Program-made: the position numbers and the translations under genes | The notes under the pieces: generated by a model | Database searches by the model: none | What the model was told of the DNA's origin: nothing | Seen by the model: only the letters and a program-made list of their open reading frames with translations | From: Gammaproteobacteria bacterium RBG_16_51_14 | Lineage (GTDB): Bacteria; Pseudomonadota; Gammaproteobacteria; Eutrophobiales; Eutrophobiaceae | Assembly: GCA_001802375.1 (NCBI GenBank) | Contig: MGXK01000028.1 | Span: 611-36,302, forward strand | Length of the DNA stretch: 35,692 nt | Reading direction: 5' to 3' | Shown: piece after piece, positions 1 to 35,692 of the stretch | Layout of the letters: each line of letters starts with the position of its first letter | Numbering within the stretch: the first letter of the stretch is position 1

Positions 1-304
1 GATCCCGTTGCGCAAATACCTCGACCCGGACCGTAATCGAGGTACGCCCGACACGGATGATATCGGCGTAACAACTGATGAGATCCCCGATAAAAACCGG
101 TTGCCGAAATTCAAATGAATTCACGGCAACGGTCGCTACCGGTCCCCGTGCGCGTTCCATGGCGGTGATACCGCCGGCAATGTCCACCTGGGACATGATC
201 CAGCCGCCGAAGATACTGCCACCGGCATTGGCATCCCTGGGCATGGCAACGACACGGATGGACGGGATCCTGCCTTGTGGTATTTCAATATTGGTATCAC
301 TCAT
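1..304 (-). CDS. yciA: Acyl-CoA thioesterase, YciA-like hotdog fold (5' part only)
   Basis: The first 101 codons of a hotdog-fold acyl-CoA thioesterase are read from an ATG at 302-304 and run off the left edge of the window. YciA-type enzymes hydrolyse short- to long-chain acyl-CoA in the cytosol. The visible part carries the family's early segment: a short polar N-terminus, MPRDANAGGSIFGGWIMSQVD (the loop and central helix, with the conserved N, G and D positions), and the strand VNSFEFRQPVFIGDLISCYA followed by GRTSITVRVEVFA. The start is supported by AGGA about 8 bases upstream. A complete member would be about 130-150 residues, so the C-terminal third is missing only because of the window edge. 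It lies downstream of the ABC permease on the same strand, 215 bases away, and may have its own promoter. Confidence 0.88.
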   Translation of the reverse strand, partial: MSDTNIEIPQGRIPSIRVVAMPRDANAGGSIFGGWIMSQVDIAGGITAMERARGPVATVAVNSFEFRQPVFIGDLISCYADIIRVGRTSITVRVEVFAQRD

Positions 305-371
305 ACGGCATTTCCTTTATACATTTTGACGATCTCCTCTGAAAATTTACTTTTATACGGTTATATCTGAT

Positions 372-394
372 CTTCGTGGACGAAGTTTATTATA
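372..394 (-). promoter_or_regulatory. Candidate -10 element with adjacent inverted repeat upstream of yciA
   Basis: On the minus strand a perfect TATAAT lies at 389-394. It is followed about 3 bases downstream by the inverted repeat CTTCGT-CC-ACGAAG (372-385), where transcription would begin. I see no good -35 hexamer at the usual distance. The rest of the 215-base gap between the permease stop and yciA holds only a weak 6-bp hairpin (419-438) without a T-tract. Function is inferred. Confidence 0.3.
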
Positions 395-519
395 TCCCTT
401 CCGCCATGACCCGATTTTCACTGGTGCCTTTTCCAGTGACAGGAACCTGTACGTATTCATCATGCATCACGATAATTTCCACGGATCCCCTGCCGGTTGC
501 CCCGGGCCAGCCAGGACAT

Positions 520-1926
520 CTACTCAAAGCCGGTCCTTATTCTCGGATCGAAGGCGTCCCTGACCGCATCGGAAAACAGGTTGGCCGCGAGGACCAGGAC
601 AAACATAAACAGAAACGCCGCGGTGAGTGACCACCAGACGATGGGTTCCCTTGCCATCTCCAGGCGTGCGCTGTTGATCATGTTGCCCCAGCTGTGCATG
701 GTGGGATCGACCCCGATATTGATATAGGACAAAACCGCCTCGGCCAGTACCAGTCCGCTGAAATCAAGGACGATGGAAATCATGACAATATGCATGACAT
801 TGGGCAACAGGTGGCGCAGCATAATCGTCGTGTTACCGACACCGAATGCCTGTGCCGCCTGTACATAATCAATCTCGCGCAGCTTCAGGGTCTCACCACG
901 CAGCATCCGGCACAGACCGGTCCAGCTGGTGATGCCGAGGATGATACACAGGAACAGCAGGCGCATGTCGGCCCGGTGTTCGATGCTGGTGAATTCATCG
1001 GCATGGTTGGCGATATATACCTGCAATATCAGGATGGAGGCCGCAATCAGTAATACACCGGGTATGGAATTCAGGGTGGTGTAGAGATACTGGATCACAT
1101 CATCCACCCAGCCGCGGAAATACCCCGCCATCAAACCCAGCATGATCGCGAAGGGCAGCATGACCAGCGTCGTCAGCGTACCGATGACCAGGCCGGTGCG
1201 GATGCTTTTCAACGATTGATACAGCACATCCTGCCCGACCTTGTCGGTACCGAGGACGTGATATTCTGAAGCCAGGACAATCGTTACCGATGCCGTGATC
1301 ACCAGCAGCGCCAGGGTCAGTAAAATGGCATGCCAGGGGATTGCCTTGCGCCTGCGAATGATTGCCATGGCCTCCGCTGTGAAAGACACCCTGCCTGCCC
1401 GGCCGGACAGCAGAACAAAGATTCCGAAAAAAAGTCCGGACAGGGTGCTACCGAGAAGCAGGCCGCTAAACACACGCTGGAGGATGTCCTGCCGTTTTCC
1501 TGCCTCCGGGGCAGACAGGTGTGCGCCACCGTAGAGTAATCTCGGGTAATCCCTGATCTGACTGCCATCCGGCAGTTCTATGATCTCTTTGGCATACAGA
1601 TGGCTCGCCAGGGGTGACGAATAGGTTTTTTCATTGCGGGTACGTAGTGGACCTGTGACAACATCCAGCAGGCTCATGATCTCGGTTGAGTTGATTATCT
1701 CATCCGATCCGGCAGCCGGCATGCGGGGATGAAAATGGATGGAATCAAGCAGCCCGACAAGGATATAGGCCGCCAGGATCACCGCGGAGGACATTGCCAG
1801 CGGACTGCGTACCACCTGCCGCCAGGGTGCACGCAGATGTTCATGACGTCGTGCATACAGGATGAAACAGGACACCATGAATACCAGGAAAAAAATCAAT
1901 GCATCGGTGATGAATAGTACCGGCAT
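520..1926 (-). CDS. OppC-like ABC transporter permease with long N-terminal extension
   Basis: This is the second inner-membrane permease of a peptide/nickel-type (OppC/DppC class) ABC importer, 468 residues. The C-terminal part, from about residue 220, is a standard BPD_transp_1 domain. It shows the entry sequence HVLGTDKVGQDVL, several membrane segments, and the EAA loop that contacts an ATPase (YVQAAQAFGVGNTTIMLRHLLPN, about 365-387). The end PRIRTGFE matches the family's usual DPR tail. The first 220 residues are unusual: a hydrophobic segment at 5-25, another at about 45-62, a soluble stretch of roughly 85 residues, then two more hydrophobic segments. Typical OppC proteins are about 300 residues. 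The gene lies 8 bases after the OppB-like gene and is the last of the three-gene cluster. No ATP-binding gene follows. Confidence 0.85.
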   Translation of the reverse strand: MPVLFITDALIFFLVFMVSCFILYARRHEHLRAPWRQVVRSPLAMSSAVILAAYILVGLLDSIHFHPRMPAAGSDEIINSTEIMSLLDVVTGPLRTRNEKTYSSPLASHLYAKEIIELPDGSQIRDYPRLLYGGAHLSAPEAGKRQDILQRVFSGLLLGSTLSGLFFGIFVLLSGRAGRVSFTAEAMAIIRRRKAIPWHAILLTLALLVITASVTIVLASEYHVLGTDKVGQDVLYQSLKSIRTGLVIGTLTTLVMLPFAIMLGLMAGYFRGWVDDVIQYLYTTLNSIPGVLLIAASILILQVYIANHADEFTSIEHRADMRLLFLCIILGITSWTGLCRMLRGETLKLREIDYVQAAQAFGVGNTTIMLRHLLPNVMHIVMISIVLDFSGLVLAEAVLSYINIGVDPTMHSWGNMINSARLEMAREPIVWWSLTAAFLFMFVLVLAANLFSDAVRDAFDPRIRTGFE

Positions 1927-1934
1927 GGGTTCCC

Positions 1935-2912
1935 CTATTCCAGCCGCACACGCGGATCGACCAGGGTGTACGAGATATCCGTCAGGATCAGGCCGATGAT
2001 GTAAAGTACGGAGCCGAGAAAGACCATGGAACGGACAATCGCGAAATCCTGCATGTTGATGGCATCGATGGTATAACTGCCGAGGCCGGGTATGGCGAAA
2101 AAGGACTCCATGACCAGGCTGCCGATAAACAGGGTGGGCAGGAGGACGACCACGCCGGTCAGGATCGGGATCATTCCGTTCATAAGGACATGGCGGAAAA
2201 GCACCTGCTGTTCCGGGATCCCCTTGGCGCGTGCCGTGCGGACATAATCCCTGTTCATTTCTTCTAGAAAGATGGTACGGTACCAGCGGGTGCTTGCCCC
2301 GATACTCCCAATCAGACCCACCAGCACCGGCAGGACCACGAATTTGAAGGCCTCAGGCCCGATGTCATATCCCGAGATCGGGACCAGGTGTAAAAATTTC
2401 CCAATCAGGTATTGCCCGCCAATGATGTAAAACAGTCCTGAAATGGACATCATAATCACACAGATCACGACGCCGGCGATGTCAACATAGGTAGCCCTGA
2501 AGAAGGCCAGGATCAGACCAAAGGTGATATAGGCAAGTAATCCCAGCAACAGGCCGGGTACGGTAATGGCGAGGCTTGGCCACATGCGCTGGCTGATATC
2601 ATAGCTGATATCGCGCCCACTGTCGGATCGCCCGAAATCAAATACAAACAGCTTGACTGAATTCCGGTAGAAAATAGTATCCGTCAGTTTCCCGGCGCCG
2701 CCTGTATTGCTGTTCCAGAGCAGGGGTTTGTCATAACCACGTTCGGTTTTCCACTTCTGGATCGCCTCTTGCGTCACCCTCTTCTGGCCAAGATTCATGC
2801 GTGCCATATCATCCGGGGTGTTGACGACGAAAAACAGGACGAAGGTAATGATATTAACGCCGATCAGGATCGGTAAGGCATATAAGATCCGGCGAAAGAT
2901 ATAGGCAATCAT
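1935..2912 (-). CDS. OppB-like ABC transporter permease
   Basis: This 325-residue inner-membrane permease is of the OppB/DppB class. It begins with the characteristic [20 protein letters not shown] amphipathic start and first membrane helix, and it has about six hydrophobic segments. The EAA-type loop is EMNRDYVRTARAKGIPEQQVLFRHVLMNGMIP (about 220-250). The C-terminus DPRVRLE is typical. The ATG overlaps the stop codon of the upstream binding-protein gene (ATGA at 2909-2912), indicating translational coupling. It would pair with the OppC-like protein encoded immediately downstream to form the translocation pore. Substrate is unknown; oligopeptides are the default for the family but are not shown by the sequence. 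Confidence 0.9.
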   Translation of the reverse strand: MIAYIFRRILYALPILIGVNIITFVLFFVVNTPDDMARMNLGQKRVTQEAIQKWKTERGYDKPLLWNSNTGGAGKLTDTIFYRNSVKLFVFDFGRSDSGRDISYDISQRMWPSLAITVPGLLLGLLAYITFGLILAFFRATYVDIAGVVICVIMMSISGLFYIIGGQYLIGKFLHLVPISGYDIGPEAFKFVVLPVLVGLIGSIGASTRWYRTIFLEEMNRDYVRTARAKGIPEQQVLFRHVLMNGMIPILTGVVVLLPTLFIGSLVMESFFAIPGLGSYTIDAINMQDFAIVRSMVFLGSVLYIIGLILTDISYTLVDPRVRLE

Positions 2913-5071
2913 AGTACCGGTGATCGTTCCCGTTTACGGTATGCGATGATGGCAGGAATCATCGCTGCGATGATCAGGATGAACAGCACGCCGACGGGCC
3001 ACCAGACCGGCTGGTTCCAGCGTGCACGCATTTCCTTGCGCAATAGCGGTTGGATCCTTATGTATTTCAGTGTGTTGTTGGCCATCAGGTTCGGCTTGGC
3101 GTTCCTGTACCAGCTGTGGTGCAGGGAGAAACCGACCGGGTGATAACCCCACAGCCAGGGGGCGTCATAACGGACAATTTCAACCATCTGGTCGATGAGT
3201 TTCTGTCGTTGTTGCCTGTTAGTCATGTTTTTCATCTGATTGAACAACTGATCGAATTCTTCATTTTTATAATTGGCCGCATTTTCCCCGTTATTGTCCA
3301 CCTTGGAATTCGCCCCGTAGAGCAGGAAAAAGAAATTCTCCGGGTCCGGATAATCGGCATTCCAGCCCCATTGAAAGATCTGTGCGGTCCCCTTCAACAT
3401 CTTTTCCTGGAACCGGTTGTAATCCGTCGCCCTGATGACGAGATTGATACCCAGCTTGGCAAACTGTTTTCGCAACCAGTCAAAAATCGCCTTGCTTCCC
3501 GGGCCTGCTGCCGGGGTATCCAGGTTCAGCACCAGTGGTTGCCCGGACTGTGGTTCACGGCCTGCGGGATAACCGGCAGCCGTCATCAGGGTCTGGGCCT
3601 CTGCAACAGAACGGCGTTTCGCCTTGCCGTTATCCCAGGCATAGACATAGGGATTAATCCCGGCTTCCCCGGCAACGTAGCCGAAGATCCCCGGCGGGAT
3701 GGGACCCTGTGCGGGCACTCCGCGTCCATTGGAAAATATGGATATGAATTCCTCATAATCCATGACGATGGAGATGGCCCGGCGCAACAGGCGTGCCCGT
3801 TCGCTGTCACCACCCACGGTATCATCGAGCATATTAAACCCCATGTAAAAGGTCGATGAGGTAACGGCAGTCAACAGGCTGATCCCCTTGTCCTGCATTT
3901 CGCTGGTCAACTGCGCCTCGCCCTGTGCATTGAATTGCACGGCCTGATCAAAGCTGTCCGAGACAATCCCGGAGGTTTCGTAATAACCCTGCAGGAATTT
4001 GTTCCATGCCGGTATTGCCTCTTTTTCCAGACTGAACATTGCTGTATCGATAAAGGGCATCGGGAGACCGGCATCCACCAGCAGGCCTGATTCACTGTCC
4101 CCGCTGTCCCCCTCCGTGGGGAAAGGTTCCCCGCGAAAGTTCGGATTCCGCTGCAGGACCATGCGCCGGTTCGGATTGTTTTCAGTCAACATAAAGGGGC
4201 CGGTTCCCACCGGAAACCAGTCCAGCGAGATATTCCGATCAGACATCCCGGGCTGTGCATAAAAATAATCCGCCTCCCATGGCATAGGCGCAAAAAATGA
4301 CATGGTCAGCCAGTAGAGGAACTGCGGGTATTTTTCCTGTAACGTGATCTCGAAGGTATATTTATCAATGGCCCTGGCGCCTTCCATTTCATATTCACGC
4401 AGGTCGATAAAAGTCGATTTATCCGGCGCCTGGACTGAATATTCATTTGCCAGGCGGGTGGCCAGTTCCTCCAGACCGAGTATATATTTACCCATCAGAC
4501 CGGCAACCGGTGAATGGACACGCGGGTGTGCCATGCGCTTGATCTGGTATACATAATCACTCGCAGTCAGTTCACGCGTACCCACCACTGCAAAATCCTC
4601 CAGGGTATGTACCGTTTGCACATAGGCTGCCGACAGATGGTGATACAGGTAATCTCCCGTTGCGTTTCTGGCGAATGCCGGGTGGGGTTGATAGAGTATG
4701 CCCGGCTGAATCGTGATCCGGTAGCGGACACGAAATACCTCACCTGCCTCTGCATCTCCTGTCAGGGCCCGGCCTTCCTTGTCGACATAATCCGGTTCGG
4801 GAACTTTCGTTGCGGTCAGGGGGATCAGCTCATAGGGCCGTTTGAGGAAATGATATTGCAGTGGTGGTTCATAGATCTGTCCAATAAATACATACTCATT
4901 GGAGCTGTAGGAACTGATCGGGTCAAGGTGCCTGGGTTGTTCCGAAAAAGAATCGTAGTAGATATTGCTGTCCGACTCCGTGTCCGGATAGGGATTATTC
5001 CAGGGGGAATCCGAACAGGCACTCACACTGGCCATCAACGCCAGAAAACACAGTCGAAATGGACGCGGCAT
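2909..5071 (-). CDS. ABC transporter substrate-binding lipoprotein (SBP family 5) with C-terminal membrane helix
   Basis: This 720-residue extracytoplasmic solute-binding protein belongs to family 5 (peptide/nickel type). The N-terminus is a lipoprotein signal: charged start, hydrophobic stretch, then lipobox VSAC with the lipidated Cys at residue 19. Family features include [25 protein letters not shown], the [20 protein letters not shown] region, and a late segment [21 protein letters not shown] that resembles the ligand-contact loop of these proteins. Unusually, the extreme C-terminus carries a second hydrophobic segment ([23 protein letters not shown], about 688-710) followed by a basic tail, so the protein may be held at both ends. 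It is the first gene of the cluster, with a good candidate promoter 38 bases upstream. It could bind peptides; the ligand cannot be read from the sequence. Confidence 0.88.
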
Positions 5072-5108
5072 AAAAACAGGATAATGACCGGTTATTGTTT
5101 ACCAACGC

Positions 5109-5136
5109 ATTATAAACACTGGATTTTTTCTGTACA
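5109..5136 (-). promoter_or_regulatory. Candidate sigma-70 promoter of the ABC importer cluster
   Basis: On the minus strand TGTACA (5131-5136) and a perfect TATAAT (5109-5114) are separated by 16 bases, with the binding-protein ATG at 5071. The element lies in the 120-base divergent gap shared with fabI. No equally good plus-strand promoter for fabI is visible. Confidence 0.5.
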
Positions 5137-5191
5137 CTTGGATAACAATCAAATCGCAAGCTGCAATACATTAACCGGAAGGAAACAGAGT

Positions 5192-5971
5192 ATGGGTCTA
5201 CTTGATAACAAACGTGCATTAATCGTCGGTGTGGCAAGCAATCGCTCTATCGCCTGGGGCATTGCCAGGGCCATGCACCGTGAGGGTGCCGAACTGGCAT
5301 TTACCTACCAGAATGACAAACTGCGTGGGCGTGTTGAAAAATTTTCAGCCGAGGTCAATTCAGAAATCGTCATACCTTGTGATGTGGCCAGCGATGACCA
5401 GATCCAGGCCGTTTTCGAACACCTGGATGATTACTGGGACAGTCTGGATATCCTGATCCACTCCGTCGCCTATGCCCCCAGGGAAGAACTGGACGGCGAA
5501 TACCTGGAAAACGTAACCCGCCAGGGTTTTCTTACCGCACATGAGATCAGTTCCTACAGTTTTGCAGCCCTCGGCGATGCCGCACGCTCCAAGATGCAGG
5601 GCAGGCATGGCGCCATGCTGACGCTGAGTTATATCGGTGCCGTCCGGGTCATGCCGAATTACAACGTCATGGGGGTTGCCAAGGCCAGTCTCGAGGCAAA
5701 TGTCCGTTACATGGCGTCCAGTCTTGGTCCCGAGGGTATCCGGGTGAATGCGATTTCGGCAGGCCCGATCAAGACCCTGGCTGCCTCCGGCATCAAGGGG
5801 TTGCGTGATTTTCTCAGCCTTGTCGAGAAAGTCTCCCCACTCAGACGTAATGTAACGATTGACGAGGTAGGCAATGTTGCCGCTTTTCTGTGTTCTGACT
5901 ATGCCTCGGCGATTACCGGTGAGATTACCTATGTCGATTGTGGCTATAATTCAATCGGTATGAGTTCATGA
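5192..5971 (+). CDS. fabI: Enoyl-[acyl-carrier-protein] reductase (NADH)
   Basis: FabI carries out the last reduction of each fatty-acid elongation cycle in the cytosol, reducing trans-2-enoyl-ACP with NADH. The 259-residue length matches E. coli FabI (262). Seen in the sequence: the atypical SDR nucleotide loop [13 protein letters not shown] (13-25), the active-site pair Tyr147 and Tyr157 ([17 protein letters not shown]) with Lys164, and the [14 protein letters not shown] substrate-loop segment near 190-205. The start at 5192 is set by AAGGAAACAG upstream; longer in-frame readings back to 4514 are only antisense to the binding-protein gene. Residue 93 is Ala (HSVAYAP) where the E. coli enzyme has Gly. 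The gene is divergent from the ABC cluster and convergent with ppiD. Confidence 0.96.
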
Positions 5972-6143
5972 CTTCCATACAAAAAAGCTGAACTCCCACC
6001 GTGGCAATTTGGGGGGTATTAGAGACCGGTCTGTATACCGGGCAAGGTCTGAATAATTTCTACCTGGAGTTTTCAGTCCGCGAAAAGCGGAATTGACAAT
6101 GGCGGTACCTCCCGATACCACCGATATCGCGGAAACCCCGCGA

Positions 6144-8066
6144 TTAATCAGAGCTTCCCTGAATAGGGTCAGCGGATATCCTGATATCCGCCTTGTCCCT
6201 GATATCATTGATGAAATATGACCATTCACTATCCGCTGTACGCTGGAGTAATTGCTGATGTGTCGTCTTGCTGTCTTCTTCTTTGATATCTTCAGGCACG
6301 GGATTTGTTGCTCCGCGTACGCTGACGATAGCGTAGCCTCCCGTGCCGAGTGATGTTCCACCCGCAACGGGGTGACCGGCATCCGGAATACCCAGGCTGA
6401 AAGCCACCCTTACTACCGAACGGGCAACGTTGACATCTTCCCGCGTCACGCCTTCTGCGTACGTCCACTCGAAACCATTATCAGCGGCAACTTGCCCCGG
6501 ATCTGTTCCAGCCTGTAGTTGTTTGATGATTTCCTGTCCGATTTCATTTGTTTTTTCACTTGCCTTTCTGGCATGAACCGCATCAACCACCTCATTCCTG
6601 ACGGTTTCCAGTGGTTTCCTCTTCTCCGGTGTCTGATCAATTACCCGCAGTATAATGACCCGGTTATCCCCCAGTTCGATCGCTTCACTGTTGTTCCCGT
6701 TGAGCATGACATCTTCACTGAAACTCGCAGTAATAATCTTGGATTCTGATGTAATGTCCTGTTTTTCGCTGTTGCGGCTGAAAAATTCCGATTCATGGAT
6801 TTCCGCACCGATTGCTTCAGCTGCAAGATCCAGTGTATCCGGATGCTCGTAAGCCAGGGATGTCAGTTTATCGGCCTGCTCAAAAAATTCGTTCCCTGCC
6901 TGTTGATGCCGGTAATCCCTGTCAAGATCAGCGTGTAAACTCTCGAAGGTATTACTCGACCCGCCCTTGATTTTACCAATCTTGATGATGTGAAAACCCT
7001 TATCTGTCTTGATGGTCTCACTGACATCAGCTTCCTTGCCGGCAAACAGGATTTCATCAATTCCGGCCGGTAATATCCCCCTGGCGACAAAGCCATGTTC
7101 ACTGTATTCAAATAGTGGCCCGGGGTCATTTGCATGCTCATCAACAATCTGTTCAAATGATTTTCCCGACAGGACAAGTTCCCTCAGGGATTCCACCTTT
7201 CCCCTGGCATCATCCAGTTCCTTTTCGGAAGCATCCTTTGCCACCTTCACATACAATTGCTGAACCTGACGTTGTTCCTCTGTTTCATACTTGGCCTTGT
7301 TATTTTCATAATAGGCAAGGAGATCGTCATCAGTCACAACAACCTTTTCCGCCAGTTTGTCTATATCCAGATCAATAAAGGCGATTTTTACCTGTTCCAG
7401 TTCAAGATACTGCTGCAAGTGATCTTCGTAATACTGCCTTATCTCCTCATCAGAAACGCTGATGGCTTCCCTGTAGCTGTCAGTATTCAGAATTACGTAG
7501 TCAATATCACGCTTCTGTCCCTTCAGACTCGCAATTCTCAAGGTCTCTTCACTGGTCACGAATACGCTCGCAGCAATCGCGCCCTGTAATTGTTCAGACA
7601 GCATATCCAGTCGCATTTGCTGTTCGAATGACACGGGCGTCATACCGGCATTGGCAATGCTTTTTTCGTATATATCCCTGTCAAACCCGTTCTCCCCCTG
7701 AAACGGACGCAGGTTTTTAATACTTTCGCCAACAGCGCGGTCACTCACCCGCAATCCGATATCAGCGGTAACCTGATTCAATAATTCTGCTTCCACGAGT
7801 TTCCTCAAGGCCTCATCCTTGACGAGTTTCTCTTCAGCCTGGGTCATTGTTGTTTTGAAGATGTTTTGCATCTGCTGACGCAGATTATAGAAAGTCTGTT
7901 GATAACTACGCATTGTGATATCAACCCCGTTTATGGTTGCGGCAGAAATTTCACCGCCCTGGCCGAAATAGGAGTTAATCCCCCACAATGCAAAGGTGAT
8001 TATCAACAGACCAACGATGACTACAGCAACCCATCCTGTCGCTTTTTCCCGTATTAAACGTAACAT
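6144..8066 (-). CDS. ppiD: Periplasmic folding chaperone PpiD (SurA_N / PpiC family)
   Basis: This inner-membrane-anchored periplasmic chaperone acts near the Sec translocon on emerging outer-membrane and periplasmic proteins. At 640 residues it matches the family length (about 620-640). The N-terminus MLRLIREKATGWVAVVIVGLLIITFALWGINSYFG is the expected signal-anchor (membrane helix about 13-31). A SurA_N-like domain follows (about 36-190), then a parvulin-type rotamase domain (about 265-375) ending in DKGFHIIKIGKIKGG. A second, degenerate PPIase-like region fills the C-terminus. In PpiD the parvulin domain is generally regarded as inactive; I infer the same here. The position after lon-hupB is the standard gammaproteobacterial order, but here two tRNA genes and a terminator hairpin separate it from hupB. 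Confidence 0.92.
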   Translation of the reverse strand: MLRLIREKATGWVAVVIVGLLIITFALWGINSYFGQGGEISAATINGVDITMRSYQQTFYNLRQQMQNIFKTTMTQAEEKLVKDEALRKLVEAELLNQVTADIGLRVSDRAVGESIKNLRPFQGENGFDRDIYEKSIANAGMTPVSFEQQMRLDMLSEQLQGAIAASVFVTSEETLRIASLKGQKRDIDYVILNTDSYREAISVSDEEIRQYYEDHLQQYLELEQVKIAFIDLDIDKLAEKVVVTDDDLLAYYENNKAKYETEEQRQVQQLYVKVAKDASEKELDDARGKVESLRELVLSGKSFEQIVDEHANDPGPLFEYSEHGFVARGILPAGIDEILFAGKEADVSETIKTDKGFHIIKIGKIKGGSSNTFESLHADLDRDYRHQQAGNEFFEQADKLTSLAYEHPDTLDLAAEAIGAEIHESEFFSRNSEKQDITSESKIITASFSEDVMLNGNNSEAIELGDNRVIILRVIDQTPEKRKPLETVRNEVVDAVHARKASEKTNEIGQEIIKQLQAGTDPGQVAADNGFEWTYAEGVTREDVNVARSVVRVAFSLGIPDAGHPVAGGTSLGTGGYAIVSVRGATNPVPEDIKEEDSKTTHQQLLQRTADSEWSYFINDIRDKADIRISADPIQGSSD

Positions 8067-8111
8067 GTTCTAAATGGATATGAATTGAAATTGAGTCACT
8101 GATAAATAATC

Positions 8112-8138
8112 AGGGCGTACCGCTTCCTGGAACGCCCT
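8112..8138 (-). terminator. Terminator-like hairpin after tRNA-Asp
   Basis: An inverted repeat AGGGCGT / ACGCCCT (7 bp, 13-base loop) begins 8 bases beyond the tRNA-Asp CCA end on the minus strand. It is followed by an A/T-rich run (GATTATTTAT) rather than a clean T-tract. It probably ends the hupB-tRNA transcript; on the plus strand it is followed by TTTT, but no plus-strand gene needs it. Confidence 0.55.
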
Positions 8139-8146
8139 TTTAACGT

Positions 8147-8223
8147 TGGCGGAGTGGACGGGACTCGAACCCGCGACCCCCGACGTGACAGGCCGGTATT
8201 CTAACCAACTGAACTACCACTCC
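8147..8223 (-). tRNA. tRNA-Asp (anticodon GTC)
   Basis: A 77-base cloverleaf with encoded CCA. The acceptor stem pairs GGAGTGG with CCACTCC, the D-arm contains TAGTTCAGTTGGTTAGAAT, the anticodon loop CTGTCAC gives GTC, and the T-arm contains GGGTTCGAGTCCC. It is the second of two tRNAs in tandem, 19 bases after tRNA-Val. Confidence 0.97.
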
Positions 8224-8242
8224 GGTGTTTGAAAGCGGGTTC

Positions 8243-8318
8243 TGGTGGGTGCTGAGGGGTTCGAACCCCCGACCTTCGCCTTGTAAGGGCGACGCTCTTC
8301 CAACTGAGCTAAGCACCC
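8243..8318 (-). tRNA. tRNA-Val (anticodon TAC)
   Basis: A 76-base cloverleaf with encoded CCA. The acceptor stem pairs GGGTGCT with AGCACCC, the D-arm contains TAGCTCAGTTGGAAGAGC, the anticodon loop CTTACAA gives TAC, and the T-arm contains GGGTTCGAACCCC. Its 5' end lies only 12 bases beyond the hupB stop codon, so no separate promoter fits between them. Confidence 0.97.
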
Positions 8319-8330
8319 CAGGGAAGCGCG

Positions 8331-8603
8331 CTAGTTTATGGTATCCTTGAGCGCCTTGCCAGCCTTGAATCCAGGTACCTTGGAAGCCTTTATCTTTATC
8401 TCCGCTCCAGTTCGCGGATTACGTCCGATGCGGGCAGCACGCTTGCGAACGGAAAAGGTTCCAAAACCAACTAATGTGACAGTATCTCCCTTTTTCAGGG
8501 CCTTTGTGATTGTCGCGATCGCTACATCTAATGCACGTCCGGCAGAGGCCTTGGACAGGTCAGCGGCATCGGCAATAGCATCGATCAGTTCAGCTTTATT
8601 CAT
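8331..8603 (-). CDS. hupB: Nucleoid-associated DNA-binding protein HU
   Basis: HU is a small histone-like protein that binds and bends DNA non-specifically as a dimer. The 90-residue length is exact for the family. The sequence shows [26 protein letters not shown] (N-terminal helices), then [26 protein letters not shown], which is the beta-arm with the Arg-rich tip and the proline (RNPRTG) that intercalates in DNA, and a C-terminal helix [12 protein letters not shown] strong AAGGGGA ribosome site precedes the ATG. It has its own strong promoter in the 168-base gap after lon, and its transcript appears to continue into tRNA-Val and tRNA-Asp. The symbol hupB follows from the lon-hupB-ppiD order. 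Confidence 0.97.
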
Positions 8604-8697
8604 ATGATTGTTCCCCTTATTATGGTTTCCCAGTACAGTTCTTTGCGATGGAGATGTTGAATTTGTTTATTGGCCAGCATAGTACCTACACGCTGGT

Positions 8698-8726
8698 TTT
8701 ATACCAAGTGGCCCGATATCCGTCAA
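8698..8726 (-). promoter_or_regulatory. Strong sigma-70 promoter of hupB (and probably of the two tRNAs)
   Basis: On the minus strand TTGACG (8721-8726) and TATAAA (8698-8703) are separated by exactly 17 bases. Transcription would begin near 8691, leaving a leader of roughly 90 bases before the hupB ATG at 8603. Confidence 0.75.
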
Positions 8727-8771
8727 GCAACAGAAAGCTGAATTGTGAAAAATAATATTTTTCGCTACAAA

Positions 8772-11183
8772 TCAGTGTGGTCGCAACAGGTCACTCACCG
8801 CATCCGGAACAACTTCATCCTTTTTGACGATTTCCGGTTCTGACGCGGCATTTTTCGAGGCAGGTGCAGGCATTCGCTGCAAGGCAACTTCCAGGACTTC
8901 GTCAATCCAGCGGACCGGCTGGATATCCAGATTCTGTTTTATATTCTTTGGGATTTCAGCGAGTTCTCGTTTATTTTCAAATGGAATCAGTACGATCTCA
9001 ATCCCGCCGCGCAACGCCGCAAGTAACTTTTCCTTAAGCCCGCCAATAGGCAAAACCTCGCCCCGCAGGGTAATCTCACCTGTCATTGCAACATTGGAAT
9101 GGACCGGTATCGAACATAAGGCAGAAACGATGGCTGTACACATGGCCACCCCGGCACTGGGCCCGTCTTTGGGAGTAGCGCCTTCCGGAACATGAATATG
9201 AAAATCATGTTCTTTGTAAAAATCCTTGTCTATACCGAGGATTTCACAACGACTTCTGACAACGGTCATCGCCGCTTCGATTGATTCCTGCATAACCTCA
9301 CCGAGGTGACCTGTGCGTATCGCCTTGCCCTTGCCAGGCACCACAGCCGCCTCGATCGTCAGCAAATCACCTCCAACCTCGGTCCATGCCAGCCCGGTGA
9401 CCTGACCGATCCGGTCTTCTTCTTCCATTCTGCCGAAGCGAAAACGCTTCACACCAAGAAATTTATCCAGCCTGTTTGGTGTAACCACCACTTTCTTGTC
9501 CGTCGGCTTCAGCAGGATCTGTTTGACCACCTTGCGACAGATATTGGCGATTTCACGCTCCAGATTCCTGACCCCGGCTTCACGGGTATAATAACGGATG
9601 ATGTCACGTATGGCTGATTCACCAATGGTGATTTCATCCGGCTTCAACCCGTTCCGCTCGAGTTGTTTCTGGATCAGGTATTTTGTTGCAATATTGACCT
9701 TTTCATCTTCGGTATAACCGGACAACCGGATTACCTCCATCCGGTCAAGCAGGGGCGGCGGGATGTTAAGACTGTTTGCAGTCGTAACAAACATGACCTC
9801 TGACAAGTCATAATCCACTTCCAGGTAATGATCATTAAAAGTGTGGTTCTGTTCCGGATCAAGCACCTCCAGTAGTGCTGAGGCCGGATCACCCCGGAAA
9901 TCCATTGCCATTTTGTCAATTTCATCGAGCAGAAACAGCGGGTTTTTCTTGCCTCCCTTGGCCATGCTCTGGATGATCTTGCCGGGCATGGATCCTATGT
10001 AAGTCCGCCTGTGTCCGCGTATCTCGGCCTCGTCCCGGACACCGCCAAGCGACATTCGCACAAAGTTGCGGTTGGTTGCCCTGGCGATGGAACGCCCCAG
10101 AGAGGTTTTGCCAACACCGGGTGGCCCCACCAGGCACAGGATTGGGCCCTTCATCTTTCTTACACGCTGCTGTACAGCCAGATATTCCAGTATCCGTTCC
10201 TTGACCTTATGCAGGCCATAATGGTCTGCTTCCAGTACACCTTCCGCTTTCTGGATATCCCGTGATACCTTGCTGCGCTTGGTCCAGGGTACGTTGACCA
10301 GCCAGTCAATATAATTACGTACAACCGTTGCCTCAGCCGACATCGGTGACATCATCCGGAGCTTGTTCAGTTCAGATACCGCCTTCGCCTTGGCTTCCTT
10401 GGGCATACCTGCTTTTCCAATCTTTTTGGCAAGTTCATCAATTTCGTTGGGGACATCCTCCATCTCCCCCAGTTCCTTCTGGATGGCCTTCATCTGCTCA
10501 TTCAGGTAATACTCGCGCTGGCTTTTCTCCATTTGTGATTTGACCCTGCCCCGGATCTTCTTTTCGACCTGCAACAGGTCAATTTCAGATTCCATCAGGT
10601 TAATCAGATATTCAAAGCGTTCACGAATATTGAACATCTCAAGGAGATGCTGCTTCTCATCAATCTTGATGGACATGTGTGCAGCGATGGTATCGGCCAA
10701 CCGGCTTGCATCATCAATCGTAGATAACGAGGATATAATCTCCGGAGGAACATTCTTGTTTAACTTCACGTATTGCTCGAACTGGTTCATGGCAGAGCGT
10801 CCGAGAACATCCATCTCCCGCTCATCGAGAACCACCGGTTCCATCACCCTGGCTTCCGCAGAAAACATCCCCTCAGCTTCAATAAAGTCGTTTATTTGTA
10901 CCCGTGTTGTACCCTCAACCAGTACCTTTATTGTCCCGTCAGGCAATTTCAGTAATTGCAGGATATTGGAGAGGGTGCCTACTGAATATATTTCATGAAT
11001 CTTGGGATCGTCATCGGCAGCGCTCTTCTGTGCCACCAGTAAAATCTGCTTGTCTCCTTCCATTGCCTTCTCAAGGGCCCGGACAGACTTCTCCCTGCCA
11101 ACAAAGAGGGGGATTACCATATGGGGATAAACGACGACATCCCGTAACGGCAGAATCGGATAAATTGTTTTCACATTCATCAT
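8772..11183 (-). CDS. lon: ATP-dependent Lon protease
   Basis: This cytosolic hexameric AAA+ serine protease degrades misfolded and regulatory proteins. Domain order is standard: N-terminal substrate-binding domain beginning [21 protein letters not shown], a coiled-coil linker (about 190-290), the AAA+ module with Walker [10 protein letters not shown] and Walker [12 protein letters not shown], and the C-terminal protease domain with the catalytic Ser in DGPSAGVAM and Lys in [14 protein letters not shown]. The C-terminus has an extra polar tail of about 35 residues beyond the usual end. From the ATG at 11183 it is 803 residues; a TTG at 11204 with GGAAAAG upstream would add seven residues, and I cannot exclude it. 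It follows clpX by about 170 bases that contain candidate promoters, so it can be transcribed separately. Confidence 0.97.
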
Positions 11184-11237
11184 TTTTGAATCTTCAGACT
11201 GCAATATCTTTTCCGTGGCTTGTAAAATGGATTACTG

Positions 11238-11266
11238 TTCATAGTGCAATACCGGAAGTTTATCAA
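11238..11266 (-). promoter_or_regulatory. Candidate promoter of lon
   Basis: On the minus strand TTGATA (11261-11266) and TATGAA (11238-11243) are spaced by 17 bases, about 50 bases before the lon start. A second possible element lies upstream: TTGACG (11320-11325) and a perfect TATAAT (11300-11305), but with only 14 bases between them. I see no convincing heat-shock (sigma-32) consensus. Confidence 0.4.
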
Positions 11267-11306
11267 TAGATTGCCGATTGATAATGATGCCGCTACCGGA
11301 TTATAC

Positions 11307-11322
11307 ACGGGTATTCTCCCGT
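11307..11322. repeat. Small inverted repeat between clpX and lon
   Basis: ACGGG-TATTCT-CCCGT forms a 5-bp stem in the spacer of the upstream promoter-like element of lon, 29 bases beyond the clpX stop. It has no T-tract, so a terminator is doubtful. An operator is possible but unproven. Confidence 0.3.
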
Positions 11323-11350
11323 CAATGGCAGGAGCAATATAAAATTTCTG

Positions 11351-12631
11351 TCAATCAGCAGCTACCTTCTGTATGTCCGTACCTGCATAGATCATAAATG
11401 GCTTTGATTCTCCATTAATCACGCCTTCATCAATCACAACCTTGGTCACATTTTCCATGGAGGGAAGATCATACATGGTGTCCAGAAGGATGCTTTCCAG
11501 GATGGAGCGCAAACCGCGGGCCCCTGTCTTCCGTTCCATGGTTTTCTTGGCGACAGCCAGCAATGCGTCTGACCTGAATTCGATTTCGCAGTCTTCCATC
11601 TCAAACAGTCTTGCATATTGCTTGGTAATGGCATTTCTCGGTTCCACCAGGATTTTGACCAGTTGGCGTTCATCCAGTTCATCCAGGGTTGCGGCAACAG
11701 GCAACCGGCCTACAAATTCGGGTATCAGCCCGTATTTGATCAGATCTTCAGGTTCAACCGTACTCAACAATTCACTGATGCTTTTCTTGTCATCCTTGCC
11801 TTTGACCTCTGCCGAAAATCCGATGCCGCCCTTTTCTGACCTCTCGCGTATGATCTTTTCCAGTCCTGAAAATGCACCGCCACAGATAAAAAGAATATTC
11901 ACTGTATTGACCTGCAGGAATTCCTGTTGCGGGTGCTTGCGCCCTCCCTGCGGTGGTACGGAGGCGACAGTACCTTCAATCAGTTTCAGCAATGCCTGCT
12001 GTACCCCTTCCCCGGAGACGTCGCGTGTTATGGAAGGATTGTCTGATTTGCGTGAGATTTTGTCGATTTCGTCAATGTAGACGATACCCGTCTGTGCCTT
12101 TTCGACGTCATAATCACATTTCTGTAACAGCTTCTGGATAATATTTTCCACATCCTCGCCTACATAACCGGCCTCGGTAAGGGTGGTTGCGTCAGCGATG
12201 GTAAACGGGACATTGAGTAACCGCGCCATGGTTTCGGCAAGCAGGGTCTTGCCGCTCCCGGTTGGTCCAATCAGCAAAACATTGCTCTTGGACAGCTCGA
12301 CATCTGATTTTTTTGTCCCCTGTTCAAGTCGTTTGTAATGATTGTAAACAGCAACAGACAATATCTTTTTTGCGAGTTCCTGGCCGATGACATATTCATC
12401 CAGTATCTTTTTTATGTCATGGGGTGTAGGCAGGGCACTGCCTTTGCCGCCAATTGATTTTTCCTGTATTTCCTCCCGGATGATGTCATTGCAGAGCTCA
12501 ACACATTCATCACATATGAACACGGAGGGACCGGCGATGAGCTTGCGAACTTCATGCTGGCTCTTGCCGCAGAAAGAACAATACAGGAGACGATCACCAT
12601 CGCCACCCTTGCCCTGTTGCCTGTCACTCAT
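11351..12631 (-). CDS. clpX: ClpXP protease ATP-binding subunit ClpX
   Basis: ClpX is the AAA+ unfoldase that recognises substrates and threads them into ClpP. At 426 residues it is the usual length. The N-terminal zinc-binding domain has four Cys (18, 21, 40 and 43; CSFC and CDEC). The AAA+ domain has Walker A GPTGSGKT (122-129), Walker [11 protein letters not shown], the pore loop containing YVGEDVEN, and the IGF-type loop that docks on ClpP ([12 protein letters not shown]). The sensor-2 region has [12 protein letters not shown]. The gene lies 44 bases after clpP, with GGGG before the ATG, and is part of the tig-clpP-clpX operon. Confidence 0.98.
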
Positions 12632-12675
12632 AAGTTGCCCCGGTTTTCAGCAGAACATTCACTTGATAGCAATAC

Positions 12676-13326
12676 TTATGACTCCACCACCTTCGCCTTC
12701 GCATCTGCCTTCGGCAGATGGCTGCGTTCATACAGAACCGCATCAATCAGGCCATATATTTTTGCCTCATCTGAACTCTTGAAATTATCGCGTTCAGTAT
12801 CCTGCTGAATTTTCTCAAGCGGTTGCCCTGTGTGTTTTGACAATATTGCATTCAATCGTTCACGGGTTTTCAAAATCTCCCTCGCATGGATATCGACATC
12901 CGTAGCCTGGCCCTCGAAACCACCCAGAGGCTGATGAATCATGACGCGGGAATGGGGCAGACAATAGCGTTTACCCTGTGTACCTCCGGCCAGCAGCAGC
13001 GCCCCCATACTGGCCGCCTGTCCGACACACATGGTGCTGACATCCGGCTTGATAAACTGCATGGTATCGTATATCGCGAGACCGGCGGAGACGGAACCAC
13101 CCGGTGAATTGATATAGAAATGGATATCCTTGTCAGGATTTTCCGACTCAAGAAACAGAAACTGGGCCACCACCAGATTAGCAACGTTATCCTCGATCGG
13201 TCCGACCATGAAGACGACACGTTCCTTCAGCAGGCGTGAATAAATATCATAGGCGCGTTCACCACGGGAGGTTTGTTCAACCACCATGGGGACGAGATTG
13301 AGCGCTCTTATCTCACTGTTTTTCAT
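12676..13326 (-). CDS. clpP: ATP-dependent Clp protease proteolytic subunit
   Basis: ClpP is the serine protease core that forms the double-heptamer chamber capped by ClpX. With the ATG at 13326 it is 216 residues. The catalytic triad is visible: Ser106 (GQAASMGAL), His131 (VMIHQPLGG) and Asp180 (DTERDNF). A short leader precedes [14 protein letters not shown], the usual site of propeptide removal. The C-terminus is about 15 residues longer than E. coli ClpP and ends in a Lys/Ala-rich tail. A GTG at 13365 overlapping the tig stop (GTGA) would add 13 residues and suggests possible translational coupling; neither start has an ideal ribosome site. I prefer the ATG because it gives a propeptide of normal length. 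Confidence 0.95.
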
Positions 13327-13361
13327 TGTATTTTTGATACCTGTCAGCACCCTGGCCTGCT

Positions 13362-14681
13362 TCACACGGCCTCAGTCTGCCTTTTATTCATGAGTTCGTC
13401 AAACGTGTATGTTTTTTCCGTGACCTGCGCATGCCCCAGCACCCAGTCAACAATATCATCTTCCAGTGCCAGCGCCTCGACTTCTGCGAGATTCTTCTGA
13501 TCACTGTAATACCAGTTGACCACGGCAGAAGGATTTTCATAGCCGGAGGCCGCTTTTTCAATCATCTCCCTCACCCTGGCTTTATCCACCCTGATTTCAT
13601 TCTGTCTGACGATTTCAGCAAAAATCAGCTGCAAGGCCACCCTTCTCTGTGCCTCCTGTTTGAACAGGGATGGCTCGGCAGATTCTATCGCATCATAAGC
13701 AAGGCCCTGCTGTTGCAGGTTTTCAATCAATTGTTGTTGCACCTGTCGTACCTCCCTGTCCACCATTGACTGCGGCAGTTCAATGGAATTGGACTCATGC
13801 AGGGCCTTCATGACCATGTCTTTCATCTGTTTCCGGATGGCCATTTCCGCCTCACGCTCCAGATTCCGTTTGATCTCTTCCCGGAATGCCGCCAGCCCGC
13901 CTGTATTGACACCCAGACTGGCGAACAGTGCATCATTCAATTCGGGGAGGACAGTCTCCCTGACCTCCCTGACATGGACCTGGAATTCGACAGGTTTCCC
14001 TTTTAATGCTTCATTTCTGTAATCATCCGGGAATTTCAGCTTCAGGGTGACCTCAGCTCCGGCCTCGCTGCCGACGAGTCCTTCCTCAAATCCGATGAGA
14101 AAACGTTTTGAACCAAGCTCAATCTCGTAATTCTCGGCTGTACCTCCCTCGAATGCTGCACCATCCGCCGTTCCGGTGAAATCGATGACCAGTACATCTC
14201 CCATGGCGGCTGCACGAAGCACAGGATTGAGGTCACGGCGTTGCTTGCGCAAGACCTGGATCATTTTGTCGACTGCCGCATCCGTGATTTCACACGATGG
14301 CCTTTCCAGCTCCAGCTTTTCCACAGGGGACAGCATGATTTCTGGGTAGATTTCGAAGGTTGCCGTATAGACCAAATCCTCGCCATTGCCATCATCGACA
14401 TGGATGATCTGGGGCGGACCCGCCGGGCGCAGTTTTTCTTGGGTAATCGCCTCGTAAAAACTGCTTCGTACGACTTCCCCGATGACTTCCTCGCGGACCC
14501 TGGTACCAAACCGGTTCTTCACCACTTTAAGCGGGACCTTGCCCGGCCGAAAACCCTGGACACGGGTCGTCCGTGTCATTGACTGCAGCCGGTTCATGAC
14601 TTCCGTGCTGATCCGGTCCTCGGGGACCTCTACTCGCATTTTCCGTTCCAGTGCACCGGTGTTCTCAACTGATACTTGCAT
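13362..14681 (-). CDS. tig: Trigger factor (ribosome-associated chaperone/prolyl isomerase)
   Basis: Trigger factor binds at the ribosome exit tunnel and shields nascent chains. It is 439 residues from the ATG at 14681, chosen because GAGG lies 9 bases upstream and the protein then starts MQVSVENTG as in E. coli (MQVSVETTQ). Domains: N-terminal ribosome-binding domain with the signature GFRPGKVP (residues 44-51), an FKBP-type PPIase domain (about 150-235, [20 protein letters not shown]), and a long helical C-terminal domain with the chaperone arms. It opens the tig-clpP-clpX operon and follows tRNA-Leu on the same strand by about 70 bases. Confidence 0.97.
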
Positions 14682-14754
14682 CCTGTTTTTCCTCAAAATA
14701 ATGGTTCAGTGCGAACCAGTATAATAATAATGCGCTTGCACAATGTACAATGAT

Positions 14755-14840
<86 letters not shown>

Positions 14841-14923
14841 TATATGTTTTGTTCATGATGATGGAAGCTGCCTTGTGGCACCTTAGATGTGCCGTTCCAT
14901 TAAAACACACTGACTTTCCTGAA

Positions 14924-14952
14924 TAAAAACGAAAAACCGGCAACTATGCCGG
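14924..14952 (-). terminator. Intrinsic terminator upstream of tRNA-Leu
   Basis: On the minus strand CCGGCA-TAGT-TGCCGG (stem 6 bp, 14937-14952) is followed directly by TTTTTCGTTTTT, a clean rho-independent terminator. It would stop transcription arriving from the nucleotidyltransferase module before tRNA-Leu and tig. Confidence 0.75.
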
Positions 14953-15049
14953 GGATAACGTTCGACAGCCTGGACTGTGGGTAGTATATAAGATTTATGC
15001 TTTCAAGGGATCAATGGGGATATTCTGTTTTTTCGAAATAGCCCGCGCA

Positions 15050-15076
15050 GTTGGGCTGAATGAAATGAAGCCCAAC
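15050..15076. repeat. Hairpin repeat GTTGGGCT...AGCCCAAC
   Basis: A perfect 8-bp inverted repeat, GTTGGGCT and AGCCCAAC, with an 11-base loop. Hairpins of this type, in which TTGGGCT pairs with AGCCCAA, are familiar to me as dispersed intergenic elements in many proteobacteria. This window has one copy. Confidence 0.55.
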
Positions 15077-15084
15077 ATCTAAGG

Positions 15085-15160
15085 CTCACCACGGAGTGCA
15101 CGGAGGGGGACAAGGAAAAGAACCTTGAATGCATCAGGAAACACCTCCGTGCTTAATAAT
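15085..15160. repeat. Imperfect palindromic repeat, copy 1
   Basis: Begins CTCACCACGGAGTGCACGGAGG, continues through AAGGAAAAGAACCTTGAAT, and ends CTCCGTGCTTAATAAT. The ends are inverted (CACGGAG against CTCCGTG). The first 46 bases are nearly identical to copy 2 at 16040 and similar to copy 3 at 16174. The copies bracket the nucleotidyltransferase module. Confidence 0.8.
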
Positions 15161-15286
15161 AAAAGCAGGATGTGGATTAAGGCGCATAGTGCTGAATCCA
15201 CCGCATACCGGTGGATACACGCCCCTTGATTCGTTATGCAGACATGTCCAGGCAGGGGTTTTATGTTCGGTGGGGAAAGGGCGTGT

Positions 15287-15487
15287 TCAGCGAGACGCGC
15301 TATCATCAATCTTCCAGATATGCACCACTTTCCCACCTTCCCGTGATACGGGAGCTGCCATCTTCTGGAGTTGCACAACAATTTTCACTTTTTCTGAAAT
15401 AGACAGATGTGCCAGCTTGTACCGCCGTGCCTTTTTTGCGGCAAGCAACTTGAGTATCTCGGGTTTTATGTTGTCCATAGCATCCAT
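15287..15487 (-). CDS. Small protein partnered with nucleotidyltransferase (putative antitoxin-like partner)
   Basis: A 66-residue basic protein: MDAMDNIKPEILKLLAAKKA, then RRYKLAHLSISEKVKIVVQL and a C-terminal KVVHIWKIDD. The start lies inside the upstream nucleotidyltransferase gene, with a 22-base overlap, so the two are probably translated together. From memory, short proteins with the pattern RR-x-LA-x-L-(S/P)-x-x-EK-(I/V)-x-x-V-x-x-(L/M)-Q recur beside this type of nucleotidyltransferase, which supports a real two-gene unit. I do not recognise a named domain. By analogy with other nucleotidyltransferase pairs it may be the partner in a toxin-antitoxin module; this is inference. Confidence 0.65.
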   Translation of the reverse strand: MDAMDNIKPEILKLLAAKKARRYKLAHLSISEKVKIVVQLQKMAAPVSREGGKVVHIWKIDDSASR

Positions 15488-15963
15488 TTCTCTGTGAGTT
15501 CATATCTTTCAAGCAATTCGGTCAGATACACAATATCCATGTCTGCCTCTTCGATTAGCAAACGAACACGATCTTTGTCTTTCGCGCGGCCGGTCTGTAC
15601 GCAGATCGCAACGAGGTGCTCGACCCGAAGCACACGCGTTGACACATCCTCATACGGTTTTTCCACAGCCTCAGCCAGGGCTTCTTCCAGCAATGCGTTA
15701 TACGCCGGCAAAAACTGGACCGGAACGCCTTCGATGAGGACGCACTCTCCTTCTTCCTGATACCCGCGCAACCGCAAAGTTTCATAGAGTGGAGCGAGCG
15801 TTAATAAGCCACCGGAGGTTGACGGTAAAAGGATGAAAACATCCAAATCATACGTGAGTTGTGGTTCGGCATAGAACAATGCCCCCATCGCTCCGCCGAT
15901 AGCGTAACGGCTCAGTACGCCTGTGTGTTCAAGTTCGTTCAGGATGTGAATAGTTCGTTTCAT
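15466..15963 (-). CDS. AbiEii-like nucleotidyltransferase, putative toxin-antitoxin component
   Basis: A 165-residue protein with a minimal nucleotidyltransferase fold. YAIGGAMGALFYAEP (20-34) supplies the Gly-Gly helix start, and TYDLDVFILL (37-46) supplies the Asp-x-Asp metal-binding pair. Later segments VPVQFLPAYNALLEEALAEA and VLRVEHLVAICVQTGRAKDKDR resemble the helical half of AbiEii/DUF6036-type proteins. Such proteins transfer a nucleotide to RNA or protein targets, or have lost activity; the substrate here is unknown. The ATG at 15963 has no strong ribosome site. It is the first gene of a two-gene module whose base composition and flanking repeats differ from the neighbouring core genes. 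Solo or antitoxin roles are also possible. Confidence 0.75.
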   Translation of the reverse strand: MKRTIHILNELEHTGVLSRYAIGGAMGALFYAEPQLTYDLDVFILLPSTSGGLLTLAPLYETLRLRGYQEEGECVLIEGVPVQFLPAYNALLEEALAEAVEKPYEDVSTRVLRVEHLVAICVQTGRAKDKDRVRLLIEEADMDIVYLTELLERYELTEKWMLWTT

Positions 15964-16039
15964 CGCTGGAAATGTAGCATTCTTGCAGCGCTAACGAAAG
16001 TCAGTGGCTTGGTGCATAACCAACTTACCTGGCCACATA

Positions 16040-16125
16040 CTCACCACGGAGTGCACGGAGGAAAACCAGGAAAAGAACCTTGAATGGGTTAAGACCCCCG
16101 TTCTCTGTGATCTCCGTGGTTAATA
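16040..16125. repeat. Imperfect palindromic repeat, copy 2 (most complete)
   Basis: Begins CTCACCACGGAGTGCACGGAGG and ends CTCCGTGGTTAATAA. The terminal words ACCACGGAG and CTCCGTGGT are perfect inverted repeats about 80 bases apart, with AAAAGAACCTTGAAT inside. The size and ends suggest a small non-autonomous palindromic element. Confidence 0.8.
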
Positions 16126-16173
16126 ACACATTCGAGGTCTTTCATTGACACATTGTCAGACCAACCTACCCTG

Positions 16174-16233
16174 TTCACCACGGAGTACACGTAGGAACAC
16201 CAGGAAAATACCTTGAATACATCAGGGAAACCT
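16174..16233. repeat. Imperfect palindromic repeat, copy 3 (3' end degraded)
   Basis: Begins TTCACCACGGAGTACACGTAGG and continues with CCAGGAAAATACCTTGAATA, then CATCAGGGAAACC as in copy 1. The right inverted end seen in copies 1 and 2 is missing, so this copy is diverged or truncated. Confidence 0.65.
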
Positions 16234-16284
16234 TCGCAAATCAAGGAGGGTCAATGAACTTGAAATGGTCATGATTTGTCATTG

Positions 16285-16343
16285 GTCAGTTGTCATTCGT
16301 CCATTGACCACTGACCACTGACCAGTGACGAATGACTACTGAC
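16285..16343. repeat. Long hairpin downstream of ptsI
   Basis: GTCAGT-T-GTCATTCGTC (16285-16301) pairs with GACGAATGAC-T-ACTGAC (16327-16343): 16 paired bases with one T-T mismatch and a 25-base loop made of GACCACT tandem words. It starts 12 bases beyond the ptsI stop on the minus strand. There is no T-tract, so it may stabilise the 3' end of the operon mRNA or be a dispersed repeat instead of a terminator. Confidence 0.7.
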
Positions 16344-16355
16344 TCGAATGATGGA

Positions 16356-18101
16356 TCAGTTTTTTGCGGGACCGGTTTTTCCCATGAGCATGGCAACCTC
16401 GGCACCGCTTGTTGAAAAGAGCACCTTGCGCGCCATCTTTTCCAGTTCCGCAAGATTGCTTTCAATGATGATCTGCTTGACTTCAAGCAGGGCTGCCGGA
16501 TGGACGCTGAATTCCCGCAGGCCGAGGCCAAGCAATAACTGGGTATGCCGCTTTTCACCGGCCATCTCGCCGCACATCGCGACCGGGATTTTTGCCCGGT
16601 TACCGGCCTTGATGGTGGTTCGTATCAGTCTTAATACCGCCGGGTGTAGTGGATCGTAGAGATAATTCACCTCGTCATTGACCCGGTCAATCGCCATCGT
16701 GTATTGAATAAGGTCATTGGTGCCAATGGAGAGAAAATCCAGTTTACCTGCAAACATATCGGCACAAATGGCGGCTGCGGGGACTTCTATCATCCCGCCG
16801 ACAGGTAAATTGTGATCATAGGTAATATTCAGCGAATCCAGTTCGGTCTTGATGGTCTGAATCATCTGCAGTACCTGATTGATTTCCTGCAGATGTGACA
16901 GCATGGGGATCATCAGCCGTACCGGGCCAAAGGCCGATGCCCGGATAATGGCCCGTAACTGTGGCCGGAATAATCCCGGCTCCTTCAGGCAAAGCCGTAT
17001 GGCTCGAAGGCCCAGGGCCGGATTCGACTGGACCGGTCCGGTCTGACGTCCACCATCCACCTGTTTGTCCGCACCCAGGTCCAGGGTGCGGATCGTCAAG
17101 GGCAGTCCGTCCAGGATCTTCAGCACCTTGAGATAGGTATTGAAATGCTCCTCTTCGTCAGGCGGCGCCTGCCGGTTCATGTAGAGGAATTCGGTCCTGT
17201 ACAGTCCCACGCCGCCGGCGCCAACTTCGCGCACAGTATCGAAATCCTGTGGCAGTTCGATATTGGCCTGCAAATTGATTGTAATACCATCCCGTGTTGT
17301 GGCCGGCGCCTTTTTCAGCCTGCCCAGTGATAAATAGTAGCGTTTTTCCTCTTTTTGTTTTTTTTGATAGTGGGCAAGCGTGTTTTTATCCGGATCAACC
17401 AGGACGATACCGAGAATACCATCCAGTATGATCGTGTCTTCTTCACGGATATAACGACTGGCCTGGTGCAGGCCGACGATGGCAGGTATTCCCAGGCTGC
17501 GTGCCAGAATGGCGGTATGGGAAGTAGGTCCGCCATACTCAGTCGCAAAGGCTGCAATGCCGTGATGTTGCATTAATACGGTATCTCCCGGGGTCAGGTC
17601 GTCCGCCAGCATGATGTATCCCGTGAGGCGACTGTCAGGAACTTCATGCCGTAAGGGAGTTTGCTTCAGCAGGACACGCATGATCCGGTCAACAACATGA
17701 TTGACATCATCCTTGCGTGTTCGCAGATAGGCATCATCCATCTCCTCAAATACATTCACCAGGGCATCGCGTTGTAATTTCAGCGCCCATTCGGCATTGC
17801 ACCGGAGTTCACCGATCAGCCTTTTCGGTTCCTGTGTCAGTGCAATATCATCCAGCATCAACAAGTGGGTATCGATAAAGGCGGCAATGTCCGCAGTCGT
17901 TGATTCCTTGATATGTCCACGAATCGCGCGCAACTGCTGCCGGGCATTCGAAATGGCCTCTTCCAGGCGTCTTATTTCAGTATCTATCTGGCTTTTGCTG
18001 ATTTTGTATTCGCGGATATCGGGCTGGTCACGTTCTATGATATGTACATTACCGATGGCAATGCCTCGTGACACGCTCATACCATGCAAGGCAATGGTCA
18101 T
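16356..18101 (-). CDS. ptsI: Phosphoenolpyruvate-protein phosphotransferase (PTS enzyme I)
   Basis: Enzyme I takes the phosphoryl group from PEP and passes it to HPr in the cytosol. At 581 residues it is standard length. It shows the swivelling His domain with GGPTSHTAILARSLGIPA (phospho-acceptor His195), the PEP-binding barrel with GVGLYRTEFLYM (about 320), DLGADK, NPALGLRAIR, the late signature IGTNDLIQYTMAIDR, and the catalytic Cys in VAMCGEMAGE. There is no N-terminal GAF domain, so this is classical EI and not PtsP. The ATG overlaps the ptsH stop (ATGA). It is the last gene of the long minus-strand operon. No EIIB or EIIC gene is nearby, so the chain is probably regulatory. Confidence 0.97.
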   Translation of the reverse strand: MTIALHGMSVSRGIAIGNVHIIERDQPDIREYKISKSQIDTEIRRLEEAISNARQQLRAIRGHIKESTTADIAAFIDTHLLMLDDIALTQEPKRLIGELRCNAEWALKLQRDALVNVFEEMDDAYLRTRKDDVNHVVDRIMRVLLKQTPLRHEVPDSRLTGYIMLADDLTPGDTVLMQHHGIAAFATEYGGPTSHTAILARSLGIPAIVGLHQASRYIREEDTIILDGILGIVLVDPDKNTLAHYQKKQKEEKRYYLSLGRLKKAPATTRDGITINLQANIELPQDFDTVREVGAGGVGLYRTEFLYMNRQAPPDEEEHFNTYLKVLKILDGLPLTIRTLDLGADKQVDGGRQTGPVQSNPALGLRAIRLCLKEPGLFRPQLRAIIRASAFGPVRLMIPMLSHLQEINQVLQMIQTIKTELDSLNITYDHNLPVGGMIEVPAAAICADMFAGKLDFLSIGTNDLIQYTMAIDRVNDEVNYLYDPLHPAVLRLIRTTIKAGNRAKIPVAMCGEMAGEKRHTQLLLGLGLREFSVHPAALLEVKQIIIESNLAELEKMARKVLFSTSGAEVAMLMGKTGPAKN

Positions 18102-18367
18102 TCGTTTTCCCCGAACCGATCCTGAATCAATTGTTCTATCGTATGGACGGCCTCATTCTCGTCGGCTCCCGAAGCAATGATATCGATAACAACTCCCTTG
18201 CCCGCAGCAAGCATCATCACTCCCATGATACTTTTGCCACTGACTTCCCTGCCGGCGCAGGAGATGTTGATCGCACTATTGAATCTGGATGCCACCTGTA
18301 CAAATTTCGCGGCCGCCCGCGCATGTAATCCCAGTTTATTAATGATGGTGACCGTTTTCTTTTGCAT
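18098..18367 (-). CDS. ptsH: Phosphocarrier protein HPr
   Basis: HPr is the small cytosolic phosphocarrier between EI and EIIA. It is 89 residues, with the EI-phosphorylated His15 (LGLHARAAAKF) and the regulatory Ser46 (GKSIMGVMML), the site modified by HPr kinase. Both sites are intact, which fits the hprK gene in the same operon. The gene overlaps the EIIA stop by one base (TAATG) and overlaps the ptsI start, so the three are tightly coupled. Confidence 0.97.
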   Translation of the reverse strand: MQKKTVTIINKLGLHARAAAKFVQVASRFNSAINISCAGREVSGKSIMGVMMLAAGKGVVIDIIASGADENEAVHTIEQLIQDRFGENE

Positions 18368-18765
18368 TAATTACCATTGCCCATATCAATAATGATACCG
18401 TCCCGGCCGCCGCTATAGGCCTTGCCTGCGAGTTCCTCCAGGCCAAGCGCTGGATAATTAAACACACGTATCAGCATCGACAGATTCAGACCGGTCACGA
18501 TACGTACATTGACAATTTCATGAAGTTGCCGGGCAATATTATTGGGTGTTGAACCAATCAGGTCAGTCAGTACCAGGACGCCGTCTCCCGTATCCAACTC
18601 CCTGGCGAGTTCGATTGCACTCCCCATAAATTCGTCAGGGGTGGTATCCCGGTCGGTTGTCAATAATTTAGTGTGCAGTGGACATGCGGCCATCATCAGG
18701 GTGGTGGTTCCGAGGATAGACGGGCCAATGCCATCGTGAGTGATGATCAGGATGCCGACGCTCAT
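18367..18765 (-). CDS. PTS mannose/fructose-family EIIA domain protein
   Basis: A 132-residue stand-alone EIIA of the mannose (EIIA-Man) fold. MSVGILIITHDGIG places the phospho-acceptor at His10. DTGDGVLVLTDLIGSTPNNIA (57-77) is the family's second motif, and VTGLNLSMLIRVF follows. It receives phosphate from HPr. In transport systems EIIA-Man feeds EIIB and EIIC/D, but none are present here, so the protein is probably a regulatory end point that reports the PEP state to partners. The stop overlaps ptsH, and the gene starts 3 bases after the rapZ stop. Confidence 0.93.
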   Translation of the reverse strand: MSVGILIITHDGIGPSILGTTTLMMAACPLHTKLLTTDRDTTPDEFMGSAIELARELDTGDGVLVLTDLIGSTPNNIARQLHEIVNVRIVTGLNLSMLIRVFNYPALGLEELAGKAYSGGRDGIIIDMGNGN

Positions 18766-18768
18766 GGG

Positions 18769-19638
18769 CTAGATGTCCCTGTGTCTGGCTGTGGCATGAA
18801 TCTCCTTCGTGCGGAAAAAAAACGCAAGCTGTTCGGCCATGTAAACAGAACGGTGCTGACCACCGGTACAGCCGATCGCGATGCTTAAATAGCTACGATT
18901 ATCCGCCTCGAAACGGGGCACCCATATTTCCAGAAAATATTTCAGATGATCCAGCATATCAGTTACCGTTTGCTGGCTTTTGAGAAAATCAATGATGGGT
19001 TCATCCTTTCCGGAATAGGGCCGCAGTGTTTTCTTCCAGTAGGGATTAGGCAGGCACCGTACGTCAAAAACAAAATCTGCGTCCCTCGGGATACCGTGTT
19101 TGTAACCAAAAGAGATGAATTGCAGGGACAGTGTGCCTGTGGGACGCCGGGTTATCCGCTCACGCACAAGATCACGCAATTCATGTAACAGTAAATGACT
19201 GGTATCGATACGCAGGTCGGCAATTTCGGACAGGATGCCCAGGATCTGCCGCTCCATGGCAATGGCGTCTGCCAGTGCGACGGTTCTTGATGACAGAGGA
19301 TGCTTGCGCCGTGTTTCACTGAACCGTTCGGTCAATACATCATCGTTGGCTTCCATGAAAACCAGTTCTGTTTTTACGTTTTGCCTGTTTAATGAAGCAA
19401 TCGATTTGGGCAGGGTGCTCAGGTTGTGTTCGGGATTGCGTGCATCAATGCCTATGGCTACCACACCGGGGAATGATGCTGCGGGATTGGCAAGTTGCCT
19501 TGCAAGCTCATCCAGCAAACTTACCGGCAGGTTGTCAATACAATAAATTGACTGATCTTCCAGCGTATTCAATACGACGGTTTTGCCTGAGCCTGATAAT
19601 CCACTGACTATGATTAAGCGTCGGCCCTGTTCATTCAT
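18769..19638 (-). CDS. rapZ: RNase adapter / nucleotide-binding protein RapZ
   Basis: RapZ (YvcJ family) binds nucleotides. In E. coli it steers RNase E to a small RNA controlling glucosamine-6-phosphate synthase. The 289-residue protein has Walker A GLSGSGKT (13-20), a kinase-like N-terminal domain, and the conserved C-terminal half with FGYKHGIPRDADFVFDVRCLPNP and GCTGGQHRSVYMAEQL (about 254-269), which in E. coli binds RNA and glucosamine-6-phosphate. The ATG overlaps the hprK stop (ATGA). Whether the GlmS circuit exists in this organism cannot be told from the window; the neighbouring LPS and peptidoglycan-recycling genes make an amino-sugar role plausible. Confidence 0.95.
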   Translation of the reverse strand: MNEQGRRLIIVSGLSGSGKTVVLNTLEDQSIYCIDNLPVSLLDELARQLANPAASFPGVVAIGIDARNPEHNLSTLPKSIASLNRQNVKTELVFMEANDDVLTERFSETRRKHPLSSRTVALADAIAMERQILGILSEIADLRIDTSHLLLHELRDLVRERITRRPTGTLSLQFISFGYKHGIPRDADFVFDVRCLPNPYWKKTLRPYSGKDEPIIDFLKSQQTVTDMLDHLKYFLEIWVPRFEADNRSYLSIAIGCTGGQHRSVYMAEQLAFFFRTKEIHATARHRDI

Positions 19639-20669
19639 CTGGACTCCCCCTGCTCAATCTGCCTTTGCTGCCGCCGGGCAAAGATTTCTGATGCGTTGTA
19701 GCCACTTATTCGCAACAGATGATTACGGGCGGCGCACTCTACAAGGATAGCCAGGTTACGTCCTGGCGCGACAGGGAGGGTAATTTCAGGTATGTCTATG
19801 TCCAGAATCTTTTGTGTCCGGTAGGTTCCTTCAAGGCGATCAATTTCCTGCAGATGCTCATCGTCCATAGGCTGAAGCTGGATAATCAGTTTCAGGTATT
19901 TACTTTTTATAATGGCGCTGTCACCGAATATTTCACGCACATTAATAATGCCCAGGCCGCGCACTTCAAGAAAATCCCTCAATCCCGGCGGGCATGTCCC
20001 ATTGATGATGTCCGGTGGTAATCTGGAAAATTGCGGGGCATCGTCCGCAATAAGACGATGTCCCCTTGAGATCAATTCAAGTGCCAGTTCGCTTTTCCCT
20101 ATGCCGCTTGGACCGGTAATCAGTACGCCGGTTGCCATCACCTCCATGTAAACACCATGCAGTGTTAACACATCGGAAAAAAGGTTCGCGAGGTAATAAT
20201 GCAGCGTGTCTGTGAGTTTGGTGCTTGACAAGGAAGATCTCAGCAGGGGCACGCTTTTTTCATTGCTTTTCTGTATCAGGGTGGCAGGAACTTCGCAGCC
20301 ATCGGCAATGATGATGCAGGCCGGTTTGCTTTTGAATAACCGTTTTAATGCATCCTGCCGTGAAATACTCCTCAGGCTTTCGAGGTAATGAATCTCCATG
20401 TTGCCGAGGATTTGTATCTGGTGCGGGTGAATAAGATTAAGATAGCCAACAAGCGATTTACCATCAGGCGCGCCTGATTTCTTTTTCTGATGTTTCCCCG
20501 ATTTACTGGGCGCCTCCCCAGCCCCTGATTTGGCTGTTTCAGGACTGACTGTTTCAGGGACTATCAGCTGATTAGCGCCATGACGTCCGGAAATCCAGTC
20601 AAGATCAAGCTTCTCTTTATGCGTAGTAAAGAGTTCTTCCGTTGTGATCTGGTTTATGGCCTTGGTCAT
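19635..20669 (-). CDS. hprK: HPr kinase/phosphorylase with inserted Lys/Ser-rich segment
   Basis: HprK phosphorylates HPr on Ser46 and reverses the reaction. The catalytic domain is clear: HGVYMEVMATGVLITG leading into Walker A GPSGIGKS (186-193), LIADDAPQF (207-215), and the HprK signature FLEVRGLGIINVREIFG (233-249), then the C-terminal part with PVAPGRNLAILVECAARNHLLR. The N-terminal domain is interrupted: after WISGRHGANQLI (residues 25-36) comes about 35 residues rich in Lys, Ser, Gly and Pro (37-72, containing KHQKKKSG) before SLVGYLNLIHPHQIQILG resumes the family alignment. That makes the protein 344 residues against the usual 310-320. The ribosome site is weak. It sits where ptsN is followed by hprK in related operons. 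Confidence 0.93.
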   Translation of the reverse strand: MTKAINQITTEELFTTHKEKLDLDWISGRHGANQLIVPETVSPETAKSGAGEAPSKSGKHQKKKSGAPDGKSLVGYLNLIHPHQIQILGNMEIHYLESLRSISRQDALKRLFKSKPACIIIADGCEVPATLIQKSNEKSVPLLRSSLSSTKLTDTLHYYLANLFSDVLTLHGVYMEVMATGVLITGPSGIGKSELALELISRGHRLIADDAPQFSRLPPDIINGTCPPGLRDFLEVRGLGIINVREIFGDSAIIKSKYLKLIIQLQPMDDEHLQEIDRLEGTYRTQKILDIDIPEITLPVAPGRNLAILVECAARNHLLRISGYNASEIFARRQQRQIEQGESR

Positions 20670-20675
20670 ACCGGA

Positions 20676-20831
20676 TCAACCAGCCAGTTCGTTACAGGGT
20701 GACCAGGGATTGGATGAAATCCTGATCCGGGCACTGAATTTCACAGCACAGTGCATGCCCGCAGGCCCGGACAGAATTTGCAGGTGCTCATCAGTTGATG
20801 GCCCAGGCGCGAGTATTTGCGATATCTGCAT
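20676..20831 (-). pseudogene. Possible vestige of ptsN between hpf and hprK
   Basis: In many gammaproteobacteria ptsN (EIIA-Ntr, about 150 residues) follows hpf. Here only about 210 bases separate hpf from hprK. They contain a 51-codon reading frame that starts MQISQILAPG, which is what a PtsN N-terminus looks like (typically M-x-(I/L)-S-x-(I/L)-L-x-P). After these ten residues nothing resembles PtsN, and no EIIA-Ntr phospho-His motif is present. It may be the decayed start of a deleted ptsN, a short unrelated peptide, or chance. Confidence 0.35.
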
Positions 20832-20880
20832 GCTACAGCAAACCCTGTTAAAAATTACTGTTCTTGTAATGGCCCGGCAA

Positions 20881-21207
20881 TCAGTCACTTCCCTGGTCTT
20901 TCAGGCTGCCGTCATTGCGGTGGTGATCCGTCAGTTTTTCCTTGTGTTTCTTGACCTGCCTGTCCAGCTTGTCGATCAGTTCATCTATCGCTGCATACAT
21001 GTCTTCATGTTCTGCATTGGCAAAAAGGTTGCCGCGGTTTACATGGACAGTTGCCTCTGCTTTCTGGCGTTCTTTCTCGATACTGAGAATAACGTGAATG
21101 TTCGTCATGTTATCAAAATGCCTTTCCAGTCGCTTGAATTTACTTTCGACATAGGACCTGAGAGCAGATGTGATATCTATATGATGACCTGTAAGGTTAA
21201 TATGCAT
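20881..21207 (-). CDS. hpf: Ribosome hibernation-promoting factor (short form)
   Basis: This sigma-54-modulation/YfiA-family protein binds the 30S decoding region in stationary phase and helps form inactive 100S ribosomes. It is 108 residues from the ATG at 21207, chosen because GGAG lies 6 bases upstream and the protein then begins MHINLTGHHIDITSALRSYV as the family does. Conserved features are the beta-alpha-beta fold, KFKRLERHFDN, EATVHVNRGNLFANAEHEDMYAAIDELIDKLDRQVKKHKEKLTDH, and a short polar tail. It lies 36 bases after rpoN, the common arrangement. Confidence 0.96.
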   Translation of the reverse strand: MHINLTGHHIDITSALRSYVESKFKRLERHFDNMTNIHVILSIEKERQKAEATVHVNRGNLFANAEHEDMYAAIDELIDKLDRQVKKHKEKLTDHHRNDGSLKDQGSD

Positions 21208-21243
21208 AGTACACTCCAATCCTGTTTTCTGGTTAGCAGCGCC

Positions 21244-22704
21244 TTAGACCAGGCGTTTTCTTTCGTTTGAAGGCGGTATTGCCATTGCTTCGCGGTATTT
21301 TGCAACTGTCCTGCGGGCGACATTAATTCCCTGTCCGGCCAGTATGCCGGCTAGTTTACTATCACTTAATGGTTTGATATGCGTCTCTTCAACAATCAGT
21401 TTTTTGATGATTGCCCGTATTGCTGTTGATGAACATGCACCACCATAATTGGTGCTGACATGACTTGAAAAGAAATACTTGAGTTCAAATATGCCACGCG
21501 GTGTGTGCATATACTTTCTGGTGGTTACTCTTGATATTGTTGATTCGTGCATTTCCAGTATTTCCGCGACATCGTGCAAAACCAGAGGTTTCATCGCTTC
21601 TTCCCCATATTCCAGAAATGCCCTTTGTTTTTCAACAATACAGGCGGCGACACGTAACAGGGTTTCACTGCGGCTCTGCAGGCTTTTTATAAACCAGCGG
21701 GCCTCCTGCAGGTGTGATTTCAGTGAAGTATTATCAGTGCTGTTGTCGGCGCGCCGGATCATGCCGGCATAGGTTTTGTTAATTCTCAGGCCGGGGATTA
21801 TGTCGGTGTTCAGCTCAACCTTCCATACATCGTTTGCCTTTTTTACGTATACATCAGGTATTACATACTCGGTCCGGGTCTCGTTGAGTTGCCCGCCTGG
21901 CCGCGGGTTTAAAGATTGTATCAGGGCGATGACATCCTGTAATTCATCAGTACTCAGTTTGCTGAGACGCATGAGCTGTTTGAAATCATGTGAAGCAAGC
22001 AGCTGCAAATGGTTTGCAATGAGGTATTTTGTTTCTTCCAGCCATGGCGTTTCCGGATCTAACTGGTCAAGTTGCAGTGTGAGGCATTCCTGCAGGTCCC
22101 GGGATGCAACACCGGCTGGTTCCATCATCTGGATGAGTCGTAAAACTGCTTCAACCTCATCGAGGCTGATATCCATATCATCACCGAGCGAATCCAGAAT
22201 ATCTGCAAGACTGCACGACAAATAACCGTCGTCGTCCAGAGAGTCGATAATGGTAACCGCGATTACCTTGTCTATGTCCGTCGTGGGTGTCAGGTTTAAT
22301 TGCCATAGAAGATGATCATGCAGGGTTTTATTCTGTGTCTCCTGATTTTCAAAACCGTTATATCCGGTGCTATCAGTCAATCTTGCGTAAGGGATATATA
22401 CGTCATAGATATCTTCCCATACGCTGTCGACAGGCAGATCTTCGGGTATGGTCGCGCCCTCCATCCCGGCCTCACCATTTATCTGATTTTCACCATCATT
22501 TTCAGGCGCGGCAGAACTTGTCGATTCGCTGTTGCCAGTCTCAATTTCAGGTTCATCCAGCTCCAGCAGCATGTTTGTTTCAAGCGCCTCCTGAATCTCG
22601 GTCTGTAATTCAAGATTGGAAAGCTGCAACAAGCGGATTGCTTGCTGCAACTGCGGGGTCATGGTCAGGTTTTGGCTTATTCTTAATTGTAATGAAGGCT
22701 TCAT
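21244..22704 (-). CDS. rpoN: RNA polymerase sigma-54 factor
   Basis: Sigma-54 directs RNA polymerase to -24/-12 promoters that need an enhancer-binding ATPase. The 486-residue protein has region I ([33 protein letters not shown], Gln- and Leu-rich), an acidic linker (about 50-105), the core-binding region, the helix-turn-helix near 380-400, and the RpoN box [12 protein letters not shown] (about 463-474). The start has an AGAG ribosome site 2 bases upstream, which is close. The 175-base gap before it (22705-22879) carries a 6-bp hairpin (22742-22758) and could hold an internal promoter. Confidence 0.98.
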
Positions 22705-22741
22705 GACTCTAAGTTTAACTCAAATCCTGATATTTGTAGGG

Positions 22742-22758
22742 GCTTGCCGGCAGCAAGC
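22742..22758. other. Hairpin in the rpoN leader
   Basis: GCTTGC-CGGCA-GCAAGC forms a 6-bp stem in the 175-base gap between lptB and rpoN, about 38 bases before the rpoN ATG on the minus strand. No T-tract follows on either strand. It may attenuate or stabilise the transcript; the role is unknown. Confidence 0.35.
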
Positions 22759-22879
22759 AATCCAGGCTGCTGCCCAATAATTAATGTTACACGGCGTAGA
22801 TATCCTGGTTTAGTCAAGCAAATGCAGTTCATGATTGTTTTCAGGCATTGGCCATTGCTAATCATCGAAACAATACTGG

Positions 22880-23605
22880 CTAAAGACTGAACTGATCGCC
22901 CAGGTAGACATCCCGAACATGGTCGTTGCCAAGTATCTGTTCTGCTGTCCCTTCAGCAATGATACGCCCGTCATTTACAATGTAGGCGCGATCACAGGTG
23001 CCCAGTGTTTCCCGGACATTGTGATCGGTAATGAGAATGCCGATACCATGATCGCTGAGATAATGGGTTATCCGCTGTATATCATTAATGGATATGGGAT
23101 CAATACCCGCGAAGGGCTCGTCCAGCAGGAGAAATTGTGGCTCGGAGGCCAGGGCGCGGGCAATTTCCACACGCCTGCGTTCACCGCCGGACAGGCTGAC
23201 TCCCAGATTGTCTCTCAGGTGAGTGATATGAAATTCCCGCAACAGGTTCTCCAGTCTTGTTTTTGCCCTTGCCGCATCGAGATGTGGCCGCGTCTCAAGG
23301 ATGGCCCTGATATTTTCTTCAACCGTCAGCTTGCGAAATACAGATGCTTCCTGTGGCAAGTAGCCAAGTCCCAGGCGGGAACGCTGGTCCATCGGCAGGT
23401 TGCTGATCTCGCGGTTATTCAGATGAATGGTGCCGTTGTCACACGGGATGAGACCAATAATCATGTAGAAACTGGTTGTTTTGCCTGCTCCATTGGGGCC
23501 GAGCAGGCCAACAATCTCACCGCTTTGTACTGATAAACTGACATCAGCAACGACCTTGCGTGATCGATATGATTTTGTCAGATGACGGACGGAAAGTACG
23601 CTCAT
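22880..23605 (-). CDS. lptB: LPS export ABC transporter ATP-binding protein
   Basis: LptB is the cytoplasmic ATPase that, with LptF and LptG, extracts LPS from the inner membrane. The 241 residues equal E. coli LptB. Visible motifs are Walker [15 protein letters not shown]-loop LPQEASVF, signature [15 protein letters not shown], Walker [14 protein letters not shown] and switch His in [13 protein letters not shown] set the start at the ATG at 23605 to match family length; a TTG at 23617 is possible but has poor ribosome-site spacing. It lies 54 bases after lptA. LptF and LptG are not in the window. Confidence 0.97.
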
Positions 23606-23659
23606 GGTTTTTTGCAAGCCTGATTAGTGCAGGGCCTGTCTGAAAAAGTGGGTCCCGGA

Positions 23660-24220
23660 TTAATTATTTTGATCTGTATTTTTCTTTTTGCTCTTGATGG
23701 TGATTTTCACCCGGCTGTCCGCGTCTGATGGCGTGGACTTGCCACTTTCTTCTGTGGTTTTTGTTTTGCCTTTGGCCTTGACCTGGCTGAGCAGGGTGTC
23801 ATATTCGATGCGGTTACCACTGAAGCGCAGGCCTTCCTGCTTTACCTGGGCATTTTCGATCAGCACGATAAAACTCTTTGCTGCGTAATACTCCATGCGC
23901 AATGCCTCGGCTTCATCATAGATATCCTTGTTATCGGGCAACTGGCGATAGTGCGCCGGCTGACCTTCAACGATGACTGTGTCCAGCTCTTTATCCTGTT
24001 TGTATGTCACCGTCATGATATCGCCTGTTATGCGTATACTGCCTTGCGTTACAACAACATTGCCGCGGTAGATGGTTATGCCTTTTTTATCATCAAGCTC
24101 CGCGTTGTTTGCCTCGATTTCGATATCCTTATCCTTGTCTGTAGACAAGGCAATGGCATTGTCAAATGCAAGCAGAAATACGGCTGTCAGTACTAATCTA
24201 GATCTGTTTTTTTGGTTCAA
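23660..24220 (-). CDS. lptA: LPS transport periplasmic protein LptA
   Basis: LptA forms the periplasmic bridge that carries LPS between the two membranes. The 186-residue protein has a signal peptide (MNQKNRSRLVLTAVFLLAFDNAIA, cleavage near residue 24-25). Its OstA-type beta-jellyroll includes IEIEANNAELDDKKGITIYRGNVVVTQGSIRITGD, with the conserved YRGNVVVTQG. The C-terminus is a Lys/Ser-rich tail of about 35 residues. The start codon is TTG, supported by GAGGG five bases upstream; the first 23 bases overlap the lptC 3' end. Confidence 0.93.
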   Translation of the reverse strand: MNQKNRSRLVLTAVFLLAFDNAIALSTDKDKDIEIEANNAELDDKKGITIYRGNVVVTQGSIRITGDIMTVTYKQDKELDTVIVEGQPAHYRQLPDNKDIYDEAEALRMEYYAAKSFIVLIENAQVKQEGLRFSGNRIEYDTLLSQVKAKGKTKTTEESGKSTPSDADSRVKITIKSKKKNTDQNN

Positions 24221-24767
24221 TTTTCCCTCTCACATTACTTAAAAGTTCAATTCTTTCTTCCTGTAAATAGGCGCGCATACCCACGGATTTTACGGTACTT
24301 CGTTTGCCATTAATGGTTATTGGCTTGTCCGTCTCCGCATAATCCTGTTTCAGAAGGATTCGTGCATCGCTGGTAATTACCTCCAGTTTGAGCAGGCCTG
24401 CATTATCATTCTCCCTCAGATAGACATCCCCCGTCAGCAGGATAACCTCATTATCTGTTGTAACCCAGCCCTTGTCAGCTGTCACGATTACAGGAGGTTT
24501 GTCGTTACGATAGATCTCGAGTGTTGGCTCCAGTAATTCCGTTGTGTCGTCATCCTGATAGTGTGCCATATAATCAGCAAACAGTTTGTTTTTCGGGGTG
24601 CCATCCTGATTCATGGTCAGGGTGGTGAAATCTTCCATATAGTAATCCGGATCATGGGCCAGCGCGGCCGGCTGAATCCGTTCATGTTTACTCAGGTGGT
24701 TCAAAAACCAGGAACTGAAAACAAAAAGCAGGACCAGTACCAGTGCTGTTTTCCAACGTCCGGGCAT
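24198..24767 (-). CDS. lptC: LPS export ABC transporter periplasmic protein LptC
   Basis: LptC is a bitopic inner-membrane protein that passes LPS from LptBFG to LptA. It is 189 residues, with one membrane helix near the N-terminus (TALVLVLLFVFSSWFLNHL, about 7-25) and a periplasmic jellyroll including DFTTLTMNQDGTPKNKLFADYMAHY, VTADKGWVTTDNEVILLTGDVYL and a C-terminal VRGKIEPKK. It lies between kdsC and lptA. The 3' end contains the ribosome site and start codon of lptA. Confidence 0.93.
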   Translation of the reverse strand: MPGRWKTALVLVLLFVFSSWFLNHLSKHERIQPAALAHDPDYYMEDFTTLTMNQDGTPKNKLFADYMAHYQDDDTTELLEPTLEIYRNDKPPVIVTADKGWVTTDNEVILLTGDVYLRENDNAGLLKLEVITSDARILLKQDYAETDKPITINGKRSTVKSVGMRAYLQEERIELLSNVRGKIEPKKQI

Positions 24768-24812
24768 TTCAGGCGGAATTATCCGGTGGCCATACGCAAC
24801 AGGCGGCTGGCA

Positions 24813-25346
24813 TCATGAAGGCAGATAACGCCGGAACTGGTCTTCCAGGGTGCCATTCGCCTGCATGATCAGTTCACAGACTTCACGCACGGCGCCGTGC
24901 CCGCCGGGCTGGTTTGTTTTCCAGTCTGCCATTTCAATCACGACGGGATGGGCATCAGCGACGGCAACAGAAAACCCGACCCTTGACATGGCAGGCAGGT
25001 CGATAAGGTCATCTCCAACATAGGCAACTTCCCTGGCCAGGATATCCAGTTTTTCCAGCAGGTCATCCAGGGCACGACCCTTGTCCTCCTGGCCCTGATA
25101 AACATATTGGATACCGAGTGCGGACATACGTTCCGCAACGATTTTCGATGAGCGTGCGGTAATTACGGCGATTTGACAGCCGCTCTCGCGTAACATGACC
25201 AGTCCATGGCCATCCCGCGCGTGAAAGATCTTATACTCATCCCCGCTCTCGCCAAGTATGAGGCCGCCATCGGTCAGGACACCATCTACATCGAATATTA
25301 CGAGTTTGATTTGTGCAGCCTTGTCAAGCACGGCTTGTCTGTCCAT
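24813..25346 (-). CDS. kdsC: 3-deoxy-manno-octulosonate-8-phosphatase
   Basis: KdsC removes phosphate from Kdo-8-phosphate, the third step in making Kdo for the LPS inner core. The 177-residue protein is a C0-type HAD phosphatase. FDVDGVLTDG holds the nucleophile Asp19 and general acid Asp21, VITARSS is motif II, Lys in GQEDKGRAL is motif III, and YVGDDLIDLPAM is motif IV. There is no cap domain, as expected for this tetrameric enzyme. It starts 2 bases after the kdsD stop and precedes lptC. Confidence 0.96.
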   Translation of the reverse strand: MDRQAVLDKAAQIKLVIFDVDGVLTDGGLILGESGDEYKIFHARDGHGLVMLRESGCQIAVITARSSKIVAERMSALGIQYVYQGQEDKGRALDDLLEKLDILAREVAYVGDDLIDLPAMSRVGFSVAVADAHPVVIEMADWKTNQPGGHGAVREVCELIMQANGTLEDQFRRYLPS

Positions 25347-25348
25347 GC

Positions 25349-26365
25349 CTATACAACCCGGGCACGTAACAAATCATGCATATTGAGTACCCCGACCAGT
25401 TTCCTCTGATCATCCACCACCAGCAATGCATTAATCTTGTGTTTTTCCATTATGGCGAGTGCCGAGGCAGCGAGGCAGTCATGGGTGACGGTCTTGCAGT
25501 TCTCTGTCATGACATCGCCGACGATGGTTGTGTGAACATCCGCCCCGGAATCAAGCGAACGGCGCACATCGCCATCGGTAAAGATCCCGATTACATGACG
25601 GTCATGGTCAATGATGGCCACTGTCCCCAGCCCCTTTTGTGTCATCACGACCAGCGTTTTACTGAGCAGGGTGTCTTTTTGCACACAGGGCATTTCATCG
25701 CCGGTATGCATAATGTCGCCGACATGCAGCAGCAGGCGTCTGCCCATTGTGCCACCCGGGTGGGCCCGGGCAAAATCATCTGAACTGAAACCACGTGCCT
25801 CCAGCAGGGCAATGGCTATGGCATCACCCATCGCCAGTGCGGCGGTCGTGCTTGCCGTTGGTGCGAGGCCAAACGGGCAGGCCTCCTGGGCGACGCTGAC
25901 ATCAATGCACACAGTGGCGGCCTCGGCCAGAACTGAACCGGGATTACCCGTCAGGGCAATCAGGGGAATGTTAAGGCGTTTGATCATCGGCAGCAGGGTC
26001 ACAATTTCATCGGTCTCGCCGGAATTGGAAATAGCGATGACAACATCCTGGCTGGTGATCATGCCGAAGTCGCCATGACTGGCTTCGCCGGGATGGACAA
26101 AAAAGGCCGGTGTGCCTGTGCTGGCCAGGGTTGCCGCTATCTTGCTGCCAATGTGGCCGGATTTTCCCATGCCGGTCACGACGGTCCTGCCGGTGCAGGA
26201 GAGGATAGCCTGACAGGCGGCAACAAAGCGATCGTCAATCCTTGCCACGAGATCGGCAACGGCCTTCATCTCGGTAGTAATGACAGCACGACCGAGTTCA
26301 ATCATTTTATTGTTATCGAGACCGTTCTGTGGAAATTGCATTTTTGTTTGTCCCGTTGTCTTCAT
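25349..26365 (-). CDS. kdsD: D-arabinose-5-phosphate isomerase
   Basis: KdsD converts ribulose-5-phosphate to arabinose-5-phosphate, the first step to Kdo. It has a SIS sugar-isomerase domain (CTGRTVVTGMGKSGHIGSKIAATLASTG, HPGEASHGDFGMI, AISNSGETDEIVTLLP) and two C-terminal CBS domains (from about residue 215, ending VLNMHDLLRARVV). The start is uncertain: ATGs at 26365 and 26341 both fit, giving 338 or 330 residues, and neither has a strong ribosome site. It opens the long operon down to ptsI and is divergent from amgK. Confidence 0.95.
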   Translation of the reverse strand: MKTTGQTKMQFPQNGLDNNKMIELGRAVITTEMKAVADLVARIDDRFVAACQAILSCTGRTVVTGMGKSGHIGSKIAATLASTGTPAFFVHPGEASHGDFGMITSQDVVIAISNSGETDEIVTLLPMIKRLNIPLIALTGNPGSVLAEAATVCIDVSVAQEACPFGLAPTASTTAALAMGDAIAIALLEARGFSSDDFARAHPGGTMGRRLLLHVGDIMHTGDEMPCVQKDTLLSKTLVVMTQKGLGTVAIIDHDRHVIGIFTDGDVRRSLDSGADVHTTIVGDVMTENCKTVTHDCLAASALAIMEKHKINALLVVDDQRKLVGVLNMHDLLRARVV

Positions 26366-26691
26366 TGTGAATTCAGACTGCACCTCAGGGTGGTAAATAA
26401 CCGGCACGGACGGCCAATAGGACAGAATAACAGTGAACTCCCCTCAAGACGATTGAATCCGCCGAGAAAATAACCATCCACCCCGTCCAATGCCACAAGG
26501 CTATCATGACGGGAAAATCACGGGATAGTACTGTTTTATCAAGTCCAGATGGCCGGATCAGTACTGCTGCCTGCTATGTCCGGTAATTTGAGGGTATTTG
26601 AACCAATTAGATTGCCAATGGCAATGTCTGCCGTTATCTTGACTGCGCCGTGCACAGACAAGTCGGCACCGTCCACGAACAAGCACAGTCA

Positions 26692-26719
26692 ATTATAAAT
26701 AAAATCATTGAGTTATGAA
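26692..26719 (-). promoter_or_regulatory. Candidate promoter of the kdsD-ptsI operon
   Basis: On the minus strand TTCATA (26714-26719) and a perfect TATAAT (26692-26697) are spaced by 16 bases. This would give a leader of roughly 320 bases before kdsD, which is long, so a closer promoter may exist. Confidence 0.3.
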
Positions 26720-26758
26720 CAAGGGGCGGCTGCGAGTCCCGCTAACCGTCCGCATGGG

Positions 26759-26788
26759 TTGTTAATAATCCTGGTTTTTGCCGATAAT
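26759..26788 (+). promoter_or_regulatory. Candidate promoter of amgK-murU
   Basis: On the plus strand TTGTTA (26759-26764) and GATAAT (26783-26788) are spaced by 18 bases, about 100 bases before the amgK ATG. Both hexamers are imperfect. Confidence 0.35.
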
Positions 26789-26889
26789 GCCGGGATCACT
26801 CGCAACGGGGAATCTCCTGGCGCAGCTTTTACCAGTCAGATTAAAACCAATAGACTGTATCTTCGGCTGATTATTATGCGCGTTAGGCA

Positions 26890-28544
<1,655 letters not shown>

Positions 28545-28858
28545 GTTAGTATTTACATAGTTGCTGCAAGATTATGTTATTTCAGGAGTAATGATTTTTT
28601 ACCCTGGGTAATATAGAATGGCAAGCCGAACTGCCAGCTAAGGGACTGGATAATTGCTATCCAGCTTGTCCAATACAAGCATTGCGTTGTCTTGCGGACA
28701 TTAAAATGCTAACGTTCTCATATTGTGCACCGCACAATTCTATATCTTGTGTTGAACCAAGATAAACACCCATATATATAGATGTAAATGGAATATGAGC
28801 GTATATTGTCTGCACACAGCACATCGTGCCTGCCTGGAAAACATGACGGAGACTGGTT
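28545..28858. other. Intergenic region with two perfect hairpins
   Basis: No gene is credible. It contains CTGGATA-ATTGC-TATCCAG (28646-28664, 7 bp) and ATTGTGC-ACC-GCACAAT (28722-28738, 7 bp), neither with a T-tract, then a promoter-like element for the downstream transglycosylase. A/T content is visibly higher than in the neighbouring genes. Confidence 0.6.
28752..28780 (+). promoter_or_regulatory. Candidate promoter of the tandem-SBP transglycosylase
   Basis: TTGAAC (28752-28757) and TATATA (28775-28780) are spaced by 17 bases, about 80 bases before the start codon. The GCACAAT hairpin ends 13 bases upstream of the -35 and could be an operator. Confidence 0.4.
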
Positions 28859-31060
28859 ATGACACCATTATCTGATGTCAAATACCTGCGCTGGTGTATT
28901 CCTGATTACCGTTCATTCCTGATTCTGTTGACACTGATCGCATGCAAGGCCGTTGCACTGGACACGAACGGTGTCCCGAATCAGTTGACCGGTTGTGGTG
29001 ATCCGGATGCCGCTTACCAGCACGCGTTATCCATGATGCAAACGCCCGTAGCGGCTGTCTCCGATCTGAATGAAATTGTGGCACGCGGTCGAATCCGTAT
29101 CCTGCTGCATCAGAATCACGGGATCTGCAGTATCAGCCTGGCTGAACGCCGGCTGATGGAACAATTTGCAAGGGAAAAGGGACTTACACCGGTCTGGATA
29201 TACGTGGATGAGGATTGGCAGTTGTTGCCATCATTGCTCGCAGGCATGGGTGACATTATTGCTGCAGGGGGTGACTCTCTCGCTGCCGGCATGAGCGGAC
29301 AGGTTAAATTTTCCCTGCCATGGGCAAGCTCATACCAGCAAGTGGTTGTCCGTACCGACACGGGCCAGATCAGCAACCTCGAAGACCTGGCGGTCAGGCA
29401 GGTTGCCATAAAACGCTCCTCACCGGCATGGGCGCTGATGGAAGAGATTGCAACACAGTACCCGGGCATTGATCTGGTTGAAATACCGTCCTCTCTGACG
29501 AATGAAATGATATTGCAGCGTGTCAACTCCGGGCAATATGATGTGACCGTACTGGAAAGTATTTTTCTGGAAACCTATCTGCCGGGACACCCGGAATTAA
29601 GTGTCGCCCTTGATCTCCCAGGGGAAAGATCCATGGCCTGGGGGGTAAGCGCAGCTGCCACGGAATTGCATGCATCACTGAATCAGTTCCTCAATAAGAA
29701 TCACCTGACGCTGGATGCAGGCAATGTCTATCTGGATGACCTGCCAAAAATCCAGCAACGCCATGTGCTGCGCGTGATTACCTATCAGAACACGACCGGT
29801 TATTATCAGCGTGAAGGCAGGCTTTACGGGTTTGAATACGATCTCGTGAAGAAGTTTGCCAGGGCACACAATCTGAGGGTGAGTGTCGTCCTGGCGTCCT
29901 CACACAAGGAAATGCAGGATCTGTTGCTGCAGGGGAAAGGCGATATTATTGCAGCTTCCTTGCCGGCCACCATGAGCAGGGATATGGATCAGATTTATTA
30001 CACGAAACCCTATCACTATGCCGCCCCGGTGATCGTGGGGCGTGATACAGACGACAGGCTGCTGGATACCCGCGATCTGGAGGGCCGTCGAATCATCCTG
30101 CCTGCGGAGAGCCCGTATCGCACCTATCTGGAATCAGTCAGGAATCGTGGCATCAATTTTGAACTGGCAGAAGCGGAAAAGGGTATCAATACGGAAACGG
30201 CATTGCTTATGGTGGCCATGGGTATCTATGACCTGACCGTAGTGGGCAGTCATCAGATCAAATCAGGATTTGTGCGCCAGATCGGACTTAAACCACATTT
30301 TATACTGAGTGAACCAGAGGCCCATGCCTGGGCGGTGCGATCAGGCGATCACAGGCTGCTGGCCGCCATAAATGCGTATATCGACCACGAATATCGCAGT
30401 GAGTTCTATAACATAATTTATAGTAAATATATTACCGAACCTGTCATTCCGGATGGAAATGCCGGATTAATTACCCGTCTTGATCGGCTCTCCCCGTTTG
30501 ATGAAATTGCCCGTACCTATGCCGAACGCTATGATTTCGACTGGCGTTTGATCGTCGCGCTGATGTTTCAGGAGAGTCATTTCAATCCAAAGGCCGCATC
30601 TGATTCCGGTGCAGAAGGGTTGATGCAGGTGTTGCCTGAAACCTCGGAACAGTTGGGTATTACCAATCAGAACAATCCGGAAAACAGTATTCATGCGGGG
30701 GTGCGTTATCTTGATCTGCTGCGCAGTAAATTTGAAAATGAATTATTGCTGGAAGATCGTACCTGGTTTTCCCTGGCGTCCTATAATGCAGGATATAACC
30801 GTGTCAATCGCGCCCGCCGGATAGCCGGGAAGATGGGCCTGGACAAGGACCGCTGGTTCGATAACGTGGAAAAAACCATGCTGGCATCATCAAGCCGGAA
30901 TGCGGGTAATGCAGACATCCCGTTGTGCAGGTGTGGACAGACGGTGGCCTTCGTTCGGGAGATCCGCACGCGGTACAATAATTATGTCAGGCTGACGGAA
31001 TCCGCCAGCGTTGCCTCTGCCAACGGGGTTTACGAACACCCGATTGAAAATCTGAATTGA
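28859..31060 (+). CDS. MltF-like lytic transglycosylase with two solute-binding (SBP_bac_3) domains
   Basis: This 733-residue exported protein probably cleaves peptidoglycan glycan strands. The N-terminus has a signal or anchor segment (FLILLTLIACKAVAL, about 19-33). Two SBP_bac_3-type domains follow: the first about 70-290 (RGRIRILLHQNHG...), the second about 305-530 (RHVLRVITYQNTTGYYQREGRLYGFEYDLVKKFARAHNL). The C-terminal SLT domain, from about 555, has the catalytic Glu572 in MFQESHFNPKAASDSGAEGLMQV and the later AYNAGYNR-type segment SLASYNAGYNRVNRAR. E. coli MltF has one binding domain and about 518 residues, so the extra N-terminal domain is the notable difference. In the first domain the ligand pocket is less typical. 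GGAG lies 7 bases before the ATG. Confidence 0.88.
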   Translation: MTPLSDVKYLRWCIPDYRSFLILLTLIACKAVALDTNGVPNQLTGCGDPDAAYQHALSMMQTPVAAVSDLNEIVARGRIRILLHQNHGICSISLAERRLMEQFAREKGLTPVWIYVDEDWQLLPSLLAGMGDIIAAGGDSLAAGMSGQVKFSLPWASSYQQVVVRTDTGQISNLEDLAVRQVAIKRSSPAWALMEEIATQYPGIDLVEIPSSLTNEMILQRVNSGQYDVTVLESIFLETYLPGHPELSVALDLPGERSMAWGVSAAATELHASLNQFLNKNHLTLDAGNVYLDDLPKIQQRHVLRVITYQNTTGYYQREGRLYGFEYDLVKKFARAHNLRVSVVLASSHKEMQDLLLQGKGDIIAASLPATMSRDMDQIYYTKPYHYAAPVIVGRDTDDRLLDTRDLEGRRIILPAESPYRTYLESVRNRGINFELAEAEKGINTETALLMVAMGIYDLTVVGSHQIKSGFVRQIGLKPHFILSEPEAHAWAVRSGDHRLLAAINAYIDHEYRSEFYNIIYSKYITEPVIPDGNAGLITRLDRLSPFDEIARTYAERYDFDWRLIVALMFQESHFNPKAASDSGAEGLMQVLPETSEQLGITNQNNPENSIHAGVRYLDLLRSKFENELLLEDRTWFSLASYNAGYNRVNRARRIAGKMGLDKDRWFDNVEKTMLASSSRNAGNADIPLCRCGQTVAFVREIRTRYNNYVRLTESASVASANGVYEHPIENLN

Positions 31061-31135
31061 CCGATTCTGCGTGGCCGGCACATTGCATCCCCTGTGCTTG
31101 GTCGCCGGTAAAAACCCGCATAATTATGGTAGATA

Positions 31136-31171
31136 CAGGCAATAGCTGAACACCTGCCTGGAATCTTTTCT
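31136..31171 (+). terminator. Possible terminator of the transglycosylase gene
   Basis: CAGGCA (31136-31141) pairs with TGCCTG (31155-31160) across a 13-base loop, followed by GAATCTTTTCTTT. It lies 75 bases beyond the stop in the 126-base gap between convergent genes. The T-run is interrupted. Confidence 0.4.
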
Positions 31172-31186
31172 TTCCGGTTTCGGGCG

Positions 31187-31936
31187 TTATGGTTTGCGGG
31201 CCTTATGAAATGCCACCATACCACACAGGATTGGTTTGCTGATGACATCGGTAAATCCCAGTTCCTCGAGCACCCTGGAAAGTTCATCGGCGGAATAAAA
31301 CAGGCGTATCGCCTGTATAAAGTAGTTGCGGCAGTTTAAAGCCGTTTGATCAGAGCGAAATGCCAGGCTGGTAATATTAAGACAGGCCTTGAGGTAAAGA
31401 TAATAGAGTTGCTCTACAATCCTGTTGGCCGGCCTCAGCATGTCGCAATGGTAGAAATGACCGCCTGGCTTGAGTACCCGGAGGATCTCCGGGAAAACCT
31501 CGAGAACACGCAAATGGCGTGTTGCCCACTGTATCGTTATCACATCAAAATGGTTGTCCGGAAAGGGCAACTTGTGCACGTCAGTGATATAACTCCTGAT
31601 CTCGAAACCGTTGCTGCGCGCACGTTCCATGCCTACTTCCTGCATTGCCACACTCCTGTCCACGGCATGTAGTTCCAGCGTCGGTTCCTTTTTCAGGAGT
31701 CCGATGCCAATGGCATTGGTGCCGGCGCATACATCCAGGCATTTATAATTTGGCCTGACGTCGATCATCGATACAAATCGGCGTCGCATGATACTGATCA
31801 GGCCCAGACTGGCGAAATCATTTGCACAGTCATAATACTTGGCAACATCCGTAAACACCGGATCGATATCATTGCTCCATATCGCTGCAAATGCCTCGGC
31901 GCGGGCGTTTTCCTTAGTGATCGTCGTTGTGTTCAT
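31187..31936 (-). CDS. UbiE/MenG-like SAM-dependent methyltransferase
   Basis: A 249-residue class I methyltransferase whose whole length follows the UbiE/COQ5 pattern. It has FTDVAKYYDCANDFASLGLIS (28-48, like UbiE's VAxxYDxMNDxxSLG), SAM motif I CLDVCAGTNAIGIGL (66-80), acidic AVDRS (91-95), LPFPDNHFDVITIQWATRHL (123-142), RVLKPGGHFYHCD (153-165), YSADELSRVLEELGF (214-228) and the ending GMVAFHKARKP. UbiE methylates ubiquinone or menaquinone precursors, but motif I has Asn where UbiE has Gly (AGTN), and the gene is not in a ubi operon. It may be a paralogue acting on another quinone or aromatic substrate. AAGGAAAAAT precedes the ATG. Confidence 0.85.
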   Translation of the reverse strand: MNTTTITKENARAEAFAAIWSNDIDPVFTDVAKYYDCANDFASLGLISIMRRRFVSMIDVRPNYKCLDVCAGTNAIGIGLLKKEPTLELHAVDRSVAMQEVGMERARSNGFEIRSYITDVHKLPFPDNHFDVITIQWATRHLRVLEVFPEILRVLKPGGHFYHCDMLRPANRIVEQLYYLYLKACLNITSLAFRSDQTALNCRNYFIQAIRLFYSADELSRVLEELGFTDVISKPILCGMVAFHKARKP

Positions 31937-31978
31937 ATTTTTCCTTCAGGTGATCATTTGATTGAAATCGGTAACTCG

Positions 31979-31994
31979 CCGGGTAATTAACCGG
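31979..31994. promoter_or_regulatory. Operator-like 16-base palindrome upstream of the methyltransferase
   Basis: CCGGGTAATTAACCGG is palindromic in seven of eight pairs. It lies 43 bases upstream of the methyltransferase ATG, in the probable 5' leader, where a regulator dimer could bind. The regulator is unknown. Confidence 0.3.
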
Positions 31995-32114
31995 CCTGTC
32001 TTTCGGTGATTATTCTTGTTGATAGACGGTAGAGTACTTTTATCCAGTTAACATTTAACAACTTATTTTGTTTTTATGGAACCTGCCGTTGTTGCTCCGG
32101 GTTGCCAGTATGGA

Positions 32115-32143
32115 ACGATAAAAAAATCCGGGGCAGTGGTCAA
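32115..32143 (-). promoter_or_regulatory. Candidate promoter of the methyltransferase gene
   Basis: On the minus strand TTGACC (32138-32143) and TATCGT (32115-32120) are spaced by exactly 17 bases, about 180 bases upstream of the ATG. The -35 is good and the -10 is modest. Confidence 0.35.
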
Positions 32144-32248
32144 GACCTATTGTAATACCGGTTGCAGGTACGATTCCGCTTTATTGTGGCTGCCGGGCCT
32201 TGGTGCGGGTATCTAACGTGTCACCCGGTGTTTTCCGGATGTGCATGC

Positions 32249-32923
32249 TCAAACCGGTGCAAGATACCTGGTCGGGTCAGGAATCCCTGCCGCCAGGAAA
32301 CCCTCATTTCGAAATCGGCATGCATCACATCTGCCACAGGCGAGGCCTTTTTCATCCGCCTGGTAGCAGGAAACCGTCAGGGAATAGTCAATACCCAGTG
32401 CAGTACCCGTCCTGATGATGTCCGCCTTGGACATGGCAATGAAAGGTGCATGTATGGTATACCTTGCCCCTTCAATACCGGCCCTGGTGGCGAGACATGC
32501 CAGCCTTTCATAGGCCTGTATATATTCAGTCCGGCAATCCGGGTAGCCGGAATAATCCACGGCATTGACACCGATAAAAATATCATTGGCGTTGATTACC
32601 TCTGCCCATCCCAATGCAAAGGACAGAAAGATCGTATTACGGGCGGGGACGTAGGTGACAGGGATACCTTCCGTTGCTGTTTCAGGTACCGCAATGGATG
32701 TATCTGTCAGGGCGGATCCGCCAATGGTTGAGAGATCCAGGATGATGATTTTGTGTTCCCTGACGCCAAGTGACGCGGCAATACGACTGGCTGCACCCAG
32801 TTCAGCGGAATGACGCTGTCCATACTGAAAGCTCAGCGCGTAACATTCATAGCCCTGCTGAATGGCCGTGGCGAGGGTAGTGGTAGAGTCCAGACCACCT
32901 GAAAGAAGGACAACTGCCTTCAC
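32249..32923 (-). CDS. queC: 7-cyano-7-deazaguanine (preQ0) synthase
   Basis: QueC converts carboxy-deazaguanine to preQ0 with ATP and ammonia, on the pathway to queuosine in tRNA. It is 224 residues with the PP-loop ATP motif SGGLDS (8-13), [27 protein letters not shown] and the C-terminal zinc site built from four Cys in [21 protein letters not shown]. It starts 9 bases after the queE stop and ends the tolB-pal-cpoB-queE-queC run. Confidence 0.97.
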
Positions 32924-32932
32924 CGGGGGATC

Positions 32933-33616
32933 TTATTTCCCCGGGACATCGCCCCAGAGATATTTATGCAGCTGGATCTGGAATCTGACCGCAAGCTGGT
33001 CTGCAAGTATCCAGTCGGCCAGGGTCGTTGCATCGAGTTGATCGTGTGAGGGTGAGAACAGGACTTCACAGCGATCAGAAAGCCTGAATTCATTCATTTT
33101 CTGTTTTGCCCACAGGTAATCCCCCCGGTCACAAATGACAAATTTGATCTGGTCCGCTGCGGTGATATGCTCAAGATTATGGAAGCGGTTTCCGTCTGCC
33201 TCCCCTGATCCCGGGGTTTTGATATCGACAATCTTGACTACACGCTCATCAACACCGGTCAGGTCGATCCCACAGCTGCTTTCCAGCGTGACCTGAAAGC
33301 CTTCATTACAGAGATGGACGAGTAGTGACGGGCATGCTTTTTGTGCCAGTGGTTCACCGCCGGTAACGGTGACATGGCGGGTGCGGTACCTGCTGATCGC
33401 CTGCACGATGTGGTCAATTGTCAGCGACTCGCCATGATGAAAGGCATACGCGGTATCGCAGTAGACACAACGAAAGGGACATCCGGTCAGGCGTATGAAA
33501 ACGGTGGGCAGACCGGTATTCCTGGTCTCGCCCTGCAGTGAATAAAAGATCTCATTGACGCGTAGCGTCCTGGTTGCAGTCTCCTGGGAATGCCGGGATG
33601 TTTGTGGTGAGGTCAT
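32933..33616 (-). CDS. queE: 7-carboxy-7-deazaguanine synthase (radical SAM)
   Basis: QueE performs the radical-SAM ring contraction that makes 7-carboxy-7-deazaguanine. The iron-sulfur motif is CPFRCVYCD (Cys 46, 50 and 53 from the ATG at 33616, CxxxCxxC). Other features are EIFYSLQGE, the SAM-binding VTGGEPLAQK, and the family ending QIQLHKYLWG. The ATG at 33616 has AGG eight bases upstream and gives 227 residues; a TTG at 33631 would add five. It follows cpoB by 27 bases and precedes queC. Confidence 0.96.
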   Translation of the reverse strand: MTSPQTSRHSQETATRTLRVNEIFYSLQGETRNTGLPTVFIRLTGCPFRCVYCDTAYAFHHGESLTIDHIVQAISRYRTRHVTVTGGEPLAQKACPSLLVHLCNEGFQVTLESSCGIDLTGVDERVVKIVDIKTPGSGEADGNRFHNLEHITAADQIKFVICDRGDYLWAKQKMNEFRLSDRCEVLFSPSHDQLDATTLADWILADQLAVRFQIQLHKYLWGDVPGK

Positions 33617-33643
33617 GACACGGGCCTGCAAGGATGGCAGTAC

Positions 33644-34717
33644 TTATGGTGCCTTGGTCCTGATTTGTTTCAGTTTCTCCTCGGCCAGTCGCCCTGCTGT
33701 GGTATCGGGATAGCGCTGCTTGAGCTCTTCGAGTCTGCGCTGTGCCTCATCCAGCTGACCAAGCTCATAGTAGCAATAACCGATTTTCAACTGGGCATGG
33801 GCTATTTTCTGGCTGTCAGGGTATTGCACGATCAGTTTTTCATACTCTTTCATGGCGCTTTCATACTGCTGCGTGACATAGTTTGCTTCCGCCATCCAGT
33901 ACTGGGCATTATCTGCATATTGACTGCCGGGATAGCTGGTCAGGAACTGATTGAACTCCTTGATAGCCTGCGCATACTGGGTCTGTTTCAGCAGGTTGAA
34001 TGCCTTGTCATAGTCCGCCTTTTCCCTGGCCGGATCCGCTGCTGCCGTGGCGGTCACCGGCGGCTCTGCTGCTACTGCCGTTGTTGCTGCGGGTACCGGA
34101 GGCACTGCTGCTGGTGCCGGAGATTCTTTTGTTAGCGGTGCTGCTGCGGGAACCGGTGACTCTGCCATGGCTGGTGATTCCATGGGCTCAGGCTCAGGCC
34201 GGGATATCTTCTCCGGTACTAATGCCTCTGTGCCGTCACCGCTGCGGTCGGGGACCGGCCTTTCGATGGTTTCCACGGCAAGGGCAGGTTCTGTTCCGGA
34301 TTCAGGCATGCCGGGTCGCGTGTCGGACCCGCTTGGCGGCAGGGACTCCAGAGGGGGGTTAGCGTTCCCGATTTGTGTTGTAGCTGTAGTTGTACCGGTC
34401 TCGAGACGCTGCATGCGCCGATCCAGATCAGAATAAAGATCACGCTGCTGTTTCTTCAATTGCTCCAGCGTGTGGGTTTGCAGTTCAACTTCACCACGCA
34501 AGCGGTTTATTTCCGCCTGCAGGCCCTCCACTTGTTGCAGCATATCGAGCAGGCCCTGGTTCTGCAGGAGTTGCTCAAGCTTGTCCACACGATTGGTAAT
34601 ATCTGCGGTAACCGCTTCACTGACCGGTGCTCCCCTGTCCGCGGCTGGACAGAGGAAGGGCGTCAGCAGTCCTGCCAGCAGAAACAGCGGCAGGATTGGC
34701 AATCGTTTATTCAGCAC
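33644..34717 (-). CDS. cpoB: Cell division coordinator CpoB (YbgF)
   Basis: CpoB is a periplasmic TPR protein that links Tol-Pal with peptidoglycan synthesis during constriction. Its 357 residues comprise a signal peptide (MLNKRLPILPLFLLAGLLTPFLCPA), a coiled coil (about 43-108, heptads such as VEGLQAEINRLRGEVELQTHTLEQL), a Pro/Ala/Glu-rich linker of about 120 residues (about 112-230), and a TPR domain (about 235-350). The linker is much longer than in E. coli CpoB (about 263 residues in all). The start is GTG with AGGA seven bases upstream, the latter overlapping the pal stop, so the two genes are coupled. Confidence 0.93.
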   Translation of the reverse strand: MLNKRLPILPLFLLAGLLTPFLCPAADRGAPVSEAVTADITNRVDKLEQLLQNQGLLDMLQQVEGLQAEINRLRGEVELQTHTLEQLKKQQRDLYSDLDRRMQRLETGTTTATTQIGNANPPLESLPPSGSDTRPGMPESGTEPALAVETIERPVPDRSGDGTEALVPEKISRPEPEPMESPAMAESPVPAAAPLTKESPAPAAVPPVPAATTAVAAEPPVTATAAADPAREKADYDKAFNLLKQTQYAQAIKEFNQFLTSYPGSQYADNAQYWMAEANYVTQQYESAMKEYEKLIVQYPDSQKIAHAQLKIGYCYYELGQLDEAQRRLEELKQRYPDTTAGRLAEEKLKQIRTKAP

Positions 34718-34726
34718 CAGGTGTTC

Positions 34727-35248
34727 CTAGTAGAGGATTTCGACACGGCGATTCTGTTGCCACGAAGCTTCATCATGACCTTCAATCGCGGGGCGTTCTT
34801 CCCCGTAACTGACCAGCCGAATCTGCCCTGCCGATGCCCCGAGCAGGACCAGCTGTCGTTTGACGGACTGGGCGCGACGCTCACCGAGCGCAAGGTTATA
34901 TTCGCGTGATCCACGTTCATCGGCATGACCTTCCAGCGTGACGATTACGCTGGAATTGGCGGCGAGATAGCCGGCATGTGCTTCTATGGTCGGGCGAAAT
35001 TCAGACCGGATATCACTGCTGTCGTAATCAAAATAGATAACGCGCACTGACAGTGGACTTGATGGATCGTCGAGTGCACTGGCCTTTGCACCGGCATCTG
35101 CATCGGCGCCATAGGCCTGTGCACCTTGATCGGTTGCGCCTGCAGCGGTGCCCTGATCCTCAACGGCGGCTTCTTCCTTGACCTCTGAAGAGCCACAACC
35201 AAACAGGAAGGTGACGATAAATAATATCAATAATGCTCTGCTGTTCAT
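34727..35248 (-). CDS. pal: Peptidoglycan-associated lipoprotein Pal
   Basis: Pal is an outer-membrane lipoprotein that binds peptidoglycan and TolB, holding the envelope together. At 173 residues it has a lipoprotein signal with lipobox FLFGC (Cys18), an Ala/Gly/Asp-rich linker (about 20-60), and the OmpA-like domain. In that domain VIYFDYDSSDI, TLEGHADERGSREYNLALGERRAQSVKRQL and YGEERP include the peptidoglycan-contact Asp and Arg. AAGGAG lies upstream of the ATG. Between tolB and pal is a 76-base gap with a hairpin just before the ribosome site. Confidence 0.97.
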   Translation of the reverse strand: MNSRALLILFIVTFLFGCGSSEVKEEAAVEDQGTAAGATDQGAQAYGADADAGAKASALDDPSSPLSVRVIYFDYDSSDIRSEFRPTIEAHAGYLAANSSVIVTLEGHADERGSREYNLALGERRAQSVKRQLVLLGASAGQIRLVSYGEERPAIEGHDEASWQQNRRVEILY

Positions 35249-35264
35249 AAATAATTTCTCCTTT

Positions 35265-35279
35265 CAGCAATTTTTGCTG
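35265..35279 (-). other. Hairpin immediately upstream of the pal ribosome site
   Basis: CAGCAA-AAA-TTGCTG (minus strand) forms a 6-bp stem with a 3-base loop. The next bases are AAAGGAG, the pal Shine-Dalgarno. Its place suggests an effect on pal translation or mRNA processing between tolB and pal. Confidence 0.4.
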
Positions 35280-35324
35280 TGTAAGTCAGAATAACATTCA
35301 AGTGCCCGTGTTGAATAGATGGGT

Positions 35325-35692
35325 TTATTGTTTTTGAAATGGTCCCCAGGCAGGTTCACGGACTTCACCTTCCTGTACGGCAAGGCGTTGTTGTATCCGC
35401 CCGTCTGATGAAACGGCTGCGAGCACGGAACCCCTGACACCGGTGGTCGAGTAAATAATCATGCTGCCGTTGGGTGCAAAGCTGGGAGACTCATCCAGAC
35501 GTGATTCCGTCAGGACAGTCAGGTAACCGCTGCCGAGGTCCAGCAGGGCGATCCGGTAGATTCCATTATCGCCATGGACCAGGGCGATGGACTTGTTGTC
35601 CGGTGAATAGATCGGCCGTGCATTGTACGGACCTTCAAAGCTCAGTCGCCTTGGCTCACCACCGCGCGCATCGATTTCATAGATTTGTGGAC
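35325..35692 (-). CDS. tolB: Tol-Pal system beta-propeller protein TolB (C-terminal part)
   Basis: The last 122 codons of TolB, cut by the right edge. TolB is the periplasmic beta-propeller that binds Pal and is released by TolA. The translated segment [20 protein letters not shown] is a typical propeller blade, followed by [38 protein letters not shown] and the C-terminal [10 protein letters not shown]. These repeats with SPD/APN turns are characteristic. It precedes pal on the same strand in the usual order. Confidence 0.95.

What the first reader, a model, noticed from the sequence alone, without database searches (positions are those of the whole stretch)
15085..16125. Two-gene nucleotidyltransferase module bracketed by palindromic repeats
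A 165-residue AbiEii-like nucleotidyltransferase and an overlapping 66-residue basic protein sit alone between tRNA-Leu and ptsI, with repeat copy 1 on one side and copies 2 and 3 on the other. The gene overlap implies co-translation. The GG and DLD elements indicate a real nucleotidyltransferase fold. A mobile or selfish toxin-antitoxin-like unit fits, and the repeats may mark how it arrived. The function of this pair is, to my knowledge, not established.
Basis: partly seen in the sequence, partly recalled or inferred. Interest (0 to 1): 0.6.

Follow-up and report, generated by a model that had tools for sequence, protein, structure and literature searches.

The report
Nucleotidyltransferase toxin-antitoxin-like gene pair
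Two overlapping genes form a widely traded cassette that looks like a poison-and-antidote pair; it is a distant cousin of a known tuberculosis tRNA-modifying toxin pair, is often built into DNA-restriction (anti-virus) operons, and has no name in the family databases searched.

Summary
The two genes are real: a 165-aa nucleotidyltransferase (NTase, 15466-15963 -) and a 66-aa basic partner (15287-15487 -), overlapping by 22 nt between tRNA-Leu and ptsI. Relatives of both occur together in at least 13 phyla. Directly downstream of the NTase a partner is found in 46 of 48 loci by HMM and in one more by eye; the last is cut by a contig end. All 19 full-length loci in a sampled phylum also carry one, two of them with the order reversed. 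The predicted NTase fold is closest to MenT1, a tRNA-modifying toxin whose antitoxin is also a ~68-aa helical protein. MenT motif-I residues (Thr, Asp) are invariant, but motifs II-IV differ. NTases are often broken or deleted beside intact partners, never the reverse, favouring NTase = toxin and partner = antitoxin. The only recurring neighbourhood is Type I restriction: in 8 of 48 loci the pair lies in or beside such an operon, mostly between hsdR and hsdS. The palindromic repeats are a dispersed genomic repeat, absent from the other module loci, and this tRNA-Leu/ptsI junction is a rearrangement specific to this genome. So the pair is supported as a horizontally spread TA-like unit; repeats as its carrier are not. 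Toxicity and target are untested.

The parts
15466..15963 (-). NTase gene, 165 aa, predicted toxin (MenT1-like fold)
   Evidence: ORF; 48 homologous loci in genome contigs; AF2 pLDDT 92.2, Foldseek top five PDB hits all MenT1, best E 2.6e-8
15287..15487 (-). partner gene, 66 aa, basic two-helix protein, predicted antitoxin
   Evidence: ORF; partner HMM hit next to the NTase in 46 of 48 loci; AF2 helices 3-26 and 30-50
15466..15487 (-). 22-nt overlap of the two reading frames; translational coupling inferred
   Evidence: coordinates; ATGA 4-nt overlaps in most homologues
15892..15897 (-). codons of the GG motif (G23-G24)
   Evidence: alignment A1
15841..15855 (-). codons of T37-Y-D39-L-D41; T37, D39 and D41 invariant, aligned to MenT1 T39, D41 and the next Asp
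   Evidence: MenT1 residues from PMC10435456 and PMC11375011
15577..15588 (-). codons of R126-A-K128-D129, conserved motif (QTGRAKD) where MenT has its motif III/IV region
15085..15160 (+). dispersed imperfect-palindrome repeat, copy 1 (not judged part of the module)
16040..16122 (+). dispersed imperfect-palindrome repeat, copy 2 (not judged part of the module)
16174..16220 (+). decayed copy 3 of the same repeat (not judged part of the module)

Best explanation
A two-gene, horizontally spread, protein-protein toxin-antitoxin-like module. The NTase (MenT1-like fold) is the toxin; when free it would transfer nucleotides to an essential target, by analogy with MenT the tRNA acceptor end. The small basic two-helix partner, translated from the overlapping gene, binds the NTase and blocks or inactivates its active site; by analogy with MenA1 this may include driving autophosphorylation of the invariant Thr37. 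Shown here: obligate pairing, co-inheritance, purifying selection, MenT1-like predicted fold, conserved Thr/Asp motif, one-way decay, recurrent placement with Type I restriction genes. Inferred: toxicity, polarity, binding, target, and the autophosphorylation step. In this genome it is an immigrant lodged at a repeat-rich rearrangement junction.
For: Pairing: partner directly downstream in 46/48 loci by HMM, L028 by eye, L026 cut by the contig end. In a sampled phylum all 19 full-length NTases have a partner: 17 downstream (L151 by eye) and 2 upstream, L153 and L155. Co-inheritance: NTase and partner distances correlate, Mantel r 0.81, no permutation above 0.30, n = 41. Selection: in the least saturated pairs dN/dS is about 0.07-0.27 for the NTase and 0.17-0.47 for the partner. 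Fold: the profile's best PDB hit is MenT1, E 0.0033; Foldseek E 2.6e-8 to 1.5e-6 for 8an5, 8an4 and 8rr5, with the next fold, ANT(2'')-Ia, at 5.7e-5. T37/D39 align with MenT1 T39/D41 (PMC11375011). MenA1 is likewise a 68-aa helical antitoxin (PMC10435456). Polarity: the NTase is broken or deleted beside an intact partner in L042, L045, L047, L048, L163 and L164; four partners have no NTase next to them, L166, L176, L178 and L185; no intact NTase lacks a partner. Mobility: 2/398 genomes of its own phylum have it against 23/289 of another phylum; one plasmid and one viral contig with phage structural genes. Defence link: the pair is coupled by ATGA overlaps from hsdR onwards in L017, L021, L022 and L041 (Pfam and PADLOC).
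Against: No toxicity data. In the HMM alignment the MenT catalytic Lys137 and Asp152 are not conserved here, and the usual third carboxylate is Gln83, so the chemistry may differ or be lost. Most NTases of the family are acidic, unlike the electropositive cavity described for MenT1 (PMC10435456). The partner matches no known antitoxin by sequence or fold. The gene order is mostly toxin-first, unlike MenA1-MenT1. The decay asymmetry is modest: by gene length alone, 10 of 10 losses would fall on the NTase with probability about 0.035, and some breaks may be assembly errors.
Confidence: 0.62

Rival explanations
1. Reverse polarity, as in MntA/HepT: the NTase is the antitoxin that modifies and silences a toxic small partner.
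For: NTase antitoxins exist (MNT-HEPN, own knowledge). The partner is small, helical and basic.
Against: The partner has no positionally conserved R-X4-6-H HEPN motif and is half the usual HEPN size (own knowledge). Partners persist intact where the NTase is broken or gone, which a free toxin should not allow.
Confidence: 0.1
2. A defence module rather than an addiction module: the pair is an accessory of Type I restriction operons that fires when restriction is inhibited, comparable to the PrrC anticodon nuclease inside EcoprrI (own knowledge). This is compatible with the best explanation and concerns its role.
For: 8 of 48 loci lie in or beside Type I operons in several phyla, with ATGA coupling to hsdR and hsdS next downstream; hsdS is the most frequent neighbour family. 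L145 also has hsdS downstream, and the orphan partner L166 sits directly before an hsdS-like ORF.
Against: Most loci, the window included, have no restriction genes nearby. Cassettes can settle in restriction loci simply because those loci are mobile.
Confidence: 0.22
3. The NTase is a non-toxic small-molecule or protein-modifying enzyme (ANT/Lnu-like) with a stabilising small subunit.
For: The next PDB neighbours are ANT(2'')-Ia and, further down, LnuA. Catalytic motifs differ from MenT.
Against: Obligate small partner, patchy horizontal spread, one-way decay and restriction linkage are not expected of a metabolic or resistance enzyme. No ANT profile scored.
Confidence: 0.13
4. A repeat-bracketed mobile unit: the ACCACGGAG palindromes carried the module in.
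For: Copies 1 and 2 flank the module as 91% identical direct repeats.
Against: About 15-20 copies at unrelated genomic sites. Of the 48 module loci, four have isolated hits to a variant 9-mer and none has the repeat flanking the module. The junction is a genome-specific rearrangement.
Confidence: 0.04

Closest known systems
MenAT1 (Rv0078A/Rv0078B) of Mycobacterium tuberculosis
   Same: NTase fold (best Foldseek and best profile hit), Thr/Asp motif-I residues, a partner of about 66-68 aa that is helical, an adjacent gene pair.
   Different: About 18% identity. MenT Lys137 and Asp152 and the third carboxylate are not conserved. Partner unrelated by sequence and fold search, and downstream rather than upstream in nearly all loci. 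Repeatedly found in Type I restriction operons.
AbiE (AbiEi/AbiEii, DUF1814)
   Same: NTase of the same superfamily in a two-gene TA setting, with a phage-defence link.
   Different: The AbiEii Pfam model does not hit this family, although it does find other genes in the same genome. AbiEi is a larger two-domain antitoxin.
DUF2204 (PF09970)
   Same: 16 of 30 members match it at E<=0.1, best E 1.3e-7.
   Different: The window protein is below the gathering cut-off (18.3 against 20.3 bits) and only the N-terminal third aligns. DUF2204 has no assigned function or partner.
MNT-HEPN (MntA/HepT)
   Same: Minimal NTase next to a small helical protein.
   Different: The partner is not HEPN, and the decay pattern points to the NTase as the toxin.

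Membership tests
MenT/AbiEii (DUF1814) NTase toxins | NTase fold closest to MenT/AbiEii | tested here: met
   Foldseek top five = MenT1, E 2.6e-8 to 1.5e-6
MenT/AbiEii (DUF1814) NTase toxins | Match to the AbiEii/DUF1814 profile | tested here: not met
   No AbiEii hit at E<=1 for the window protein or among the families listed for the 30 members
MenT/AbiEii (DUF1814) NTase toxins | Motif I Thr/Ser and Asp (MenT1 T39, D41) | tested here: met
   T37, D39, D41 invariant
MenT/AbiEii (DUF1814) NTase toxins | Catalytic Lys137 and Asp152 (motifs III/IV) | tested here: not met
   The HMM alignment puts small or hydrophobic residues and Arg there; not checked by structural superposition
MenT/AbiEii (DUF1814) NTase toxins | NTP transfer to tRNA 3' ends | not testable with these tools
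   Needs biochemistry
MenAT1-type TA system | Short helical antitoxin beside the NTase | tested here: met
   66 aa, two helices, obligate neighbour
MenAT1-type TA system | Antitoxin homologous to MenA1 | tested here: inconclusive
   No MenA1 hit by profile or fold, but the protein is short and helical
Type II toxin-antitoxin systems | One gene toxic, the other neutralising it by binding | not testable with these tools
   Only indirect: one-way decay
MNT-HEPN | HEPN partner with conserved R-X4-6-H | tested here: not met
   Only 8 of 33 partners hold such a string, at unrelated positions; no HEPN Pfam hit
Repeat-flanked mobile element (MITE-like) | Same repeats flank the module elsewhere | tested here: not met
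   Absent around the module in the other loci

The most novel reading that the evidence does not exclude
An undescribed NTase toxin family with a non-MenT active site (Thr-x-Asp-x-Asp, Gln in place of the third carboxylate, QTGRxKD motif), held by a two-helix peptide antitoxin, that acts as a built-in back-up of Type I restriction operons between hsdR and hsdS and is also traded as a free cassette.
Probability: 0.2. Interest if true: 0.75.

Novelty: new variant of a known kind. Interest (0 to 1): 0.5.

Why it matters
If right, it is a widespread TA family (at least 13 phyla) that the Pfam, NCBIfam and PADLOC searches run here did not name. Its NTase keeps the MenT phosphoacceptor Thr but not the other MenT catalytic residues, so it would test how general antitoxin-induced NTase autophosphorylation is. 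Its repeated, translationally coupled place between hsdR and hsdS makes a restriction-linked toxin directly testable.

Tried and rejected
Synteny with ptsI and tig searches: no empty site, because the junction is private to this genome. Repeats as transposon ends: rejected. HEPN partner: rejected. Partner fold search: nothing below E 5. Phage collection: no match. Rfam around the module: only the tRNA. Promoter scan: nothing above chance. A conserved aromatic C-terminal tail of the partner: present in about half the members only, dropped. 'NTase without partner' in L153 and L155 was an artefact of looking downstream only; both have the partner upstream. Literature searches found no paper naming this pair; no bioRxiv preprints or subscription papers were held.

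Full report
Observation. Both reading frames exist as described and overlap by 22 nt on the minus strand between tRNA-Leu and ptsI. Three copies of a 47-nt repeat flank them, one on the tRNA-Leu side and two on the ptsI side. The NTase has no NCBIfam match and only a sub-threshold Pfam match to DUF2204; the partner has no credible match. No PADLOC model hits the NTase. The NTase is single-copy in the genome.

The pair is real and conserved. A scan of genome contigs gave 48 loci encoding NTase relatives, 41-69% identical, from many phyla. Partner HMM hits lie directly downstream in 46 of 48; L028 has a clear divergent partner by eye and L026 ends at the contig edge. Most pairs share an ATGA overlap. 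In an even sample of 289 genomes of another phylum (that of G469, the genome holding L020, a Limisphaerales bin), 23 had the NTase. All 19 full-length ones newly fetched from it have a partner, 17 downstream (L151 by eye) and two (L153, L155) upstream, i.e. with reversed order. NTase and partner distances correlate (Mantel r 0.81). Both evolve under constraint, the partner faster.

Spread. Only 3 of 58 genomes in the relatives search, the window's own included and one a weak partial match, carry the NTase, and 2 of 398 in the phylum, own included. The nearest relative, L002 (69%), carries it downstream of dnaG- and rpoD-like ORFs (my reading of the ORFs), not beside tig or ptsI. A quick tree mixes phyla, although most deep branches are weakly supported. 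One plasmid of Methylovirgula and one viral contig with phage structural genes (genes read by eye) carry both genes; no phage record does.

Fold and active site. The NTase model (pLDDT 92) matches MenT1 best in the PDB. MenT1 is a tRNA nucleotidyltransferase toxin held by MenA1, a 68-aa helical protein that sequesters it and induces phosphorylation of T39 (PMC10435456, PMC11375011). T37, D39 and D41 here are invariant and align with MenT1 T39, D41 and the next Asp. The positions aligned with K137 and D152 are not conserved as Lys and Asp, and the third carboxylate is Gln (Q83); instead the motif R126-x-K128-D129 is nearly invariant. So this is a MenT-like fold with a different catalytic set, and I do not file it as a MenT member. 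The partner is predicted as a two-helix hairpin with no PDB relative.

Polarity. Six loci have a stopped, frameshifted or deleted NTase beside an intact partner: L042, L045, L047, L048, L163 and L164. L046 has a damaged N-terminus that may be a chimera and is not counted. Four partners stand without an NTase, two of them apparently fused to an N-terminal NTase stub: L166, L176, L178, L185. No intact NTase lacks a partner. By gene length alone 10 of 10 has probability about 0.035 (0.714 to the tenth power, my estimate). This favours NTase = toxin.

Restriction link. In L009, L010, L017, L021, L022, L041, L042 and L046 the pair lies in or beside a Type I restriction operon. hsdR ends in GCATGA, where the ATG starts the NTase, in L017, L021, L022 and L041, and hsdS follows downstream in seven of the eight. 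hsdS is the most frequent neighbour family by PADLOC and Pfam; other neighbour families are seen one to three times each. L145 also has hsdS downstream. The window's own module has no such neighbour.

Repeats and junction. The ACCACGGAG element occurs about 15-20 times in the genome, often as a hairpin, and does not flank the module in any other genome examined. In relatives the tRNA-Leu-tig pair is kept in all 29 loci examined, while ptsI is followed by a different gene, apparently an MgtE-like transporter (my reading of the ORF), in 26 of 29. Thus the tRNA-Leu/ptsI junction is a private breakpoint filled with repeats and one immigrant cassette. The module's base composition does not stand out.

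Verdict. The finding is a real gene pair, best read as a new variant of the NTase toxin-antitoxin kind, with a possible role as restriction-operon accessory. The repeats are incidental. Toxicity, target and mechanism remain inferred.

Noticed in passing
window 15050-15076: Hairpin GTTGGGCTGAATGAAATGAAGCCCAAC next to repeat copy 1; the same element adjoins another ACCACGGAG copy on contig C123 (L088, L105), so two repeat families travel or accumulate together.
   Followed up: partly
window 16285-16343: A further imperfect inverted repeat (GTCAGTTGTCATTCGTC / GACGAATGACTACTGAC) in the same junction, embedded in short TGACCACTGACC-like repeats.
   Followed up: no
window 14840-16355: The tRNA-Leu/ptsI junction is specific to this genome; relatives follow ptsI with an MgtE-like ORF.
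   Followed up: yes
L051 1479-2230: A more distant NTase in G018 (same family as the window's genome) is followed by a different small helical-looking ORF (MNDTAPEIARQVHQRYMEMDGQQRLLIGMEMFETARKIAISSF...), possibly a parallel NTase/small-partner pair.
   Followed up: no
L017 2603-4315: In a restriction operon carrying the module, an AAA_15/AAA_21 (OLD-like) ATPase gene sits between hsdS and hsdM.
   Followed up: no
L019 552-4317: ORFs resembling dndC, dndD and dndE (by eye) lie shortly upstream of the module, another defence-type neighbourhood.
   Followed up: no
G000 C124:3816-4379 and C32:128-568 (L108, L109): The same genome has two true AbiEii-family genes, over the Pfam cut-off, distinct from this NTase.
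   Followed up: no

Follow-up and report, generated by a model that had tools for sequence, protein, structure and literature searches.

Why a lytic transglycosylase (LT) should carry two stacked Venus-flytrap domains, and how such an enzyme is controlled, is the question raised by a gene of Gammaproteobacteria bacterium RBG_16_51_14. The gene lies in a stretch of 35,692 nucleotides that was analysed as a whole and is called the window here. Open reading frame and domain searches define a CDS of 733 aa with an ATG start (28859..31060, + strand). The product is a putative MltF-like lytic transglycosylase, predicted to be periplasmic and to form 1,6-anhydroMurNAc. The best overall explanation, to which we give a probability of about 0.7, is a two-flytrap MltF-like LT under predicted NrdR control that has probably lost the sensing of amino-acid ligands. 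NrdR is the dNTP-sensing repressor of ribonucleotide reductase (RNR), and its predicted control of an LT is the unexpected part of the analysis.

The original prediction of tandem SBP domains followed by a complete SLT domain with Glu572 is borne out by Pfam, profiles and structural models, and its domain limits (about 70-290 and 305-530) are correct. The first flytrap (SBP1 or VFT1, residues 70-290, 29066..29728, +) was delimited by profile, model and signature comparison and lacks the TxxR amino-acid signature. The second (SBP2 or VFT2, residues 291-535, 29729..30463, +) corresponds to the regulatory module of MltF by domain search and structure match. The SLT catalytic domain (residues 551-658, 30509..30832, +) reaches 91.4 bits against a Pfam cut-off of 21.3. 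The catalytic Glu572 (codon 30572..30574, +), part of an ES motif, is kept in 85/85 distinct tandem proteins, a comparison set from which fragments and identical copies were removed. Pfam recognizes SBP2 alone as SBP_bac_3 (312-526, 58.4 bits), and the excised SBP1 (221 aa) has no SBP_bac_3 match in Pfam. This blindness is due to divergence, and SBP1 is still an SBP by profile and fold. A family profile of 31 SBP1 sequences matches MltF structures at E 8.8e-37, and a profile built from 10 sequences of the murU-linked clade described below does so at E 1.5e-20. The SBP1 and SBP2 profiles align with an hhalign probability of 100 at 22% identity. The predicted model of SBP1 on its own (pLDDT 91.2) resembles both the MltF binding module (Z 20.1, rmsd 4.0 over 213 residues) and BvgS VFT2 (Z 18.6), and the full-length model has a pLDDT of 86.9 and a pTM of 0.84. 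Both flytraps have the fold of amino-acid SBP family 3, which answers the initial doubt that the first domain might fail to match it. All 27 SBP1 rows tested fall on one branch (support 86) beside SBP2 and MltF, in a tree that does not separate duplication from fusion. Fold, catalytic residue and the single SBP1 branch are established at the level of sequence.

Compared with MltF (family 1E; PDB 4p11, 5aa1-5aa4), SBP2 and SLT align over residues 292-717 (Z 29.4, rmsd 10.3 over 400 residues, 28% identity) with the catalytic Glu conserved. Unlike MltF, the window protein has an extra N-terminal flytrap, with two SBP domains rather than one ahead of SLT. Its 326 bits fall short of the NCBIfam NF008112 equivalog cut-off of 354, with the match confined to 294-715. 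Two SBP domains in tandem are also found in the periplasmic receptors BvgS, EvgS, GlnPQ and the V. cholerae GGDEF proteins. The tandem flytraps of BvgS (4q0c) align over 70-535 (Z 19.6, rmsd 16.7 over 433), and further tandem-SBP structures matched are 9ilw, 6h30 and 5gzs. In contrast to these receptors, the output here is an SLT muramidase instead of a kinase, transporter or cyclase.

Proteins of this architecture are not rare. Some match to the tandem protein is present in 54/58 searched relatives. Among 369 sampled genomes of the class, 46 match at E 1e-50 and 39 of these span both flytraps (counted from the listed ranges). A further search kept the best 80 of 585 loci, ten of which (L130, L131, L133-L140) cover SBP2-SLT only. 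Microbulbifer species, an Olavius endosymbiont and Acidobacteria are among the genomes named for these best 80. The architecture is widespread and occurs in cultured Microbulbifer. The concern that it might already be common therefore holds. No publication describing a tandem-SBP plus SLT architecture was found in the literature searched, and the autolysin survey PMC8051824 has no mention of it under SBP or MltF terms. The window genome has four SLT matches and no canonical single-SBP MltF was found there, unlike many family members, which carry a single-SBP MltF plus the tandem protein. In two family genomes (G024 and G019; loci L056 and L057) the tandem LT is broken across several frames, reflecting decay or assembly errors.

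Upstream of the LT gene lie amgK, for a MurNAc/GlcNAc kinase (26890..27897, +), and murU, for a MurNAc-1-P uridylyltransferase (27885..28544, +), both identified by domain searches. The MurU neighbour scores 304.6 bits, above its cut-off of 250, and the AmgK-like neighbour 275 bits, below its equivalog cut-off of 550. A murU gene is located upstream on the same strand for 38 of the 85 tandem proteins (36 within 600 bp, two at 2.5 and 2.9 kb) and is missing there for 42, the contigs of the remaining five being too short to judge. The linked proteins form a single group of 41 rows (38 linked, three short contigs; SH-aLRT 88) in a tree built on SBP2 and SLT with the signature columns removed. Linkage thus characterizes 38/38 testable members of one clade versus 0/42 testable loci outside it and needs one change on the tree. 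The existence of this murU-linked clade is likewise established. Past the SLT domain, a CxC cysteine pair (C690 and C692 in CRCGQ; 30926-30934 of the window) occurs in 32/41 clade members versus 2/44 others, and single-SBP MltF has a YxRGGE-like sequence at this position. Lipoprotein anchoring was considered and rejected: LIAC (residues 26-29) looks lipobox-like by eye and was not counted by the script, and lipoboxes occur in 2/41 clade members versus 21/44 others.

It was proposed at the outset that the LT is part of a linked turnover-recycling function. On this reading, both flytraps would sense muropeptides or amino acids, and a shared operon would tie the LT functionally to AmgK-MurU recycling. 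The constant adjacency of murU in the clade speaks for such a tie, as do AnmK and AmpG-family permease genes in the window genome, because of which LT products can be recycled; they could feed AmpG, AnmK and the AmgK/MurU pathway. Yet the intergenic distance between murU and the LT gene is 116-321 bp in 35/38 linked loci (314 bp in the window), a gap with conserved operators of its own. In 13/36 loci the LT remains without an amgK gene ahead of murU, and 17 of the 20 unlinked genomes searched (out of 42) encode murU elsewhere. At testable clade loci, murU is found in 37/37 besides the window, kdsD in 23/24, amgK in 23/36 and queC (downstream) in 23/34, counts that leave out, neighbour by neighbour, loci with too little flanking sequence. 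The murU linkage therefore sits in a longer conserved block and cannot alone prove that the genes act together. The proposed adjacency stands as a conserved feature, but joint function does not follow from it.

The ligand residues of the flytraps bear on the same reading. HisJ binds free alpha-amino acids through the Arg of a TxxR motif and an Asp. With E. coli HisJ and ArgT as reference sequences, the TxxR form was scored because composition alone would place a bare Arg in the nine-residue stretch in 39-51% of cases. TxxR is present in SBP1 of 0/38 linked versus 39/42 unlinked proteins, and in SBP2 of 1/38 versus 29/42. The sole linked case is TMSR of the window protein, which is out of line with its relatives. 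The acid is kept in 27/38 linked versus 38/42 unlinked proteins in SBP1, and in 8/38 versus 39/42 in SBP2. In the window protein, SBP1 lacks TxxR and has Glu as the acid, and SBP2 has Gly at the acid position despite its TMSR; neither domain carries the signature of an amino-acid binder. Arg and Asp are kept in 7/7 single-SBP proteins compared, and the loss of most of this signature from SBP2 separates the clade from MltF. These alignments show loss of the carboxylate-binding Arg from both flytraps of the linked clade, which counts as a single evolutionary event rather than 38. It is therefore doubtful that the flytraps of this clade simply sense amino acids or muropeptides, and the proposal that two sensors serve two ligands loses ground. 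PMC10746161 reports activation of P. aeruginosa MltF by muropeptides at its regulatory domain, and the acidic equivalent of HisJ D161 persists in SBP1 of most linked proteins. With TxxR gone from both flytraps, we nevertheless consider sensing coupled to recycling through a shared operon possible at best and on the doubtful side.

The loss of ligand residues in both domains could also mean that the flytraps of the clade have degenerated into structural spacers without a ligand, leaving control to transcription only. Several residues of SBP1 (R94, P118, W120 and D157 in domain numbering) are, however, invariant in 10/10 diverse members of the linked clade, and P118 and W120 align at the T120-Q122 ligand loop of HisJ. 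Since these residues are invariant, a change of use is favoured over decay, and we regard pure spacers as unlikely. In our preferred reading of a two-flytrap LT that has lost amino-acid sensing, the upstream flytrap would be stacked on the MltF regulatory module, and the conformation of both would govern how active the enzyme is, with free alpha-amino acids no longer serving as ligand. The flytraps may instead respond to another ligand or to a partner protein.

The second part of the preferred reading concerns the promoter, where the original prediction had overlooked NrdR-like boxes ahead of the LT gene. Scoring used the NrdR consensus acaCwAtATaTwGtgt. Box 1 (ATTCTATATCTTGTGT, 28737..28752, no strand) scores 10.5 of 12. 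Box 2 (CCCATATATATAGATG, 28769..28784, no strand), 32 bp after box 1, is degenerate and scores 8.5 of 12. A weak -10-like TATATT (28802..28807, +) follows 17 bp past box 2, read by eye and absent from the consensus-scan hits. Pairs were scored at a distance of 31-32 bp (maximum 24) and compared with 100 dinucleotide shuffles. The window site (d=32) scores 19.0 of 24 and is the sole pair of at least 16.5 in the window. The same score recovers E. coli nrdA (19.5) and nrdH (20.0), and 0/1212 random windows reach 18 or more. In the window's family, meaning a 31-row group of the tree less one short contig, 30/30 testable LT upstream regions beat 100/100 shuffles, though these promoters are not independent, as the LTs share ancestry. 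Across the clade, p is at most 0.01 at 31/40 loci, of which the 31st (L132) is weak at 15.5. The ten clade loci beyond the family have no strong boxes (best L132 and L109, both 15.5), and 0/44 tandem LTs outside the murU clade show a pair under the same scoring. Upstream of six single-SBP loci and of E. coli mltF no boxes were found, the best score being 13.5 of 24, and the operator is a further difference from MltF. The mean clade pair score across spacings peaks at 31. One locus (L041), with less than 150 bp upstream, was left unscored in the promoter test, and the pattern search found its pair at G027:C51:28-68. A chance origin of the boxes is ruled out by the shuffles, the spacing scan, the random windows and a reversed-pattern control. 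A paired NrdR-like operator ahead of the LT start is an established sequence feature throughout the family.

The RNR promoters of the window's family carry a pair in 30/30 testable cases, with one locus (L181) omitted for too little upstream sequence. Just ahead of its start, the RNR gene of the window genome bears a pair with an exact core, the same core as in the LT pairs of relatives (CCACTATATATAG). The genome also encodes NrdR (TIGR00244, 214.5 bits); the nrdR locus itself has no box pair of at least 16. A pattern search allowing one mismatch in 53 family genomes gave matches in 33, and the reversed pattern gave 0 in all 53. By hand count with strands merged, there are 37 distinct sites: 28 at tandem LTs, two at RNR genes, three at a 3D-domain gene and four at other genes. 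The LT lies in 23 of the 30 loci listed, and coordinates were used to assign the rest of the 28. Missing from the 37 is the LT site of the window itself, whose box 2 is degenerate at one position of the core and which the one-mismatch pattern did not pick up. NrdR-like pairs by other genes are seen at an enoyl-CoA hydratase-like gene (L160), at a poly(A) polymerase gene (L172) and between methyltransferase-like and dehydrogenase-like genes (L150). The small 3D-domain gene (PF06725; weak MltA match) occurs in 4/53 family genomes, all of one genus, with an NrdR-like pair in 4/4 (scores 18.5-20.5; L169 1620-2186, L170 857-1441, L207-L210). It is putatively a second wall-cutting gene with the same operator.

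Published accounts of NrdR fit this arrangement in part. According to PMC12051234, NrdR requires two boxes, and the spacing between them is 15-16 bp in three of the four species examined there. In PMC9110341 the boxes are often placed over the RNA polymerase site. The two 16-bp boxes upstream of the LT gene, with 15-16 bp between them, are similar, and NrdR binding is predicted. The target differs, being a cell-wall enzyme, whereas PMC4409342 gives as described targets RNR genes and, with one box, topA in Pseudomonas. In the titles and abstract openings of literature naming both, no NrdR control of a transglycosylase was found. That a regulator other than NrdR binds the paired AT-rich boxes is quite improbable, for while the LT pairs (mostly d=31) and NrdA-type RNR pairs (mostly d=32) differ in core and four sites adjoin other genes, both kinds keep the same 31-32 bp register, the window genome's RNR pair shares its core with relatives' LT pairs and the E. 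coli nrd promoters score alike.

The gap between murU and the LT gene holds conserved palindromes, including one just upstream of box 1 (ATTGTGC-ACC-GCACAAT, ATTGTGCACCGCACAAT here; 28722..28738, no strand) that was identified by a scan and comparison of relatives. A TATTGCNNNGCAACA palindrome is present at about the same place in 19/40 clade members at a score of at least 10 of 12. An intrinsic terminator was considered and rejected: the sequence TCTATATCTT makes a poor tail, and TATTGCNNNGCAACA occurs at about this place in many relatives, so the element is read as an operator. It is possibly a PhaR site. A PHB_acc_N gene is present in the window genome, and the PHB_acc_N locus has no TTGCNNNGCAA.

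Taken as an NrdR-controlled enzyme, the LT would be repressed jointly with RNR through NrdR bound at its operator when dATP/ATP signals that DNA precursors are sufficient. Wall-cutting capacity would then track dNTP demand during replication and growth, and the promoter data suggest a tie between wall cutting and the supply of DNA precursors. NrdR probably also governs peptidoglycan-cleaving enzymes in this family, namely the tandem-flytrap LT and, in four genomes of one genus, the MltA-like 3D protein. The murU-linked subfamily without the amino-acid signature and the unlinked proteins with it provide a natural comparison for the role of flytraps on a muramidase. On the broader question of how wall hydrolases keep step with DNA replication, an LT with the operator of the RNR repressor offers a direct, testable link. 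A single purified protein and two promoter fragments would suffice to address this predicted link. If true, a single switch would control both DNA-precursor supply and cell-wall opening.
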